A stretch of 64,000 bases of DNA from an uncultured Opitutaceae bacterium (GTDB lineage Bacteria > Verrucomicrobiota > Verrucomicrobiia > Opitutales > Opitutaceae). The notes under the pieces are model-generated. The model was not told where the DNA came from. It worked only from the letters and a program-made list of their open reading frames with translations, and made no database searches. A program made the translations under genes and the position numbers. Of the stretch, positions 1 to 64,000 are shown in pieces (the first letter of the stretch is position 1; each line of letters opens with the position of its first letter). The stretch is taken from assembly GCA_903890485.1 (NCBI GenBank), contig CAITBM010000009.1:62001-126000 (forward strand), given 5' to 3'.

Positions 1-146
1 CGACTCTGCTCTTGCAAGGCATAGTGAACTCCGCACCTTTCCAACAGCGCCGCGGGACGCAACGACAGCGCATGGCCGAAGCGTCCCCGGAGGCTGCCCC
101 AGCGATAACCGCCAGTAGCGACCACCCCCATGAAGACACCCGCTGA
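1..146 (+). CDS. C-terminal tail of a DUF1592/DUF1588/DUF1585 protein (5' cut by window)
   Basis: Bases 3-146 form an open frame that enters from outside the window and stops at TGA 144-146. It starts TLLLQGIVNSAPFQQRRG. The pattern 'LL..IVNS.PF..RR' is the usual last segment (DUF1585) of the large exported DUF1587/1592/1588/1585 proteins of Planctomycetes and Verrucomicrobia, which often carry a c-type haem domain near the N-terminus. Only about 47 residues are visible, so the haem domain cannot be checked. The frame overlaps the next gene by 17 nt. That gene encodes the DUF1552 protein that usually follows this family, so the two were probably co-transcribed. Function is unknown. Confidence 0.65.
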   Translation, partial: TLLLQGIVNSAPFQQRRGTQRQRMAEASPEAAPAITASSDHPHEDTR

Positions 147-1524
147 CACCGCGACCGAACGCCACCGGGCGGAGATGAGCCGACGCAACTTCCTGAGGGG
201 GATGGGGGCCTGCGTGGCCCTGCCCGCGTTCAGCTCGCTTCTCCCGAGCAAGGTCCTCGCAGCCACGGCGCCCGAATTGCAGCTCGCCACGACGGCCACC
301 GGAGCTCCCCTGCGCACCGCGTTTGTGTTCTTCCCAAACGGGGCCATCCCGAGCCGCTGGTGGCCAAAGGAGGCCGGATCCGCCTTCAACCTTAGCCCCA
401 CCCTCCAGTCCCTGGACCCCGTGCGCCGCTACGTGCAAGTTCTCGGGGGGCTCGCCCATGCAAATGCCAATCCGGGCAACGACGGCGGCGGCGACCACGC
501 CCGGGGGAACAGCGTCTTCCTGACGGGCGTCCGGATCAACAAGAGCGCGACCGACATCCGGGCGGGAGTCTCGATAGACCAGGTGATCGCGAACCACGTG
601 GGCCACCTGACCCGGTTTCCCTCGATCGAACTCTGCTGCGACGCGACGCGGAAGTCGTCCGACTGCGATTCCGGGTATTCCTGCGCCTACGTTTACAACA
701 TCTCCTGGCAGTCACCGACGACGCCGATGACCCCGGAATCCAATCCGCGGCTCGCCTTCGAACGCCTCTTCGGCGCCGGGGCCCACGGGGAGCGTGCCCA
801 GAACGCCCAGCGCCAGATGAGGGCGAGGAGAAGCGTGCTCGATTTCGTGATGGGGGACGCCCGCGCCATGCAGAGCCGTCTATCCCTCCGGGACAAGGAG
901 AAGCTCGACCAGTACCTGACCGGCATCCGGGACGTCGAGAAGCGCATCCAGAAGGCCGAGCAGTTCGGCCCGAACACCGACCCGGACGAGGCCACGCCCG
1001 CGGGAATACCCGCCAAGCAGGTGGAGTACGTGGAGCTCATGTACGACATCATGCTCCTTGCCTTCAAGACGGACTCCACCCGGGTAGCGACGTTTGTCCT
1101 GGGCCACGACGGCGACAACCGGTCGTTCAGCGAGATCGGCATCACCGAGGGTCACCACGACCTGTCGCATCACCAGAACAATCCCGAGCGCATCGAGAAG
1201 GTTGCGCAGATTGACCGCTGGTACGTCGAGCAGTTCTCGCGCTTCCTCACCCGCATGGACAGCATCCAGGACGTGGACGGCAACTCGCTGCTCCACAACT
1301 CGCGCATCGTCTACGGGAGTGGGAACGCCGACGGCAACCGCCACACCCACGAGAACCTGCCGGTCGTCCTCGCGGGCGGGGGCGGCGGCGTCCTCCATGG
1401 TGGGCGCTTCGTGCAGCATGGCTCCAAGCCGCTTTCAAACCTCTTTGTGAACCTCGCCGAGACCGCCGGAGTGAGGGACCTGGAAAGGTTCGGGGACTCA
1501 ACGGGTCGCCTGACCACCGTCTAG
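130..1524 (+). CDS. DUF1552 family protein, Tat-exported
   Basis: 464-residue protein of the DUF1552 family, whose molecular role is unknown. Residues 17-26 (SRRNFLRGMG) followed by a short hydrophobic stretch form a twin-arginine signal, so the protein is probably folded in the cytoplasm and exported by Tat; a tatC gene lies at 62.1-63.1 kb. The body carries the family's recognisable features: FFPNGAIP near residue 66, a 'HARGNSVFLTG' segment, and the C-terminal 'GHHDLSHH' and 'YGSGNADGNRHTHENLP' histidine-rich motifs, which look like metal ligands. The start at 130 overlaps the preceding DUF1585 frame; an in-frame ATG at 175 just before SRRNFL is an alternative. The DUF1592-DUF1552 pairing is typical of Planctomycetes and Verrucomicrobia. 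Confidence 0.88.
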   Translation: MKTPADTATERHRAEMSRRNFLRGMGACVALPAFSSLLPSKVLAATAPELQLATTATGAPLRTAFVFFPNGAIPSRWWPKEAGSAFNLSPTLQSLDPVRRYVQVLGGLAHANANPGNDGGGDHARGNSVFLTGVRINKSATDIRAGVSIDQVIANHVGHLTRFPSIELCCDATRKSSDCDSGYSCAYVYNISWQSPTTPMTPESNPRLAFERLFGAGAHGERAQNAQRQMRARRSVLDFVMGDARAMQSRLSLRDKEKLDQYLTGIRDVEKRIQKAEQFGPNTDPDEATPAGIPAKQVEYVELMYDIMLLAFKTDSTRVATFVLGHDGDNRSFSEIGITEGHHDLSHHQNNPERIEKVAQIDRWYVEQFSRFLTRMDSIQDVDGNSLLHNSRIVYGSGNADGNRHTHENLPVVLAGGGGGVLHGGRFVQHGSKPLSNLFVNLAETAGVRDLERFGDSTGRLTTV

Positions 1525-1620
1525 TTCGACCGCCCGCCTGGCGTGACGACCCCGGGATCCCGTTTGTAAGCCCTGGATCGGCCCGCCCCTCGTTCCCAAC
1601 GAATTCCCCACGAGAAACCC

Positions 1621-2829
1621 ATGCCCTCCAAACACCCCTCTCGACTCCTCGGTGCCGCCCTGCTTGCCCTTCTGCTTCCACCCCAATTGCTGCGCGCGGC
1701 CGACCCGGCCCCTTCCGGTGTAACAGCGGCGGTACCTGCAGGCCTTCCCGCGCCCCCCCCCCCGATGGGCGTCCCGGCGCCCGGCCCAAGGACCGATCTC
1801 CCGTATGCTCCGCAGCCTATCGTCCCGGGAGGAGTCGTCATCCCCCTGTACCCGCCCGACTCGCCCTACCTCAAGCAGGAGAAGATCCGCGAGCCCGAGG
1901 AGTACCATTTCTACGAACCGGGAAGGGTCGGTTACATCGTCCACATCCACAATCCGTCGATCGAGTTCCATGCAGGCAACGGCCAGCTCAACACCGGAGC
2001 GGTGATCATCTTGGCTGCCGGCGGCGCCCACCGGACGCTCAATGTCGGGGGCGAGGGGGCTGACGAGGTGGCCTATTTCTACAATTACGGCATCAGCACC
2101 GTCATTCTCAGGAATCGCCTCAGGAGCGACGGGTATGAACCCAAGGTCGACGGGGTGAACGACGCCCTCCAGGCGATCAAGCTTGTCCGGGCCCACGCCA
2201 AGGATTGGAACCTCGACCCCCGAAAGGTGGGCATCATGGGATTTTCCGCCGGCGCCGAGCTGGCGGCAGCCGCCACGCTCCAGTGGGCCGAGTTTGATGC
2301 GAAGAACGACATCGCCACCAATCCGCTCGCAAAAGTGCCCTCCAGGCCAGATTTTGCAGGGATAATCTATCCCGGCCCGTCGCCATTCGCCCGGGGCGCC
2401 ACACCGACGATACCGCGCGACATGCCCCCGGCCTTCATCACGTGCTCCGGATGGGGCGACTGGATCCATGCCGTCTGGGCGAACGAGTATTTCACGGCCC
2501 TCCTCAATGACGGGGTGCCCAATGTCGAGATGCACATCTTCGCCCGGGGTCACCACCCCGGCGACAAGGTCGGGCCCGATGAGCCTCCGGCATCCGGCGG
2601 GATCTCCGACCGCGGGTTCATCGCCTACGGAAAATGGCAGGAGCGATTCCTCGACTGGTTCCGTGACCTGGGCTTCCTCGGGAAACCCGGGGTCGAGACG
2701 CAGGCTGCGATCGATGTCGCCGCGAATCTCAACCGCGTGAAGAAAAGCGCCGTTTGGTCGCCCCCGAAAGCCGGCGCTCCCACGCCCGGACCGGGCGTCC
2801 CGGCGGTGCCCCCTGCGAAGGCGCCCTGA
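1621..2829 (+). CDS. Secreted alpha/beta hydrolase (esterase-like)
   Basis: 402 residues. An N-terminal signal peptide (about residues 1-23, with LLGAALLALLLPP as core) is followed by a proline-rich linker to about residue 65, then an alpha/beta-hydrolase fold. The nucleophile elbow is GFSAGAE with Ser209; Asp280 in GWGDW and His311/His312 in RGHHPG are plausible triad partners. The segment IILAAGGAHRTL occupies the place of the oxyanion HGG motif in BD-FAE/acetyl-xylan-esterase-like enzymes. The tail (last ~25 residues) is again rich in Pro and Ala. Likely an exported carbohydrate or ester hydrolase; the substrate cannot be read from sequence. It stands about 100 nt after the DUF1552 gene on the same strand and may be a separate unit. 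Confidence 0.8.
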   Translation: MPSKHPSRLLGAALLALLLPPQLLRAADPAPSGVTAAVPAGLPAPPPPMGVPAPGPRTDLPYAPQPIVPGGVVIPLYPPDSPYLKQEKIREPEEYHFYEPGRVGYIVHIHNPSIEFHAGNGQLNTGAVIILAAGGAHRTLNVGGEGADEVAYFYNYGISTVILRNRLRSDGYEPKVDGVNDALQAIKLVRAHAKDWNLDPRKVGIMGFSAGAELAAAATLQWAEFDAKNDIATNPLAKVPSRPDFAGIIYPGPSPFARGATPTIPRDMPPAFITCSGWGDWIHAVWANEYFTALLNDGVPNVEMHIFARGHHPGDKVGPDEPPASGGISDRGFIAYGKWQERFLDWFRDLGFLGKPGVETQAAIDVAANLNRVKKSAVWSPPKAGAPTPGPGVPAVPPAKAP

Positions 2830-2848
2830 GTGGGCGCCGGTTCCTCAG

Positions 2849-3640
2849 TCACAGCTTCAGGGCAAGACTGGCCGTGACGAGGCCGCGGGCCGATTGGGAT
2901 CCCTCCCCCAGACCGAAGGGCCCGCGTTCGTTGAAGGTGCTCCCGGTGTAACACCACCCCACCGTGAAGGTGCCCTGTTTGCCGACAGGAAACGGCGCGG
3001 CCACCTGGAAAAGCCAATAGGTGGCCCAGACCCTTGTGCCCTTGGAGGGTCCCGACCAGGCCAACGGCAACCGTTCGGTGCCCAGGGTGACCGTAAGGTC
3101 CAGTTCCGTTCGCGCCGCCTTGACGGGCAGGGCGTAAGCCGCGTTGGCCTCGATCGTCTGGACCTTGAGGACGACGTCGTCATACACCTTCGGGCTGAAC
3201 TGGACTTTCCCTATTGGGAAATTCAGGCCGATGCTCGGTTCAACGCTCGATCGGTACACCCCGCCAAACCCAGGCCCCCAGGGAAGGGCATAGAGCGTAA
3301 ACCCAGCTTCAGCGCTCAGCTTATCCTTAACGATATCCACCTGGTAGGAGCCGTAGGCCTCGATTTCGGTGCTCGACGCACCCTGGGTGCGGTTGTGGAC
3401 CGTAGAATTGCTCCAGAGCCCGAGGTCGTAGACCCCGTTGCTCAGGTCGATGTCCGGCTCCAGGGACGCCCCCCCGAGAAAATAGCCTCGAAAGAGGTCC
3501 TGACTCACAAAGGTCGTTGTGAGCGTGCAGACCGCAGGGGACCCGACGCCGGAAGCTGCGGCCAATGGGGGCGTCTGGGCGCGGAGAACCGGCGCGCACA
3601 AGGCGGACAGAAGGGCAAGGGTTATGGGGAAGGTGCGGAT
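2849..3640 (-). CDS. Porin-like outer-membrane beta-barrel protein (TorF/Gcw_chp type)
   Basis: About 250-263 residues of alternating polar and apolar strands with aromatic girdle residues (for example 'TFVSQDLFRGYFLGG', 'GLWSNSTVHN', 'EAYGSYQVDI'), ending in a strand with a C-terminal leucine. This matches the TorF/Gcw_chp family of putative porins. The first canonical start is TTG 3601, but the frame stays open to a TGA at 3652-3650, and the extra codons read RTFPITLALLSALCAPVLRAQ, an obvious signal peptide. The only codon placed to start it is ATC at 3640-3638. I give that end, but a non-standard AUC start, a base error (ATG to ATC) or the TTG start are all possible. The gene converges on the upstream hydrolase with a 19-nt gap. 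Confidence 0.7.
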   Translation of the reverse strand: MRTFPITLALLSALCAPVLRAQTPPLAAASGVGSPAVCTLTTTFVSQDLFRGYFLGGASLEPDIDLSNGVYDLGLWSNSTVHNRTQGASSTEIEAYGSYQVDIVKDKLSAEAGFTLYALPWGPGFGGVYRSSVEPSIGLNFPIGKVQFSPKVYDDVVLKVQTIEANAAYALPVKAARTELDLTVTLGTERLPLAWSGPSKGTRVWATYWLFQVAAPFPVGKQGTFTVGWCYTGSTFNERGPFGLGEGSQSARGLVTASLALKL

Positions 3641-3876
3641 CGCCCGGTTTCAGCAAGCTCTGGGCCAAATCCGCTCGCGCGTGGACCGCGGAGGCCGAGA
3701 TTCGAAAACGAGCGCGGGACCGCGGTTGAGCCGAGAAACGGTCCCTGGCGACATGCCCTCAAACACGAGGCCCTATTCTCATCAATCCCTACATCGACTC
3801 TGATAATTCGCCCGCCCAGTATGGCCGCAATCTCCGAAATCGACTCGGTCGCTGATCCCCAACACTCTTAGCCGCG

Positions 3877-4257
3877 TTGCACTCCATCGAAAAGAAGGAC
3901 AAATACCTCCTCATCCGAGTCGAGGGGAAGGTGTCTTTCGAGATCCTCAACCAGGTGATCCTGGAGGTGATGTCGAGGGAGGACTATCACTCCACGAGCA
4001 GCATCTGGGACCTGGCTGGCGGTTTTCCCGCCATGAGATTCGCCGAATTCAACACTCTAACGGCAACGATCCGAAGCCGGCTGATCAAGGGGGCGGTTGG
4101 GAGAAAAACGGCTATTGTTGCCTCCACCGGATTCGGCGTGGAGATGGCGCAACTCTGGTCCAGGATGGCGGAGCCCCTGCTTCCTTTCAAAATTCGCGCG
4201 TTCATGTCCTTTGCGAGCGCGGAGACGTGGATCCTGTCCGAGGACGTCGTCCACTAG
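3877..4257 (+). CDS. Small STAS/SpoIIAA-like domain protein
   Basis: 126 residues, TTG start (no ATG or GTG further upstream in frame). The pattern is beta (YLLIRVEGK), helix (FEILNQVILEVMSR), beta (SSIWDLAGG), helix (FAEFNTLTATIRSR), beta (KTAIVAST), helix (FGVEMAQLWSRMAE), beta (IRAFMSF), which resembles the small alpha/beta STAS or SpoIIAA-like fold. No catalytic motif or phosphorylatable serine can be assigned with confidence. There is no signal peptide, so it is cytoplasmic. It stands alone between the divergent porin gene and the SGNH-TPR gene. The fold assignment is an inference from pattern only. Confidence 0.55.
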   Translation: MHSIEKKDKYLLIRVEGKVSFEILNQVILEVMSREDYHSTSSIWDLAGGFPAMRFAEFNTLTATIRSRLIKGAVGRKTAIVASTGFGVEMAQLWSRMAEPLLPFKIRAFMSFASAETWILSEDVVH

Positions 4258-4436
4258 GACCCGGGCGGACCCGCACCTGGCCCCCTTGACCAGGGAGTCG
4301 ATCCGGGATCAAGGGGGCAGGCACATGGGATGGACAGGAGGTGCCTATATTTGCACGATTGAGGCAACTTCCCGTCATTTCCCCAGTACGGTCTGGAACG
4401 GGAGCCTCCACCCACCAGCAGAACGATGGCATCCGC

Positions 4437-6812
4437 GTGAAAAGAACCGTCCGCACGCCCGAGAAAGCCCCCGAAAGGCCACTCCGCGCCTCCAGGCTTT
4501 GGCTACATCGGGTGCTCGCCCTGATGCTCGTACCGGCCTTGGCCCTGGCGGGCCTTGAGATGGCCCTTCATGCCGTGGGCTTCGGCCACCCCACGGCTTT
4601 TGCTATTCCTGACGAGATACCTGGCTACCTCCGGAGCAATCCCCGGTTCGCGAGCACGTACTTCCCCGCGGGCTTCGACCTGAGGCCGCTCAATTTCCGT
4701 TTTCCGAAGTCAAAGGCCCCAAATACGCTCCGTGTCGTGGTGCTTGGCGAATCCGCGGCACAGGGCGTGCCGGCCCCCCAGTTCGGCTTTGCCCCCCAGC
4801 TCCGCGCCCTCCTGCGGGCACGTTACCCCGACCGTGAAGTCGAGGTTCTCAACACCGGGATTGTCGCGATCAACTCCCACGTGATCTACCGGATCGCGGG
4901 TCAGATGAAGGACCTTTCGCCCGACTTTGTAGTCGTCTACATGGGCAACAACGAGGTCGTGGGGCCGTACGGCCCGGGTTGCGCATACCTGTCGGAGATG
5001 CCGCCGCTTTGGGTGATTCGCCTGAGCATGGCGGTGAAGGCCACGCGCATCGGACAGCTTGTGAACCGACTCGCGGCTCTCCTGGCCCCAGGCACCCACG
5101 CGGCCGCGGAATGGGGAGGGATGCAGATGTTCGTGAACAGCACAGTGGGGGCGGACGACCCGAGGCTTGGCAAGGTCTACAGCAATTTTGAGGCTAACCT
5201 GAGGGACATCGTGGGTGCTGCGGCCGCAGCCGGGTCCCGCACGATCCTCTGCACGGTCGCATCCAACTTAAGGGACAGTGCCCCCTTTGTCTCAATCCAT
5301 GGCAAGGTCCTCTCCGGGGAGGACCTGAAAGCGTGGCGCTCCGCATACGACCGCGGCCGCACCGAGTGGCTTCTGGGAGAATCCTCTGCCGCAACGGCCG
5401 ACCTCCTCGAAGCGGAGCGAATCGACCCCCACTACGCCGACACGGAGTTCATGCTGGGCCAGCTAGACCTCGACCGCGGTGACGTGCAATCAGGACGTCG
5501 CCACCTCATTGAGGCGGAACACTGGGACGCCCTTCGTTTTAGGCCGGACCCGGCCATCAACGACGCCATCCGCCGTGTCGCCCAGTCGGCAGGCGGCGCG
5601 GTCTCACTCCTGGACGTGGCGGGGCTTCTGGGGTCGGATCCCTCCTCCACCGCTGCTCCCCCGGGACGAGACCTGTTCTATGAGCACGTTCACCTGAGCA
5701 TGGCAGGGAACTCAAAGCTGGCTCGGGCCGTGGCCGCTTCCATGGGGGCGACGCTGGACACCGCCGCGGGCCAGGCCCACCCCTGGATCGACAGCGATGC
5801 CTGCGCCGCCGCTGTTGGTTACACGGCCCATGAGCGGTACCCGGTCTTGGAGGCCGTCGAGGCGATCGTGCAGAGCCCGCCGTTCACCCACCAATTGACC
5901 TATCCGGAGGACCAGGCCCGACTACTCTCCCTGCTCAAGGAAGCGCATGAGGAAGGGCGAGACCCGCGGGTTCTTCACGAGGCGGGCGCGGCCTTAAGGG
6001 AGGCGATCGCCCACGACCCCACAAACCCCGACCTCCCGCGGATAGCGCAGGGTATCGACGACGACCTTGGGGACACGGCGTCAGCCCTCGCGGACCTCAG
6101 GCTCGCCGAGTCGCTCAGACCTCGCGACTTCACCCTGGCCACGGATGAGGCGGTGCTGCTTATGCGTCTCGGCCGCAGCGCGGAGGCCAGGAAACGTCTC
6201 CTTGAAACGGCGGCCACCTGCACCCCCAGGGAACAGGCGCTGATGGCGCCGGCATTCGCTGACCTCTTCTCCCGCACGGGAAGCCTCGCGGAAGGGCGCG
6301 CATTCCTCGACGGGGAGATCAAAAGGTCGCCATCCATCGAGAGCCTCCGGATCGTTCGCGCCCAATTCGCGCAGGTCTCCGGCGACCCTGCCGCCGCCGA
6401 GCGAGAGTACCGCTCCATACTGAGCGCGAATCCCGGAAGCCGCGCGGCCCTTGAGGCGATAGTCCGGTTGCTCGAGGACTCCGGCCGGGGCTCGGAGGCG
6501 GAAACGCCGACGCTCGACGCCCTGGCGGCCCAGCCCCAGAATTTTGACAACAATATGCGCGCCGCCCACATCCACGGGACACGCGGCGAAAGGGAGCAGG
6601 AGGAGGCGTGCCTGGCCGCGGCAGAGAGGAGCGGCCCCCTGCCATCGGTAACCGAGGGAAAGCTCAGCCGGCTGCTCCTTTCCCTGGGGCGCACGGACGA
6701 AGCGCTCGAGCACCTGGCCCTGGCGCGGCGAATCTCCGCCTTTGAGGGCGACCCCGCCGCGACCGAACAGATCAGCAGGGTGATTGCGGTTCTTGAGCAG
6801 CACCGGGATTGA
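4437..6812 (+). CDS. Membrane-anchored SGNH/GDSL-type hydrolase with TPR repeats
   Basis: About 791 residues from GTG 4437; the frame stays open to GTG 4341 (823 residues). A basic N-terminus is followed by one hydrophobic anchor (VLALMLVPALALAGLEMAL), so the rest is probably periplasmic. The SGNH blocks are visible: VVVLGESAAQG (block I, with Glu replacing the usual Asp before Ser), YMGNNEVVG (block III) and EHVHLSMAGN (block V, His with an acidic partner). A TPR-like helical stretch (5360-5510) lies between blocks III and V, inside the hydrolase domain. From about 5940 to the end there are at least five TPR-like pairs. The substrate is unknown; O-acyl groups on envelope glycans would fit the family. 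A strong AGGAGG lies at 4336-4341, beside the upstream GTG. Confidence 0.75.
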   Translation: MKRTVRTPEKAPERPLRASRLWLHRVLALMLVPALALAGLEMALHAVGFGHPTAFAIPDEIPGYLRSNPRFASTYFPAGFDLRPLNFRFPKSKAPNTLRVVVLGESAAQGVPAPQFGFAPQLRALLRARYPDREVEVLNTGIVAINSHVIYRIAGQMKDLSPDFVVVYMGNNEVVGPYGPGCAYLSEMPPLWVIRLSMAVKATRIGQLVNRLAALLAPGTHAAAEWGGMQMFVNSTVGADDPRLGKVYSNFEANLRDIVGAAAAAGSRTILCTVASNLRDSAPFVSIHGKVLSGEDLKAWRSAYDRGRTEWLLGESSAATADLLEAERIDPHYADTEFMLGQLDLDRGDVQSGRRHLIEAEHWDALRFRPDPAINDAIRRVAQSAGGAVSLLDVAGLLGSDPSSTAAPPGRDLFYEHVHLSMAGNSKLARAVAASMGATLDTAAGQAHPWIDSDACAAAVGYTAHERYPVLEAVEAIVQSPPFTHQLTYPEDQARLLSLLKEAHEEGRDPRVLHEAGAALREAIAHDPTNPDLPRIAQGIDDDLGDTASALADLRLAESLRPRDFTLATDEAVLLMRLGRSAEARKRLLETAATCTPREQALMAPAFADLFSRTGSLAEGRAFLDGEIKRSPSIESLRIVRAQFAQVSGDPAAAEREYRSILSANPGSRAALEAIVRLLEDSGRGSEAETPTLDALAAQPQNFDNNMRAAHIHGTRGEREQEEACLAAAERSGPLPSVTEGKLSRLLLSLGRTDEALEHLALARRISAFEGDPAATEQISRVIAVLEQHRD

Positions 6813-6904
6813 GGTGGATTTTAGGGAACGCTGCCGAAGGGCCGGACGCAGCGATCCCCGCAGCGCGCTCTTGTCTCGAGGCACCGAGCCCCTCACCATC
6901 GACC

Positions 6905-7327
6905 ATGATGCGCCTTCTTATCACCCTTGGGATGATCCTGCTACTTGCGGCATGCAGTTCCTCAACGGACAAGGAGGAGGCCCCGGCGCTCATCGTGATC
7001 GACGCCCGTGGCTTACCCATCAAAGGCGCGTTGGTCATGCCCGAGCCCGACGGAAGGGAGTCTGCCGACCCCACTCGGCTCTCTCACGACGAGATGCTCC
7101 TGAGGACATCGGATGCTCAGGGCATCGTTCGCGCCGATCTGGAAATCTATTATTGGCCGAACGACGGCTGTTTTCACTTCGTCGCCACCAGGCCCGGATA
7201 CGAAACCGCCACGATTTCCGTCTCCAAGGACCTTTTCCCCACACCGCTTAAAATTAAGCTAGACGCAGTCAGCGACGCTGCGAATCCCAAGATTGCTCCG
7301 GGCGGACCTCAAAGGAAGGCGAACTGA
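6905..7327 (+). CDS. Small lipoprotein, unknown function
   Basis: 140 residues. The N-terminus MMRLLITLGMILLLAAC is a textbook lipoprotein signal: basic start, hydrophobic core and lipobox LAAC, followed by SSS, so the mature protein is lipid-anchored at a cysteine about 18 residues in. The remainder (ALIVIDARGLPIKGALV, then a stretch with GYETATISVS) has the look of a carboxypeptidase-regulatory-like or Ig-like beta-sandwich. The frame is open upstream to 6809, but the lipoprotein signal identifies ATG 6905 (or 6908) as the start. It follows the SGNH-TPR gene on the same strand by about 90 nt and may be co-expressed. No catalytic motif is seen. Confidence 0.7.
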   Translation: MMRLLITLGMILLLAACSSSTDKEEAPALIVIDARGLPIKGALVMPEPDGRESADPTRLSHDEMLLRTSDAQGIVRADLEIYYWPNDGCFHFVATRPGYETATISVSKDLFPTPLKIKLDAVSDAANPKIAPGGPQRKAN

Positions 7328-7687
7328 GCAAGCGGATTCGACGGGCTGGGAGCGAGCGCAGGCACAGCACTGGATCAATCTCATAGGAACAGGACGACAT
7401 CCCCCTGCCCCGGGAGCCAAGAACCGAGTCGGCCAAATGGATCACCAAACCCAACCGTTTCGCCACACTCATTCCGAAGATCGATCCACTACTGTCCTAA
7501 ACCCTAAATCCCTCTAGCATGGGGTTCCCAATGCGGGGATCGATTTCGCGCGCTTTGCATCGACAGATTTTGCATCGCGTTGCCAATGCCCTCGATAGTT
7601 TCGAGGCCAATTACCCCAAACAGGCAGCGAGCTTACGCCATGTTCGTAAATCGCCGGATCCAAAAACCCTCAGATACAAGGCCCACC
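7328..7687. other. 360-nt intergenic stretch with a direct repeat
   Basis: No convincing gene is seen here. A 97-codon frame from 7519 has no family-like features and runs into the downstream signal-peptide gene in another frame. TTTGCATCG occurs twice, at 7554-7562 and 7569-7577, with a 15-nt period; this could be an activator or repressor site for the gene at 7688. A stretch of several short AT-rich words (7490-7520) is the only promoter-like composition. No hairpin terminator stands out after 7327. Confidence 0.3.
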
Positions 7688-8344
7688 ATGCCTACACCCG
7701 CCCGACTATCCCGTTTCACCCGCACTTCCCCGGTGGCGACGATCCTGGCCCTGGCTCTCGGTTTAAGTCTCGCCGCCCAGATCGGGGCCCAGCCGCAGGA
7801 CCAGAACACTAATCCTAATTTAACCACCAAAGCCCCGTCCGGCTGGTGGAAAAACGGAAGCAAGCCCGAGGCCTACGTGGTCGGAGTTGACAAGGACAAG
7901 GCGCACGACGGTCTGCCCAGTGCGTATGCAAGGTCGATCGAACCGTCGATCGACGGTTTCGGGGGAATGATGCAGATGTGCGACGCGCACAGCTTTCTAG
8001 GAAAGAGGTTGCGACTGAGCGCATGGATGAAGACGGAGGACGCCAATGACGGGGGCGCCCATCTTTGGTTTCGCATCGATGCCAAGGAGGGAGGCGCGAT
8101 GCTGGGATTCGACAACATGGATAGCCGACCCGTGAAAGGCTCCGCCGATTGGAGAAACTATTCCATTGTCCTGGATGTTCCCTCAAACGCGGGGGCCCTG
8201 GCGTTTGGTTTCTTCATTGATGGGACGGGCCGTGTCTGGGTGAGCGGCGTCAAGCTGGAGGAGGTTGGTTTGGACGTGCCGATCACCAGCGCTCCCGAGA
8301 AGAAATGGCCCGCCGCACCGGCAAATCTGAACTTCGTCGACTGA
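7688..8344 (+). CDS. Secreted jelly-roll (carbohydrate-binding-like) domain protein
   Basis: 218 residues from ATG 7688. The frame is open further upstream, but this ATG directly precedes a signal peptide (TILALALGLSLAAQIGAQ). The mature part is one beta-sandwich domain with the string order seen in a widespread unnamed domain of Bacteroidetes, Acidobacteria and Verrucomicrobia: 'GSKPEAY.VG.D', 'GFGGMMQ', 'FLGKRLRLSAWMKTED', 'LGFDNMDSRPVKGS.DW', 'GTGRVWVSGVKLEEVG'. That domain resembles galactose-binding or CBM-like jelly rolls; elsewhere it is found alone or fused to other modules. No catalytic residues are evident. Probably periplasmic or extracellular; the ligand is unknown. Confidence 0.7.
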   Translation: MPTPARLSRFTRTSPVATILALALGLSLAAQIGAQPQDQNTNPNLTTKAPSGWWKNGSKPEAYVVGVDKDKAHDGLPSAYARSIEPSIDGFGGMMQMCDAHSFLGKRLRLSAWMKTEDANDGGAHLWFRIDAKEGGAMLGFDNMDSRPVKGSADWRNYSIVLDVPSNAGALAFGFFIDGTGRVWVSGVKLEEVGLDVPITSAPEKKWPAAPANLNFVD

Positions 8345-8554
8345 TCGGCTCCTGCCCGACAATCGATCTAATAGAACTTCGGTCTCCCCTCCGCCCATCA
8401 TCCGGTTCGGGTTTATGGGCGGCTCCCCGGAGTCGACACCAAAACTGCACGACTAGCGTCGGCAGATGATATTGCCCTTCCCAGGGCCCTTTCCATCGGC
8501 CGATCCCTTATTCCACTTGTGCCAATCCCGACCAAACCCCATACGGGTAAGGTT

Positions 8555-10063
8555 ATGGGATCCAGGCCCCGTTCCCGACCCGCATTGCTGGCGGCCTTGC
8601 TTCTGCTCGCAACGGAGCTCCCCGTCGTCTGGGGCGCCAACCCCCCAGGTCAGACGCCGCCGATCACGGTATCCGGGCTCTCTGGAGTCACTTTTCTTAC
8701 GACAGATTTTGCGCCGCTCCGGCGGTTCTACGGCCAAGGAGCGGGGCTGACCGAGGTGCCCATAGATCCCAATCGTATTCGTTTTGCAGTCGGCGCCTCC
8801 CAGTGGATCGAGTTTCAAAGGGTGCAGGAGGCCAATTGGGCGAGGCGGCTCCAGTATGTGACGCTCGCCACAACCGACCTTGGCGGATTGGCCAGCGCCC
8901 TACGGTCCCGTGGCGTGGACGTGACATGGATTGGCCCGGATCAGCAGAGGGGTTCCCTTCAGTTTGCCGATCCCGCCGGGAACCTGATCAGGGCGGCATT
9001 GCCATGGTCCGCCCCCAAGGACTCGGGCGGGCGGGCGATCCCCTTCAGCATGCATCTTCAGCATTTCGGTCTGGCGGTACCCTACTCGCTTGCCGTGCCC
9101 ACCATGGCATTTTATCGGGATACCCTCGGCTTCCCCGAGGGGTTCGGCATGAACTCACCGAATGGGCGCCCCACCCTGGTCAAGTTCAGGCTTCCTGGAC
9201 CGGGCGGGGACTTGGTCGAGCTGATATTTTGCGAGGCTCCCCCGGACAGGTGGGCGGCAGGCGCGTTTGATCACCTGAATTTCGAGGTTAACGACATCGA
9301 TGCCACCTACAAGGCGCTGCATAGGCGGGGAATCGCGACCCAGAGCAGGCACCTGCCCACCGTGAACGGCGAGAGGCTATGGGCCATGGACATCATCGAC
9401 CCGGAGCTGACCCGAATGGAGGTCCAGGTCCTTGCGCCCACAAGCACCCCGATCGGGACGATAACCACTGAAGGAGGGGAGTCTTCCAGACTTCTCTTCG
9501 ACGGCAGGACTCTCGAGGGCTGGGAGGGAAACTTATCCAACTGGCGCGTCGAGGATGGCGCCATCGTGGCAGGATCCCTCGACCGGCGGCAGCCGTACAA
9601 CGAGTTCCTGGCTACCAAGGCCGATTATGGGAATTTTGAGCTGCGCCTCCAGTACAAGGTCGAGGGCACCGGTGGATTTGTGAACGGAGGCGTCCAGTTT
9701 TGGTCACAACGCGTGCCCGGCACCTTCGAAGTCTCGGGATACCAGGCCGACCTTGGGGCCGCAACCGACGGCAACTTGTACGACGAAAGCCGGCGCAACG
9801 CTTACCTGTCGGTCGCGTCGGCCGAAGTACGAGACCATGCCCTTAGGCTTGGCGCATGGAACGACTACAGGATAAGGGCGGAAGGGTCCCACATTGAGAT
9901 CTGGCTAAACGGCATAAAGACCGTCGACTATACGGAGGGCGACAAGTCGACACCGTCACGAGGCAAATTTGCCCTGCAGATCCACGGCGGCGCCAACACA
10001 CGGGTCTGTTACCGGCACCTCGAGATCGAGACGTTCCCCGAGCCGGCAGGTTTTGTCCGATAG
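8555..10063 (+). CDS. Secreted fusion: two VOC (glyoxalase-like) domains plus DUF1080 / 3-keto-disaccharide hydrolase domain
   Basis: 502 residues from ATG 8555, chosen because a signal peptide follows (ALLAALLLLATELPVVWG). Domain 1 (about 40-155) and domain 2 (about 165-295) both show the vicinal-oxygen-chelate pattern: 'LTTDFAPLRRFYGQGAGL' and 'HFGLAVPYSLAVPTMAFYR' each open a domain, and both continue with F.D/P..N or EV.D.....L.. repeats. Domain 3 (about 310-495) is the concanavalin-like DUF1080 fold, with the family signature LFDGRTLEGWEG..SNWRVEDGAIVAG split over two short motifs, then 'NFELRLQYK' and 'GGVQFWSQR'. DUF1080 proteins include 3-keto-disaccharide hydrolases. VOC and DUF1080 in one exported chain is unusual. 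The substrate is unknown. A GCCGCC/GGCGGC hairpin follows the gene. Confidence 0.8.
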   Translation: MGSRPRSRPALLAALLLLATELPVVWGANPPGQTPPITVSGLSGVTFLTTDFAPLRRFYGQGAGLTEVPIDPNRIRFAVGASQWIEFQRVQEANWARRLQYVTLATTDLGGLASALRSRGVDVTWIGPDQQRGSLQFADPAGNLIRAALPWSAPKDSGGRAIPFSMHLQHFGLAVPYSLAVPTMAFYRDTLGFPEGFGMNSPNGRPTLVKFRLPGPGGDLVELIFCEAPPDRWAAGAFDHLNFEVNDIDATYKALHRRGIATQSRHLPTVNGERLWAMDIIDPELTRMEVQVLAPTSTPIGTITTEGGESSRLLFDGRTLEGWEGNLSNWRVEDGAIVAGSLDRRQPYNEFLATKADYGNFELRLQYKVEGTGGFVNGGVQFWSQRVPGTFEVSGYQADLGAATDGNLYDESRRNAYLSVASAEVRDHALRLGAWNDYRIRAEGSHIEIWLNGIKTVDYTEGDKSTPSRGKFALQIHGGANTRVCYRHLEIETFPEPAGFVR

Positions 10064-10098
10064 GCGGGTGTCGCCCGGATTGAGCTAGAACTGGCAAT

Positions 10099-10134
10099 GC
10101 CGCCTAATCGCGCGCGGTCACGGCGGCCTATTTT
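10099..10134 (+). terminator. Candidate terminator after the VOC-DUF1080 gene
   Basis: GCCGCC at 10099-10104 pairs with GGCGGC at 10122-10127 over a 17-nt G+C-rich loop, followed within 3 nt by a short T run (TATTTT). It lies 36 nt after the stop codon at 10063. The loop is long, so the call is moderate. Confidence 0.4.
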
Positions 10135-10294
10135 CTTCTGCTACGTGCCAACTCTTTGAACCCAAAGACTAAAGGAGCCCGCGAGGGTGACCCTCCAATT
10201 CGAGAGCAATACGTCTTGGCTATCCTAGGACTCCGCCCATGCTGCCCACCCGACACCCACTAAACCCAAATCCATGAAGCATTTCGGGTAGGGT

Positions 10295-10921
10295 CTAAAA
10301 GTCTGTGGGAGTGAGGACGTGAGGCTTTTGGAACGGGACGATGGGCCGGTCGATCTTGTCCACAGGGTTCACCGTCAACATATCCCTTCGAACCATGAAG
10401 TTGAATAGGACGCTGAGATTTGTGAGGACATTCCTCTTGGAAATGGACGACAGGTGTTTGTTGGTCTCGTAGACGTAGTGGGTGACGTCCGTGCGTGAGA
10501 CGGCCCCCACCCTTCGGTCAGCTCCAACGTGTTCGATGAACTGGTGAAAACACCGTCGCATCACTCGGTCGTATTGTTGAGACCGACCCGATTGGAGCTT
10601 CTCACGTAGGAACTCGTCTACGACCTCACGAAGTGGAGTCTGTCCCAAGGTCGACCCTTGGTGTCCAAGGTAGAACGTCACGGCGTCCGTGATGCTCGTC
10701 CCAAAGGGGCGTAACCGTTCCAAGTTATAGAGGATCTCAGCCCTCCGTTCCCACAGCTCCCCCACCGGCAACGGTGACTGGCTCCGTTCGGTCAGGTAAC
10801 GTTCACCGTCCTCAAGTCGTGGGAAGAACCGTCGTTGCTTCCGTCCCTCTTGGTCGACCCCAAGGTAAACGGAGTACCCGACCACCCTTCCATTCCGACG
10901 TTGTGCTGTGATTTGTCCCAC
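10295..10921 (-). pseudogene. Truncated tyrosine recombinase (phage/island integrase), core-binding part only
   Basis: 208 residues. The N-terminus (MGQITAQRRNGRVVGYSVYL) resembles the arm-binding domain of phage-type integrases. Residues about 90-195 are a SAM-like core-binding domain: 'LREVVDEFLREKL', 'VGAVSRTDVTHYVYE', and the closing 'RRDMLTVNPVDKI' that normally leads to the catalytic domain. The chain stops at TAG 10297-10295 just after 'HVLTPTDF', where the catalytic domain should start, and the R..HxxR..Y residues are absent. Reading past the stop gives nothing integrase-like, so this looks like a deletion and not a point mutation. Base composition is visibly lower in G+C than its neighbours. 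It sits downstream of tRNA-Leu, a classic integration site. Confidence 0.7.
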
Positions 10922-11057
10922 GGGAACGGGACCACATTTGCCCGTCGGGGAGTCAACACCTCAATATGCCAACCCTTATGCCAAGCAGGGACAAATTCCC
11001 GATGCAATTTGGAGGGTCGTACTCAAGTCACCCAGCCACCCCATTGTCCTCTAATAA

Positions 11058-11142
11058 TGGTGCCCAGGGTGGGGATCGAACCCACACGACTTTCGTCGGC
11101 AGATTTTGAGTCTGCTGCGTCTGCCAATTCCGCCACCCGGGC
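11058..11142 (-). tRNA. tRNA-Leu (CAA anticodon)
   Basis: The minus strand from 11142 folds as a class II tRNA: acceptor GCCCGGG pairs with CCTGGGC (one G-U), D-arm with GGCGGAATTGGCAGACGC, anticodon arm GCAGA-CTCAAAA-TCTGC giving anticodon CAA, a variable arm (CGACGAAAGTCG), and T-arm GTGGGTTCGATCCCCAC. The 3' CCA is encoded (11060-11058). Length is 85 nt including CCA. It would read UUG leucine codons. The 3' end faces the integrase remnant, consistent with past use as an attachment site. Confidence 0.95.
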
Positions 11143-11235
11143 AACGGACCTTCAATCCGATGGCATGCGACGCCGGGAGGCAAGTCATCTGTGAGCCGTT
11201 GACATGCCACCCCGGCCGCCTCTCCATTTTCACCG

Positions 11236-11988
11236 ATGCCCGACTTCCGTGTCCACTATCTGCCCCCTGTCGCCGATCCCAAAGAGATCACCCTCACGCC
11301 CGACGAGTCCCACCACCTGATCGCGGTTAACAGGGCAACCAGCGGATCGACCGTGGTCGCTTTTGACGGAAGGGGTAACGAGTGGATCTGCGAACTCGAG
11401 GATGCGGACAAGAGGGCGGCGCGCCTGAAGGTTCGCTTTACCCAGAAGGCCAAGCCAATCCCGTTTCGGATCACGCTCGGCCAGGCCCTGCCGCTGGGCG
11501 GGGCGATGGAGTCCATCGTGCGCAAGGCCACCGAAATCGGGGTCTCGGTGATCGTGCCGCTTGAAAGCGAGCGGACCCAGGTGCACCTGGACGCTGACCG
11601 TTCCGACCGGAAGATCGGCAAATGGCAGACCTCGGCGCTCGAGGCCGCCAAGCAATGCGGCAATCCCTGGCTTCCCGAGATCTCCCCGGTGGTTCCGGCC
11701 TCGGCGTTCATGGAGTCGGCCAAGGGCTTCGACCTGAAGCTCATTGCCAGCCTCCAGCCCGGTGCAAAGGCGCTCAAGTCGGTGCTCGCCCAGTACCGGG
11801 CGACGCACGGTCGCCAACCCCTGAACGTCCTCTGGCTCATCGGCCCGGAGGGCGATTTTACGCCGGCTGAGATGAGCCTCTCGAGGACAACGGGCTTCGA
11901 GCCCATCACTCTTGGGCCGCTCGTCCTGCGCTGCGAGACGGCCGCCGTTTACGCGCTCTCGGTCCTCAGCTACGAGCTTTCGGGATAA
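11236..11988 (+). CDS. rsmE: 16S rRNA (uracil-1498-N3)-methyltransferase RsmE
   Basis: 250 residues, the usual RsmE length. It transfers a methyl group from S-adenosylmethionine to N3 of U1498 in 16S rRNA. The N-terminal PUA-like beta domain (about 1-75) begins MPDFRVHYLPP and includes DESHHLIAVNR. The C-terminal SPOUT knot carries the family motifs: 'MESIVRKATEIGV' (about 95-107), 'ERTQVHLD', 'EAAKQCGNPWLPEI', 'LIGPEGDFTPAEM' and the knot's LGPLVLRCETAAVYAL. Start ATG 11236 lies about 95 nt past the start of the divergent tRNA gene. Cytoplasmic, housekeeping. It converges with fabH. Confidence 0.95.
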   Translation: MPDFRVHYLPPVADPKEITLTPDESHHLIAVNRATSGSTVVAFDGRGNEWICELEDADKRAARLKVRFTQKAKPIPFRITLGQALPLGGAMESIVRKATEIGVSVIVPLESERTQVHLDADRSDRKIGKWQTSALEAAKQCGNPWLPEISPVVPASAFMESAKGFDLKLIASLQPGAKALKSVLAQYRATHGRQPLNVLWLIGPEGDFTPAEMSLSRTTGFEPITLGPLVLRCETAAVYALSVLSYELSG

Positions 11989-11998
11989 GCCGCTAACG

Positions 11999-13006
11999 TC
12001 ACCAGACGAGGAGCCCGCCCGCAAAGGTGAGCCCCGCACCAACGCTGCAAAAGATGATGCGGTCTCCCTCGGTGAAGATCCCCTCCTCCGCCGCCCAGCC
12101 TAGCGCCATCGAGACGCTGGCCCCGCTCGTGTTCCCGTACTTGGCGATGGTCATCACGAACTTCTCAAAGGGGATGCCCACCCTCTTGCTGACGGCCTTC
12201 AGTATTCGCGCGTTGGCTTGGTGGGGGACCACCCAGGCAATGTCCTCGGGCTTGAGGCACTCGCGCTTCAGGGTTTCCTCGATCTGCTCGGCAAAACCGA
12301 TGACGGCATGCTTGAAGACGGCGACGCCGTCCATCTGGAGGTAAAATTTCTGGAGGTCCCCCTGCCCTTCTGGCCAAGGAATCCGGGCGCCGCCCCCCTT
12401 CCTCTGGATCGCGGAGAATTGCCCTGCGTCTCCGGAGATGCCCATGCGGTGGAGCCGGTGGCCACCGGGAGACTTGGTCAGGACCGCGGCCCCAGCGCCG
12501 TCGCCGAAGAGGAAGGCGGTCTCGTGGTCCTGCGGGTTCGTGATCCGCGAGAGGAGCTCGGCGGTCACAACAACGACGTTCCTTGCGCTGCCACCCAGGA
12601 TCAGCGCCCTGCCAACTTCGAGTGCATACAGCCACCCCGAGCAGGCCGCATTAAGGTCAAACGCCGCGGCCCTGGGTATTCCAATCAGGGCGGCAAGGGC
12701 GCTCGCCATCGACGGCACCGGCTGGTCCGGGATGATCGTTGCCATGATGATCGTATCGATCGCGGAGACGGGAAGTCCCGCCTGCACCAGGGCATGCTCG
12801 ACGGCGACCGCCGCCAGCGACGTCGCGCTCTCGTCGTCATCGGCGTAACGCCTCTCCTTGATGCCCGTCAGACGAACGATCTCGTCCTCAGTTCGATTGG
12901 GAAAGGACTTAAGGATCTCGCTGTTGGCCCGGATGTTCTTTGGCACCGTGAACCCCACACCGGCGATGCAGACCGTTTCAGCTGCGGGCGTCTGCAGGGA
13001 AGTCAT
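11999..13006 (-). CDS. fabH: Beta-ketoacyl-ACP synthase III (FabH)
   Basis: 335 residues. It condenses an acyl-CoA starter with malonyl-ACP to begin fatty acid synthesis. The catalytic triad is visible: Cys122 in LNAACSGWLYAL, His in VVPHQANARI and Asn in YGNTSGASV. The N-terminal half has the expected thiolase pattern (ITGIKERR-like 'LTGIKERRYADD', 'SALAALIGIPRAAAFDL'). The ATG overlaps the TGA of the upstream lipoyl/E3BD gene by 4 nt (ATGA), which implies translational coupling. FabH enzymes of bacteria that make branched fatty acids take isobutyryl- or isovaleryl-CoA, and the lipoyl partner hints at such a link, but the starter preference cannot be read here. Confidence 0.93.
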   Translation of the reverse strand: MTSLQTPAAETVCIAGVGFTVPKNIRANSEILKSFPNRTEDEIVRLTGIKERRYADDDESATSLAAVAVEHALVQAGLPVSAIDTIIMATIIPDQPVPSMASALAALIGIPRAAAFDLNAACSGWLYALEVGRALILGGSARNVVVVTAELLSRITNPQDHETAFLFGDGAGAAVLTKSPGGHRLHRMGISGDAGQFSAIQRKGGGARIPWPEGQGDLQKFYLQMDGVAVFKHAVIGFAEQIEETLKRECLKPEDIAWVVPHQANARILKAVSKRVGIPFEKFVMTIAKYGNTSGASVSMALGWAAEEGIFTEGDRIIFCSVGAGLTFAGGLLVW

Positions 13007-13467
13007 TTAAGGCGTTTCTCCAGGTAAAGGGTGACGTCGTCCCCGGAAACGCGGCCACCGGGCCCCGTGGCGACGATGTCCGTGATCGTTGCCGGATCAA
13101 GGCCGGCCTCCTGCGCCATCTTGGTCGCCCGCGGCGTCCAGATGACCGCTGCCTTGGCCTGCGGGGCCGCCTTGGCCGGCGCAGCCCCCCCGGTGCTCTT
13201 CAGGTGCTGGAGGCTCACGTCCCCGGTCTCGATTTGCAGGAACACGGTCCCCGAGGGCCTGACCTCTCCAGGCTCTATCAGGATCGCGCGCACGGTTCCA
13301 TCGCAAGGCGACTCGAACTCGAAGATCGACTTGTCGCTCTCAAGCTCGGCGATCTTCTGTCCCTTGGACACGGTCGCCCCGGACTGAATCTTGATATTTA
13401 CGACGGTCAGCTCGTTCACCGTCGCGCCCATGGATGGCATGGGCACGTCGATCAGGAAAGTTTCCAT
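13003..13467 (-). CDS. Stand-alone lipoyl domain plus E3-binding domain protein (E2-like without catalytic domain)
   Basis: 154 residues. Residues 1-80 form a lipoyl domain with the swinging-arm lysine Lys46 in ELESDKSIFEFESP, the same local sequence as E2 subunits of 2-oxoacid dehydrogenases. After an Ala/Pro/Lys linker (91-107), residues 109-154 form a peripheral subunit-binding domain (TPRATKMAQEAGLDP, then TGPGGRVSGDDV). The chain ends there; the acyltransferase domain with its HxxxDG motif is missing. It could carry a lipoyl group and dock to E1 or E3, but it cannot transfer acyl groups itself. Its ATGA overlap with fabH points to a role beside FabH. Other parts of a dehydrogenase complex are not in the window. 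Confidence 0.8.
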   Translation of the reverse strand: METFLIDVPMPSMGATVNELTVVNIKIQSGATVSKGQKIAELESDKSIFEFESPCDGTVRAILIEPGEVRPSGTVFLQIETGDVSLQHLKSTGGAAPAKAAPQAKAAVIWTPRATKMAQEAGLDPATITDIVATGPGGRVSGDDVTLYLEKRLK

Positions 13468-13543
13468 CAGGGTTTTGAAGTCCCGATCGTGGTTGGGGCC
13501 CCTCGCAGGGTCAACCCCGCAGCCGGTGTCGATTGGGAGGCCA

Positions 13544-14353
13544 TCAGCATTTGCGGCCGGCCCTCACGGCCTTCCAGATGGCGATGCAGCCCACAAGGAG
13601 GCCCTCAAGCTCGGCCAACGGAATCATATTAGGCCCGTCGCTGAGTGCCTTTTCCGGGTCGGGATGGGTCTCTATGAAGAGCCCGTCCGCTCCCGCCGCG
13701 AGGGCAGCCCGTGCCAGCGGCGGGACAAACTCCCTCTGCCCGCCGCTCTTTCCGCCGGCGGCGCCGGGCAGCTGCACGCTGTGAGTCGCATCAAAGACGG
13801 TCGGGTAGCCGTTCTGCGCCATGATGGCAAACGACCGCATGTCCACGACCAGGTTCTGGTAGCCGAAGGTGGTCCCACGCTCCGTCTGCCAAATCTCCCT
13901 GGCCCCACCCTGCTTCAGCTTTCCAGTCACGTGGACCATCTCCTGGGGCGAGAGAAACTGGCCCTTCTTCACGTTCACGGTGCGGCCCGTAGCCGCCGCG
14001 GCAAGAAGGAGGTCCGTCTGACGGCTCAGAAAGGCGGGGATTTGCAGGACATCGCACACGGCCGCCACCGGGTCGCACTGGCCGCTTTCGTGGACATCGG
14101 TGAGGACCGGGAATCCGTAGTCGCTCTTGACGAGGGCCAGGAGGGAGAGGCCCGCCTCCATTCCCGTCCCCCTTGGGCCGGAGCCCGAGGTTCTGTTGGC
14201 CTTGTCGAACGAGCCCTTGAAGATGATGTTCAGGTCGGGGTGGGCCGCGCCGATCGCCTTCAGGCGACCCGCAACTTCGCGGCACACGCCCTCGCCCTCA
14301 AGGGAGCAGGGTCCTGCGATCAGGAGGAGCCGCGACGGATCAAAGAGACTCAC
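13544..14353 (-). CDS. kdsA: 3-deoxy-8-phosphooctulonate synthase (KDO-8-P synthase)
   Basis: 269 residues from GTG 14353. It condenses arabinose 5-phosphate with phosphoenolpyruvate to give KDO-8-phosphate, the precursor of the lipopolysaccharide inner core. Motifs: [13 protein letters not shown] at the N-terminus, '[12 protein letters not shown]', 'LTDVHESGQ', '[12 protein letters not shown]', '[11 protein letters not shown]', '[11 protein letters not shown]' and '[18 protein letters not shown]'. The frame is open further upstream, but the GTG overlaps the pyrG stop (GTGA), giving the normal length and a pyrG-kdsA operon. Its presence shows the organism makes KDO-containing LPS. The lipoyl gene follows after about 75 nt. 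Confidence 0.95.
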
Positions 14354-15966
14354 TTGCGGCCCTTCTTTGAGGCGGCCCGCTTGAGGCGGATAGTAGCCGA
14401 GATGAAGGAGGCGAAGAGGGGATGGGCCTGGTTCGGCTTGGACTGGAATTCCGGATGGAACTGGACGGCCACAAACCAAGGGTGGTTCTTCAGCTCGATG
14501 ATCTCTACCAGGTTCCGCTTAGGGTTGATGCCGCTGATCGTGAGCGCACCCTTCAGGCGCTCCACATACGCATTGTTCACCTCGTAGCGGTGGCGGTGGC
14601 GCTCGCGGATCAGCGTGCTGGAGTAGGCCTTCGCCGCAAGGGTGCCCGGGGTGAGGGCGCAGTCGTAGCTGCCGAGCCTCATCGTCGCGCCCTTGTCCGT
14701 TATGGCCTTCTGCTCCTCCATCATGTTGATCACAGGCTCCAGACACTTGGCGTCGAATTCGGTGCTGTTGGCTCCCTTAAGTTTGAGCACATTCCTCGCG
14801 ATCTCGATCACCGCGATCTGGAGCCCGAGGCACAGCCCGAAATAGGGGATGTTGTTCTCCCGCGCGTAGCGGGCCGCCGCGATCTTGCCCTCGGTCCCGC
14901 GGTCCCCAAAGCCCCCGGGCACCAGGATTCCGTCCAGGCCCTTGAGGATAGTCATCCCGCCCTTCTTTTCGAGGTCCTCGGCATCAATACGCCTCACGTT
15001 AACCTTGCAGGTGTTGGCGATGCCGGCGTGGGTGATCGACTCGTAGACCGACTTGTAGGCGTCCTGGAGCTCGATGTATTTGCCCACGACCCCTATCGTC
15101 ACCTCGTGACGGGGGTTCAGGATGCGCCGCACGATCTCGACCCAGATGTTCTTCTTGGGCGCCGGCATCGAGTAGCCGAAGAGGTCCATCACGAGTTCGT
15201 CCATGCCCTCCTTCTGGAGGGCGAGCGGCAGCTGGTAAATCGAGGTATCCACGTCCCGGCATTCGATGACGGCCTTCACCGGGACATTGCAGAACATGCT
15301 GAGCTTGTCCCGCAGGTCCATGTCGAGCGGGTGGTCGCAGCGGCACACCAGGACATGCGGCTGGATGCCGATCTCGCGGAGCTTGGCGACCGACTGTTGC
15401 GTCGGCTTGGTCTTCAGCTCGCCGGCCGCGGCCAGGAACGGGACCAGGGTCACGTGGATGAAAACGACGTCCTTCGGCTTCATCTCCAGGGCGAACTGCC
15501 TCATGGCCTCCAGGAAGGGCAGGCCCTCGATGTCGCCGGTTGTCCCGCCGATCTCGGTGATCAGGACATCGACGTCCTTGCCCCCGGCGTAGATCCGCTC
15601 CTTGATCTCGTTGGTCACGTGCGGGATCACCTGGACGGTCTTGCCCAGGTAAACGCCCCTGCGCTCCTTCTGGATAACGCTCTCGTAGATCTGGCCGGAA
15701 CTCAGGCTGTTGAGGTGGGAAAGCCTGCCGCTCGTGAAGCGCTCATAGTGCCCCAGGTCCAGGTCGGTCTCGGCGCCGTCCTCGAGCACGTAGACCTCGC
15801 CGTGCTGGTACGGGCTCATGGTGCCCGGGTCCACGTTGAGGTACGGGTCAAACTTCTGTATCCGGACGGAAAGGCCCCTGAGCTCAAGCAGCGCCCCCAG
15901 GGCGGCCGCGGTGAGCCCCTTTCCAAGCGAAGAAACTACTCCGCCCGTCACGAAGATATATTTCAT
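14350..15966 (-). CDS. pyrG: CTP synthase
   Basis: 538 residues from ATG 15966 ([17 protein letters not shown], the invariant N-terminus; a longer frame is not credible). It converts UTP to CTP with ATP and glutamine. The N-terminal synthetase domain shows '[20 protein letters not shown]' and '[19 protein letters not shown]'. The C-terminal class I glutamine amidotransferase domain has the nucleophile Cys in [14 protein letters not shown] and the His/Glu pair in [12 protein letters not shown]. Cytoplasmic. The GTGA overlap with kdsA links nucleotide supply to LPS synthesis, since CMP-KDO formation uses CTP; this order is common in bacteria. Confidence 0.97.
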
Positions 15967-16027
15967 CCGAGAGGGATAAACGCCGCCGGCCGAAGCGCGC
16001 AAGATTCTTCAAGTCCGGGGTGGGTCC

Positions 16028-16216
16028 CTACCCCAAGAAAACGGAGGCCACGGCGACGACTCCGATCAACACGAGCCCAAAGAAAAGGATCCATAAGGCG
16101 GCCTTCAGGAGCTTAAGGAGCACCCAGAGGACCACGGCCGCCGCCAGAGCCGCACAGAGGACGACAAATCCATGGGGATAGGCCGAAAGGGACTCGAACA
16201 TGCCAAACGGTGGCAT
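16028..16216 (-). CDS. Small two-helix membrane protein, hypothetical
   Basis: 62 residues, almost entirely two hydrophobic segments (GFVVLCAALAAAVVLWVLL and ALWILFFGLVLIGVVAVASV) joined by KLLKA. It lies 62 nt upstream of pyrG on the same strand, so it could be the first gene of that operon. An ATG at 16201 gives a 57-residue alternative. Nothing identifies a function. The call rests on compact position, ATG start and strongly membrane-like composition; a chance frame cannot be ruled out. Confidence 0.4.
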   Translation of the reverse strand: MPPFGMFESLSAYPHGFVVLCAALAAAVVLWVLLKLLKAALWILFFGLVLIGVVAVASVFLG

Positions 16217-16280
16217 TGGCCGGCCCGGCTAGCAAAATGAATTGCCCAGCCCACCCCGCGACCTCCAACTCGGGTCCGGT

Positions 16281-16688
16281 ATGGAAAGAAGGAACGTTAA
16301 TTCGAAGCCGCAGCTCCTTGCATGGCTGCTGTGCGATGCCGTGCACATTGATCCAAGCTCGGGCAAACACACGATCCTTGGCGTGTTCTCGAACATCATG
16401 GCGAAGCACTTTCCCGTGGTTCATCCCCGCATGGTCTGGTTCCTCACCATCACCGACGTGGCAGCTGGCACCCACCGGATGAAAATATCGATGGCGCGCG
16501 AGCTCGACGACCCGAAGCCGCTCATTGAACGGGTGTTCGAGTCCCAGGGGCCCCTCGTGCGGATCAACCTGATCAACGAGATCCACAACCTGTGCTTCTC
16601 TGAGCCCGGGGACTATTCCATCCTCATCGAGATCGATGATGAAACCCTGCTTGCCACCAACCTGACCGTGGCCCCCTCCCCTCAATGA
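16281..16688 (+). CDS. Conserved hypothetical protein (DUF6941-like)
   Basis: 135 residues from ATG 16281 (frame open to 16242). The sequence has the order seen in a small family of unknown function: 'PQLLAWLLCDAVHIDPSSGK', 'ILGVFSNIMAKHFPVVHP', 'MVWFLTITDVAAGTHRMKI', and a C-terminal beta-rich part ending 'GDYSILIEIDDETLLATNL'. It reads like a beta-sandwich with an 'F...I....FP' core, and resembles DUF6941-type proteins. No signal peptide and no catalytic motif. Its TGA overlaps the ATG of the PfkB kinase (ATGA), so the two are co-translated. Function not known. Confidence 0.65.
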   Translation: MERRNVNSKPQLLAWLLCDAVHIDPSSGKHTILGVFSNIMAKHFPVVHPRMVWFLTITDVAAGTHRMKISMARELDDPKPLIERVFESQGPLVRINLINEIHNLCFSEPGDYSILIEIDDETLLATNLTVAPSPQ

Positions 16689-17680
16689 GTAACGCGCCCC
16701 AAATCGACCTCGTTGGAGTTGGCTCACCGATCATGGACCTGGTCTCCCAGGTTCCCGAATCCTTCCTTTCCCGGATCCGGGGCGACAAGGGGGGCATGGT
16801 GCTGGTCGATGACGCCGAGATGGACCAAATCCTCTCCATCCTGGACACCCCTCCCGCGCAAACGACCGGGGGTTCGGCCGCCAATGCCACGTTCAACGCG
16901 GCCCGGCTTGGGCTCAGGACCGCGTTTGTCGGCAAGCTCGGCAACGACCCCATCGCAGCCACCTACAAGGATCGGTTTAGGAGCGCTGGCGTCGACGTGT
17001 CACGGTTCAAGCACGGGTCCGTCGCCAACGCCCGCTGCCTCGCCCTCGTCACCCCGGATGCCCAGAGAACGATGCGGACGAACCTGGGTGCCGCGATGAC
17101 CCTGTCGCCCTCGGAGATCACCCCGGCGGATTTCAAGGGCGCAAAGCACGCCCACATCGAGGGCTACTTGGTTTTTAACCAGCACCTGTGCGAGGCCGTT
17201 CTCAATGCCGCCCGGGAGGCGGGGTGCACCATCAGCCTCGACCTCTCGTCCTTCGAGGTCGTGAACGCCGCGCGCGATTGGATGTTCCACCAGTTTGGCC
17301 ACGGGATCGATGTGGTTTTTGCGAACGAGGACGAGATCAAGGCCCTCTATCCGGCCAAGGGCGCTGATTACCGCGCGCTTGCCATGGAACTCGCCAGTCA
17401 CGGTGTCATCGCAGCCGTCAAAATGGGAAAGGACGGCTCGTGGATCGCCCACGAGGATCAAATCCATCGGATGGATCCCGTCCATCTGACCGATGTCCTC
17501 GACACCAATGGCGCGGGCGACGCCTGGGCGGCAGGCTTTCTCTACGGGTTTATCAATGGGCGCCCCCTCAACGAATGCGGGGCTCTTGCGTCGGTCATGG
17601 GAGCCGAAACCGTGCGCCATCTAGGGCCCCTTATCCCGGATGAAGCATGGTCCTCCGTGAAAAAGCGGCTCGGAGTCTAG
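16685..17680 (+). CDS. PfkB-family carbohydrate/nucleoside kinase
   Basis: 331 residues of the ribokinase/PfkB fold. It phosphorylates a sugar or nucleoside hydroxyl with ATP. The N-terminal signature is visible at 'TGGSAANATFNAARLG' and 'VGKLGNDPIA'; the C-terminal signature with the catalytic base is DTNGAGDAWAAGFLYG. The lid and binding segment 'NLGAAMTLSPSEI' is closer to the adenosine-kinase-like subgroup ('SMDLVSQVPESFL'-type start, 'TNLGA') than to fructokinases, so adenosine kinase or a related sugar kinase is likely; the substrate is not certain. It overlaps the preceding gene by 4 nt. Cytoplasmic. Confidence 0.88.
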   Translation: MSNAPQIDLVGVGSPIMDLVSQVPESFLSRIRGDKGGMVLVDDAEMDQILSILDTPPAQTTGGSAANATFNAARLGLRTAFVGKLGNDPIAATYKDRFRSAGVDVSRFKHGSVANARCLALVTPDAQRTMRTNLGAAMTLSPSEITPADFKGAKHAHIEGYLVFNQHLCEAVLNAAREAGCTISLDLSSFEVVNAARDWMFHQFGHGIDVVFANEDEIKALYPAKGADYRALAMELASHGVIAAVKMGKDGSWIAHEDQIHRMDPVHLTDVLDTNGAGDAWAAGFLYGFINGRPLNECGALASVMGAETVRHLGPLIPDEAWSSVKKRLGV

Positions 17681-17755
17681 CATCCGCCTTTGGGTTTTAA
17701 CCCGATAAGACATTGGTGGTAAATTATATAGGATTTTAAGCAAAAAACTGTGTCG

Positions 17756-17787
17756 ACAGATTACTCTGTATAGCAGAGTTCTCTGTT
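17756..17787 (+). promoter_or_regulatory. Cluster of overlapping palindromes before the regulator/ABC operon
   Basis: Three inverted repeats built on one half-site overlap in 30 nt: ACAGA-N4-TCTGT (17756-17769), ACTCTG-N5-CAGAGT (17763-17779) and CAGAG-TT-CTCTG (17774-17785). The stretch lies in an A/T-rich island (17700-17760) and ends 2 nt before the GTG start at 17788, so a bound protein would block RNA polymerase or ribosome loading. TATAGC at 17769-17774 could be a -10 element, which would make the transcript nearly leaderless. The winged-helix protein encoded two genes on is the natural candidate ligand. Confidence 0.55.
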
Positions 17788-18345
17788 GTGAACATAACCC
17801 CCGAAGAAGCCGCAGAGGCCCTACGTGAGATCGAAACGTCGCGGCTGGCCATGCGGAGTGCGATCCGATCCCACCGAGGCCACTATTACCTCTGGCTTTG
17901 GGGATTCGTCTGGATCCTCACCTCGATCGTCTGCTGGTACGACCCCACCCGATTCTGGCCGGCAACCGCCCTCAGCGGCGCTGGGATCATCGCGACCTTC
18001 ATCATCGCATCCGTCCAGGGTTCCCAAGTCCGGTCCCAAATCGACAAGCGGTTCGTGTCCGTGTGCGTGGCCACCCTCGTTTTCGGGTACGGCGTCTGGC
18101 CGATAGTCCTGGGGCCGCCCCACTCCTACAAGTCAGCGTTCGGCCTTGGCATCGTCGTCTGGATGCAGCTCTACGTGATCGCGGGAATATGGTTCGACAA
18201 CTACCTTCTCTGGGTGGGCATCGCCGTGACGGCCCTCACCCTTGCAGCCCTCCTGTTTTTCCCCGACCTTTTCTGGGGATTTACGCTGCTCTGCGGGGCG
18301 ACCCTGGTGGCGACCGGCTACTATATCCGGTACTGCTGGCGCTGA
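17788..18345 (+). CDS. Integral membrane protein, first gene of the regulator/ABC operon
   Basis: 185 residues, GTG start. A cytoplasmic-looking N-terminal helix (EEAAEALREIETSRLAMRSAI) precedes about six hydrophobic segments, the first being YYLWLWGFVWILTSIVCW and the last WGFTLLCGATLVATGYYI. No signal peptide, transporter motif or catalytic motif is recognised. No clear Shine-Dalgarno precedes the start; the palindromes reach almost to the GTG. It is followed 6 nt later by a winged-helix regulator and then an ABC-2 exporter. In similar operons such small membrane proteins are co-regulated with the exporter, but its task is unknown. Confidence 0.7.
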   Translation: MNITPEEAAEALREIETSRLAMRSAIRSHRGHYYLWLWGFVWILTSIVCWYDPTRFWPATALSGAGIIATFIIASVQGSQVRSQIDKRFVSVCVATLVFGYGVWPIVLGPPHSYKSAFGLGIVVWMQLYVIAGIWFDNYLLWVGIAVTALTLAALLFFPDLFWGFTLLCGATLVATGYYIRYCWR

Positions 18346-18351
18346 ACGCCC

Positions 18352-18645
18352 ATGGACGCGCTTGACCCGATCATCCACCAGCCTGCGAGGCTCCAGCTCA
18401 TGTCGGCTCTCTGCCAGCTCGCCGACGGCCAGCGTGTCGACTTCACCTTCCTCAAGCAGCAGCTTGGGCTGACCGACGGCAACCTGGGGTCCCACCTGTC
18501 CACGCTCGAGGCCAAGGGGTACATCGCGGTCGACAAGGAATTCGTCGCCCGCAGGCCGAAGACCTTTATCTCGGTAACACCAACAGGGAGATCGGCGTTC
18601 TTAGCCCATGTAGGCGCCCTCCAATCCATCCTCCAACCCAAATGA
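18352..18645 (+). CDS. Winged-helix transcriptional regulator (HTH_34/MarR-like)
   Basis: 97 residues, a single winged helix-turn-helix: 'PARLQLMSALCQLADGQRVD' as the first helices, recognition part 'LGLTDGNLGSHLSTLEAKGY', and wing 'AVDKEFVARRPKTFISVTP'. This is the small PF13601-type domain (relatives of MarR/ArsR without metal-site cysteines). Such proteins often control a neighbouring ABC exporter or membrane protein. The stop overlaps the ATPase start by 4 nt. The palindrome cluster at 17756-17787 is a plausible operator for autoregulation; that link is inference. Confidence 0.85.
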   Translation: MDALDPIIHQPARLQLMSALCQLADGQRVDFTFLKQQLGLTDGNLGSHLSTLEAKGYIAVDKEFVARRPKTFISVTPTGRSAFLAHVGALQSILQPK

Positions 18646-19578
18646 TCCCAGATTCCCCCCTTGTCTCCGCCAAGGGGGTCGTCAAGCGCTTCGGCGCCCT
18701 GACGGCCCTTTCCGGGGTCACCCTCGACATCGCACCCGGCGAATTCTTTGGTCTCCTTGGGCCAAACGGCGCCGGCAAATCCACCTTCATGTCGCTCATC
18801 TCGGGTCTTCGCTCGGTCGATGAGGGCACGCTCAACGTCTCGGGCGAGGGCGTCGCCGCGGGGTCCGCGCGGGCGAGGCAGTCCCTCGGGCTCGTCCCCC
18901 AGCATATCGCCCTTTACGCGGACCTGAGCGCAGAGACCGAACCTGAGGATATTCGCGGAGCTCTACGGGCTAAAGGGGGCGCGGCTCAAGGAGCGGGTTG
19001 GCCACCTCCTGGAGGCCGTGCAGCTTGCGGACCGCAGGAAGGACCTGGTGAAGGAGTTTTCAGGGGGCATGCAGCGCCGCCTGAACCTCGCCGCTGCGCT
19101 CCTCCACGAACCGAGCCTCCTCCTCTGCGACGAGCCTACTGTCGGCGTCGACCCCCAGTCCCGAAACGCGATCTTCGACTACCTAGAGGAGCTCAACCGC
19201 GGCGGCCTGACCGTGATCTACTCAACCCACTACATGGAGGAGGCGACCCGACTGTGCTCGCGGATCGGGATCATCGACCATGGGAAGATCCTGGCCCTCG
19301 GATCGATTGACGAGCTCCTGGCTCAGCTCCCTTTTGAGGAGGAAATACGGTTCCCCTCGTCGCGCGACACCGACTCCCTCTCGGGCGAATTGGAGAGCCA
19401 TGGCGAGCTGACGACGCAGGACGGTGTCAGCCGGTTCAGGCCGAAGCCTGGCTACGCACTTAGCGCTTTCTACTCCCTCACCGAGCGGCACGGGCTTCCC
19501 CCGCGGCTCTTCATGAGCCAGCGACCGACCCTTGAGGCGCTCTTCCTCCAACTGACCGGCCGAACCCTTAGGGAATAA
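18642..19578 (+). pseudogene. ABC exporter ATPase gene with a one-base frameshift
   Basis: Two abutting frames make one complete ATPase. Frame 3 from ATG 18642 holds Walker A (GPNGAGKST) and the Q-loop region up to 'IALYADLSAET'. Frame 1 continues with 'NLRIFAELYGLKG', signature 'EFSGGMQRRLNLAAALL', Walker B 'LLLCDEPTVGVDP' and H-loop 'STHYMEEA'. Deleting one base at about 18939 (ACCGAACC to ACCAACC) restores 'SAETNLRIF', the normal join in this family. As written, translation drifts into a nonsense frame ending at 19310. Either a sequencing error or a real mutation; the downstream permease and upstream regulator are intact, which favours an error or a very recent event. Fused length would be about 311 residues, normal for DrrA/CcmA-type ATPases. 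Confidence 0.8.
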
Positions 19579-19579
19579 C

Positions 19580-20926
19580 ATGCATCCGATCCTCGTACTC
19601 CTGCGCAAGGACTTCTCGCTCCTGTTGAGGGACAAGGTGTCGATCATGATCACCTTCGCCGTTCCCTTCGCTATGATCTACCTCTTCGGGCTGATCTTCA
19701 ACGTGAACGCCAAGGACCCGGGCCCGAGCGGCATCCCGCTTGCCGTCGTGAACCAGAGCGACAACCCGGCCTCGGTGAAGCTGGTCGAGGCGCTAAGGGC
19801 CGAGAAGGCATTCCGGGTCATCACCGAATCGAAGGACGACGACAACACCACCCGACCGCTCCAGGAGGGGGACCTGCGCACGCAGATGCGGGCGGACCGC
19901 TATCGCTTCGCGCTCGTGATCCCGAAGGACCTCATCCGCACCGAGGCGATAGGCCTTCACCTGAAGATCTACTCCAATCCCCGGAACGAAATCGAATCCC
20001 AGATGGTCAATGGCATCCTGCAGAGGACGCTCTTCTCGAATGTGCCGGAGCTCCTGGGCCAGTCGCTCCAGGCTCGCGCCCGTTCCGTGATCGGCAACGA
20101 GCACGCCGACCGCTTCAACGCGGCGATCGCCTCGGCGGTAGCGAGGGAATTCGGGGGCAACGAGGCCGAGATTCGAAGGAACATCGACAACGGGAATTTT
20201 GGCTTCGACAACCTCGGACGGGGCGCGACCCGAGCCTCCACAGGATCGACAGGCGTCCGTGACGCGCTTTCAAGCATCGTCAAGATCGACACCGAGCAGG
20301 TCGCCGGAAAGGACGTGAAATCCCCCGCCGCCACGCTTCTCGTCGGCGGCTGGGCGATCCAGTTCCTGCTTTTTGCCGTCACCGCCTCGGCGACCGCCCT
20401 CTTCCGTGAAAAGGAATTCGGAATATTCCAGCGCGTCCTCTCGGCGCCCGTCACCCGAAGCGACATCCTCTGGAGCAAATTCCTCTACGGCATCTGCCTG
20501 GGCCTGATCCAGCTGATCACGCTCTTTAGCGCCGGGGCCATCCTCTACAAGATCGACATTGCAAGCTACCTGCCACTCCTGGCCGTCGTCTGCATCTTCG
20601 CGGCGGCCGCCTGCACCTCGTTCGGGATGCTGATCGCAGCCATCTCCCCCACGCCGGAGTCCGCACGGGGGCTCTCAACCTTCGTGATCATGCTGATGTC
20701 GGCAATCGGTGGGGCCTGGTTCCCCGTGAGTTTCATGCCGGAATTCATCCAGAAACTGAGCCGCCTGACGCTCGTTTATTGGTCGATGGAGGGCTTTAGC
20801 CAGGTGCTCTGGTCCCACGCCTCCCTGCTCGAGCTCCTGCCGACCCTCGGCTATCTCTCGCTCACCACGGCTCTGATCATGGGGGTCTCCGTGTGGCGCT
20901 TCAACAAGGGCAGGATCTTCATGTAG
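19580..20926 (+). CDS. ABC-2 type exporter permease
   Basis: 448 residues with the ABC-2 layout: one N-terminal transmembrane helix (VSIMITFAVPFAMIYLFGLIF), a large extracytoplasmic domain (about 40-255) and five or six helices in the C-terminal half, starting VGGWAIQFLLFAVTASATALF and including the coupling segment FREKEFGIFQRVLSAPVTR. It would form a homodimer driven by the ATPase encoded just upstream (1-nt gap). The cargo is unknown; the family includes drug and lipid-linked exporters. Because the ATPase gene carries a frameshift as sequenced, this permease may lack its partner. Confidence 0.88.
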   Translation: MHPILVLLRKDFSLLLRDKVSIMITFAVPFAMIYLFGLIFNVNAKDPGPSGIPLAVVNQSDNPASVKLVEALRAEKAFRVITESKDDDNTTRPLQEGDLRTQMRADRYRFALVIPKDLIRTEAIGLHLKIYSNPRNEIESQMVNGILQRTLFSNVPELLGQSLQARARSVIGNEHADRFNAAIASAVAREFGGNEAEIRRNIDNGNFGFDNLGRGATRASTGSTGVRDALSSIVKIDTEQVAGKDVKSPAATLLVGGWAIQFLLFAVTASATALFREKEFGIFQRVLSAPVTRSDILWSKFLYGICLGLIQLITLFSAGAILYKIDIASYLPLLAVVCIFAAAACTSFGMLIAAISPTPESARGLSTFVIMLMSAIGGAWFPVSFMPEFIQKLSRLTLVYWSMEGFSQVLWSHASLLELLPTLGYLSLTTALIMGVSVWRFNKGRIFM

Positions 20927-20997
20927 GAAAGGCGCACCGGGAGGCGGGCAAAATTCCTTTGCCGAACGGCCTGCCCTGGGCGAGGGTTTCGGTTCCG

Positions 20998-22272
20998 ATG
21001 AACGAGGACCTGAAAAAGACCGTTACCGACTTGGCCGTGCGAGCCCGCGCGGCGTCGCTCGCCTTGGCGGTTTCCTCGACGGCGGAGCGCAACGCCGCGC
21101 TCCTCGACCTTGCCGACCGCATCGACCGGTCAGAGGCTGCGCTTCTTGCCGCCAACGCGAGGGATGTCCAGGCGGCCCAGGCGAACGGCCTGCCCCCCTA
21201 CCAGGTCGACAGGCTCACGTTCAACGAAGAGCGCCTGGCCCACCTTTCCGAATCGGTCCGCCAAGTCGCCTCGCTCCCCGACCCGGTCGGCGAGGTTCTT
21301 GAGGAGAGCCGCAGGCCGAACGGCCTCTACCTCAGGAAGGTCCGCGTCCCGATCGGGGTGATCGGCGTCATCTTCGAGGCCAGGCCCAACGTCACGGTCG
21401 ATTGCGCCGCCCTGTGTCTGAAGAGCGGCAATGCCTCGATCCTGAGGGGCGGCAAGGAGATCTTCGAGACCAACAAGGCCCTGGCGGCCCTGATTTCCGA
21501 GTCGCTCGCCTCGGCAGGTCTTCCGGCCGATGCCGTGCAGCTGGTTCCGACCACCGACCGCGCGGCTCTTGAGATCCTCCTGCGCCTTGACTCCCTGATC
21601 CACTGCATCATCCCGCGCGGGGGCGAGGGCCTGATCCGCTTCGTGGCCGAGAACAGCACGATACCGGTCATCAAGCACTACACGGGCGTCTGCTTTGTCT
21701 ATGTGGACCAGGCCGCGGACGACGCGATGGCCGAGGCGATCGTCGTGAACGCGAAGGTCCAGCGGCCCGGCGTGTGCAACGCTGCCGAGCAACTTCTTGT
21801 CCACCAGGGTGCGGCAGACCGGTTGCTTCCCCGGTTGGGGGCATCCCTTGCCGCGAAGGGCGTTCGCCTACTCTGCGACGAGGCCTCGGGCAGCATTCTT
21901 GGCCGTGCGGGAGTCAAGACGGAGCCCGCGAAGCCGGCGGACTTTACCACCGAATTCCTGGACTTGGTGATCGCGGTCAGGGTCGTCCCTTCGCTGGACG
22001 ATGCCATCGCCATTATCAACCGGGACAGCTCAGCCCACAGCGACGCCATCGTCACGACGGACAAAGCTGCGGCCGACCGGTTCATGGCCGGGGTCGACAG
22101 CGCTGCGGTATTCTGGAACGCAAGCACCCGATTCAACGACGGTTTTGAATTTGGCTTCGGTGCCGAGATTGGGATCAGCACCGACCGCCTCCACGCCCGG
22201 GGGCCGATGGGACTGCGGGAATTGTGCAGCTACAAGTGGCTGGTCACCGGGACTGGCCAGGTCCGCGGATAA
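20998..22272 (+). CDS. proA: Glutamate-5-semialdehyde dehydrogenase (gamma-glutamyl phosphate reductase)
   Basis: 424 residues from ATG 20998 (the frame is open to 20893 but this ATG gives the family N-terminus). It reduces gamma-glutamyl phosphate to glutamate 5-semialdehyde with NADPH, the second step of proline synthesis. Motifs: 'GVIGVIFEARPNVTVDCAALCLKSGNA', seen here as consecutive short blocks, 'HCIIPRGGEGLI', the catalytic cysteine in RPGVCNAAEQLLVH, and the C-terminal 'ASTRFNDGFEFGFGAEIGIS'. Cytoplasmic. proB is not beside it. It starts 71 nt after the ABC permease and is probably an independent gene; a hairpin follows. Confidence 0.96.
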   Translation: MNEDLKKTVTDLAVRARAASLALAVSSTAERNAALLDLADRIDRSEAALLAANARDVQAAQANGLPPYQVDRLTFNEERLAHLSESVRQVASLPDPVGEVLEESRRPNGLYLRKVRVPIGVIGVIFEARPNVTVDCAALCLKSGNASILRGGKEIFETNKALAALISESLASAGLPADAVQLVPTTDRAALEILLRLDSLIHCIIPRGGEGLIRFVAENSTIPVIKHYTGVCFVYVDQAADDAMAEAIVVNAKVQRPGVCNAAEQLLVHQGAADRLLPRLGASLAAKGVRLLCDEASGSILGRAGVKTEPAKPADFTTEFLDLVIAVRVVPSLDDAIAIINRDSSAHSDAIVTTDKAAADRFMAGVDSAAVFWNASTRFNDGFEFGFGAEIGISTDRLHARGPMGLRELCSYKWLVTGTGQVRG

Positions 22273-22280
22273 TCGGAGTG

Positions 22281-22309
22281 CCCAAAAGCCCTGCCGAGGG
22301 CCGTTTGGG
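22281..22309 (+). terminator. Hairpin after proA, possible terminator
   Basis: CCCAAA (22281-22286) pairs with TTTGGG (22304-22309), enclosing GCCCT-GCCG-AGGGC (22288-22301). The long imperfect stem begins 8 nt after the proA stop. No long T run follows, so it could also be a structural barrier without being a classic intrinsic terminator. Confidence 0.4.
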
Positions 22310-22365
22310 TCCAAGGATAGGGTTGCGCGGATCTATTCGTGGGGTTAGCTTACTAACAGAGGCAA

Positions 22366-23049
22366 ATGACACATCCCGCCCCAAAGTTTTTGGCCGTTCT
22401 CCTCCTAGCAGCGGCCGTTGCCGGCGCCCAAGGATTGCCTGACCCGAGCGTGCCCAAGGCGGCGGCGACCTCGACACCTGAAAGCCGTGAGACATCGGAT
22501 ATCTTGTTGTCCTCCAAGCAAAAGGACTCGTTGGCCCAGCCGCCGGTCGACTCCGATGGCGTCACCCGGAGCGTGTCGCCCGGTGTGGCCGCAGCGCTCG
22601 CCTCCGGCATGCCGCGCTACAACCCGCCAAAGCCGACCCCGACCCCCACCGGACCCGCCGCGGACCTGCGCGACGTCGACAAGCCCAAGAACGAGATCAA
22701 GAGGCTGCCGAAGTATGTGGTCCACGAATCCCTGCCTCCGGTGTTTCGCGACCGTGACCTCTACACCGCTGGCGGGCTCGCGAGCCTTTCCTTCAAGAGC
22801 CATCCCGGCCTCATGTTCGGCAACTTCCTCGGCCTTAATTCCGCCGTCGCTGCCCAGATGCAGCAGGATGACGAGCGCCTGCAGAACATGAGCGACCTTG
22901 CCGACACGGCTCACGCAATGTCGCTCGGGGGTGACTCGGCCGAGGGCCGGTACATACTCCAGCAATCCCAGAACACCTACATGCGCGGACTCGACGGCTT
23001 CGGCCCGACAGGCGCAGCCGGAGGCAATACGGGGGGCGGGGGTAAGTGA
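22366..23049 (+). CDS. Secreted hypothetical protein
   Basis: 227 residues with a signal peptide (FLAVLLLAAAVAGAQG). The mature part is low-complexity Pro/Ser/Thr-rich to about residue 100 (for example PKPTPTPTGPAADL), then has a more ordered region with 'RLPKYVVHESLPPVFRDRDLYT' (split for length: RLPKYVVHE and PPVFRDRD) and 'HPGLMFGNFLGLNSAVAAQM'. The tail is Gly-rich. No known domain is recognised. Its TGA overlaps the GTG start of birA (GTGA), so the two are co-translated although the functions seem unrelated. Likely periplasmic. Confidence 0.65.
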   Translation: MTHPAPKFLAVLLLAAAVAGAQGLPDPSVPKAAATSTPESRETSDILLSSKQKDSLAQPPVDSDGVTRSVSPGVAAALASGMPRYNPPKPTPTPTGPAADLRDVDKPKNEIKRLPKYVVHESLPPVFRDRDLYTAGGLASLSFKSHPGLMFGNFLGLNSAVAAQMQQDDERLQNMSDLADTAHAMSLGGDSAEGRYILQQSQNTYMRGLDGFGPTGAAGGNTGGGGK

Positions 23050-24029
23050 CGGAAACGCATATCCTGCGCGAGTTGATTGCAGCCGAGCCGGGCTGGGTTT
23101 CGGGTGGTGCGATCGCCTCAAAGCTCGGCGTGAGCCGGGTGTCCGTCTGGCACCAGATGGAGAAGCTCCGGGCCCAGGGATTTGAATTCGAGGCCCAGCC
23201 GGCCAAGGGCTACAGGCTCTCCTCCCGCCCAAAGATGCTTCACCAGGGCCTCGTGGAGGCCCAGCTGAAGATACGCAGGAAGGGTTTCACCTTCACCCTG
23301 ATGGACGAGGTGGACAGCACGAACGACGAATGCGCCCGGCAGCTCGCCGCGGGGCGTTCGGCTCCCTTTGCGGTGTTCGCCCTGAGGCAGACCAAGGGAC
23401 GCGGGCGATTCGGCCGGGCATGGCACAGCGCGGCCAACGGCAACCTCTACTCAAGCTTTGCGTTCCGGCCGCGGATCGCCCCGGAGCGCATGCAGACCTT
23501 CACCCTGTGGATGGGGGTCACAATCTGCGAGCTGGTCTCCAAGTTTGTGCCGGTGCAGCCGGGCGTGAAGTGGCCCAACGACATCGTGTTCGAGGGCCGC
23601 AAGGCAGGCGGCATGCTCACCGAGGCCCGCGTCGACGCGGATGAGATCCGCGACCTAGTCTTCGGACTCGGACTCAACGTGAACAGCCCGGCTGCCGGTT
23701 GGCCCCCAGAGTTGGCCAAGCGCGCCGTGTCCTTGTCGGAACTCTCCGGGGGACTGGTGGACCTAAACCGCCTGACCGCGGCCCTGATTGGGCGGGTCCT
23801 TCTCGCGTACGAACGCTTCACCGAGGGTGACCATGTTGACCTGTTTGCCGAGCTCTGGAACAAATATGACGTGCTGCGAGGCAAGGATGTCACCCTCTCT
23901 GAGGGCACGCGCAAGCACCGGGGCCGGGTGCTCGGGGTCGACGACGTCGGGTCGCTCCTTCTGAGGGATGCCCACGGGCACACCCGCGGGTTCCGCGCGG
24001 GCGAGGTGACTATTGAAAAGGGTGGCTGA
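23046..24029 (+). CDS. birA: Biotin-protein ligase with N-terminal HTH (BirA)
   Basis: 327 residues, GTG start overlapping the previous stop. The N-terminal winged helix (about 1-60: GGAIASKLGVSRVSVWHQME) is a DNA-binding domain, so this is the bifunctional type that also represses biotin genes. The ligase core has the biotinyl-AMP loop KGRGRFGRAW, 'VKWPNDIVFEGRKAGGML' and 'LVFGLGLNVNSP'. A small C-terminal SH3-like domain follows (about 275-327). It activates biotin with ATP and attaches it to acetyl-CoA carboxylase carrier protein. No biotin synthesis genes are visible in the window. Confidence 0.94.
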   Translation: MTETHILRELIAAEPGWVSGGAIASKLGVSRVSVWHQMEKLRAQGFEFEAQPAKGYRLSSRPKMLHQGLVEAQLKIRRKGFTFTLMDEVDSTNDECARQLAAGRSAPFAVFALRQTKGRGRFGRAWHSAANGNLYSSFAFRPRIAPERMQTFTLWMGVTICELVSKFVPVQPGVKWPNDIVFEGRKAGGMLTEARVDADEIRDLVFGLGLNVNSPAAGWPPELAKRAVSLSELSGGLVDLNRLTAALIGRVLLAYERFTEGDHVDLFAELWNKYDVLRGKDVTLSEGTRKHRGRVLGVDDVGSLLLRDAHGHTRGFRAGEVTIEKGG

Positions 24030-24056
24030 AGGCCCGGCCAGCACCCACCCTTCTCC

Positions 24057-25061
24057 ATGTCCGCCATTCCCCCGCAACCCGCCATCGAGGTGAACCACCT
24101 CGTGAAGGCTTATGCGGGAGTCACGGCGGTAAACGACATCAGCTTCACCGTGCCGAAAGGGCAGATCATCGGCTTTCTGGGTCCCAACGGCGCCGGCAAG
24201 TCGACAACGATGCGTATCCTCACCGGGTACCTGCCTGCAACCTCGGGCCAAGTTTCGATCTGCGGCTATCAGGTCGCGTCGGAACCCGATGCGGTCAAGA
24301 GGCGCATCGGCTACATGCCCGAGAACAACCCGCTGCCGGAGGAGATGCGGGTCAGCGAGTACCTCTACTTCCGGGGCCGCCTGAAGGAGGTCGCCCGGGG
24401 CAAGCTCGGTTCCCGCATCGACGAGGTGCTCGAGCTCTGCGACCTGAAGCGGGTTCGGCACAAGATCATCGGCAAGCTCTCGAAGGGTTTCCGGCAGCGT
24501 GTGGGAATTGCCGAGTCAGTGCTCGCCGAGCCGCCCGTCATCATCATGGACGAGCCGACCATCGGCCTGGACCCCCACCAGATCCTTATCGTCCGGGACC
24601 TGATCGCGAGCCTCAGGGGCCGAATGACAGTGCTGATCTCCAGCCATATTCTCCCGGAGATCGAGATGACCTGCGACCGGGTGCTGATCATCAACCAGGG
24701 TCGCATCGTTGCGGAGGGGACGCCGGCGAACCTGCGTAAGGAGGTCCTGGGACAGTCGGCTTACGAGATAGAGGCTGCGGGCCCGATGGGCTCGCTTCCT
24801 TTCCTCCTGGGCACGATCGACCCCGGCCTTTCCGTCGCCTCGGAGGGGGTGGCGGACGAGCAGGGATTCCGGACGATCAAGTTGAAGACGCTCAATTCGG
24901 AGGATGTCGGGGAGGCGATCCTGCGCGCGTGCCAGTCGGAGGGGATGCGCATCCGGGCGCTCAGCCGCGCGCATCCGACGCTCGAGGACGTGTTCCTTGC
25001 CGCCACGCGACGAAGCTGGGACGCCGTGGCCGAGAACCCCAAGTCGCAGGCTCGGCCATGA
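24057..25061 (+). CDS. ABC transporter ATPase, gliding-type (GldA-like)
   Basis: 334 residues. Walker A is GPNGAGKST, signature SKGFRQRVGIAESVL and Walker B VIIMDEPTIGLDP, followed by the H-loop in ISSHILPEIE. The C-terminal 100 residues are the usual GldA/NosF-type extension. It powers the permease encoded immediately downstream (ATGA overlap) and is followed by GldG- and DUF4340-type proteins. In Bacteroidetes GldA/F/G are tied to gliding, but in Verrucomicrobia and other phyla the same trio occurs without motility, so the transported substrate here is open. Cytoplasmic face of the inner membrane. Confidence 0.92.
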   Translation: MSAIPPQPAIEVNHLVKAYAGVTAVNDISFTVPKGQIIGFLGPNGAGKSTTMRILTGYLPATSGQVSICGYQVASEPDAVKRRIGYMPENNPLPEEMRVSEYLYFRGRLKEVARGKLGSRIDEVLELCDLKRVRHKIIGKLSKGFRQRVGIAESVLAEPPVIIMDEPTIGLDPHQILIVRDLIASLRGRMTVLISSHILPEIEMTCDRVLIINQGRIVAEGTPANLRKEVLGQSAYEIEAAGPMGSLPFLLGTIDPGLSVASEGVADEQGFRTIKLKTLNSEDVGEAILRACQSEGMRIRALSRAHPTLEDVFLAATRRSWDAVAENPKSQARP

Positions 25062-25819
25062 AGCATTTCCTCACGATCCTTAGCCACGAGGTCCGCATGC
25101 TCCTGGTGAGCACGAACACCTACATCGCCGCGGTCGCGTTCCTTTCCCTGATGGGATTCATCTTCACGGGGATCCTCGAGGACTACAGCAAGGCCGTCCA
25201 GGACGTGTCCCCCGCATCAGTCTTCTTTCAGCTCTACTGGCTGCCTGTGTTCTTCATGGTTCCCCTGCTGACCTCCAAGTGCCTCGCAGAGGAACGCAGG
25301 CTGGGGACGATCGAGACCCTCCTGACGACGCCCGTCACGACCGCGGAGGTGGTTCTCGGAAAATACGCGGCCGCCTACCTGCTCTACATCGCCTTCTGGG
25401 GCTCGACCTCCGGCCTCTTCTACATCCTCAAGCGATTCGCGGGCGACGCCCGCCTGATCGACCCGGGACCGATCGTCGGCGGCTACCTTTTTGTGGCGGT
25501 GTCCGGGCTCCTGTTCATTGCCATCGGTGTCTTCGCGAGCTCGCTCTCGCGCAACCAGTCCGTGGCCGGCATCCTGAGCCTCACGTTCCTGGTGGGGATC
25601 ATCCTGGGCAGCCGCTACCTCGGCCAGGCGTCGTGGCTGGACCGCGAGGCGCTGTCGCCGCTCAAGGACGCCGTGGAATACGCCCAGGTTAACCAGCACT
25701 TCCAGGACTTCACCCGCGGGGTCGTCGATACCCGCGAACTCCTCTTCTATGTGAGCGGCACCGTGCTGGCGCTCATCTTCAGCGTCCTCGCCGTGGAGGC
25801 GAAGCTGCTGCACAGCTAG
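25058..25819 (+). CDS. ABC-2 permease, GldF-like
   Basis: 253 residues from ATG 25058, which overlaps the ATPase stop; the frame is open further upstream but that part is in the ATPase gene. Six transmembrane helices are visible, the first 'NTYIAAVAFLSLMGFIFTGI' and the last 'FYVSGTVLALIFSVLAVEA'. Family hallmarks are 'LYWLPVFFMVPLLTSKCLAEER' (seen as PVFFMVPLLTSKCLAEER), then 'RLGTIETLLTTPVTTAEVVLGKY' as the cytoplasmic coupling stretch. It is an ABC-2 membrane subunit of the GldF/NosY type. The next gene begins 11 nt later. Confidence 0.9.
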   Translation: MKHFLTILSHEVRMLLVSTNTYIAAVAFLSLMGFIFTGILEDYSKAVQDVSPASVFFQLYWLPVFFMVPLLTSKCLAEERRLGTIETLLTTPVTTAEVVLGKYAAAYLLYIAFWGSTSGLFYILKRFAGDARLIDPGPIVGGYLFVAVSGLLFIAIGVFASSLSRNQSVAGILSLTFLVGIILGSRYLGQASWLDREALSPLKDAVEYAQVNQHFQDFTRGVVDTRELLFYVSGTVLALIFSVLAVEAKLLHS

Positions 25820-25830
25820 GACTCCGCGCC

Positions 25831-27300
25831 GTGATCGAAAGCTTCAGAGCCGCCCGCTGGATAAGGACAATGAACCTGCTGCTGCAGGCCGTCCTCTTCC
25901 TGACTTTCGTCGGGGGCCTGAACTACCTGTCCCGGAGCCACTCCTGGCGCTTCGACCTCACGCGCTACCGCCGGTACTCGCTCTCGGCTGAGACCCAGGC
26001 TTACCTGCGCGAGCTGGCTCTCCCGGTTCACATCGTAGTCACGGCCAACGGGCAGGTGAATGATCCGGCCGTCGAGGGTCTTCTCAGGGAGTACGTCTAC
26101 GCCACGGAGGCGAACCCCGCCGGGCAGGTCACGGTGGAGTACGTGGACCTCTACGAGGACCGCAGGAAGACCGAGAAATACGGGATCGAGAACCCGGGTG
26201 TCGTGCTGCTCCTGTGCGGCGGAAGGCGGCGGGTTCTCACCCCCGACAACCTCTACCGCGTCGAGGACAAGGTGAAGAAGGACTTCATTGGCGAGCAGGC
26301 CGTGACGGCCGCGATCCTGGATGTGTCCAATCCCGACCGGAAGAAGATCTACTTCCTTGTCGGGCACGGCGAGCTCAGGCCCGACGACGTAGACCCGGCC
26401 CGCGGGCTTTCGATGGCGAGGGACCAACTGAGGCTGCGCAACTACGACGTCGAGACCCTGGACCTGGTCGCAGCCCGGAAGATACCGCCGGACGCTTCTC
26501 TCTTGGTAAGCGCCTCCCCCATCGACCCCTACACCCCGTTCGAGCAGGAGCTGCTGCGCCAGTACCTGGGAGCCGGCGCAGGCCGATTGATCCTTTTCCT
26601 GGCGATCGGCACCCAGCCCGGGCTGAAGGACCTCCTGATCGACGACTGGGGCGTGGTGGTCGACGACGACGTGATCCTGGACGCCGCATCGGACAGCATG
26701 ACCGAGGACGGGGACCTGATCATCCGCGCCTACGCGCAGCACCAGATCACCCAGACCCTGGTCGACTACAAGGAGGGCCTCAGGATCGGCCAGGCCCGCA
26801 GCGTCAGGCCCTTGCCCGGCAGGCCGGCCGCGGCCGGCCTAACCGTGGTCACGCTCGCCGCAACCTCGACCACGGCCTGGGGGGAGGTCGACGCCCGGCA
26901 GCGCGGCATCCAACCCTTCACCCCGGGGCTCGACATCAAGGGTGCGCCCCAGATGGACCCGCCGAACAGGCTGGGGATAGCCGTGTCGTCCGAGCACGTG
27001 CCGGTGCGCGGCGACCTGCCCTTCTCGGTCCGCGGGGGGCGGATCGTCGTGATAGGAACCGGCGACATGATATCGAATGCGCGGGTGACCAATGCCGGGG
27101 CACTCGGGCTTTTCCTCGGCGCCGTGAACTGGACCATAGGCCGCGACATCGCGCTCAACGTGCCCGCCCGGCCGATCGAGCGGTTCTCCCTGTCCCTGAG
27201 CGCCGGCGACCTGGCTCGCCTGCGCTACACGCTGATGCTGGCGCTCCCCGGCATTGCGGCACTCCTTGGCATAGCCGTATACTGGGCCCGACGTAACTAG
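25831..27300 (+). CDS. GldG-like ABC-associated protein
   Basis: 489 residues, GTG start (ATG 25870 is an alternative). An N-terminal helix (NLLLQAVLFLTFVGGLNYL) leads to a large extracytoplasmic domain containing 'HSWRFDLTRYRRYSLSAETQ', the typical GldG opening, then 'VEYVDLYEDRRKTEKYG' and 'FLVGHGELRPDD'. A second helix near the end (YTLMLALPGIAALLGIAVYW) anchors the C-terminus. The domain (ABC_transp_aux) sits between ATPase/permease pairs and DUF4340 proteins in many genomes. It is probably a periplasmic or exoplasmic partner of the permease encoded upstream; no enzyme motif is visible. Confidence 0.87.
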   Translation: MIESFRAARWIRTMNLLLQAVLFLTFVGGLNYLSRSHSWRFDLTRYRRYSLSAETQAYLRELALPVHIVVTANGQVNDPAVEGLLREYVYATEANPAGQVTVEYVDLYEDRRKTEKYGIENPGVVLLLCGGRRRVLTPDNLYRVEDKVKKDFIGEQAVTAAILDVSNPDRKKIYFLVGHGELRPDDVDPARGLSMARDQLRLRNYDVETLDLVAARKIPPDASLLVSASPIDPYTPFEQELLRQYLGAGAGRLILFLAIGTQPGLKDLLIDDWGVVVDDDVILDAASDSMTEDGDLIIRAYAQHQITQTLVDYKEGLRIGQARSVRPLPGRPAAAGLTVVTLAATSTTAWGEVDARQRGIQPFTPGLDIKGAPQMDPPNRLGIAVSSEHVPVRGDLPFSVRGGRIVVIGTGDMISNARVTNAGALGLFLGAVNWTIGRDIALNVPARPIERFSLSLSAGDLARLRYTLMLALPGIAALLGIAVYWARRN

Positions 27301-27332
27301 AACCTGAGACCGACACCACCTGTCCCAACGCA

Positions 27333-29207
27333 ATGCGCTCCAAAGTCACACTGGTCCTGCTGTTCCTGAACGTCGCGCTCTTCTTCTTCATTTTCTATTT
27401 TGAACGGGACTGGAGGATCGAGCGGGCGTCCCAGGAGGCGAGGCGCCGGGTGCTGGGGCCTGAGGCGGCGAACATCCGTGGCCTGGAGGTCTCGGGGACC
27501 GCCCCTGGAACGAGCTTCAGCCTGGAGCGCAGGGGCGACGCCTGGTTCCTCACGCGCCCTGTCGAGTGGCCCGCCAATCTGAATGCCGTTAGCCGCATCC
27601 TTAACGAGCTGCAGTTCCTGGAACACGAGACGAGCTTCAGCACGCGGGACTTGGAAAAGAATGGCCAGAAGCTTGCGGATTACGGCCTCGACCAGCCGAA
27701 GCTCACGCTCTCCTTCACCTCCGGGGACGAGGGGGCCGCAGGACGAACGACGGTCCTGAAGATCGGCGACACCACCAAAGTGGGCGACCACCTCTATCTC
27801 CTGTCCTCGGATGGGCAGAAGATCCACGTCGTCAGCCGCTCGCTCGCCGACAGTCTCTCCGTCCCCTTCGACCAGCTGCGATCAGACGTCATCTACTCGA
27901 TCCAGGTGTTCGAGGCGCGCTCGCTTAATCTGCAGACCGCGGCCCCCTCCAACGTCCGTGTTCGCCTGGACCGGGAAGGCAGCCGCTGGCTGTTCCGCAC
28001 CCCAGTCAATGCCCGCGCCGGGAAGAATGCCACGGAACTGACGATCAACGCCCTGGACGCACTCCGTGTGAAGTCCTTCGTCCTGCAGAACCCCCCGGCG
28101 ACTGCCCCGTCGGCGGCGCCGCTCCTCCGCGTGACCATCGAGGGGAACAACCGCCACGAGACCCTCTTCGTCGGCGCGCAGACCGATGAGGACCATGTCT
28201 ACTACGCCCAGCTTGAGGATCGGCGCGCAATCTTCACGGTCACCATCCCCGCAGGGCTCATGAACACGTTGCGAAACGCCGCCGACGACTTGCGCGACCG
28301 CCACATCCTGGATTTTGATGCGAGCGCCGTCACGTCCATCACGCTTTCCGCCCTGAACCAGCCCGAGCTTTCCCTCCAGCGCCTGGAGTCGGCCGGGGGC
28401 GGGCACGACGCCGGCTGGCAGATCATCCGGAGGGGGGTAAGTGCACAGGGCTCGCAGACCCTAGCCGCGGATTCCGCGGCGGTGCAGAAGCTCCTTGAGC
28501 AGCTTGAGACCCTCAGCGCGCTCCGCTTCCAGAGCGACGCGCCGACGAATGCCGACATCGAGGACTGGGGGTTCAACCGGCCTGAGCGCGAGGTGGTGCT
28601 CACTGTCGGCGGGACGCCGGCGACGCAGGTCACCCTCCAGATCGGCCTGCCAACCCGGCGCGAGAACATCGCCTATGCCAGGATCGCGGGCCTGCCCTCG
28701 GTGTATGCGGTCGAGCCCGATATCCTCAAGGACACCAGTGCGTCGCCGTTGGCCTGGCGCGAGCGCCTCCTGGAGACCCTCCCCGCGTCGGCCCAAGTCA
28801 CCTCGCTCACGCTTTCGAACGCGGCCGACAACTCGGTTGTCTACTCGCGTAAGCTTGCCGACAACGAGACCTGGGATGCGGCGCTCGCCAGCGAGCCGGT
28901 CGCCCGGAAGTCCGCGATCAAAGAGGTCCTCGGTGAACTGCGCTCGCTCAGGGCCGCGAGCTTTGTCCAGGACGGGTTCCCCGAGAAGGTGTTCGCCGCC
29001 GGAGAGGTCCGGGCCTGGAAATACAGGCTGGATGCAACCGTTTCCCTGCCGGGCGGGGCCGGCGCCGGCCAGGTGAACACCATGACGCTCTGGTTCGCCG
29101 AGAGGACCGGGGGAACCGAGCAGCTGGCAGGCTCCAAGGAATTCGGGGCGGTCTTTGCAATTGAGCAGCCGCTCCTGGATGCGCTCTGGACGCTCACGCA
29201 GCCCTAA
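27333..29207 (+). CDS. DUF4340 family protein, GldG-cluster partner
   Basis: 624 residues. One N-terminal transmembrane helix (VTLVLLFLNVALFFFIFYFE), the rest extracytoplasmic. It contains repeats of the DUF4340 beta-rich module, recognisable by the phrase 'YGLDQPKLTLSF.SGDEG' near residue 120 and again as 'WGFNRPEREVVLTVGG' near residue 415, each followed by 'T.L.IG......Y'. At least two and probably three modules are present. DUF4340 proteins sit beside GldG in many phyla and are thought to be part of the same envelope complex; their ligand is not known. The next gene starts 3 nt later. Confidence 0.85.
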   Translation: MRSKVTLVLLFLNVALFFFIFYFERDWRIERASQEARRRVLGPEAANIRGLEVSGTAPGTSFSLERRGDAWFLTRPVEWPANLNAVSRILNELQFLEHETSFSTRDLEKNGQKLADYGLDQPKLTLSFTSGDEGAAGRTTVLKIGDTTKVGDHLYLLSSDGQKIHVVSRSLADSLSVPFDQLRSDVIYSIQVFEARSLNLQTAAPSNVRVRLDREGSRWLFRTPVNARAGKNATELTINALDALRVKSFVLQNPPATAPSAAPLLRVTIEGNNRHETLFVGAQTDEDHVYYAQLEDRRAIFTVTIPAGLMNTLRNAADDLRDRHILDFDASAVTSITLSALNQPELSLQRLESAGGGHDAGWQIIRRGVSAQGSQTLAADSAAVQKLLEQLETLSALRFQSDAPTNADIEDWGFNRPEREVVLTVGGTPATQVTLQIGLPTRRENIAYARIAGLPSVYAVEPDILKDTSASPLAWRERLLETLPASAQVTSLTLSNAADNSVVYSRKLADNETWDAALASEPVARKSAIKEVLGELRSLRAASFVQDGFPEKVFAAGEVRAWKYRLDATVSLPGGAGAGQVNTMTLWFAERTGGTEQLAGSKEFGAVFAIEQPLLDALWTLTQP

Positions 29208-29210
29208 CGG

Positions 29211-31997
29211 ATGCCCGCACGATTTCTAAGGCCATGCCTCGCTGGGGCGCGCCACTGCATCACCTTCCTGGTCACGATCGGCGTGTGGTCGACCTGGCTG
29301 TTCCTGGTGATCCTGCTCTGCTTCCAGGCCTACATCGGGGCCGTGAACGAGCTCCAGGTGCCCAAGTTCCTGCTCCGCTCGATCGAGGACCACCTGGCCC
29401 AGTCGGGGGTTTCCGTGAAGTTCGGCAGGGCCACCTTCGACCCTGCCGGTCGCATCCTCCTGCAACACGCGCGGTTCCGCCTGGCCTCTTTCGCTGAGCC
29501 GATCGTCACGGCCGATGCGATCTACATCCGGCTCGATCCGATAGCACTCCTCGAGCGCAAGTTCGAAGCAAAGGAGATCCGCGCGACCGGGGCCAACCTG
29601 TTCATCCCGGCAATGCTTTCCGCTTCGGGCAGGGCCGAGAAGCTCGTCGAGGACCTTGACGCGGGCTTCTCGATCACCCCCCGGGGGAACGAGTTTTCGG
29701 TCGACTACCTGAACTGCCGCCTGGGCGGCGTCTTTGTCTCGGCCCATGGCCAGGTCGATGCGGGCACGGTCTCTCGCAACGCGGCACCCGAGCGGTCCCT
29801 GCCGCTCGCAGAGTTTGTCGCCTCCAACTACGTCGCCCTGAGCCGCGAGTTCTCCAAGGCCGAGGAGCGCCTTGCCGGCCTCAACCACGCCGTGGTGACC
29901 GGGGTCCTGACCCCCTCGGACACAAGGGGAGCCCTCGTGAACGCCGAGCTTTTTGCCGACGGCCTCCACCTTGCCGGTGAAAGGCCGGTCGAGTCCGGAG
30001 CCATCCACGCATCGTGCCGCTTCCCCCTCCTCGGGAACACTCCGCTCATGACGTCGGCAACGGGCACCGTGGAGAGCCTGCGGATCGGCGACAACATCTC
30101 GGGGTCCTCGATTCGCGCCTGGGTCCGGGGCATACTCAAGATGGACACCCTTTACTTTGACCCGAAACAGGCGGAGGTGACACTGGGTTCAGCCACCTAT
30201 GAGGGAACCCAAATTGACGCGCCCATCCTCAGGCTCGCTCCCGAGAGCCTGAAGGTGATCGTGGGCGAGGTTGCTCTCCGTGCCTTCGGCAAGCCGCTGT
30301 GGGCCAAGGGGCGCGTCGACCTTGGGGACAAGTCCGCGGACCTCTCGTTTGAGGGAACTCTCGCCCCCGAACTGATCGAACCCCTCTCCTCCCAGACCCA
30401 CGTGTCAATCCGCCGATTTGCCGACCTCGCCGAGTCAATGGCCATAGCGGGCACCGCACGCCTAGACCCGGGATGGAAGCTCGCCGATGTCCGCGCCCGC
30501 GTCGACACGCGGAACTTCACGGCCTACGGGGTTCATTTCGACGAGGCTCGGGGGCTCGTCAGTTTCGACGGAACACACTTCGCGGCCCGCGAGGCCGTGG
30601 CCGTGAGCGGCGACAACCTGGCGATGGGATCCTACGAGCAGAACTTTGCGACCCGCGAGTTCCGGTACCTGCTTTCCGGACGCCTGAGGCCACTCGATAT
30701 CTCGCCGTGGTTCCTCGGCGACTGGTGGGGCAACATCTTCAAGCCCTTCGAGTTTCCCGAACAGCCCGCGAGTTCCGTTATCGAGGTGAAGGGACGCTAT
30801 GTGAAGGTTCCTGAATTTTCCGTGTTTGGCTACGCCGAGGCGAAGGGGGCCATCATCCGCGGCGTTCCCTTTGATACCACCCACGTCCTGATCTATGTCG
30901 ACCCGACGCAGTGCCGCGGGATCGATGTCCGGGTAACCAAGGACACGGGAAACGCGCAGGGGACCTTCACGCTCCTGACAGATCCCGACAAGGGCGGCCT
31001 CTGGAAGAGCCTCGAAATCGCCGCCAATGCGGAAATCGACCCTTCCCCGCTCGCGAAGCTCCTTCCCGACGAGGGCGCCGAGGCCCTGGCCGCGTTTTCC
31101 TTCGAGAAGCCCCCCTCGATCCTGGTGAACGGGCGTTTCGACGGGCCGGCGGCCTCCAATGACCCCCACAAGTCGCTGCATATCGCCGTGCATTCCCGAT
31201 CGGCCCTTCGGATCCACGGCGTCGCCTTTGAACGGGCTTCGTTCAAGGTCGACCTGAATGACGACACCGTCGATGTGGGCGATATTGATGCCGGGTTTGC
31301 CGGGGGCCAGGTGACCGGATCGTCGGAAACAACGGGCACAGGCGCCCATAAGCGACTCCGGTTCAAGGCCGCCCTTTCGGGCGCCAGCCTGGGACAGGCC
31401 GCGTCCGCCGCCGAGGGCTACGTGGTGTCGGGCAAGCCCGGAAGTTCCACGGCCCTCGAGACCTTTGCCAAGGCCAAGTCCGGCGTCCGCCTTGATTTGA
31501 ACGCGGCAGCGGAGGGAGGTTTCGGCGACCTCGCCTCGTTCACTGGGGACGGGAACATCCAGGTGCAGGGTTCAAGCCTGGGGGAGCTGGAGCTCCTGGG
31601 CGGCCTGTCGAAGGTGCTCAAGTTTCCCGAGCTTCGCTTCACGCAGGCCAAGTCGACTTTCAAGATAGAGAACGCCTCGATCAACTTTCCCGACCTGAGC
31701 GTCGTGGGGGCCAACTCCATGATTCGGGCCAAGGGAACCTACTCGATCGACCGGCGCACCCTGGACTTTTCGGTCAACATCTACCCCTTCATGGAGAGCA
31801 AGTCGCTCTTGCAGGTCTTTAACGCCCTTTCGGCACCCATTTCGGCCGTGCTCCGCGTTCGGCTCGCCGGCAGCATCGACAAACCCTCGTGGCGCTTGGC
31901 CTACAGTCCGCTCAACCTCCTAAGGGAGGGTGAACCGAAACCGGAGATTGCCCCCAAGGACGGGACGCCCGCCCCGTTGGCAAACCCCGGACCGTGA
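29211..31997 (+). CDS. AsmA-like large envelope protein
   Basis: 928 residues with one N-terminal membrane helix (FLVTIGVWSTWLFLVILLCF) and a long beta-rich body. Near the N-terminus 'VKFGRATFDPAGRILLQHARF' (shown in short form: FGRATFDPAGRILLQHARF) resembles the start of AsmA/TamB/DUF3971 bridge proteins. The C-terminal 250 residues follow the AsmA_2 pattern: 'GDGNIQVQGSSLGELELLGG', 'FRFTQAKSTFKIEN'-like stretch, 'SVVGANSMIRAKGTYSIDRR' and 'LRVRLAGSIDKPSWRL'. Such proteins form hydrophobic grooves that carry lipids between inner and outer membrane. Being the last gene of the GldA/F/G-DUF4340 cluster suggests a lipid or glycolipid cargo, but this is inference. Confidence 0.78.
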   Translation: MPARFLRPCLAGARHCITFLVTIGVWSTWLFLVILLCFQAYIGAVNELQVPKFLLRSIEDHLAQSGVSVKFGRATFDPAGRILLQHARFRLASFAEPIVTADAIYIRLDPIALLERKFEAKEIRATGANLFIPAMLSASGRAEKLVEDLDAGFSITPRGNEFSVDYLNCRLGGVFVSAHGQVDAGTVSRNAAPERSLPLAEFVASNYVALSREFSKAEERLAGLNHAVVTGVLTPSDTRGALVNAELFADGLHLAGERPVESGAIHASCRFPLLGNTPLMTSATGTVESLRIGDNISGSSIRAWVRGILKMDTLYFDPKQAEVTLGSATYEGTQIDAPILRLAPESLKVIVGEVALRAFGKPLWAKGRVDLGDKSADLSFEGTLAPELIEPLSSQTHVSIRRFADLAESMAIAGTARLDPGWKLADVRARVDTRNFTAYGVHFDEARGLVSFDGTHFAAREAVAVSGDNLAMGSYEQNFATREFRYLLSGRLRPLDISPWFLGDWWGNIFKPFEFPEQPASSVIEVKGRYVKVPEFSVFGYAEAKGAIIRGVPFDTTHVLIYVDPTQCRGIDVRVTKDTGNAQGTFTLLTDPDKGGLWKSLEIAANAEIDPSPLAKLLPDEGAEALAAFSFEKPPSILVNGRFDGPAASNDPHKSLHIAVHSRSALRIHGVAFERASFKVDLNDDTVDVGDIDAGFAGGQVTGSSETTGTGAHKRLRFKAALSGASLGQAASAAEGYVVSGKPGSSTALETFAKAKSGVRLDLNAAAEGGFGDLASFTGDGNIQVQGSSLGELELLGGLSKVLKFPELRFTQAKSTFKIENASINFPDLSVVGANSMIRAKGTYSIDRRTLDFSVNIYPFMESKSLLQVFNALSAPISAVLRVRLAGSIDKPSWRLAYSPLNLLREGEPKPEIAPKDGTPAPLANPGP

Positions 31998-32107
31998 CAG
32001 GTTAAGGGCGGCTAAGGCCCTCCAGGCGCACCGTAGAAGTGCGTAAACTCCTTGATTCGAAACACATTGCCCCGGGTGGACCGAAACGCTTAGTTCCTTT
32101 GGGCCGC

Positions 32108-35100
32108 ATGGACCACGTCAACACATTGCCCCGCCGGTCCTGGATCGAGCGGGTATCGTTAGCGCTCGCCGTGATCCTCATGGGCATTGGGCTCGTGTCC
32201 ATTTTCTGCTGGTTCCTCCGGCTCGACCGGTTGGTTGAGCCGATCGAACACAAGGCCCCGATCATGTTCAACGAGGGGCTGTGCTTCCTGGCGCTGGGAG
32301 CCGCCCTGTTGGGCCGTGAACTCAAGTCCCCGAGGGCAGCATGGGCTGCGCTGGGAGCGGCCGTGGTCGGCGGCCTGACCGCCCTGGAGGGAATCCTGGG
32401 CATCGACCTAAAAATCGACGAGCTGCTCGCGCGAGACAGCCTCCTGGTGGACACGGTGCAGCCCGGCCGCGGCTCGGTCATCGCAGCCTGCTGCATCACG
32501 GCCGCGGGCGTCGCCCTGTTCTGGAGGATTTCGGAAAAGCGTGCCCGGGAACGCCTCTTTGCTGAGGCCGTGTCGGGCTCGGTCCTGGCCTCCGTGGGTT
32601 TTTCGACGATCCTCGGATACGCCTTCGAGTTGCCCGCCGTCTACAACTGGGGGACGAACACGGCCCTCTCCGTGGCAACCGCGGCCGCGCTCCTGGCGGC
32701 AGGCCTCGCCCTTCTGGTGCTCGCCTGGCGCGAGAGCCTCAAGGACGAGGGCGGCCCCCCGGCCTGGATGCCGATGCCCTTCGTCATCGGGAGCCTGACC
32801 CTGACCCTCATCTTCTGGATCGGGCTCAGGGACAGCGAGATGTCCAATCTGGACGCGAAGACCGCCGCCGCCGCCGATCAGGTCGCCACGAGCATCAAGT
32901 CCGCCATCGACCAGCAGATGAACATGCTGGACCGGATGGCGCGCAACGGCGCCGACAACCCGGACACGAACCTCGTCGCCTGGCAAACCGACGCGGCGTC
33001 GCTCTTTGACGATGCCAAGGAACTCGGGTGCGACTCGATCTCTCTTATCGACGTCGTCGACACCCGGCTCCTCACCCGCTGGGTCTACCCAACCCCGGAC
33101 AAGGCCCCGGCGGTCAAATTTGACCACGCGCTCGACACCCGCCGGCGCGAGGCAATTGAGACTGCACGGGCAAAGAACGGGCCCGAGCTGACCTCGCTCT
33201 CGGAGGCTATCGGCAAGAAGAAGGGCTACGGCTTCGTGATTTACGCCCCGATAGGCAGGAGCGGAAGCCCCAGTCACTACGCGGCCGCCGAGTACATCTA
33301 CGCCCGCTTCTTCGCCACGCTCTACAAGCAGCTCAAGCTCGGCCCGAGCTACGAACTGTTCGTGACCGTGGGCCGCACCGAGGTCTACAGCTCGGTCCTC
33401 TCGGAAAAGGGAACGGTCTCCCTGCCCAAGGAGAAGGTCTACCCCAACCTCTTCGACCAAAGGGTGAGGCTCGGCCTCTCGCCAACCCCCGAGCTCCTGA
33501 TCTCAAACAAGCGCTACCTGCCCGAGATGGCCCTAGTCGGCGGCCTGGCGATCACCCTCCTCCTGGGCTTCACCCTGCACCTTGCCCGCCGCGCAAGGGC
33601 CGGCCAGTATCTTTCCGAGCTCTCGAACAAGCGCCTCGTTGCCGAGAACGAGGAGAGGCGGCGAATCGAGGCAAGGCTCAAGGTCTCCGACGAGCGCCTC
33701 AGGCTCGCGCTCGACTCCACGCAGATCGGCATCTTCGAATGGAACGTTCCCAAGGGCCACGTCTACTACAGCCCGGGCCTCTGGGGTCTGCTCGGCTACG
33801 AGCATGCGCGGATGCCCTCGACGCTCGAGGTGTGGCAATCCCTGATCCATCCCGACGACATCCCGGTCTACCGCAAGCGGACCGAGTCCCAGCTCAACGG
33901 CGTCGCCTCCTTCATCGACCCGGAGTACCGGGTGAGGGCCCGCACGGGTGACTGGCGCTGGGTGTACATGCGTTCGAAGTCCGTGCTGGCGGGCCCCAAC
34001 GGCAGGCCCACCCGCATCATCGGCACGGTCCAGGACATCACGACCCGTCGCGAGTCCGAGCAGGCCCTCAGGGAAAGCCAGGCCGAGGCGCGCAAGCTTT
34101 CGCTCGTGGCCTCGAAGACGGACAACCTGGTCGTGATCGGCTCTGCGGACGGGAAGATCGAGTGGGTGAACAGCGCCTTCTGCCGCGTGATGGAGTACAC
34201 CCTGGAGGAGGTTGTCGGAAAGGACCCCGGTACCCTACTGAGCGGCCCCGACACCGACGCCGCACAGTCCGACCTGATCCGGAACGAAATCGCCAAGGGC
34301 AACGGCACGAACACCGAGATTGTCCACTACTCCAAGTCCGGCCGGAAGTACTACCTGCACCTGGAGGTCCAGGTCGTGCGCAACCAGGCGGGCCAAGTCG
34401 AGAATTTCATCGCGATCGAGAATGACATCACCTCCAGGGTTGAGACCGAGAACCAGCTCAGGAGGGCCAAGGCGGAGGCGGACTTCGCCTCGCGCGCCAA
34501 GAGCGAATTCCTGGCCTCGATGTCGCACGAGATCCGGACGCCCATGAACGGCGTCATCGGCATGACGAGCATCCTGACCGAGACGTCGCTCACCGCCGAG
34601 CAGCGCGACTTCGTGAACACGATCCGCACCTCGGGCGAGGCGCTGCTCACGATCATCAACGACATCCTCGACTTCTCGAAGATCGAGTCGGGAAAGATGG
34701 AGCTCGAGAAGGCCCCCTTCGAGCTGGCCCTGTGCGTCGAGGAGGCGCTCGACCTCTTCGCCCCCACGGCGGCCGCGAAGCGCCTGGAGATCGGCTACCA
34801 CGTGGAGCCCGACGTACCGCCGTGGATCGTCGGGGACGTGACCCGGCTGAGGCAGATCATCGTCAACCTGGTCAACAACGCCATCAAGTTCACCCCGACG
34901 GGAAGCATCTCGATTCAGGTTCGGCGGATTCCACTGGATGCGTCCGTGCGGGCGACGCCCGCCGGCAGGATGAGGCTGGAGATCACCGTGCAGGACACGG
35001 GCATCGGCATTCCCCCGGACCGCATCGACCGCCTCTTCAAGGCGTTCAGCCAGGTGGACTCCTCCACGACGCGCAAGTACGTCGGGACGGGCCTCGGCCT

Positions 35101-36064
35101 GGCGATCTGCCAGCGCCTCTGCCAGCTGATGAACGGCGACATCCGGGTCGAAAGCTCCCCCGGCAAGGGATCGACCTTCACGGTGGCGATCATGACGGAC
35201 GCGGCGCAGCGCCCCCCGGAGATCTCAGCTCCCCCATTCGCCGGAATCGACCTGAAGGGATGCCTCGCGCTTTGCATCGAGGACAACCCGATCACTCGGG
35301 CGCGCCTGAGGACACTCTTCGACCTCCTGGGTGCCACCTGCGCCTTCGCGAACGACTCCGAGGCCGCGATCGAGCTGTCCCCGACCCTCCCCACCCAGCC
35401 TGCAATCTTGATCCTCGACCTGCCGGAGTTCGAGAGCCAGCGCGCCCTGGACCTCGCCGCCGCGATCAAGTGCCCGAGGCTCGTGCTCTTCCGGCTTGGC
35501 CAGATCCCGCCGCCGGCTCCGAACGACGGGCTTCCCTACGCTACCCTATCCAAGCCGATCAAGACCGCGCCCTTCTACCAGGCGCTCGCCCTCCTCGGCC
35601 ACCGCACGGGAAGCGGCGGCATCGTCGTTCAGTCGCGCAACGAGACCCGCCCCATTGCAGAGGAGATCCCGCTCAGCGTGCTCCTGGCGGAGGACAACGC
35701 CGTCAACCAGAAGGTGGCGCTGCGCTTCCTGGAACGCATGGGGTACAACGCCGATGCGGTCGGAAACGGCCTGGAGGCCGTCAATGCCTTCCAAAACCGA
35801 GACTACGACCTGGTGCTCATGGATCTCCAGATGCCCGAGATGGACGGCCTGGAGGCGAGCCGCAGGATCCGAAGGACACTCCCGGCGGATCGCCAGCCGA
35901 AGATCATCGCGCTCACGGCCAACGCCATGCAGGGCGACCGCGAGATCTGCCTGGATGCGGGAATGGACGACTACATCTCGAAGCCCGTCAAGATGCACGA
36001 GATCGTGGCGGCCATTCGGCGCCAGTTCCCGAAAGGAAGGATCGTTCCGACGGCTAAGGAGTGA
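32108..36064 (+). CDS. Hybrid sensor histidine kinase with CHASE-like, two PAS and two receiver domains
   Basis: 1318 residues from ATG 32108 (GTG 32039 gives 1341). About seven hydrophobic helices span the first 255 residues, followed by an extracytoplasmic CHASE-like domain ('SDAASL'-type region to ~470) and another helix (ALVGGLAITLLLGFTL). Then come two PAS domains (about 525-640 and 665-770), HisKA with the phospho-accepting His807 in SHEIRTPMNGVIGM, and an HATPase domain ('NLVNNAIKFT', 'DTGIGIP', 'GTGLGLAIC'). The first receiver (about 1075-1190) keeps its Asp and Lys but lacks the usual Thr/Ser; the second has Asp1239 in LMDLQMPEMDG and SKPVKMHE. Signal and output are unknown. It overlaps the convergent sulfatase gene by 11 nt. 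Confidence 0.9.
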   Translation: MDHVNTLPRRSWIERVSLALAVILMGIGLVSIFCWFLRLDRLVEPIEHKAPIMFNEGLCFLALGAALLGRELKSPRAAWAALGAAVVGGLTALEGILGIDLKIDELLARDSLLVDTVQPGRGSVIAACCITAAGVALFWRISEKRARERLFAEAVSGSVLASVGFSTILGYAFELPAVYNWGTNTALSVATAAALLAAGLALLVLAWRESLKDEGGPPAWMPMPFVIGSLTLTLIFWIGLRDSEMSNLDAKTAAAADQVATSIKSAIDQQMNMLDRMARNGADNPDTNLVAWQTDAASLFDDAKELGCDSISLIDVVDTRLLTRWVYPTPDKAPAVKFDHALDTRRREAIETARAKNGPELTSLSEAIGKKKGYGFVIYAPIGRSGSPSHYAAAEYIYARFFATLYKQLKLGPSYELFVTVGRTEVYSSVLSEKGTVSLPKEKVYPNLFDQRVRLGLSPTPELLISNKRYLPEMALVGGLAITLLLGFTLHLARRARAGQYLSELSNKRLVAENEERRRIEARLKVSDERLRLALDSTQIGIFEWNVPKGHVYYSPGLWGLLGYEHARMPSTLEVWQSLIHPDDIPVYRKRTESQLNGVASFIDPEYRVRARTGDWRWVYMRSKSVLAGPNGRPTRIIGTVQDITTRRESEQALRESQAEARKLSLVASKTDNLVVIGSADGKIEWVNSAFCRVMEYTLEEVVGKDPGTLLSGPDTDAAQSDLIRNEIAKGNGTNTEIVHYSKSGRKYYLHLEVQVVRNQAGQVENFIAIENDITSRVETENQLRRAKAEADFASRAKSEFLASMSHEIRTPMNGVIGMTSILTETSLTAEQRDFVNTIRTSGEALLTIINDILDFSKIESGKMELEKAPFELALCVEEALDLFAPTAAAKRLEIGYHVEPDVPPWIVGDVTRLRQIIVNLVNNAIKFTPTGSISIQVRRIPLDASVRATPAGRMRLEITVQDTGIGIPPDRIDRLFKAFSQVDSSTTRKYVGTGLGLAICQRLCQLMNGDIRVESSPGKGSTFTVAIMTDAAQRPPEISAPPFAGIDLKGCLALCIEDNPITRARLRTLFDLLGATCAFANDSEAAIELSPTLPTQPAILILDLPEFESQRALDLAAAIKCPRLVLFRLGQIPPPAPNDGLPYATLSKPIKTAPFYQALALLGHRTGSGGIVVQSRNETRPIAEEIPLSVLLAEDNAVNQKVALRFLERMGYNADAVGNGLEAVNAFQNRDYDLVLMDLQMPEMDGLEASRRIRRTLPADRQPKIIALTANAMQGDREICLDAGMDDYISKPVKMHEIVAAIRRQFPKGRIVPTAKE

Positions 36065-37247
36065 GCAGGCCCAGGAGCGAGCGGATCTCCGCGGCGTGCC
36101 GCGGGTCGCCCACCAGGTTGCTTGTCTCCAGGGGATCGCTCTCGAGGTTGAAGTAGAGCCACGGGACGCCGGACCCATCCACGACGAGCTTTCGGCCCGC
36201 AGTGCGGATCCCGTCCCAGACCCGGTCGCACTGGTCGGGCAGCGGGACCACCGTGGGCATCGATATTCGCGAAGAGGACTGGGGCGGCGACCATCCGTCC
36301 AGTCCATCAGCCCAGGCGCGCGCCAGGCTGGGAAGCTCAACGAGGGAGACCGGGGCATCCCGGAACCGCCGGTCCACAGGGCCCCTGACGACCAGCGGGA
36401 CCCGGATGCTCTCCTCGTGGGGCCATCCCTTTCGGAACAACCCGTGCGAGCCGTGCATGTCTCCGTGGACCGAGGTCGCAACGACCAAGGTCTGAACGGG
36501 AAGACCCCCTATGAGGGAGCCGATCGCACGGTCAGTTGCCTCGATGTGCGCGTAGTACCCGCTGAGTTCACGGCGGGCCCTCTCCTGGACCGCCGGATCC
36601 CCCGGCACGTTCCCGCGCAGGAGGATCAGGGCGGGGTCCGGGCGCGAGGGGCCGGGGCACGGCGCGTCGTAGGGAGGGTGAGGCGCCTCCAGGCTCACGA
36701 CGGCAAACCAAGGGGACCGCAGGGAACCGAGGGCCTCAAGCGCACGGCGACAGACCACGTCGCTCTGGTAGCCCTCAAAGCGGACGGGCTCGGGAAGCCG
36801 GGTTCCATGGAGCCAGGGATCGTTCAGCTGGAACCCGCTCTCGAAGCCCTCCCAGAAGGTGAATCCACCCCGGTTCGCCTCGGGGACGACCATTCTCGCG
36901 TGGGCGTCGCCCACAAGCTTCTCGCCCCTGTCCCTGTTCGCCAGGTGCCATTTTCCGAAGAAGGCCGTGGCATACGAGCGTCCGTTGAGCTCGTGGGCCA
37001 GGGTGCGGGCCCCCACCGGCAGGGGGTCAAAGTAGTCCCGGATCCCGTTTTCCGGGGAGCGCACGCCAGTCAGGAGCGCCGCCCGGGCCTGGGGACCGAA
37101 GGGGTGCGGTGTCACCGCCTGGGTGAAGGAGACGCCGGCTTCCGCCAGGGCGTCCATCGCCGGCGTACGGGCGTTAACATCCCCCGCGTGCCCCAACGCC
37201 TGCGCCCTCCACTGGGTGGTCACGATCCATAGGATGTTCGGGGGCAT
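36054..37247 (-). CDS. Sulfatase-fold protein lacking key catalytic residues (probable pseudoenzyme)
   Basis: 397 residues with the sulfatase/alkaline-phosphatase fold: start PPNILWIVTTQWRAQALGH, 'FFGKWHLA', 'VVSLEAPHPPYD', 'HGDMHGSHGLFRKGWPHEES', 'IRVPLVVRGP'. Three normally essential positions are changed. The N-terminal metal Asp pair (TDQQR type) reads TTQW (Thr11). The formylglycine motif C/S-x-P-x-R reads PHPFGPQAR (residues 47-55) with no Cys or Ser. The metal Asp before HG reads SVHG (Val260). Lys99, His101, His190, His261 and Lys273 are kept. The fold is probably intact but sulfate-ester cleavage by the usual mechanism is not possible. No signal peptide is seen, so it is cytoplasmic. 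Confidence 0.85.
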   Translation of the reverse strand: MPPNILWIVTTQWRAQALGHAGDVNARTPAMDALAEAGVSFTQAVTPHPFGPQARAALLTGVRSPENGIRDYFDPLPVGARTLAHELNGRSYATAFFGKWHLANRDRGEKLVGDAHARMVVPEANRGGFTFWEGFESGFQLNDPWLHGTRLPEPVRFEGYQSDVVCRRALEALGSLRSPWFAVVSLEAPHPPYDAPCPGPSRPDPALILLRGNVPGDPAVQERARRELSGYYAHIEATDRAIGSLIGGLPVQTLVVATSVHGDMHGSHGLFRKGWPHEESIRVPLVVRGPVDRRFRDAPVSLVELPSLARAWADGLDGWSPPQSSSRISMPTVVPLPDQCDRVWDGIRTAGRKLVVDGSGVPWLYFNLESDPLETSNLVGDPRHAAEIRSLLGLLTP

Positions 37248-37342
37248 GGCGGAGTTTGCGCGGGCGGGGGGTTGTCGCCCCCCTCGCGCAACTACAGAGG
37301 CTTAATTGTCCGCGTGCAACCCAGCGCGGGCAGTCATCCCCA

Positions 37343-38734
37343 TCACTGCAGCTCGATGGGGAGCTGCATGATCCGCGACGAGAGTGAATCGATCAGGGAG
37401 GCCGTGTGCTGGCCGGGCTTCTCGTCGCCCGTGAACAGGGTCGCCGTGGGGGCAAAATTTCCCAGAAGGACGCAGTAGTCGTTGTTCACCATGATGCCCA
37501 GCAGTTCCCCGGTCTTGCTGAAGACAAGGTCGCCGCGAGTCGGCGCAAACTCGCCGAAGAGCCGCTTGAAAATCCGGTTGTCGACCCGGACATATCCCCG
37601 GTGCTCGGGGTCGATCTTGAACCCCAGCTGGCCGTAGCCATTGCCTGCGCCGCTGATCAGGACTGCCTCCGGGAACTTGAAGGGGTCGGCAGCCAGCGGG
37701 TAAACCTTTGCACCCAAGGCCGCGACCTGCCGCGCATCAACCGGAATCACCACGACCCTGGGGTCCGCCTCGAGGAACTGGACCTGCGCGGCGTTGGACC
37801 TGTAGTCCGGGGCGCGGTCGAAACGGACAGAGATCTTCTCCCAGTCCGAGCCGATCTCCCTGAGGGAGAATGGGGTGTCCTCGACCTCGAGGAGCGCGTA
37901 GACTTGCCGGCCATCGGTCGTGAACACGGTCTTTGACTCGCGCTCCCGGGTGTTCTTTCCGAACAGCCCCTTGCGGGTGGCCGAGAACGAGGCCCCGACC
38001 CGGTTGGCGAGAAAGTCGTTGTAGAGCACGTTCGGTGAAATGGGCCGGTTGTCCCGGATCTCGCGGGTGAGCGCACCCGAGTTCTCCGCCAGCTGCCCGA
38101 CTCCCTGCGCCAGCTGGTTGGTGGCCTGCTCGACCTTGACCCTCTCGGCGCGCTCGGTCTGCACCTGGCCGGCAAGGTCGCTAGCGCGGTTCGCCAGGTC
38201 CTGCTTCTCCCTTTCGCTGACCGCCACCGCGACGGTCAGGCCCTCGATCTGGCGTCGCGCCTCGGCCTGAGCCTTCTCCAGGGCGGCGAGAGCCTGTTTC
38301 TGCCGCTCGGCCTCGGCCTTCTTGTCCTCGAGCTCGCGCTGCAGCTGGGCAAGCTCGCTCCGGGTGAGTGAATTTTCCTGGGTGACGCCCTGGTACCTCA
38401 TGTTCAGGTCGGCCTGGGACCGCTGGGTGTCGACCAACTGGGCCGTGAGCCTCTGGCTCTCGGACTGCAGCTGGCCGAGGGTGCGCTCCCGGGCGGCGAG
38501 CGTCTGGTCGGACGACTGGAGCTTCTGCTCGAGCGCCTGCCGGGCGATCTGTTCCTCGGTGAGCGACTGCTTCATCGCCTCGACCAGGTCCTGGTCCTTC
38601 GTTGCCGCGTTGGCGGAAATCTCGTTCACCGGAGGCTGCCGCGGTCGGACGGGCTCCGCCCGCTCCCACCGCGTGAGCGCGATGAGGTTGAGGAAGAGGA
38701 AGTCTACGATGAAAAGGAGGAGCGTCTTGTTCAT
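37343..38734 (-). CDS. Coiled-coil membrane protein with acidic transmembrane residue; MotB/TolR-like partner candidate
   Basis: 463 residues. One N-terminal helix, NKTLLLFIVDFLFLNLIAL, holds a buried acidic residue (Asp11), placed as in ExbD/TolR/MotB (pattern FIDxxLxLLI). A long coiled coil covers about residues 50-225 (repeated LQREL, EAERQKQAL, AQAEARRQIE type heptads). The C-terminal 235 residues are a beta-rich globular domain; 'RGDLVFSKTGELLGIMVNND' recalls the last half of a trypsin-like fold but without a catalytic serine. Its ATG overlaps the stop of the upstream polytopic gene (ATGA). Together the two look like a proton-channel stator pair. No homologous family of known function is recognised; the reading is inference. 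Confidence 0.6.
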   Translation of the reverse strand: MNKTLLLFIVDFLFLNLIALTRWERAEPVRPRQPPVNEISANAATKDQDLVEAMKQSLTEEQIARQALEQKLQSSDQTLAARERTLGQLQSESQRLTAQLVDTQRSQADLNMRYQGVTQENSLTRSELAQLQRELEDKKAEAERQKQALAALEKAQAEARRQIEGLTVAVAVSEREKQDLANRASDLAGQVQTERAERVKVEQATNQLAQGVGQLAENSGALTREIRDNRPISPNVLYNDFLANRVGASFSATRKGLFGKNTRERESKTVFTTDGRQVYALLEVEDTPFSLREIGSDWEKISVRFDRAPDYRSNAAQVQFLEADPRVVVIPVDARQVAALGAKVYPLAADPFKFPEAVLISGAGNGYGQLGFKIDPEHRGYVRVDNRIFKRLFGEFAPTRGDLVFSKTGELLGIMVNNDYCVLLGNFAPTATLFTGDEKPGQHTASLIDSLSSRIMQLPIELQ

Positions 38735-40404
38735 AGCGCGACGGGCGCCGGGGTCTGCCTCTGGCCCTCAAGGATCAGGCGGCGCTTGAAGCCCCTCACA
38801 TGCCGGATCTTGACCAGGGCGACGCAGATGATGCCGAAGAGATTCGACGAGTAGGCGGCGAGCAGGTTGGGCTCGATGACCCCGACAACCTGGAGGACGA
38901 GGGCGGCCGCGGTTCCCATCATCCCGACGTACAGGCCGCTGTCGAAGAGGTTCTCCTCATTCTCCATGAGGCGCAGCTTGAGGGACGGTGATGCGTCCTG
39001 GCTCTCAATCTCACGGATCTTGCGGAGGCAGGCCATGTACATGGCGACCTGGAGGGCGGCGAATATGCCGATCGATACAAGTGTGGAGGTTTCCATAGTG
39101 ACGGGTTTTGAAGTCTGGGATGTTTTCTCAGCCTGGGTTGAGGTGGCTGCGAGCATGGGGATCGTTATCCTGAGCCGGTATTCGGAAGTGGGCGCCGCCT
39201 TCAGGAGGAAGGGTTCAGTGGCGACAATGAGAAGCGCCGACATGACGACCGCAAGGATGCCGGCCCGGGCGTGCTGCTGGGCCCCGCTCTCGCTCCTGCG
39301 CCCGGCCGGCTCCACGATCCAGAGGTCAAGGCCACGCAGCAGGAAAAACAGCCCGAGGAAGTAGCCCGCGTACTTGGCCGTCAGCATCAGCCGCGGATGC
39401 TCGAGCACGAGTGCGGCCGCTGCACCCATGGCCGGCCCTGGCGAGCGGTTCACGGGGACGGCTCGCTGCAGGAGTAGGTTCACGGCTCCCTGGCCCTCCG
39501 ACAGCGCCGTCTTCAGGTCCTCGGACCCGGCCTTGCCGAAACGAATCAGGTAGGTGGCGACGCGGTCGGCGGAATCGGAGAGGAGCGCGGCCGTGTAGAT
39601 GTACGGCAGCTGGTCGGGGGCCACCCGGGACAGGTGCGCGTATTCCCCCACGGTGCGGACGCTGTCAGTGCGCCTCAGGAGCTCAGAAAGCTGCGTCCAG
39701 TCGAGGCGGCGGCCGAGCGAGAGAAGGTCGAGGTAGAAGCCTTCGAGGTCGCCGAGTTCGTTGCGCTGCACCGCCGTTTCAGCGAGCGCCCGGACCTCGC
39801 GCTGCAGGGGCGGCGAGAGCCGCTCGCCCTGGTACAGGAGCCCCGTGAGGAGAATGAGCGCTTCGAGGGGCTGCCCGCCGGGCCTTGCTGCGGGAACGAA
39901 ACGGCCCGTCGAGGCGACGTCGTGGGTCTTAAGCACCGCCTGGACTCCGATGGATCCCGAGTTGGAGAGGTAGGTGCGCGCCGTCTCCCTCGCGTGGTCG
40001 GGGATCAGGAAGGTGACAACCGGGGTGCTCGCCGCATGCGGCGTCTTCTGACGCAGGTTGAAGAGGGGGTCCAGCGCAGGATCCCAGCCGCCCCAGGCGA
40101 GAAGGGAGGGTTGCCTTGAGGAGACGTCCGACACGGCGCGCTCCAAGGCGGGGGCCCGGGGGTCGCCGATTCCCTTGGCGACATCAAGGACGAGGACGGC
40201 GGGTCCTATCTTTTCCGAGTCCACCAGGTCGCGGCCGAAGGCTGCGACCGAGGGCGTCCCCGCGCCGGCCGAGCGCAGGAGGCCGCGGCTCACGGACTTG
40301 AGGCTCACCGGCAGCAGCCAGGCCAGAATCGCAAGCACCACGCCCACGGCCACGAGCGCGGGGGCTGAAGCGGGGATCCTATGGGCCTCGTCTGGGGGAC
40401 TCAT
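38731..40404 (-). CDS. Polytopic membrane protein, MotA/TolQ/ExbB-like C-terminus
   Basis: 557 residues from ATG 40404 (frame open to 40467). One N-terminal helix (ALVAVGVVLAILAWLLPVSL) and a long soluble part (about 40-330) come first. Then four helices: LTAKYAGYFLGLFFLLRGL, ILAVVMSALLIVATEPFLL, LVSIGIFAALQVAMYMACL, and a final hairpin. That hairpin reads LYVGMMGTAAALVLQVVG (GxxGT at 494-498) then NLLAAYSSNLFGIICVALV and a basic tail, which is the arrangement of TolQ/ExbB/MotA helices (GLLGTVxG ... ALxxTxxGlxvAI). It is translationally coupled to a partner with an acidic transmembrane residue. Divergent from def with 69 nt between. Function unknown; a proton-driven motor is the working idea. 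Confidence 0.6.
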   Translation of the reverse strand: MSPPDEAHRIPASAPALVAVGVVLAILAWLLPVSLKSVSRGLLRSAGAGTPSVAAFGRDLVDSEKIGPAVLVLDVAKGIGDPRAPALERAVSDVSSRQPSLLAWGGWDPALDPLFNLRQKTPHAASTPVVTFLIPDHARETARTYLSNSGSIGVQAVLKTHDVASTGRFVPAARPGGQPLEALILLTGLLYQGERLSPPLQREVRALAETAVQRNELGDLEGFYLDLLSLGRRLDWTQLSELLRRTDSVRTVGEYAHLSRVAPDQLPYIYTAALLSDSADRVATYLIRFGKAGSEDLKTALSEGQGAVNLLLQRAVPVNRSPGPAMGAAAALVLEHPRLMLTAKYAGYFLGLFFLLRGLDLWIVEPAGRRSESGAQQHARAGILAVVMSALLIVATEPFLLKAAPTSEYRLRITIPMLAATSTQAEKTSQTSKPVTMETSTLVSIGIFAALQVAMYMACLRKIREIESQDASPSLKLRLMENEENLFDSGLYVGMMGTAAALVLQVVGVIEPNLLAAYSSNLFGIICVALVKIRHVRGFKRRLILEGQRQTPAPVAL

Positions 40405-40431
40405 ACGCTGAGCTGAAGTATTGATTTGCGG

Positions 40432-40445
40432 GCCCGAAAGCGGGC
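40432..40445 (+). promoter_or_regulatory. Small hairpin in the def / motor-gene divergent promoter region
   Basis: GCCCG-AAAG-CGGGC (40432-40445) lies midway between the divergent starts at 40404 and 40474. TTTATA (about 40454) is a possible -10 for def. The hairpin could be an operator shared by both directions or a 5' stem in the def mRNA; nothing decides between these. Confidence 0.3.
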
Positions 40446-40473
40446 TATCACGCTTTATAAACTCCACCGACCG

Positions 40474-41049
40474 ATGTCCTTGGAAATTGTTCGATACAAC
40501 GATCTAGTTTTACGCAAGAAAGGCGAGAAAATCACCGTTTTCGACGCCCGTCTGGCGGCGCTTGCCGATGCCATGATCGAAACGATGCACGAGGCGGCCG
40601 GGATTGGGCTGGCGGCCCAGCAGGTCGGCCACGCCATCCAGATGTGCGTCGTCGACCTGAGGGGGGCCGAGGCGGAGTTCGACTGGAAGCTCGACGGGGC
40701 GAAGCCGCCGTTGGAGCTGTTTATGCCGATGGTGGTGGTCAATCCCAAGGTCACGGTGGCCCGGAAGACCCCGACGGCCTCCCTAGAGGAAGGGTGCCTG
40801 TCCTTTCCGGAGATCCGCGGCGAGGTCGTCAGGGCGAGGATCATTTCCGTCAAGTTCCAGGACCAGTCCGGCCTTCACCACACGCTGGACTGCACCGGCC
40901 TCTTTGCCCGTTGCATCCTCCATGAGGTGGATCACCTGAACGGCATCCTCTTCATTGACAGGATGGAGGGCGAGGTGCGCGCCTCGATCGAGGAGGCGGT
41001 CAAGGCACTTGCCCGGCAGACCAAGGCGGTTTCGGCCTCCCCTCCGTGA
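40474..41049 (+). CDS. def: Peptide deformylase
   Basis: 191 residues from ATG 40474 (MSLEIVRYNDLVLRKKG, typical start; the longer frame from 40426 is not needed). It removes the N-formyl group from new proteins. The three signature motifs are present: GIGLAAQQVG (motif 1), EEGCLSFPEI (motif 2, metal ligand Cys) and HEVDHLNG (motif 3, two metal His and catalytic Glu). Fe2+-type enzyme, cytoplasmic. Its TGA overlaps the GTG start of the cobalamin adenosyltransferase (GTGA). fmt, the usual partner, is not in the window. Confidence 0.96.
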   Translation: MSLEIVRYNDLVLRKKGEKITVFDARLAALADAMIETMHEAAGIGLAAQQVGHAIQMCVVDLRGAEAEFDWKLDGAKPPLELFMPMVVVNPKVTVARKTPTASLEEGCLSFPEIRGEVVRARIISVKFQDQSGLHHTLDCTGLFARCILHEVDHLNGILFIDRMEGEVRASIEEAVKALARQTKAVSASPP

Positions 41050-41591
41050 GCATAGCCACCGGCAAGGGCGACCTGGGTACAACGGGCCTCCTCTATGGCC
41101 AGCGCGTCCCTAAGGATCATCCCCAGATCGAGGCCGTTGGCGCTTTCGATGCCCTGAATGTGGAAGTAGGGGCGGCGCGCCTGGTCTCCGAATCCCCGAG
41201 GGTCCGACTGCTCCTGTCGGACATCCAGCGGTGCCTGGTGGCGCTCATGGGCGAGGTGTCGACCGCCGAGCCGGACGCGGAGCGCCACTCCCAGTCCGAC
41301 TTCGCGCGGCTGCAGGACTCGGATCTCGGCGCGCTCGACCGGGCGATCGCCGATCTCGAGTCGCGCAGCCTTCGCCTGGACGGTTGGGCGACCCCGGGAT
41401 CAAACCCTGTTTCCCTGGCCTTCGACCGGGCGCGCGTCGCGGCGAGGACCGCGGAGAGGCGCCTCTGCTCGGTCAATGCGGCTGGCCGGAGCCTGCGCCC
41501 GCTCCTCCTGAGGTGGTCAAACCGGCTTTCCGACCTTTTGTGGCTCCTCGCACGGGAGAGCGATTCCCAGGCTAACGACGGCGGCGCTTGA
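41046..41591 (+). CDS. Cob(I)alamin adenosyltransferase, PduO type
   Basis: 181 residues. It transfers the adenosyl group of ATP to cob(I)alamin to make coenzyme B12. The N-terminal ATP loop reads TGKGDLGTTGLLYG, followed by 'RVPKDHPQIEAVGAFDALN' and the helical bundle with the conserved 'FDRARVAARTAERRL' (Arg residues for ATP) and 'LRWSNRLSDLLWLLAR'. It is the PduO-type trimeric enzyme, not CobA/BtuR. GTG start overlaps def. The next gene encodes a DUF6580-type membrane protein, 34 nt on, which suggests shared regulation. No B12 synthesis genes are near, so the organism may salvage cobalamin. Confidence 0.92.
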   Translation: MSIATGKGDLGTTGLLYGQRVPKDHPQIEAVGAFDALNVEVGAARLVSESPRVRLLLSDIQRCLVALMGEVSTAEPDAERHSQSDFARLQDSDLGALDRAIADLESRSLRLDGWATPGSNPVSLAFDRARVAARTAERRLCSVNAAGRSLRPLLLRWSNRLSDLLWLLARESDSQANDGGA

Positions 41592-41625
41592 AATCCGCGG
41601 CCCGTCGCCCCATACGTTTGGAACC

Positions 41626-42207
41626 ATGCCCTTCGCGATCCTGGTCCTTGTCCTAGCCGCTGGTTGGCGCGTCTTCGCGCTCTATGTCCCCGAGCTCAGC
41701 AATTTTTCCCCGCTGATGGCCCTGGCATTCTGCTCAGGGGCCTATACCCGCAACCGGGCGATGTGGGTGGCTCCGTTCGCGGCGCTCGTGCTTTCGGACC
41801 TCTACATCGACCACTACTATGCGACCGTCTACCACTACCAGTGGAGCCTGGCGGGCGCCGGGCTGCGCACGCTCTGCTTTGTCGCGGCACTCGGACTCGG
41901 CGTCCTGGTGTCGCGCCGCAGAAACTGGCTGAACCTGCTGGGCGGTGCACTCGCAGGCTCGATGCTTTTCTACCTGGTCACGAACACCGCCTCTTGGGCG
42001 GGGGACATGGGCTATGCCCACACGGCAGCGGGCTGGTGGCAGGCTGTAACCGTGGGTCATCCAGAGTTCTACCCCACCCTCTTCTTCTTTCGGAACACGC
42101 TCGCGAGCGACCTGCTTTTCACCGGGTGCTTCGCCCTCGCGATGGAGTATGCCTCGCTCCGCCGGGGGGACCCGAGCCTTCTCGGGCTAAAGCAGGTCAG
42201 CCGCTAA
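41626..42207 (+). CDS. DUF6580-like putative transport protein
   Basis: 193 residues, mostly membrane helices. The N-terminal part reads 'RVFALYVPELSNFSPLMALA', then 'FCSGAYTRNRAMWVAPFAALVLSDLYID', which is the typical opening of the DUF6580 family of putative transporters related in layout to ECF substrate-binding (S) components. Five to six helices are visible; 'LLGGALAGSMLFYLVTNTASWA' is the central conserved region. No ATPase or energising subunit is nearby. The neighbour upstream is a cobalamin adenosyltransferase, so a corrinoid or precursor is a guess at the substrate. It overlaps the convergent phoH gene by 21 nt. Confidence 0.72.
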   Translation: MPFAILVLVLAAGWRVFALYVPELSNFSPLMALAFCSGAYTRNRAMWVAPFAALVLSDLYIDHYYATVYHYQWSLAGAGLRTLCFVAALGLGVLVSRRRNWLNLLGGALAGSMLFYLVTNTASWAGDMGYAHTAAGWWQAVTVGHPEFYPTLFFFRNTLASDLLFTGCFALAMEYASLRRGDPSLLGLKQVSR

Positions 42208-43719
42208 CTCGGCGAGCTTGGAGCGCTCGCCCTTCTTCAGGGTGACGTGGGCGGCGACCGACTGCCCCTTCATGCGGTTGTGGCAGTACACCAGGCCATT
42301 GCTCCGGGAGTCCACATACGGATTATCAATCTGGGCGGGATCGCCGATAAGGATGATCTTGGACCCCTCCGAAATGCGGGTGATGACAGTCTTAACCTCG
42401 TGAGGAGTAAGCTGTTGCGCCTCATCGAGGATAAAGAAACGCCGGGCTATCGAGCGGCCGCGGATGAAACAGAGGGCCTCGATTTCGACCAGCCCGCTCT
42501 TAAGCAGGCGCTCGTAGGGCTTAACGAGCGGAGCCGCCGCGTGGCTGCTGTGCCCGTTGGTCCCATGCGAGGACGCGGCGGACGCCACCGCCTCGTCGTG
42601 CTTCCAGTGTTTCTTCTTGGAGACCTTCTTTGAGGCAAACTGGGGCTCCTTCGGGGGCTTGGAGGGGATCAGCACTTCAAGGGCGTCATAGTAGGGCTGA
42701 AGCCACGGCTTCATCTTTTCGTCCAGGGTTCCCGGCAGGAAGCCGATGTCCTTGCCCAGGGAGATCACTGGCCTTGAAATCGAGACGCCGTCGTACTTGG
42801 AGCTCTCCTCGAGGGTCTGGTGAAGCGCGCAGGCGGTCGTCAGCAGGGTCTTTCCCGTGCCGGCCTTGCCGAAGCAGGTCAGCATGTGGATGCTGTCGTC
42901 GAGGAGCGCATCCATCAGGAACTGCTGCTCAAGGTTGCGCGCACGGATTGGGATTCCTCCCGGGGCCTTCACGTATTCCGGGATCTTCAGGCGCTGGACC
43001 ATGCCGTCCCCGAAGTAGCGGGCGGGCATCGTCTTTCCCTCGTCGGAGCGCAGGAGCACGTACTCGTTCAGGTACAGGGGCTTGGCCGCCTTGCTATCGA
43101 GCTCGAATTTTCCCTCGGAGCAGAAGCGCTGAAGCTCGTAGATCGAGAGCGGGATCTCGCGGTAGCTGGCCTCTTCGGCCTCCTCGGGGACCTTGTCGTT
43201 GAGGTAATCCTCGGACTCAAGCCCCACCGCCCGCGCCTTCAATTGCACGTTCACGTCCTTCGTCACAAGGACCGTCGGGGGCGGATACTGCTCCTGCACG
43301 TAAAGCGCCGAAGCGATGATCCGGTTGTCCTTCTTCGAGAGATCGGGGAGAACGGCCCTCAGGCGGTCCATGGCCGGGGAGCGCCGGTTGGGCTCCACCA
43401 GGTACGGATTGATGATGACCGAGAGGGTACCCCCGTTCGGGAGCTCCACGCCCTCGAGCATGGAGCGCGAGTCGGGAAGAAGCTCCTGGAGGATCCTGTG
43501 GACCCGGCGTGCATTTCGGCCGCGTTCAGTCGATTGCTCGGTCTTGATGGCGTCCAGCTCCTCCAGGACCTCCACCGGTATCGCCAGGTTGTTCTCCTGG
43601 AATTTGTAAATCGATTGCGGGTCGTGGATCAGAACATTCGTGTCCAACACGAATGTTTTAACCTTGGCCGTGACCCTGATCCGCGAATTGGAGGCTATTG
43701 CCCCGCGCAGGTTTTCCAT
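42187..43719 (-). CDS. PIN domain-PhoH ATPase fusion protein
   Basis: 510 residues from ATG 43719 (GTG 43755 is an alternative). The N-terminal PIN ribonuclease domain starts KTFVLDTNVLIHDPQSIYKF and includes 'EELDAIKTE' and 'SALYVQEQYPPPTVLVTKDVN'. The C-terminal PhoH domain has Walker A CFGKAGTGKTLLTTACA and Walker B FFILDEAQQLTPHEV followed by ILIGDPAQID. PIN-PhoH proteins are RNA helicase/RNase enzymes. A Lys/His/Ser-rich insertion (SKKKHWKHDEAVAS... to about 35 residues) interrupts the ATPase domain before 'KSGLVEIEALCFIRGRS', and makes this protein longer than most relatives. Cytoplasmic. Confidence 0.9.
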   Translation of the reverse strand: MENLRGAIASNSRIRVTAKVKTFVLDTNVLIHDPQSIYKFQENNLAIPVEVLEELDAIKTEQSTERGRNARRVHRILQELLPDSRSMLEGVELPNGGTLSVIINPYLVEPNRRSPAMDRLRAVLPDLSKKDNRIIASALYVQEQYPPPTVLVTKDVNVQLKARAVGLESEDYLNDKVPEEAEEASYREIPLSIYELQRFCSEGKFELDSKAAKPLYLNEYVLLRSDEGKTMPARYFGDGMVQRLKIPEYVKAPGGIPIRARNLEQQFLMDALLDDSIHMLTCFGKAGTGKTLLTTACALHQTLEESSKYDGVSISRPVISLGKDIGFLPGTLDEKMKPWLQPYYDALEVLIPSKPPKEPQFASKKVSKKKHWKHDEAVASAASSHGTNGHSSHAAAPLVKPYERLLKSGLVEIEALCFIRGRSIARRFFILDEAQQLTPHEVKTVITRISEGSKIILIGDPAQIDNPYVDSRSNGLVYCHNRMKGQSVAAHVTLKKGERSKLAELAADLL

Positions 43720-43784
43720 CGGTTGGTTGGGAGTATCCTGTGAATAACTGTGCACTTCTCGTCAGGGTTGTCCACCAAAGAATA

Positions 43785-43806
43785 GGGGAAGTTGTGTTAC
43801 AACCCC
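43785..43806 (-). terminator. Intrinsic-type terminator after the Gfo/Idh/MocA gene
   Basis: On the minus strand GGGG-TTGT-AAC-ACAA-CTT-CCCC folds as a hairpin (arms 43799-43806 and 43785-43795), followed by TATTCTTT. It begins about 32 nt past the stop of the oxidoreductase gene at 43838 and separates it from phoH. Confidence 0.5.
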
Positions 43807-43837
43807 AACCAGAACCGAATCTTAGGGCGGACCGGGC

Positions 43838-44974
43838 CTAGGCCCGGGGGAGCTCGACGCGTCGACCGCCCAAGGCGGCCGATTTGTAAATGGCCTCGAT
43901 AATCACCATGTGGTCCCGACCCATAGAGCCAGGCACTGGCGTCTCGCGGCCTGTAAGGATGCAGGAGGTAAAATCGTCCATTTGGAGCGCCTGCTGGGGC
44001 ACCTCCGGAAACTTCAGGGGCCCGGCGGAGGTTTCGACCTCGATGCCGCGGTACCCGTAGGCCGGGGACAAGCGGATCCACCCCTTGGCTCCCTCTGCCC
44101 GGAAGAGGTTGTTCTCGCGGTTGTAGCTCGACGACGCCTCGCAGGTCACCCCGCCCGGAAATTCCATCGTCCACTCGATCGTCTCCTCGACCTCGTTGAA
44201 AAGCTCAGGCCTGGTCTTCGGCAACTCGCGGGCCGTGATCGCGATCGGCTGCGCCATCGCGGCCCTGCACGCCGCCTGTATCACATAAATACCTACATCC
44301 ATCAGCGGCCCCCCTCCGGACAGGCTCCTCTCGATCCTCCATGCGCGCTGCTGGAACGTCCAGCTGTGCTCGCCCGACAGCCTGGTGAGCGCACCGAAGT
44401 CCTTCACCCTGGCTAGGCGGTCCAGCTCGATGTGGTTCGGGTCGTAATGGAGGCGGTATCCCACGGAGAGCTGCACCCCCGCCTTTCGGCAAGCGGCCAT
44501 CATCTGGTCGCACTCGGCCACGGTGTTGGCCATGGGTTTCTCGCAGATCACATGCTTGCCCGCCAAGGCCGACTTCACGACGTGCTCAGCGTGAAGCCCG
44601 TTGGGGGTCACCACGTAGACGATATCGATGTCCGGATTGCTCGCGATCTCGTGCATCGAGTCGTAGCTCCAGATGTTCTTCTCCGGGAACCCGTAGCTGC
44701 GGCTCCACTTCACGCCCTTCTCGCGGGACCCCGTGATGACACCCGCGAACCGGCAGAGCCGGGTCTGGCGCAGCGCAGGCCCGAGCTCGCCGCGGCTGTA
44801 GAGTCCGAGCCCCACGAGCGCGACACCCAGCTTTTTCTCGCCGCCCTTGGTGAGCTCTGCGAGCTCGGCAGCCAGACCACCCGTCGCTCCGCCGGCGATA
44901 AATGCGGCCCCGAGGGTCATGTTGCGGACAAAGGTGCGTCGGGACGGGGAGACGTCATGGGCGGGAGGATTCAT
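43838..44974 (-). CDS. Gfo/Idh/MocA family oxidoreductase, Tat-exported
   Basis: 378 residues. The N-terminus SRRTFVRNMTLGAAF is a Tat signal, so the protein is exported already folded with its nicotinamide cofactor, as in glucose-fructose oxidoreductase. The Rossmann part follows (KLGVALVGLGLYSRGELGP) with 'DIVYVVTPNGLHAEHVVKS' and the catalytic lysine in VICEKPMANT. The C-terminal sheet includes 'SGGGPLMDVGIYVIQAACR', the Asp of the DxxxY motif. Substrate is probably a sugar or inositol derivative; it cannot be fixed. It stands alone and is followed by a terminator hairpin. Confidence 0.92.
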   Translation of the reverse strand: MNPPAHDVSPSRRTFVRNMTLGAAFIAGGATGGLAAELAELTKGGEKKLGVALVGLGLYSRGELGPALRQTRLCRFAGVITGSREKGVKWSRSYGFPEKNIWSYDSMHEIASNPDIDIVYVVTPNGLHAEHVVKSALAGKHVICEKPMANTVAECDQMMAACRKAGVQLSVGYRLHYDPNHIELDRLARVKDFGALTRLSGEHSWTFQQRAWRIERSLSGGGPLMDVGIYVIQAACRAAMAQPIAITARELPKTRPELFNEVEETIEWTMEFPGGVTCEASSSYNRENNLFRAEGAKGWIRLSPAYGYRGIEVETSAGPLKFPEVPQQALQMDDFTSCILTGRETPVPGSMGRDHMVIIEAIYKSAALGGRRVELPRA

Positions 44975-45160
44975 GGCTCTGGGCGGGGTTGGGGGATGCG
45001 AGTCGCCTCATGGGTCGCGGGAAAGAAGGACGGGGTTGCTCGGTGCGCGCCAGGCCGGTGAGGTGCCCCGGACCAGGCCGCAAGGAACGCCAAATCATGG
45101 CCATAATCAACCCTCGAGATCGTTTCCGCCCCCGGGGTCCCAAAGCCGCAGCGCCAGTCC
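44975..45160. other. 186-nt gap without a gene
   Basis: Between the oxidoreductase start and the YdeI-like gene. GCAGCGCCAG occurs twice (about 45145 and 45168, the second within the pseudogene end). No promoter, hairpin or reading frame is convincing; the stretch may hold the promoter of the oxidoreductase. Confidence 0.3.
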
Positions 45161-45727
45161 TCAGGAGAGCAGCGCCAGCCTTCTGCCTTCCCCGGAAACG
45201 AGGATGAGCGCGGCAAGTCGCCGGGAACGGGTCTCCTCGCGGACCGCGCTTACGACCCACCAGGTCGCCGACCTCCGGTAGCCCGGCGGCTGGGCGGTCC
45301 AGTGCGTCCATGACTTCGGGCTCGCGCGGAAGATCAGCTCCAGCTTCCGCGGGAACCTCCTGGGCCGCGACTCAAACGAATAGATCCCTGTCCGCGCTTG
45401 GGTGCGTAGCTTGTAGACCCTGAGGCCCGCCGGGCACATGCGGCCCTCGCGGATAAGGCGCTTCACATGGCCCACATTGACCCGGCTCCATATGCTCCTC
45501 TTCTTCCTCGGGGAGAATCGGATCAGGTAACGGTGGTGGTCCACCTTTCCCCTGACTCCGTCGATCCAGCCGTAGCAAAGAGCCTCGTCCAAGGCTTCTG
45601 GATACGTTATGCCCCGCTCCGGCGAGGCCTTGTTGTGGAACCCAGCCCAGAGCTCCGTCGCCGACGCGTGGTTTTTCGCCAGTCAGGCCCTCATCTGCCG
45701 CGCGGACTTGAAATACGTCGCCTTCAC
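45161..45727 (-). pseudogene. YdeI/OmpD-associated family gene interrupted by an in-frame TGA
   Basis: From GTG 45727 the frame reads VKATYFKSARQMRA, then TGA (45685-45683), then LAKNHASATELWAGFHNK and on to 'ITYPEALDEALCYGWIDG', 'NVGHVKRLIREGRM' and the C-terminal YdeI part, ending at 45161. The family normally has Trp at that place (FRAWLEKNH), so TGG has become TGA; the rest is intact and the total of 188 codons is the usual size. A downstream start (TTG 45592) would remove the first third of the domain. Possible readings are a point-mutated pseudogene, a sequencing error or UGA read-through. YdeI-like proteins are linked to resistance to peptides and to envelope stress. It begins 5 nt after the phosphatase gene ends. 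Confidence 0.8.
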
Positions 45728-45732
45728 GCCAA

Positions 45733-46119
45733 CTAAGCGGAGGGGCCCCCGTGCCCGAGCAGGGCCTCGATCTCCGGATCGATCGCCTGCCGGAGGAGTC
45801 GCTGCAGGTCCTCGTCCATGTACCCGAGATTGTTCGCGATCTTGAGCACCCGGATCGGGGGAAGCTTCTGGTTCCGGAAGTTTTCCTGTATCCACTGCTT
45901 GTGGTCGGCCTCCATCACGAGGATGGCGTCCGCCCAGGACACGTCGGCCGTCCCCAGGTGCCGGCGCGCCCCTCGGCGGATTCCGGCCGACCTCACGTCG
46001 AGGCGGAGGTCGCTCCGGTAGAGATTCTCGGCCGTGGGACTTCGCCACTGGTTCAAGGTGCAGACGAAGAGCACCTTGACCCGGCGCGGGATGGGCTCTG
46101 AGGGGTGGGTTTCGCCCAT
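45733..46119 (-). CDS. Low-molecular-weight phosphotyrosine phosphatase-like protein
   Basis: 128 residues from ATG 46119 (frame open to 46173). The phosphate loop reads VLFVCTLNQWRSPTAE, a CX5RS motif, near the N-terminus as in LMW-PTPs. 'DVRSAGIRRGARRHLG' and 'WADAILVMEADHKQWI' match the family's second half; the acid Asp pair (normally DPY near the C-terminus) is less clear, with 'QAIDPEIEALL' the best candidate. It belongs to the short bacterial group often annotated protein-tyrosine phosphatase; arsenate reductase-like roles are also possible. Cytoplasmic. It follows the GNAT gene by 13 nt on the same strand. Confidence 0.78.
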   Translation of the reverse strand: MGETHPSEPIPRRVKVLFVCTLNQWRSPTAENLYRSDLRLDVRSAGIRRGARRHLGTADVSWADAILVMEADHKQWIQENFRNQKLPPIRVLKIANNLGYMDEDLQRLLRQAIDPEIEALLGHGGPSA

Positions 46120-46132
46120 GTCTCGGGGTTCC

Positions 46133-46606
46133 CTATCCCCTCGGGGTTGTCGTGGGGCGCTGCACGTCCTCAACCAGACGCTTGCCGAGGCTCAGCACGT
46201 CGTCGCGGGAGAACCCGATCGCCTCATAGAACTCGAGGACCTCGCGGTTGGAGGTCCGCACCTGCAGGTTGATCTTCGGGCAGCCTTCGGCGAGGAGGAG
46301 CCTCTCGGCTTCCTCCATGAGGCGCTGCCCCACACCGACCCTGCGGCGGGACGGGGCCACGGCCAGGTAATTGATCCATCCTCGGTGGCCCTCGTAGCCG
46401 GCCATGACGGAGCCCACGATTGCGTCGCCCATCGTCGCCACGAGGAACAGGTGGCTCCCGACCTTCGCCTTGCGGGCGATGTCCTTCTCCGGGTCGTTCG
46501 AGGGCCTCAGCAGGCCGCACAGCCTCCAAAGCGCGATCACCTCGGCCGAATCCCCAGGCCGGAAACGTCTAATGGTGAGGGCGGGTCGGGGATCTTCCGG
46601 TTTCAT
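46133..46606 (-). CDS. GNAT family N-acetyltransferase (YpeA-like)
   Basis: 157 residues from ATG 46606; GAG lies a few bases upstream. The acetyl-CoA site is the VAPSRRRVGVGQRLMEEAE segment (V-x-x-x-R/Q-x-x-G-x-G/A). The start 'LTIRRFRPGDSAEVIALWR' and the end 'KINLQVRTSNREVLEFYEAI' followed by GF.RDD are as in YpeA-type proteins. The acceptor is not known. It lies in a run of minus-strand small genes (lipase-like, GNAT, phosphatase, YdeI) that may be one transcript; the lipase-like gene ends 43 nt upstream of this start. Confidence 0.88.
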   Translation of the reverse strand: MKPEDPRPALTIRRFRPGDSAEVIALWRLCGLLRPSNDPEKDIARKAKVGSHLFLVATMGDAIVGSVMAGYEGHRGWINYLAVAPSRRRVGVGQRLMEEAERLLLAEGCPKINLQVRTSNREVLEFYEAIGFSRDDVLSLGKRLVEDVQRPTTTPRG

Positions 46607-46649
46607 CTCGAAATCATGCTGTAGACCCGCGCTGGCCCGTGTACCAGTG

Positions 46650-47249
46650 CTAACCGACTTGCTCCCGGGATTCCCCGATACGCGCCAATTCTTGGACAAT
46701 GTGGCCGATCACGCGGGGGTGACTCTGAATGTGCGAGTGAAACGAGCACCACACCACCTGTTCGGCGACCCCCGGTATGCGCGAGTGGGTGGAGGGCGCC
46801 ACCATCAGGTCGAGCGGGGTGCGGTAGGTGTGAAGGACCATCCCCTCCAGGATTGGGCGACCGGCCTCCAGCTCGCGCAGAAACGCGCTGCCTGGACGCA
46901 TCTGCCGGGTGCCTGAGCCCGGGTAGAGGTAGGAAATCCACGTGCCCTGGTGTGGGCCAGAAATGGAGAAGAATGCAACGGCCCTCCGGACTCCGCCCCG
47001 CTCCTGGAGGTAGTGCCGGACGACGAGGGCGCCCATGCTAAAGCCCACGAAAACGATCGGCTCGGCGCCCGGGATCGCGCCGTCAATGAACAAGGCCAAC
47101 TTCCCCGAGAGGTCCTCGATCCCCAACCTGCCGTCCCTCGGGCTGAGCTTGGGCACGTGGCAGACGTGCCCTGCGTCCACGAGAGCGTCGACCATCCCCT
47201 GGAATCGGCGACCCGACTCGGCGAACCCGTGAACCAGGCAGACGTTCAT
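46650..47249 (-). CDS. Small alpha/beta hydrolase (lipase-like)
   Basis: 199 residues. Starts MNVCLVHGFAESGRRF, where HGF is the oxyanion motif of lipases, then the nucleophile elbow GFSMGALVVRHYL and 'SISGPHQGTW', a pattern shared with triacylglycerol lipases and PGAP1-like proteins. The catalytic His is most likely in 'PSTHSRIPG' or 'WCSFHSHIQSHPRV'. There is no signal peptide, so it is cytoplasmic. Substrate unknown. It follows the VOC gene by 1 nt (46650-47249 and 47250) and belongs to the same minus-strand run. Confidence 0.82.
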   Translation of the reverse strand: MNVCLVHGFAESGRRFQGMVDALVDAGHVCHVPKLSPRDGRLGIEDLSGKLALFIDGAIPGAEPIVFVGFSMGALVVRHYLQERGGVRRAVAFFSISGPHQGTWISYLYPGSGTRQMRPGSAFLRELEAGRPILEGMVLHTYRTPLDLMVAPSTHSRIPGVAEQVVWCSFHSHIQSHPRVIGHIVQELARIGESREQVG

Positions 47250-47648
47250 CTAGGCCCCCGGAGCGGGCATCAGCAGGTCCCACTTGTTGCCGTAGAGGTC
47301 CTCGAAAACGGCCACCGTGCCGTAAGACTCGTACCGCGGCTCCTCCCTGAAACGCACCCCCAGCCGGGTCATCTTGCCGAAGTCGCGCTCAAAATCATCC
47401 GTGTGCAGGAAGAGAAAGACGCGTCCCCCGGCCTGGTGGCCGACGCTCGCGATCTCCTCCTCCGTCTTGGCCTTTGCCAGGAGCAGGCGCGCCTCTGACG
47501 AGCCCGCGGGCTTCAGCAGCACCCAGCGCTTTCCGCCCCCCAAGGGAGTGTCCTCCACGACCTCGAACCCGAGCTTCGCGGTGTAGAAACTGATCGCCTC
47601 GTCATAGTCGCGGACCAGAAGGCTGACGGCGCCGATGGATTGCCTCAT
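47250..47648 (-). CDS. VOC (glyoxalase/bleomycin-resistance) family protein
   Basis: 132 residues with the vicinal-oxygen-chelate fold: 'IGAVSLLVRDYDEAISFYTAKLGFEVVED' in the first half and 'FLHTDDFERDFGKMTRLGV' plus 'FEDLYGNKWDLL' in the second, the usual two beta-alpha-beta-beta-beta modules. The final E..D..GN.W.L pattern carries a metal ligand in related enzymes. No specific substrate can be inferred. It sits between a DUF1697 gene (3 nt away) and the lipase-like gene (adjacent) on the minus strand. Confidence 0.85.
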   Translation of the reverse strand: MRQSIGAVSLLVRDYDEAISFYTAKLGFEVVEDTPLGGGKRWVLLKPAGSSEARLLLAKAKTEEEIASVGHQAGGRVFLFLHTDDFERDFGKMTRLGVRFREEPRYESYGTVAVFEDLYGNKWDLLMPAPGA

Positions 47649-47651
47649 CGC

Positions 47652-48191
47652 CTAGGGTTCCCCGCCGCGCCCCATCCTCTCCAACGCGACCACGGTTCGC
47701 CAATTGCGGGTTGTGGCGCTGGAAGCGAGCGTTCGTTCAAAATACGCATTGTTGAGCTTCGTTTTGCCGTAGCTGTTGGGACAGTACAAGTAAACCGTTT
47801 TGCCCACGATCACCGCCTCCTCCCCCGGCCCCATTGGCAGTCGCTCCCTGTCCAGGCCGCGCTTGGGAACCCGGGAGGCCAGGAACGTCGCGTGCAGGAA
47901 CGCGGGGTCTAGGTTCGGGCGCCCCAGGAAGGGATTGCGGGCCACGACGGCCGACATTTCCCCCGCGCTCAGGACGACGACCGAAACCTCAAGCCCGCAC
48001 TCCCTCGCGATGGCGCGCTCGATTTCGGGCCCGCACCGGCCCTTGGCCGAGAAGACGACGTTTCCGCTTTGCAGGTAGCTTCGTGCCCCGGCGAGACCCA
48101 GCTGCCGGTAGATCTCTTTCAGGCGCTCCATCTTAAGAGGACGTGCACCCCCGACGTTGATCCCGCGGAGCATGGACACGAACCGGGGCAT
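47652..48191 (-). CDS. DUF1697 family protein
   Basis: 179 residues from ATG 48191 (frame open to 48251, but the family starts here). DUF1697 hallmarks are MPRFVSMLRGINVGGARPL at the start, 'ARSYLQSGNVVFSA', 'VVVLSAGEMSAVVARNPF', and the C-terminal 'NSYGKTKLNNAYFERTL' and 'RNWRTVVAL'. The function of the family is unknown; the protein is cytoplasmic and small. It is the first gene of the minus-strand run 47.7-45.2 kb and is divergent from the sulfate assimilation operon. Confidence 0.88.
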   Translation of the reverse strand: MPRFVSMLRGINVGGARPLKMERLKEIYRQLGLAGARSYLQSGNVVFSAKGRCGPEIERAIARECGLEVSVVVLSAGEMSAVVARNPFLGRPNLDPAFLHATFLASRVPKRGLDRERLPMGPGEEAVIVGKTVYLYCPNSYGKTKLNNAYFERTLASSATTRNWRTVVALERMGRGGEP

Positions 48192-48270
48192 CGCTAGGCG
48201 TCTTTGACCCTGCGCAACCCCGCTACCCGTATCATCAGGAGCTGCTGGCATTCAATATTTTGCAGAACGA

Positions 48271-48276
48271 AAAGGA
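48271..48276 (+). promoter_or_regulatory. Shine-Dalgarno site of the cysH leader frame
   Basis: AAAGGA lies 5 nt before ATG 48282. It is the only good ribosome site in the 260-nt leader and selects the long form of the small frame. Confidence 0.5.
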
Positions 48277-48281
48277 TCCCA

Positions 48282-48449
48282 ATGGACTGGACCCGAGGCC
48301 GCGCCCCTATGACACAAATCGAGGGGGCCGTGCTTGTAAATCCGGAGGTGATACTGCACTTTGACCCCTCGACCTTGATGAAACAAGCCTCCGCAAGAGC
48401 CCACGCGGCACACACGACCCCTGCGTGCGCCTGCTGCCCGCTCCCTTAG
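48282..48449 (+). CDS. Small leader reading frame with cysteine-rich end upstream of cysH
   Basis: 55 codons from ATG 48282, which has AAAGGA 5 nt upstream. Internal ATGs at 48309 and 48378 would give 46 or 23 residues. The tail reads HAAHTTPACACCPLP, with three Cys in the last seven codons, and the TAG ends 3 nt before the cysH ATG. In other bacteria (for example mycobacteria and Streptomyces) cysteine-rich upstream frames before cysteine genes act as translation-dependent sensors of cysteine: ribosomes stall when Cys-tRNA is scarce and change mRNA folding. CACGC (48402-48406) can pair with GCGTG (48423-48427) over the tail codons. The role here is inference. Confidence 0.45.
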   Translation: MDWTRGRAPMTQIEGAVLVNPEVILHFDPSTLMKQASARAHAAHTTPACACCPLP

Positions 48450-48452
48450 ACG

Positions 48453-49175
48453 ATGCCAACTGCGGACACCTTGAATCCTGCGGTTGATCCAGCCGCGGAA
48501 GACCGGAGGCTATCCGGCTCCACGCCCTTGGAGCGCGTGGACTGGGCCTACCGGCAATTCGGGGGCTCCCTGGTCTTGAGCACGAGCTTTGGGGCCCAAG
48601 CCGCGGTCATGCTGCACCTGGCGACCCGAGTGGCCCCATCGATACCCGTCGTGTTCATCGACACCGGTTACCTTTTCCCGGAAACCTACCGCTTTGCGGA
48701 TGAATTGACCACGCGGCTCAAGTTAAACCTGAAGGTCTACCGCGCCGTCGAGTCCCCGGCCTGGCTGGAGGCGCGCAGTGGCAAGCTCTGGGAGCAAGGC
48801 GCCGAGGGTCTCGCCCGGTACAACCAGATCATGAAGGTTGAGCCCATGCAGCGGGCCCTGGCCGAGCTGGGCGCCCGGGCGTGGTTGGCCGGCCTTAGGC
48901 GCGTCCAGTCGAGCTCACGCGAGCACCTTCCCGTTGTCAGCAGCCAGGATGGCCGCACCAAGGTCCTGCCCATCGTCGAGTGGACGGACCGCGACGTCTA
49001 CCGGTACCTGACCGAGAACGGCCTGCCCTACCACCCTCTCTGGGAGAAGGGCTACGTCTCCATTGGCGACACCCACACGACCCTTCCCCTCACGGTGAAC
49101 ATGACGCCCGAGGACACCCGCTTCTTCGGATTAAAGCGCGAATGCGGCCTCCACGACGGCGGATCCCATATTTGA
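48453..49175 (+). CDS. cysH: Phosphoadenosine phosphosulfate (PAPS) reductase
   Basis: 240 residues. It reduces PAPS to sulfite with thioredoxin. Motifs: [18 protein letters not shown] (PP-loop SxSFGxxS-like), '[18 protein letters not shown]', '[16 protein letters not shown]', '[15 protein letters not shown]', '[20 protein letters not shown]', and the catalytic cysteine in KRECGLHDG near the C-terminus. The two CC/CxxC pairs of APS reductases are missing, so the substrate is PAPS, which fits the CysNC downstream with its APS kinase. First enzyme gene of the sulfate operon. The ATG is 3 nt from a leader frame's stop. Confidence 0.95.
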
Positions 49176-49187
49176 TTTTACCAAGAC

Positions 49188-49991
49188 ATGACGCACCTAG
49201 ACGAACTTGAATCCCAGAGCATCTACCTGATGAGGGAGGCCTACCACGGCTTCCAGAAGCCCGCCATGCTGTGGTCGATGGGCAAGGACTCGAACGTCCT
49301 GCTTTGGCTGGCCAAGAAGGCGTTCTGCGGGCACATGCCCTTCCCGATCGTCCATATCGACACCACCTACGAGTTTCCCGAGATGCTCGAGTTCAGGTCC
49401 TGGGCCCAGAAGCACTACGGCTTCGAGCTGACGGTATGGATCAACAAGGAAGCCCGGGCGCGGGGGATCGGCTACGAGACCACGGATCCGGTCACCGTCA
49501 CCCATGAGCTGAAGACGGTCGCGCTGCAGCAGTGCCTGGCCGCCAACGGCTACGACGCCCTGATCACGGGGATACGTAGGGACGAGGACTCGACCCGGGC
49601 CAAGGAGCGCTACTTTTCGCCGCGCAACGCCGAGTTTGAGTGGGACTACAAGGACCAGCCGCCCGAGTTCTGGAACCATTTCACAACCGAGTCCGGCCCG
49701 GGCGAGCACGTGCGCGTGCAGCCTTTGCTCGACTGGACCGAGATCGACATCTGGCGGTACCTCGACAGGGAGAAGGTTCCGCTGCCGGGCATGTACTTCT
49801 CCCGCAACGGCGAGCGCTACCGCTCCCTTGGCTGCATGCCGATTTCCAGGCCCGTCAAGAGCGACGCGAAGACGATCGATGACATCATCGAGGAACTGAA
49901 GGTGACCAAGGTTTCCGAGCGTGCGGGACGTGCGCAGGACCACCACGAGCGCAACGCGATGCAGAAGCTTCGCGCCAAGGGTTTCATGTGA
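49188..49991 (+). CDS. cysD: Sulfate adenylyltransferase subunit 2
   Basis: 267 residues. Together with CysN it makes adenosine 5'-phosphosulfate from ATP and sulfate. The PP-loop reads [19 protein letters not shown], followed by '[19 protein letters not shown]', '[19 protein letters not shown]', '[17 protein letters not shown]' and '[20 protein letters not shown]'. The length is slightly shorter than in E. coli (302). It starts 12 nt after cysH and ends 7 nt before cysNC. Cytoplasmic. Confidence 0.96.
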
Positions 49992-49998
49992 TCTGACT

Positions 49999-51942
49999 AT
50001 GAGCCTCCTTTCCGATACCACCCTGCCCGCAACCCCCGCCGCCATTCCAACCCCTGCCCAACCGCCGGACAAGGCCCCCGTCCCCGACCACCTCCAGCTC
50101 GTGGTGGTGGGCCACGTGGACCACGGCAAATCGACCCTCATAGGCCGCCTGCTCTTCGACACCCACTCGGTGCCGGACGGCAAGGCCGAGCGGATCGAGG
50201 CGGCCTGCAAGGCCGAGGGCATGGAGTTTGAGTATGCCTTCCTCATGGACGCGCTCCTTGAGGAGCAGGCGCAGAACATCACGATGGACACGACGCGGGT
50301 GCCCTTCAGCACGGAACGCCGCTCGTTCACCATCATCGACGCGCCCGGCCACAAGGAATTCCTGAAGAACATGATCACCGGCGCCGCAAGCGCCGACGCC
50401 GCGGTCCTGTTGGTGGACGCGTTTGAGGGCCTGCGCGAGCAGTCCCGCCGGCACTGCTTCCTGCTCTCGCTCCTGGGTCTGCGCCAGATCGTGGTGGCCG
50501 TGAACAAGATGGACCTGGTGGGCTACAAGCCCGAGGTGTTCGAGGCGATCCGCACCGAGCTGAGCGCGTTCCTTGCCAAGCTGGGCGTCGAGCCCGCGCA
50601 CTTTGTCCCCATATCGGCCAAGCACGGCGAGGGACTCCTCAAGCACAGCGACAAGATGCCGTGGTACCGCGGACCGACGCTGGTTGAGTCGCTGGAGAAG
50701 TTCCGCGCGACACCGCCCGCCTCAGGAGGCCCGCTGCGGCTCTCCGTGCAGGATGTCTACCGCTTCGACGCCCGCCGCATCATCGCAGGGCTGGTTGAGT
50801 CGGGAAGCGTCTCCGTGGGCGACCAGATCGAGTTTGTGCCCGGCGGCAAGCGTAGCCGGGTCAAGGGCATCGAGACCTGGCCCCAGACGAACCCCCCGCC
50901 CCGCGGGCCCGTCGGCGCGGGCAGCGAGGTCGCCATCACCCTTGAGGACGAGCTCTTTGTCGAGCGGGGCCAGATCGGGGCACCCCCCTCCGACAAGCCC
51001 TACGAGGCCCGGACATTCACCGCCCGCGTCTTTTGGATCCACGACACCCCGCTTCGCTCGGGGGAACTCATCCCGCTGAAGCTGGGAACCCAGCAGGCCG
51101 AGGCGCGGGTCCTCGGGATCCAGCGGACGCTGGACGCCATCACGCTCGAGTCCGGCACCGGAACGACCGGCGAGGTCAAGGTCCACGAAGTGGCCGAGAT
51201 CCGCCTGCGCGTCCGCAAGCCGATCGCCTTCGACGTGGGGGGCAAGGTCCCAGCGCTTGGGCGCTTCGTCCTCATGCGGGGCCGCCGCATCGGCGGTGGC
51301 GGAGTGATCGACTCCGTGGTCGACGAACCGACCGTCACCTCCGGCATCAACCCGGTCAGCCGCTCCGCGATCCTTGGGCACCGGGGATGCATCGTCTGGA
51401 TGACAGGTCTTTCCGGATCGGGAAAGTCCACGCTCGCCCAGGCCCTCGAGCAGCGCCTGCTGAGCTCCGGCATCCTCTCTGCGATCCTAGACGGCGACGT
51501 CCTCCGGACCGGGCTGAGCCGCAACCTGGGCTTCACGCCCGACGACCGGAGCGAGAACCTGCGCCGCGCCACGGAGCTTGCGATCCACCTCGCCGACGCC
51601 GGCGTGGTCGTGCTCGCCGCACTGATATCGCCCTTCCGCGCTGACCGCGCGCTCGCAGCCGAGCGCGCCAAGGAGCGCGGCGTTCCCTTCGCGGAGGTCT
51701 TCATCAACGCCCCTCTCGCGGAATGCGAACGCCGGGACCCGAAGCAGCTCTACAAGAGGGCCCGCGCCGGCCAGATCCCCCAGTTCACGGGAATCGATTC
51801 CCCCTACGAGGCCCCGCTGGCCCCCGACCTTGAGATTCGAACCGATCGCCAGTCCGTCGCGGAATCGGTCGAGGCACTCACCGAGATGGCCCTCGGACTT
51901 GCCAGGCCCTCAGAGCAGACCGGATCCGGCTCCCATATATGA
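49999..51942 (+). CDS. cysNC: Bifunctional sulfate adenylyltransferase subunit 1 / APS kinase
   Basis: 647 residues from ATG 49999. The N-terminal CysN GTPase has G1 [18 protein letters not shown]3 DAPGHKEF and G4 NKMD, plus the two EF-Tu-like beta barrels (about 240-440). The C-terminal APS kinase (about 455-640) has [17 protein letters not shown], '[15 protein letters not shown]', '[11 protein letters not shown]' and '[20 protein letters not shown]'. It uses GTP hydrolysis to drive APS synthesis with CysD, then phosphorylates APS to PAPS. The fusion is common in proteobacteria and Verrucomicrobia. Overlaps cobA by 4 nt (ATGA). Confidence 0.96.
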
Positions 51943-52712
51943 CCCCGGGGACGGTATATCTGGTGGGGGCGGGTCCGGGAGACCCGGAGCTTTTGACGCT
52001 CAAGGCCCGCCGGGTATTGGGGGAGGCCGACGTGGTGGTCTACGACCACCTGGTCGACACCGATCTGCTCGACCTGACCAGGCCGTCCTGCGAGCGGATC
52101 TTCGCCGGAAAGAAGCCGGGAGCGGTCTGCAGGCCCCAGACGGAGATTGACGAGACCCTCGTGCACCTCGCGCTTGAGGGAAAGACAGTCGTCCGGCTCA
52201 AGGGGGGCGATCCCTTTATCTTTGGCCGCGGCGGCGAGGAGGCCATGGCTCTCGCGGCGGCGAAGGTGCCCTTTGAGATCGTGCCAGGCGTGACCTCGGC
52301 CCTGGCCGCGGCCGCCTACGCGGGCATCCCGCTCACGCACCGACTGCACAGCTCCGCCGTCGTGCTCCTCACCGGCCACGAGGATCCCTCCAAGCCCGAC
52401 GCCACAGTCCACTGGGAGGATTATGCGCGGCTGAACGCGACGCTGTGCATCTACATGGGTGTGAAAAACCTGCCCACCATCACCCGCCGTCTTTCCGAGG
52501 GAGGGATGGACAGGGCGACCCCCGCTGCGATCGTCCAGTCGGCGACAACGCCAGAGCACCGCAGGATCCTTGGCACCCTGGGGACGATTGCCGGGCTCGC
52601 GTCCCAGGGGCAGGTCGAGGCCCCGGCGATGCTGATCATCGGCGAGGTCGCCGCTTTCTCGGAAAAGCTTTCCTGGTTCGAGCCCGCACAGCGTTTGGCA
52701 GAGACACGATGA
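51939..52712 (+). CDS. cobA: Uroporphyrinogen-III C-methyltransferase (SUMT)
   Basis: 257 residues, a stand-alone SUMT. It methylates uroporphyrinogen III twice to precorrin-2, the sirohaem and cobalamin precursor. Motifs: [18 protein letters not shown], '[11 protein letters not shown]', '[18 protein letters not shown]', '[20 protein letters not shown]' and '[11 protein letters not shown]' near 165. Here it serves sulfite reductase (cysI, two genes on), which needs sirohaem. The dehydrogenase/chelatase half of CysG is absent; a CbiX/SirB-like protein follows. It overlaps both neighbours by 4 nt. Confidence 0.95.
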
Positions 52713-53530
52713 AGGCTCTCCTCGTTGACAACGGATCCGTCGAGCCCGCGGCGCACGAGAGCCTGCGGTCGGCCGCAGCAGCAATAGGCACCCGGGCCCA
52801 AGTGCCTGTCGAGGCCGTTTCCTGGAAGCACAGCAACCGCGTTGCGGCGGGCGCCCTGGCCGGGGGGGCCGCGGCAACCCTTTCACCGTGGATTAGGGAT
52901 CAAGTGGCTGCCGGCGAGCGCGAGTTTGTCATCGTGCCTTTCTTTATCAGCCCCCAGGGCGCAATAGGGTCCGCCCTCAGGCGCGACCTGGACGCCCTTT
53001 CGGCGGAGACCGGAGGGTTCGCCTATACTATAACCGAGGGCCTTTCGACGGCCGGCGTACTGCACCGGGTCATCGGCGACCGGGTGCGGGAGACGATCGC
53101 CGCACGGGGCCTTGACCGGCCCGCCATCATCGTGGTCGACCACGGCGGCCCCTCGCGCGCCTCGGCGCAGATCCGAGACCGGGTGGCGGGACAGGTCAGG
53201 GAGAGCTTGGTGGGCCTGGCTGGTCCCGTGAGGGCGGCATCGATGGAGTCACCCGACGGCCCGGAATACGACTTCAACAGGCCTCTCTTCGCCGACCTCA
53301 TGCGCGAAGACGGGTTTTCTTCGGGTGACGTCGTCGTCGCCCCCCTTTTTCTGTCGCCCGGCCGCCACGCCGGCAAAGGGGGGGACCTTGAGACGATTGC
53401 CGAACACGCCGCGGCCCGAGTGCCCGGCCTGAAATGCCACTTCACCGCATTGGTGGGCTCCCATCCCCTGACCCTTGAAACCCTCGCAGACGCCCTTGCC
53501 AGGGCGCTTCGCGTCGGAACGCATCCATGA
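52709..53530 (+). CDS. Sirohydrochlorin chelatase-like protein (CbiX/SirB family), N-terminal half degenerate
   Basis: 273 residues from ATG 52709, two CbiX-like halves. Half 2 (about 135-260) keeps the metal ligands: His in IIVVDHGGPSRAS and His in APLFLSPGRHAGKGGD. Half 1 (about 1-130) has lost both: LLVDNGSVEP has Asn where His is expected, and FFISPQGAIG has no His. A double CbiX with one live half would insert Fe2+ into sirohydrochlorin for sirohaem. Upstream cobA and downstream cysI support the sirohaem role over cobalt insertion. The precorrin-2 dehydrogenase step has no gene here. Overlaps both neighbours (ATGA). Confidence 0.82.
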   Translation: MKALLVDNGSVEPAAHESLRSAAAAIGTRAQVPVEAVSWKHSNRVAAGALAGGAAATLSPWIRDQVAAGEREFVIVPFFISPQGAIGSALRRDLDALSAETGGFAYTITEGLSTAGVLHRVIGDRVRETIAARGLDRPAIIVVDHGGPSRASAQIRDRVAGQVRESLVGLAGPVRAASMESPDGPEYDFNRPLFADLMREDGFSSGDVVVAPLFLSPGRHAGKGGDLETIAEHAAARVPGLKCHFTALVGSHPLTLETLADALARALRVGTHP

Positions 53531-55257
53531 GCACTCCCCCCGAAGCCACAGCCAAGCCGCTCCACAAAAATGAGGTGCTGAAGGCCGAGAGCAACTACCT
53601 GCGCGGACATATCCTGCAGGACCTCTCTGACCCGTCCACCGGGACCATTTCCGAGGACAGCGCCCAGCTCACAAAATTCCACGGGGTCTACCCGCAGGAT
53701 GACCGCGACCTGCGCAACCAGCGGCGCAAGGAGGGCAAGGAGAAGGCCTACATCTTCATGGCTCGCGTGCGGGTGCCGGGCGGGGTGTGCACGCCCAAGC
53801 AGTGGCTCACCCTCGACGCCCTGGCCGATTCACACGCCAACGGCACGCTCAAGATCACCAACCGCCAGGCGTTCCAGTTCCACGGGATCCTCAAGGGAAA
53901 CCTGCGCCCTGCAATCCGGGAGGTGAACCGGGTGCTCATGGATACCCTCGCGGCCTGCGGCGACGTGGTCCGAAACGTGATGTGCAACCCGAATCCCCAC
54001 CTCTCGAGCCTGCATGCCGAGACGCTCGAGATCGCGCGCGCGGTCGGCCGGCACCTCTCCCCGCACACCCGGGCCTACCACGAGCTGTGGGTCGAGGACA
54101 GGCTGGTTGGGGGCGGCGACCCCGAAGAGGACGCCGAGCCGATCTACGGAAAGACCTACCTGCCTCGGAAGTTCAAGATCGGGTTCGCAATCCCACCGAG
54201 CAACGACATCGACGTGTTCGCCAACGACCTTGGCTTCATTGCCGTGGCGGACGACAAGGGCCGCCTGGCGGGCTTCACCATCACTGTCGGCGGCGGGATG
54301 GGAATGTCCCACAACCAGGTCGAAACCTACCCCCGCCTGGCGGAGGTCCTGGGTTTTTGCCGGCCCGAGCAGGTGGTCGAGGTCGCCGAGAAGATCGTGA
54401 CCGTGCAGCGGGACTTCGGCGACAGGACCGATCGCAAGCACGCGCGGTTCAAGTACACGGTCGCCGACCGCGGGCTCGTTTGGATCCGCAACGAGGTCGA
54501 GCGGCGCCTGGGCTGGGAGCTGGGGACCCCGCGGCGCTTCGAGTTCACCGACACCGGCGACCGGTATGGCTGGACCGAGGGGCCAGACGGCAGCGCCCAC
54601 TTTACCCTCTTCATCGAGAACGGACGGGTGAAGGGCGACGTGAAGACTGCGCTCAGGGAGATCGCCTCGGTGCACACCGGTGATTTCCGGCTTACCCCGA
54701 ACCAGCACCTGATGATCGCGAGCATCTCGCCGGAGAACCGGCCGCGCATCGAGGGGCTCCTGCGCAAGCACGGGCTCGACACCGCAAACCGGGCCACCGG
54801 ACTGCGCCTAAACTCCATGGCCTGCGTCGCCCTGCCCACATGCGGGCTGGCCCTCGCCGAGAGCGAGCGGTACCTTCCCGAGCTCGTCACGCAGCTTGAC
54901 GAGGCGGTCGAATCCGCAGGGCTCAGGGACGACGCCATTGTGATCCGGATGACGGGATGCCCCAACGGATGCGGTCGACCGTTCCTGGCGGAGATCGGAT
55001 TCGTCGGGCGCTCGCCGGGCAAATACAACATGTACCTCGGCGCCGCATTCAACGGGTCGAGGATGAACACGCTCTACAAGGCGTCGCTCGCCACGGCCGA
55101 GATCATCCCGCTGACCCAAGGTCTCCTGAAGCGCTATGCTGCAGAGCGGCTCGACGGAGAGCGATTCGGGGATTTTTCCATCCGTGTAGGGCTGGTTAAG
55201 CCAACCGGCACGGCAGCGGACTTTCACTCCGGCCCCGCGGGCGCCTCGGACTCGTAA
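53527..55257 (+). CDS. cysI: Sulfite reductase haemoprotein (CysI-like)
   Basis: 576 residues. It reduces sulfite to sulfide at a sirohaem-[4Fe-4S] site. The four cluster cysteines are in CVALPTCGLALAESER and TGCPNGCGRPFLAEIGFVG, the latter typical of the NADPH sulfite reductase beta subunit. The N-terminal 'LRGHILQDL', 'QLTKFHGVYPQDDRDLR' and 'FMARVRVPGGVCTPKQWL' are family motifs. No flavoprotein cysJ follows; electrons may come from ferredoxin or a flavoprotein encoded elsewhere. Last gene of the sulfate operon; a perfect 12-bp hairpin lies 30 nt after the stop. Confidence 0.95.
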   Translation: MSTPPEATAKPLHKNEVLKAESNYLRGHILQDLSDPSTGTISEDSAQLTKFHGVYPQDDRDLRNQRRKEGKEKAYIFMARVRVPGGVCTPKQWLTLDALADSHANGTLKITNRQAFQFHGILKGNLRPAIREVNRVLMDTLAACGDVVRNVMCNPNPHLSSLHAETLEIARAVGRHLSPHTRAYHELWVEDRLVGGGDPEEDAEPIYGKTYLPRKFKIGFAIPPSNDIDVFANDLGFIAVADDKGRLAGFTITVGGGMGMSHNQVETYPRLAEVLGFCRPEQVVEVAEKIVTVQRDFGDRTDRKHARFKYTVADRGLVWIRNEVERRLGWELGTPRRFEFTDTGDRYGWTEGPDGSAHFTLFIENGRVKGDVKTALREIASVHTGDFRLTPNQHLMIASISPENRPRIEGLLRKHGLDTANRATGLRLNSMACVALPTCGLALAESERYLPELVTQLDEAVESAGLRDDAIVIRMTGCPNGCGRPFLAEIGFVGRSPGKYNMYLGAAFNGSRMNTLYKASLATAEIIPLTQGLLKRYAAERLDGERFGDFSIRVGLVKPTGTAADFHSGPAGASDS

Positions 55258-55287
55258 GACCCTTTCCGCGCGGGTCCCCAAAAAGAG

Positions 55288-55314
55288 ACGGGCCGCCTAC
55301 CCTAGGCGGCCCGT
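55288..55314 (+). terminator. Hairpin after cysI
   Basis: ACGGGCCGCCTA (55288-55299), loop CCC, TAGGCGGCCCGT (55303-55314): 12 perfect pairs with a 3-nt loop, 30 nt after the cysI stop. It is not followed by a T run (TCGCTGTGCTT), so it may stop polymerase poorly or protect the mRNA 3' end. Confidence 0.6.
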
Positions 55315-55485
55315 TCGCTGTGCTTGCTTACCCTAATATACCCTAAACGACACGTTCCGCGCTTACTAGGAGACGTATCTCGATCCGATGGAGCGAGACG
55401 CTCGGCACGGGACCAAGGTTTCACTATTCCGAGGAAAAAACCTAACCTATTTTTCAGCTGATATTTAGGAGACAAACGAGGTGGG
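55315..55485. repeat. 171-nt gap with CCCTAA-type repeats
   Basis: TACCCTAA occurs at 55329-55336 and 55339-55346 (10-nt period), echoing TACCCTA in the preceding hairpin (55298). The inverted form GGGTTAGGG lies at 55483-55491, at the end of the next gene. The stretch is A/T-richer than its surroundings and holds no credible frame. Purpose unknown; a protein-binding or recombination site is possible. Confidence 0.35.
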
Positions 55486-55800
55486 TTAGGGCCCAGCGAG
55501 GCTCTCGGAGCTGGGTTTTTTCGGCCTGGGCTCTGTCCATAGGCGAACCCAGTATTCGGCGAGGTTCTTCATACTGATCCTCTTTGCCCCATAGGAGCGG
55601 GCGGCGGCGACCAAGACGGGGACAACAGAGCTCCGTTCCTCGAGGTAACGCCACAACTCCAAGTCGAGGCGGGCGACGGCCGAGGGACCGTCATTTGCGC
55701 CGGTCACAATTGAGCGAACTTTATTCTGCCAGAACTGTCTCTCCTCCCGATGCTGCTGGATATAGTCGTGAAGAAGCTGCTCGCTCCGGTTGAGGCTCAT
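55486..55800 (-). CDS. Small conserved hypothetical protein
   Basis: 104 residues from ATG 55800 (frame open to 55866). Mostly helical: 'SLNRSEQLLHDYIQQHREER' and 'QFWQNKVRSIVTG' form an amphipathic first half, 'VARLDLELWRYLEERSSVV' the second, and 'AAARSYGAKRISMKNLAEYW' a third helix before a Pro/Lys/Ser tail. No known domain is recognised; similar short proteins occur in Opitutaceae as far as I can recall, which is why the frame is kept. It is cytoplasmic. Its last codons lie over a plus-strand terminator hairpin. Confidence 0.55.
   Translation of the reverse strand: MSLNRSEQLLHDYIQQHREERQFWQNKVRSIVTGANDGPSAVARLDLELWRYLEERSSVVPVLVAAARSYGAKRISMKNLAEYWVRLWTEPRPKKPSSESLAGP
55492..55521 (+). 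terminator. Intrinsic terminator on the plus strand, inside the end of the opposing gene
   Basis: CCCAGC (55492-55497) pairs with GCTGGG (55510-55515), with an inner CGAG/CTCG pairing, and TTTTTT follows immediately (55516-55521). It would stop plus-strand transcripts leaving the cys operon past the earlier hairpin. It lies over the last codons of the minus-strand gene. Confidence 0.6.
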
Positions 55801-55928
55801 GACGCCAACGTGCTTCCAGTGTTGTAAAAAACAACCGTAAAACCCGCTTTCAGCATGGCATTGCAATTTTTCACCATTCGTGGTTACCCTCCTTTACCGA
55901 AATCTGATCGCTCTTACCCCTAACTACC

Positions 55929-56741
55929 ATGTGGCCAAAACTTAAAGAACAGCTACCCGCCATCATTCTGACCGCAGTTCTCATTTCAGGCGCTGCTTTT
56001 TGGATGCACACGCAGACGGTGGCCGAGATGGCCGCCAAGCAAGAGGCCCAGCTTGTTCCCCTCCGCGAACAGAACGAGGCCCTGAAGGCGTCGGCCGAGG
56101 AGAATCGGCGCAATATCGAGGCAACCAACAAGATGCTCAAGGAGGCGATCGCCAAGCGCGAGGCCGACATGTTCAGGACCGACGAGGAAATCCAGAAGCT
56201 CAATGGCGAGCGCATGGACGCCCTCGCAGAGGCGATTGCGAAGAAGGTCCAGCCCTACAATCCGCTGCCGAAGAGCCCCGAGGAGGCCGAGAAAATGCAG
56301 AATGAGCAGGTCGACAAGGTTTCGTCCCGCCTGCAGCTCAAGATCCAGCCTATTCTCCTCGATATGGCAAAGGACCAGAACCTGACCCGCTCCTCCATCG
56401 AGAAATACAGCCAGAGGATTTCGGACCAGGTCGGCACAGCCCTCACGGGCGAGATGGCGCGCAATCAGAAGCTCAACAACAACCTTATGGAGACTCAGGC
56501 CGCTGCAGCGGACGCCCTGAAGCTCAATCATGAGCTCACCGCACTCTACCTGAGCACCTTCAAGGACCAGGGCATCGTGACCCGCCTCCTCATGCTCCCG
56601 GCCAACGTGGTTCGGGACGCCGCCAATTTCAGCATCATCACCAGCAACGACCGGAAGAAGGTCGAGCAGGACCTGATCATCAAGGAGAACGAGATCGAGA
56701 AGCGCCTCTCCGACATCCAGGCCCAGGCCCCGAAGGGCTGA
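55929..56741 (+). CDS. Membrane-anchored coiled-coil protein, hypothetical
   Basis: 270 residues. An N-terminal membrane helix (LPAIILTAVLISGAAFWM) is followed by a long helical, Glu/Lys-rich body: 'AAKQEAQLVPLREQNEALKA' and 'SAEENRRNIEATNKMLKEAI' give coiled-coil heptads to about residue 95, then 'EEAEKMQNEQVDKVSSRLQL' and 'KLNNNLMETQAAAADALKLN' more helices, and a final 'KVEQDLIIKENEIEKRLSDI'. No catalytic motif. Probably periplasmic. It is the only plus-strand gene between the cys operon and the aldo/keto reductase. Function unknown. Confidence 0.7.
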   Translation: MWPKLKEQLPAIILTAVLISGAAFWMHTQTVAEMAAKQEAQLVPLREQNEALKASAEENRRNIEATNKMLKEAIAKREADMFRTDEEIQKLNGERMDALAEAIAKKVQPYNPLPKSPEEAEKMQNEQVDKVSSRLQLKIQPILLDMAKDQNLTRSSIEKYSQRISDQVGTALTGEMARNQKLNNNLMETQAAAADALKLNHELTALYLSTFKDQGIVTRLLMLPANVVRDAANFSIITSNDRKKVEQDLIIKENEIEKRLSDIQAQAPKG

Positions 56742-56748
56742 GGCCCGG

Positions 56749-58152
56749 CTAAGCGGGCTTGACCTGGATCGGGAGCAGGGCCGCGTCCTGCATCCCGTGG
56801 ATGATCTTCTTGTCCGGGGGACAAAACGTTGCCAAGGCGCCCGATAGGCGAGCCTTGCCCTCAACCACGAAGTAGTACGGGCAGAGCCTGAGGCGACCGT
56901 CGGACTCCCGGGCCTCGTGCGGCGCAGTGCCATCATAGAGGCTGTGCCTCACCCTGCGGGGTTTGCGGTAGGTCTGGAGGATGTGGAGGTTCGTGGGAGC
57001 GAGCTCCAGCGCGCGCTCGACCCCCTGCTGCCATTCCTCGCGCGAGCAGTCGCTCCCAAGGACAACGCTGCGAGCACCCCAGGCCGTCTCGTGGAATCCG
57101 CTGATCTTGATGATGAGGTCCCGCTCCTTCTGGGTCGCCGAGATCAGGTCCCTCCAGGAGCCCAGGGCTCGGCCCGCGGCGCGCGGCCCGTCAAGGACGG
57201 CGCCCGGGGGAAGAGGAGCCGGATCCATGACCCAGGTCTGGGGGATGAGGGTTCTAAGGAGTTTGAGCGACCGGCCCCCCAGGGCCTCCGCCCAGTAGTC
57301 CTGGAGCAGGTGGTGGTGGAAGAGCGCGAAGGCCAGCTTCTCCTCCTGGTAAGGCCGCATCGGGGGGGCGATGGCGACCTCGCCCGAGGCCCAGGCCTCC
57401 AGGATGTACTCCGCCGTCTTTATGCTTCCCAGGTCGAAGAGCTCAAAGAACCTGTAGATCACGTCGATCTTCTCGGGGTTGCCCTCGACGTCGAAGAAGA
57501 GCGATCCCCCAAGTGGGAAGAGATCCTCGGGCCTCATGCAGAATACCCTGTGGCCTGCGATCTGGAGCTGGAGGGCGAGCCACTCCATCTCGGGCCGGTA
57601 GGTGGCCGCCTCATCGCTCACGACAAGCGCGATCAGGGGATTGCGGATCTCGGGGCGCAGCGCCGCGAGGGACGAATGGAAATTGCGGACCATCGCGTCG
57701 TCCGATCCGAGGACGCCCTGCGACCCCCCGTAGAGCCGGTTCAGGAATGCCGTGAGCCCGATGCCCCCGGGGACCGAGTCGAGCTCCGTCATCACGAACC
57801 CCTCGTCGGTAAGGAGAAGGTCGGGCCTAAGGACCGTCGGGAACATGCCCCGGTTCTTGGGATCGCGGGCGTGGGCCACGAGGGCGGCAGGCTTGCCGCG
57901 GTCGACGTAGTCGGCCACCCAGGGGGCCGTGAGCGGCTTGTTGCGCAGGAGATTCTTGCCCGCAACCGACCTCGTGTAGAGCGCCTCCAACGCCTGGTGG
58001 AATTCCAGGCAGGACGCGCCGATCGCCTCAAGCTCCTGGAGCTGGGCGGGGTCTATTGGCCAGGCCGTGGGTGACAGACGCCAGGTCTTGTCCTCGAAGA
58101 GAGACTGGCCCGCGAAGGTCGACTTGAGGGTCTCAAAGGAGAGTCTGTTCAT
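56749..58152 (-). CDS. ATP-grasp-like protein, unknown function
   Basis: 467 residues. 'RPDLLLTDEGFVMTELDSVP' recalls the ATP-grasp lid and metal-ligand segment of glutathionylspermidine-synthase-like enzymes (ARPDWVLTEDG..LEIN). Other conserved-looking stretches are 'FLNRLYGGSQGVLGS', 'EMEWLALQLQIAGHRVFCMR', 'IDVIYRFFELFDLGSI' and 'RDLIIKISGFHETAWGARSV', the last resembling an ATP-binding lysine region. No signal peptide. It starts 10 nt downstream of the prfB stop on the same strand, so the two are probably co-transcribed. Peptide-bond or amide-forming activity is a guess from the fold. Confidence 0.6.
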   Translation of the reverse strand: MNRLSFETLKSTFAGQSLFEDKTWRLSPTAWPIDPAQLQELEAIGASCLEFHQALEALYTRSVAGKNLLRNKPLTAPWVADYVDRGKPAALVAHARDPKNRGMFPTVLRPDLLLTDEGFVMTELDSVPGGIGLTAFLNRLYGGSQGVLGSDDAMVRNFHSSLAALRPEIRNPLIALVVSDEAATYRPEMEWLALQLQIAGHRVFCMRPEDLFPLGGSLFFDVEGNPEKIDVIYRFFELFDLGSIKTAEYILEAWASGEVAIAPPMRPYQEEKLAFALFHHHLLQDYWAEALGGRSLKLLRTLIPQTWVMDPAPLPPGAVLDGPRAAGRALGSWRDLISATQKERDLIIKISGFHETAWGARSVVLGSDCSREEWQQGVERALELAPTNLHILQTYRKPRRVRHSLYDGTAPHEARESDGRLRLCPYYFVVEGKARLSGALATFCPPDKKIIHGMQDAALLPIQVKPA

Positions 58153-58162
58153 CGGTTATGAC

Positions 58163-59306
58163 CTAATCGTCGATCTGGATGTCCTTGTTCCTGTGCCGCG
58201 GGCTCCCCGCGCGCAGCCACGCCGTAACGAACGGGTCGATCTTGCCGTCAAGGACGCCCTGGGTGTCGCTCGTGCTGTAGCCGGTCCTCAGGTCCTTCAC
58301 CATCTGGTAGGGCTGGAGCACGTAGCTCCGGATCTGGCTTCCCCACCCGATCTCGCCCTTCTCCCCGTAGAATCGCTCCATCTCGCTCCGCTGCTCGTCC
58401 TGCTTCTTCTCGTAGAGTCGGGCCTTGAGGACGCTCATGGCGCTGGCCCGGTTCTTGATCTGCGAGCGCTCGTTCTGGCACACGACAACGATCCCGGTCG
58501 GGATGTGCGTCACACGCACGGCCGAGTCCGTCGTGTTGACGCCCTGCCCGCCCTTGCCCGAGGAGCGGTAGACATCGACACGGATCTCGGCCTCCGGGAT
58601 CTCGATCTCGATCTCCTCGTTGATCTCGGCGACAACGTCCACCGCGCAGAACGAGGTGTGCCGGCGCTTGTTCGAGTCAAAGGGGCTGATGCGCACCAGG
58701 CGGTGAACCCCGCGCTCGGCCTTGGCATAGCCGTAGGCATTCTCGCCCTTCAGGACGAGGGTCGCCTTGGTGATGCCGGCCTGGTCGCCCGACTGGACAT
58801 CCTGGACCTCGACCTCGAATCCGCGGCGCTCCGCCCATCGGTTGTACATGCGGAAGAGCATGTCGGCCCAGTCGCACGACTCGGTTCCCCCTGCCCCGGC
58901 CTGGATGGAAAGAAAGGCGTTGTTGCGGTCGAACTGGCCCGTGAGGAAGGAGGCTATCTCGAGCTTGTCGAGCTCCTCGGCCATCGACGCGACATTGGCC
59001 TCGATCTCCTTCTCATGCGCCTCACGCTCCGAGGCCTCTGAGGCCCAGACCAGCTCGATCATCACGTCGATGTCGTCCACCTTGCCCTGGAACGCGATCA
59101 CGGGAAGGATGGCGCGCTTCATCGCATTCAGCTTCACGATATGCTTCTGGGCCCTCTCGTTGTTGTCCCAGAAAGCCGGATCGCCCATCTGGGCCTCCAG
59201 CGCCTCTATCTCCCGGCGTTTTTGATCGACGTCAAAGAAACCTCCACAGGTGGCCTGCGCGCTTCTTGATGTTCTCGATGTGGTTGAGAGATTCGGGAGA
59301 GATCAT
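58163..59306 (-). CDS. prfB: Peptide chain release factor 2, expressed by +1 programmed frameshift
   Basis: Two segments: 59306-59235 (24 codons, [11 protein letters not shown]...WRFL, ending CTT before TGA at 59234-59232) and 59233-58163, which continues in the +1 frame as [19 protein letters not shown]. The shift site reads AGGTTTCTTTGAC, the classic CTT-TGA-C slip with an AGG Shine-Dalgarno-like element just upstream. RF2 reads UGA, so low RF2 favours the shift and restores it. The product has about 380 residues with ISPFDSN (stop recognition SPF) and [15 protein letters not shown] (GGQ motif). Cytoplasmic, essential. Followed by the ATP-grasp-like gene. Confidence 0.95.
59231..59243 (-). 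promoter_or_regulatory. Programmed +1 frameshift site of prfB
   Basis: AGG (59243-59241), TTT, CTT (59237-59235), TGA (59234-59232), C (59231). The ribosome slips from CTT to the overlapping TTT and skips the T at 59234, reading GAC next. The SD-like element of E. coli (AGGGGG) is reduced here to AGG within GGAGG. Confidence 0.9.
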
Positions 59307-59354
59307 GATGGAACGGGCACTAAAACCCGGACTTTGCCCGACCGCAAGCGGACA

Positions 59355-59399
59355 AGAGGGGGAGCCCGAAGAACATGCCCCCTCTCTTGCCGGGCTCCC
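59355..59399 (+). promoter_or_regulatory. Two mutually exclusive hairpins in the leader of the aldo/keto reductase gene
   Basis: Hairpin A pairs GGGAGCCCG (59360-59368) with CGGGCTCCC (59391-59399). Hairpin B pairs AGAGGGGG (59355-59362) with CCCCCTCT (59378-59385). They share bases 59360-59362, so only one can form. The pair lies 27 nt before the ATG at 59426. The arrangement suits an attenuator or a translation switch, but no ligand family is recognised. Divergent prfB starts at 59306. Confidence 0.4.
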
Positions 59400-59425
59400 G
59401 ATTTGTGCGATAGGTTTCGGCAAGC

Positions 59426-60427
59426 ATGAGCACGATCACCGAACGGAGGCTGGGAAGGGGCGGACTAAGGGTCTCCGCAATCGGACTTGGGTGCATGGGC
59501 ATGAGTGAGTTCTACGATCCGGCCAAGATGGACGATGCGGAGTCGGTCCGCGTGATCCACCGTTACCTCGACGCGGGCGGAAACTTCCTCGACACGGCCG
59601 ACATGTACGGGAGCGGCAGGAATGAGGAGCTGGTGGGCTCCGCCATCGCCGGGCGAAGGAACAAGGTGGTCCTTGCCACCAAATTCGGGAACGTTCGCGG
59701 CCCGAAAGGCGAGTTTCTGGGGGTCCGGGGCGACCCGACCTATGTTCGACAGTGCTGCGACAAGAGCCTTTCCAGGCTTAAGGTGGACGCGATCGACCTC
59801 TACTACCAACACCGCGTCGACCCGAAGGTGCCGATCGAGGACACCGTGGGAGCCATGGCGGAGCTCGTGACGGCCGGCAAGGTCCGGTTCCTGGGACTCT
59901 CCGAGGCTGCACCCGACACTCTCCGGCGGGCCGCGGCAGTCCATCCGATCGCGGCGCTCCAGACGGAGTATTCCCTGTGGAGCCGCGACCCGGAGGACCG
60001 GATCCTCGCGACGACCCGGGAGCTTGGGATTGGGTTCGTGGCCTACAGCCCCCTTGGGCGCGGGTTCCTCACGGCGCAGTTCCGGAGCCTGGATGACCTG
60101 CCCGCCGACGATTACCGGCGCAACTCCCCGCGGTTTCAGGGCGGTAATTTCCAGAAGAACCTAGAGCTGGTAAAGCAGGTCCAGGAGCTGGCCCGGGAGA
60201 AGGGTTGTACGCCAAGCCAACTCGCGCTGGCGTGGGTCCTTGCCCAGGGGGAGGACATCGTGCCCATCCCTGGGACCAAGCAGTCCAGGTACCTCGACGA
60301 GAATTTGGCGTCCCTCACCGTGCGCCTGTCCCCGGCGGAGCTCAGGAGGATTGACGCGATCCTGCCGGCCGGCAGCACGGCGGGCGACCGCTACCCGGCC
60401 CAGAGCATGCAGGCCGTTAACCGCTAG
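59426..60427 (+). CDS. Aldo/keto reductase
   Basis: 333 residues, TIM-barrel AKR of the YhdN/IolS type. The catalytic residues are visible: Asp in [20 protein letters not shown], Tyr in the same segment (MYG), Lys in LATKFGNV and His in [12 protein letters not shown]. The cofactor site shows '[17 protein letters not shown]' near the C-terminus, which fits NADPH. '[16 protein letters not shown]' is a family motif. It likely reduces an aldehyde or sugar-type ketone; the substrate cannot be read. The end overlaps the convergent antiporter gene by 11 nt. Confidence 0.93.
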
Positions 60428-62051
60428 ACTGCTCGGCTGGGGCCCCCGGGGGCTTGGAGCCGTGGAGAAGAGACTCCTCGTGATCGAGGAGCTGCTGCAG
60501 GGGCCGGTGCACCTCGTCGATGATGACCCCGTCAAGCCAGAGCTTCTCGAGCGCGACGCGCTCGGCCTTGAGCGCCGCCAACCGGTAGGCGTGTCCGGCA
60601 TGGCGGCGGCGGCTTGCGCGCGAGCGGGTCTCGCCCTCGGTCGCAAGGACTGCGTAACGCTGCTCATATTCGGCAATGACAGTGCCCAGGGCAGCCTGGT
60701 GCTCAGCCGTCGCGGCGTCAGGCTTCAGTTCCTTCAGCGCGTTTAGCCCAGCCTGAACGGCAGTCATGCGGGCCAGGCGCTCCTCCTTGGGACGGTCCTC
60801 GTCCTCGCCGATGCCGAGGCGCTTGATGAGCCATTCGAGGGTGGTGCCCTGGACGAGAAGCGTCGTGGCGATCACGCCGAAGGCCAGGAAGATGACAATG
60901 TCCCTGCCGGGGAACTTGCTCCCGTCGCCCAGGTACAGGGGGATCGAAAGGGCCGCGGCCAGGGTCACCGTTCCGCGCATTCCGGCCCAGCTGACGATGA
61001 ACACCGCCCTCGGGGGGGACGGCTTCTCCTTGCGCCGAATCGCGGGGACGAGGAACGGCAGGTAAGTGCCTGGGAAAACCCACGCAATGCGGGCCATCAT
61101 GGCGGTGCCCGAAACGGCAGCCGTCATCGCAACCAGCTGCAGGACACTGAACTCATGGTTCACCGCCTCAAGGAGGGGCGCGAACTGGAGTCCAAGGAGG
61201 ACGAAGGCGATGCCGTTGAGCCAGAAGATGACCATCGCCCACACGCCGTAGGCGTGCTGGCGGCTCTCGGCATCCATCCGCACCGGGTCGCGCCATCCCG
61301 AGTAAAGGCCCGCGGCGACCACCGCGAGTATCCCGGACACGTGCAGGTGCTCGGCCAAGAGGTACGCGGCGTAGGGCGTGAGCAAGGAGAGCGTCGTCTC
61401 GATCATCGAGTCGCTCGCCTCGACGTGGCGCAGGAGGTCCCGGACCTTGCCAACGCCGTAACCCACCCCGAGTCCGATGGCAAAACCGCCCACGGCCAGG
61501 ACCGAGAATTCCCAGGCCGCCTGGCGCAAGGAAAAGGTTCCCGCGATGGCCGCAGCCAGGGCGAACTTGAACGCGACAAGGCCCGTCGCGTCGTTCATCA
61601 GGCTCTCCCCGTTGAGGATCGTCGTGATGCGCGCGGGAACCTTGAGGTGCTCCGTGGCCGAGTTCACGGCGACGGCGTCGGTCGGCGAGACGATGGCGCC
61701 GAGCGCGAAGGCCATCGCCAGGGGAAGGCCGGGCACGAGCGCATGGGCGACGAGACCCACGGCCAAGGTCGTGAACACGACAAGACCGATCGCCAAAAGG
61801 AGGATCGGACGCCTTGCCTTGACGAGTTCCCGGATGGGCATGAGCCAGCCGTCCGAGAAGATGAGCGGCGGCAGGAAGCACAGGAAGAAGAACGCGGGAT
61901 CCAGGGCGAACGGGGGGAACCCCTTAATGTAGCCCGCGGCGATGCCGCCGCCCAGGTAGGTGATGAGCTGCGGCCAGGGCAGCCACCGTCCGACGACTGC
62001 GAGGCCCGCGATCAGCAGCAGGAGCAGGAGTGCGTGCTCGAATTCGGTCAT
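60417..62051 (-). CDS. Na+/H+ antiporter (CPA1/NhaP-type)
   Basis: 544 residues, about 12 membrane helices and a C-terminal soluble tail (about 430-544). Characteristic strings: '[19 protein letters not shown]', '[15 protein letters not shown]', and the ion-binding '[20 protein letters not shown]' with the ND pair of CPA1 exchangers. '[21 protein letters not shown]' is another family signature. It exchanges Na+ (or K+) for H+ across the inner membrane. The tail is charged and helical ([20 protein letters not shown]). It is the last of three same-strand genes, 40 nt after the tatC stop. Confidence 0.93.
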
Positions 62052-62091
62052 GGCTGGGGCGGCGGGCCCGGGTTCCTAGGGCGTCGCCGGC

Positions 62092-63075
62092 CTAGGCGGC
62101 CGGCTGGCTCTTCTTCTTCTTGCGCTCCCAGTACCAGGCTATCCAGATGCAGACCTCGTAGAGGAGGTAGAGCGGGATCGCCATGGCGACCTGGGTCACC
62201 ACCTCGGGGGTCGTGAGCACAGCGCCCAGAATCAGTGAAAGGACCGCCACGTGCCGGCGGTATTTCTTCAGGTGCTCGTGCGTCAGCACGCCGATCTTGA
62301 CCAGGAAGAGGACGACCAGGGGGAACTGGAAGCCCAGGCCCATTCCGAAGATGAACTTGCAGACAAAGTTGATGTACTCCTGGGCTCGCCAGTCCTGTGC
62401 GGAAAATCCGAGGAGCTCGGAGTATTGGACCGAGGCCCTGAGCGCCACGGGAAGGAGCACGAAGTAGGTCGAGAGGACGCCGGCGATGAAGAGGAAGATG
62501 GACCACCCCAGCCAGCTGAAGATCACCTTGCGCTCCTTAAGGTTGAGGGCCGGCAGGACGAATCCCCCCATGAAGAAGATCCAGAAAGGGGACGAGATGG
62601 CCAATGCAGCGAAAAGGGCGACGTGAAAGGCCACCATGAACGACTCGGCGGGGCTAAAGTTGTGCAGCTTCACCTCCAGGAGCTCCGTCGACTTGGGGTC
62701 CGCCTCCATGGTGAGCGTCGCCACCTGCTGGTTACCCATGGGCGCCACCCCCATGTGGAACACGACATGGGGCGCGTCGCCAGGGGGTAACCCCGGGAAC
62801 TGCTCCCGGGTGACCTCGTAGGGCCCGAGCCTCGTGTCACCGATCTGGAAGGTGACCGTGGGCTTCGCCTTCTCGAACATGTGCATGTGCCGCAGGGGCT
62901 CCTCGAGAACCTTGACGAGCCAGGGGCTGCCGAAAAGGCACGCAAGCAGCGCCACCATGATGACGGCGACTGACTTCACCAGGGCCGACCGGAGGTCATT
63001 CAAGTGCCCCCAGAAGGACTTCTTCGGACCCACGTCCTCGAGCTCAGCCGCAACGGTTGGTTTTTCTTCGGCCAC
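62092..63075 (-). CDS. tatC: Twin-arginine translocase subunit TatC with enlarged first periplasmic loop
   Basis: 327 residues against about 250 for typical TatC. TM1 is 'SALVKSVAVIMVALLACLFG', preceded by the cytoplasmic HLNDLRSAL (normally HLxELRxR). Then a loop of about 85 residues (about 60-145) replaces the short normal one; it contains 'KPTVTFQIGDTRLGPYEVTR' and 'HVVFHMGVAPMGNQQVATLT'. From TM2 on (SFMVAFHVALFAALAISSPF) the protein follows the family, with the signal-binding Glu in ALNLKERKV and 'FILGAVLTTPEVVTQVAMAI'-like TM5/6 region. It forms the receptor for Tat signals such as those of DUF1552 and the Gfo protein. tatA/B are not in the window. Confidence 0.93.
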   Translation of the reverse strand: MAEEKPTVAAELEDVGPKKSFWGHLNDLRSALVKSVAVIMVALLACLFGSPWLVKVLEEPLRHMHMFEKAKPTVTFQIGDTRLGPYEVTREQFPGLPPGDAPHVVFHMGVAPMGNQQVATLTMEADPKSTELLEVKLHNFSPAESFMVAFHVALFAALAISSPFWIFFMGGFVLPALNLKERKVIFSWLGWSIFLFIAGVLSTYFVLLPVALRASVQYSELLGFSAQDWRAQEYINFVCKFIFGMGLGFQFPLVVLFLVKIGVLTHEHLKKYRRHVAVLSLILGAVLTTPEVVTQVAMAIPLYLLYEVCIWIAWYWERKKKKSQPAA

Positions 63076-63087
63076 GGCTTTGGGGGT

Positions 63088-64000
63088 CTAGGTGCGGAGC
63101 GAGCCCGACGCCATCTCCGCCAGGAAACTCTGGTAGGTGGAGGCAATCCCCTCCCCCAGCCCGATGCGCGCCTTCCAGCCGAGGGCCGCGAGCCTCGACG
63201 TGTCGAGGAGCTTGCGGGGCGTGCCGTCGGGCATGGAGGAGTCCCAGGTGATGCGTCCCCTGTAGCCGGTGACGCGGGCCACCTGTTCTGTGAGCTCCCG
63301 TATGGTGACATCGCTACCGGTCCCGACATTCACCCAGTCCGGCGGATTGTCGCAGCCCAGCAGGAACGCGCAGGCGTCTGCTAGGTCGTCGACATGCAGG
63401 AATTCTCGGCGCGGCGTGCCCGTTCCCCATGCCGTCACCTCGGTGACGCCCGCCTCGCGGGCCTCGTGGAAGCGCCGGATGAGCGCCGGCAGGACGTGCG
63501 AGTTCTTGGGGTGGTAGTTGTCGCCCGGGCCGTAGAGATTGGTGGGCATCGCCGAGTGGAATAGCACCCCGTGCTGCTTGCGGTAGTACTGGCAGAGCTT
63601 GAGCCCGGCAATCTTCGCGATGGCATAGGCCTCGTTCGTGGGCTCAAGGGCACCGGTCAACATGCACTCCTCGGTCATGGGCTGCACCGCGTGCTTCGGA
63701 TAGATGCAGGAGCTGCCGAGGAAGAGGAGCCTTCCGACACCGCTCTTCCAGGCTCCGTGCACCGCGCTTGAGGCTATCGCCAGGTTCTCATGAAGGAAGT
63801 CGGCCGGGTACGTGGCATTGGCGTGGATCCCCCCCACCTTGGCTGCGGCCACGATCACAATCTCGGGCCTTTCCGCAGACAGGAAAGCCTCGACCGCGGC
63901 CTGGCTCGTCAGGTCCAGCTGCGCGCGCTCCCGGGTAAGGAGCTCCACGGAGGGTTCCTTCCGGAACCGGCGTACCAGCGCCGAACCCACCATTCCTCGG
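63088..64000 (-). CDS. fcl: GDP-L-fucose synthase (5' end beyond the window)
   Basis: About 303 residues visible; the frame continues past base 64000, where the preceding codons give RG before MVGSALVRR, i.e. the GxxGMVG cofactor loop is split by the edge. It converts GDP-4-keto-6-deoxymannose to GDP-L-fucose with NADPH. Motifs: '[18 protein letters not shown]', '[18 protein letters not shown]' (active Ser/Cys), the YxxxK in [14 protein letters not shown], '[20 protein letters not shown]' and '[16 protein letters not shown]'. Belongs to extracellular polysaccharide or LPS synthesis. Same strand as tatC, 12 nt before it. Confidence 0.93.

Follow-up and report, generated by a model that had tools for sequence, protein, structure and literature searches.

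A candidate ion-driven stator pair of Opitutaceae with a coiled-coil shaft and a protease-fold end domain

The window, that is, the whole stretch of 64,000 nucleotides from an uncultured Opitutaceae bacterium that was analyzed here, carries on its minus strand two adjacent genes, designated A and B. The original prediction described them as two coupled genes with an ATGA overlap; indeed, both open reading frames were located as listed below, and the four shared bases were seen.

38731..40404, minus strand: gene A, 557 amino acids (aa), a stator-A-like polytopic membrane protein (open reading frame with matches in other genomes)
39400..40287, minus strand: all-helical soluble domain of A, residues ~40-335, predicted to be periplasmic (AF2 model)
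38758..39090, minus strand: TolQ/ExbB-like core of A, helices 439-468, 489-507 and 514-549 (AF2 model; TolQ and ExbB ranks 1 and 2 of 145)
38911..38913, minus strand: Thr498 of A, aligned with TolQ Thr145 and ExbB Thr148 (profile alignment)
38830..38856, minus strand: AYSSNLFGI of A, aligned with TolQ ALIATAIGL, which holds Thr178 (alignments)
38731..38734, minus strand: ATGA overlap of the A stop and the B start, 4 bases
37343..38734, minus strand: gene B, 463 aa, a stator-B-like single-span protein (open reading frame; relatives by homology)
38702..38704, minus strand: Asp11 codon of B, predicted ion-binding residue (alignments)
38051..38614, minus strand: coiled coil of B, residues 41-228 (AF2 helices; matches to coiled-coil proteins)
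37433..38041, minus strand: HtrA/trypsin-like end domain of B, residues 232-434, likely a pseudoprotease in the window (Foldseek, VIA)
36054..37247, minus strand: sulfatase-like gene downstream of B, a candidate linked gene of uncertain membership (PF00884, E 7.9e-29)

The pair is not a product of chance, because relatives of A were found in 42, and relatives of B in 43, of the 57 genomes searched, a set that includes the window's own genome. It occurs widely within the window's order; leaving aside the window's own genome, 30 of the 36 'same family' genomes have A (one of the 30 is broken by stops). A-like genes also reside in other classes of the phylum, where A is often about 180 aa long (short A): they were detected in 128 of 387 genomes, a count that includes at least two genomes by chance - G191 and G211, through the pilin-like N-termini L212 and L213 - as well as G355, in which stops interrupt the match. 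A and B genes are linked across the phylum. The 273 A cores, which include repeats of the same gene, comprise 265 with a downstream B candidate; among 194 distinct A-B pairs, defined as those passing a choice of B start that favors Asp, 168 are spaced by -8 to +30 nt and 102 have the 4-nt overlap. B does not adjoin A at L151 (an A fragment), L218 and L069, the genome of the last having a B about 70 kb away, and the B picks at L003 and L005 are in the wrong frame. A literature search of titles and abstract openings found no paper on the pair.

A single membrane helix is predicted for B, and it contains a conserved Asp. The protein begins MNKTLLLFIVDFLFLNL, with Asp11 where the original prediction had placed it, and its AF2 model comprises a helix (residues 2-23), a pair of long helices spanning 41-120 and 125-228 and, from 246 to 434, a domain rich in beta structure. 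The lengths first proposed, 290 residues for the soluble part of A and 175 and 235 for the coiled coil and end domain of B, roughly match the AF2 models. The coiled coil measures 184 residues, or ~27 nm, and the best 60 of 156 rows in a profile search of the PDB with B all match this part. Lack of conservation of Asp11 had been named as a result that would speak against a stator; the residue is kept by all 27 of the B proteins aligned. These 27 come from 43 rows picked by homology, in which at least one gene is present twice and 42 rows have Asp11; the sole miss, L071, was left out of the 27 and is a wrong start, the other start having the Asp. Asp11 also occurs in 69 of 69 B (68 rows after start choice) and in 45 of 45 B (after start choice), the near-total presence of Asp in the phylum-wide set being biased because the start choice favored reading frames that have Asp close to residue 11. 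The B motif is matched by 200 of 205 distinct B, and of the five misses three retain the Asp between different flanking residues and two are wrong-frame picks. Searches of B against Pfam detected neither ExbD (PF02472) nor an OmpA-like periplasmic domain.

The end domain of B, first thought to match nothing known, turned out to have a trypsin/HtrA fold. Foldseek searches with the AlphaFold model returned HtrA/DegS-type folds (best E 3.8e-6, prob 1.00), with a TM by target of 0.38 in the top row and a range of 0.36-0.56 over the 25 leading rows, and VIA gave Z values of ~10-11 over ~170 residues.

As for A, the C-terminal motifs pointed out earlier are present, GLYVGMMGT at residues 490-498 and AYSSNLFGI at 517-525, and the counterpart of the latter in short-A relatives is AYxSTxxGI. 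The soluble domain is placed tentatively in the periplasm because the other loops are positively charged; short A has four predicted helices, with the N-terminus inside by charge. According to the AF2 model and alignments, the cytoplasmic loop joining core helices 1 and 2 has ~20-30 residues and no sizeable domain. Direct comparison of A with ExbB alignments by hhalign gave the expected register at a probability of 6-29%, and nothing sensible aligned in global mode. These probabilities are low, so that the homology of A to stators rests on ranks plus register; moreover, the hhalign set consisted of ExbB and only four decoy families, and a larger rank test on 145 membrane proteins was therefore made.

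For this test, a profile named A5 was derived from 73 short A proteins and scored against 48 family members and 97 decoys. E. coli TolQ ranked first (score 29.6), ExbB second (25.1) and MotA 34th, with an AUC of 0.951, the p-value of the test not being literal because its family members are mutually related. A predicted fold of the end of A unlike TolQ/MotA had been set beforehand as a possible refutation; the profile ranking, with TolQ and ExbB at its head, did not bear this out. Several family members, as at ranks 3 and 5, score via other segments; decoys occupy ranks 7, 25 and 27, and the decoy L028 is a truncated A that was kept in the figures and lowers the AUC for the second query. In the same test, a wider core profile placed TolQ third, ExbB eighth and MotA 115th. 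The profile alignment sets GLLGS/GLFGT of A on TolQ GLFGT145, and AYASTAMGI falls on TolQ ALIATAIGL with T178, using relaxed settings in one alignment and default settings in another. Thr498 is invariant in the A1 alignment (27 rows) and replaced by Ser in some short A; the second Thr is invariant in short A (A5), its position being Asn521 in the window and near relatives. The conserved Pro187 of TolQ has no counterpart in A. According to a passage of PMC12215075, a polar ring is formed by TolQ Thr145 and Thr178, which lie near TolR Asp23. The core helices of A are, by these alignments, remotely TolQ/ExbB-like, with paired polar residues.

Family models and structural searches did not recover this likeness. 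Window A matched no Pfam family at E 1, hence not PF01618 (MotA_ExbB), which has six matches in the window's genome, all elsewhere; MotA_ExbB is also absent among the 25 commonest of 108 Pfam families listed for the 73 short A. No stator match above noise was obtained with NCBIfam and PADLOC models, two of the 73 short A matching tolQ (TIGR02796) with a best E of 0.075. A profile search of the PDB with A yielded no stator and nothing convincing, and the best 50 rows each of Foldseek and VIA searches with its AF2 model contained no stator; the best VIA rows were OSCA, NCX and TMEM16, with Z of ~8, inside the tool's stated chance range. One short A sequence had no match among plasmids. An identity of A with KwaA was considered and rejected, the KwaA-like L347 and L348 scoring 11.6 and 15.7 against the A profile, at the level of decoys (median 13.5).

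The recurring neighbors of A-B are a deformylase and the sulfatase-like gene, which has Gly at the FGly Cys position and lies on the same strand in 44 of 44 matches. Among 71 short-A loci with room for a further gene after B, 50 have a Ser/Thr kinase gene there; it was found with a profile built from five of the kinase-bearing loci. This count covers loci numbered 190 and up, where 50 short ORFs have the kinase, 21 lack it and two have no room; none of the 15 long-A loci in the same range has one. When loci were hand-sorted by family label, the kinase followed B in 50 of 53 loci with room in family f35 (counting L285, a kinase locus classed as long-A because its ORF extends upstream) and in one of 19 other short-A loci. 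All three neighboring kinases that were scanned have Pkinase and FGE-sulfatase domains. No kinase was seen next to A-B in the window's order, where A carries its own large helical domain.

Taken together, the invariant Asp11 and the lead of TolQ and ExbB in the A ranking support the stator pair that was originally proposed, and we consider it probable that A and B together make up an inner-membrane motor driven by ions, representing a new family of stators like TolQR, ExbBD and GldLM. A would form a pentamer around a B dimer (5:2), ions would pass by Asp11 of B, and turning or swinging of B would be transmitted along the coiled coil, long enough to span a periplasm, to the end domain. The latter may dock on a periplasmic or outer-membrane partner, without cutting it; for the f35 relatives, this partner would likely be the periplasmic FGE-like part of the adjoining kinase. 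The cytoplasmic loop of A is so short that the motor most likely does its work beyond the cytoplasm, as GldLM, Ton and Tol do. A bolder version, which we hold to be possible but doubtful, is a signaling motor: a proton-driven trans-periplasmic rod whose protease-fold head would probe the envelope or outer membrane, load or position being passed to the FGE-like domain of the Ser/Thr kinase that reads it out.

It is conceivable, if unlikely, that A-B is instead a passive envelope-spanning sensor or scaffold, in which no ions flow, the helices are packed by Asp11 together with the polar residues of A, the end domain senses a periplasmic ligand and, in relatives, the adjoining kinase is the output. 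DegS, which has the fold of the B end domain, senses misfolded porins; the frequent kinase with an FGE-like domain next to short-A loci and the failure of A to match stator models are likewise consistent with a sensor. However, a membrane Asp together with polar positions matching TolQ Thr145 and Thr178 corresponds to the proton-path residues of stators, and it is TolQ and ExbB that head the A ranking.

The HtrA fold also raises the question of whether B could be a DegS-like protease tethered to the membrane and regulated by A, with activity in some members of the family at least. Asp324 is invariant, and His283, Asp324 and Ser399 occur together in 47 of 69 Opitutaceae B, Ser399 being one residue off the aligned serine position, which is within alignment error. 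Window B, however, has Glu283, Asp324, Thr399 and Arg400 at the aligned triad positions; position 400, aligned with the HtrA serine, is Ser in only 1 of 27 and 1 of 69 B, and residue 399 is Lys in 12 of 69 Opitutaceae B. In B from short-A loci (n = 45), Ser is found anywhere in the four residues before GD in three, and the commonest His column is filled in eight. The GxSGG motif is absent from the B stretches inspected, the register against DegQ is weak (E 0.05), and no residues remain in the B model for a PDZ domain. An active protease is therefore improbable, the residues speaking against it in the window and in short-A-type B, while the 47 Opitutaceae B make it slightly less improbable, and the motor slightly less probable, than it would otherwise be. 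As the His and Ser positions of window B hold Glu and Thr/Arg, its end domain is probably a pseudoprotease head on the 27 nm coiled coil, judging from sequence and model.

Least probable of all is a phage-defense stator like Zorya, whose logic of stator plus effector provides a precedent, or a Kiwa-like membrane defense pair, as hinted by weak KwaA matches in 14 of 73 short A (to one model, best 8.4e-7), since window A and B match neither ZorA nor ZorB, which leaves the ZorAB-like role first suggested without support, and the occurrence in most 'same family' genomes is broad and the neighbors recur.

If A-B is a motor, it resembles known systems only in part. It shares with TolQR and ExbBD the GLFGT and AxxxTAxG-like motifs in the A core helices, a single-helix B with a conserved Asp, and adjacent genes. 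It differs from them by an A cytoplasmic loop of ~20-30 residues instead of ~90, by the four helices of short A, by the missing counterpart of Pro187, by the absence of PF01618 and PF02472 matches, and by an HtrA-like end domain on a long coiled coil. MotAB also combines a four-helix A with a B helix of similar start (ADF in MotB; CDF, VDF or LDV in B), but A-B is without a cytoplasmic torque domain, an OmpA-like domain was not found, and MotA ranks only 34th of 145. As in GldLM/PorLM with the PorKN ring of type IX secretion, B is a long periplasmic shaft with an end domain and an FGE-fold part lies near the motor, in PorK (an FGE fold in the description given in PMC12421860) and here in the adjoining kinase. 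Unlike theirs, the shaft is a coiled coil rather than a helix bundle plus Ig domains; no GldL or GldM model matched A or B at E 1, and the kinase FGE domain scores far below the GldK cut-off (42.6 and 59.3 bits versus 350). The end domain has the HtrA/DegS fold, but in the window the aligned His and Ser are missing, as are GxSGG and room for a PDZ domain. Zorya is likewise a stator with extra parts and is counted among the ion-driven 5:2 motors, but A-B match no Zorya model.

In the account given by PMC9389320, few ion-driven 5:2 motors are known, namely MotAB, ExbBD, TolQR, AglRQS and GldLM. If our reading is true, A-B would add a motor of the 5:2 type that was missed by the family models tried, with a very small motor part of ~180 residues, and would present a new kind of output head on a stator. 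The pair hints that stators can feed a kinase, and illustrates how such motors can escape model-based surveys.

The original prediction had placed two coupled genes with an ATGA overlap at 37343-40404; the pair was found there as described, on the window's minus strand, followed by a sulfatase-like gene:

38731-40404, minus strand: gene A, a stator-A-like polytopic membrane protein (557 aa)
37343-38734, minus strand: gene B, its partner with an N-terminal membrane helix (463 aa)
36054-37247, minus strand: sulfatase-like gene after B, with Gly at the Cys position of the FGly motif

One flank of the pair holds a divergent peptide deformylase and a cobalamin adenosyltransferase. B lies downstream of A in 194 distinct pairs, 121 with a long A and 73 with a short A; the exact 4-nt overlap recurs in 102 of the 194, and the spacing is between -8 and +30 nt in 168. 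Genome G051 is a natural exception to this pairing: its A (C2:251626-253236, L069) and B (C2:323089-324252, L074) are about 70 kb apart.

Counting the window's genome, A was matched in 42 of 57 genomes and B in 43, nearly every A-positive genome having a single A match. A was present in 30 of 36 other genomes labelled 'same family' (one of the 30 stop-interrupted); among the remaining genomes of the order 16 gave a match and 10 did not, the 10 all being small (1.3-2.3 Mb). Of 387 genomes from the phylum, 128 were matched by a 27-row A profile, at least two by chance through pilin-like proteins. Named A loci are mostly Opitutaceae, Opitutae or Opitutales, the others being labelled just Verrucomicrobia or bacterium, and the window's order is accordingly taken to be Opitutales. 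Long A proteins (about 550-600 aa) occur in the window's order and, among other classes, in families f39, f50 and f85; short A proteins (about 170-220 aa; f35, f36, f40, f43, f59, f66, of other classes) align only with the last 100-190 residues of A. The long A of L190-L194 (f39, f50, f85) shares with the window's A only the core and a portion of the soluble domain; the accompanying B begins MRPSLLVIIMDF or similar.

Is A a relative of TolQ and ExbB? Among the matches listed, Pfam, NCBIfam and PDB profile searches did not recognise A as a stator; the six MotA_ExbB and six ExbD matches found in the genome belong to genes other than A and B. Because none of these family models recognised A, we ranked 145 single membrane-protein sequences (48 known members, 97 decoys) against a profile built from 73 short A. 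TolQ of E. coli ranked first (29.6), ExbB second (25.1) and MotA 34th (AUC 0.951). Several members scored via different segments (ranks 3 and 5), and ranks 7, 25 and 27 went to decoys. With a wider core profile the AUC was 0.927, TolQ, ExbB and MotA ranking third, eighth and 115th, and the top 'decoy' was a truncated A copy. PLYFGLLGS of short A, a site reading GLFGT in most of them, aligned onto TolQ PYIGLFGT145, and under relaxed settings AYASTAMGI fell on ALIATAIGL, Thr on Thr178; both registers (GLFGT, AYxST) recur in another alignment at default settings. The window's equivalents of the two TolQ Thr are Thr498 and Asn521, and a Gln is invariant in the helix preceding the GT motif (Gln452; Gln73 in short A). 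The AF2 model of A (pLDDT 81) has a helix at 13-29, an all-helical domain (40-335), helices at 337-363 and 374-396, and core helices at 439-468, 489-507 and 514-549; fold searches with it (Foldseek, VIA) gave no convincing match among those listed.

The proposal of an ion-driven stator pair is supported on both of its refuting conditions: the last part of A did not prove unlike TolQ, and Asp11 of B is conserved. This Asp is present in 27 of 27 homology-picked B proteins and in 42 of 43 homology-picked rows, where the sole miss is a wrong start. No exception occurs among 69 Opitutaceae B and 45 B from short-A loci, two sets in which start codon choice had favoured Asp. The hydrophobic helix starts 3-5 residues past the start. 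In a rough control set of 146 distinct hydrophobic helices at N-termini from the loci examined, 12 contained an inner Asp or Glu, and four of these 12 are B proteins of the A-B family.

The AF2 model of B (pLDDT 80) has a first helix at 2-23, two long helices (41-120, 125-228) and a beta domain, the head, matching DegS and human HtrA1/HtrA3 (Foldseek E 3.8e-6 to about 1e-4, prob 1.00; TM by target 0.36-0.56 among the best 25 matches; VIA Z about 10-11 across about 170 residues). Arg400 aligned with the serine of DegQ GNSGG, in a provisional register (weak pairwise E 0.05), and Ser is found at this position in one protein of each of two B sets (27 and 69 members). Asp324 is invariant, and His283 occurs in 63 of 69 Opitutaceae B. 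A plain pseudoprotease reading is weakened by the joint presence of His283, Asp324 and Ser399, the last one residue off the serine-aligned position, in 47 of the 69. Among the B of short-A loci, three of 45 have a Ser in the four residues that precede GD. The window's B, with Glu, Asp and Thr at 283, 324 and 399, probably has a pseudoprotease head; judging from the differing residues at 283 and 399, activity may have been kept or lost in some of its relatives.

Downstream of B, a Ser/Thr kinase follows directly in 50 of the 71 short-A loci with room. When these were sorted by hand from family labels, it followed B in 50 of 53 f35 loci (L285 included) against 1 of 19 others; it was not seen in 15 long-A loci checked. 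Scans of three of these kinases found Pkinase and FGE-sulfatase domains in each, separated, by eye, by a hydrophobic stretch. Kinases with a C-terminal FGE-like domain directly follow B at L195, L197, L198, L200, L201, L203 and others, and HCD or HGD replaces HRD in the catalytic loop of 4 of 12 kinases listed. In type IX secretion, FGE folds are described as docking parts of the ring that is joined to the PorLM motor (PMC12421860); by analogy, the kinase's FGE part might play a parallel role. In the window's order, the sulfatase-like gene shares B's strand and lies downstream of it in 44 of 44 matches. It is present at 34 of the 88 long-A loci in which sequence extends 2 kb or more past B, some genomes being counted twice. 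TPHPFGxxAR stands where the FGly motif would be (42 of 45 matches), and the window's protein has no obvious signal peptide; it is a putative pseudo-sulfatase adjoining the pair. That FGE-like kinase domains accompany short-A loci and sulfatase-like genes the Opitutales pair is a curious coincidence. Convergent with the window's sulfatase-like gene is a gene for a very large protein (32039-36064, plus strand), which by eye resembles a hybrid sensor kinase carrying receiver domains.

The computed features are linked genes, a stator-like core with matching polar residues, a conserved membrane Asp, a coiled coil and an HtrA-fold head. From these, an A5B2 ring would let ions flow past Asp11 and set B in motion, and the coiled coil would transmit this motion over about 27 nm (184 residues x 0.15 nm) to a periplasmic partner. 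Unlike MotA, which drives work in the cytoplasm, A has a cytoplasmic loop that looks too short for such a role. Parts of a recent survey of MotAB homologues describe generic ion transporters whose cytoplasmic domains have two or three helices and whose extensions are diverse (PMC12505986); those parts mention neither the A-B family nor a protease-like head. The best reading is that A-B is a divergent stator family, whose new features would be its head, its minimal core and the kinase neighbour seen in one group of relatives.
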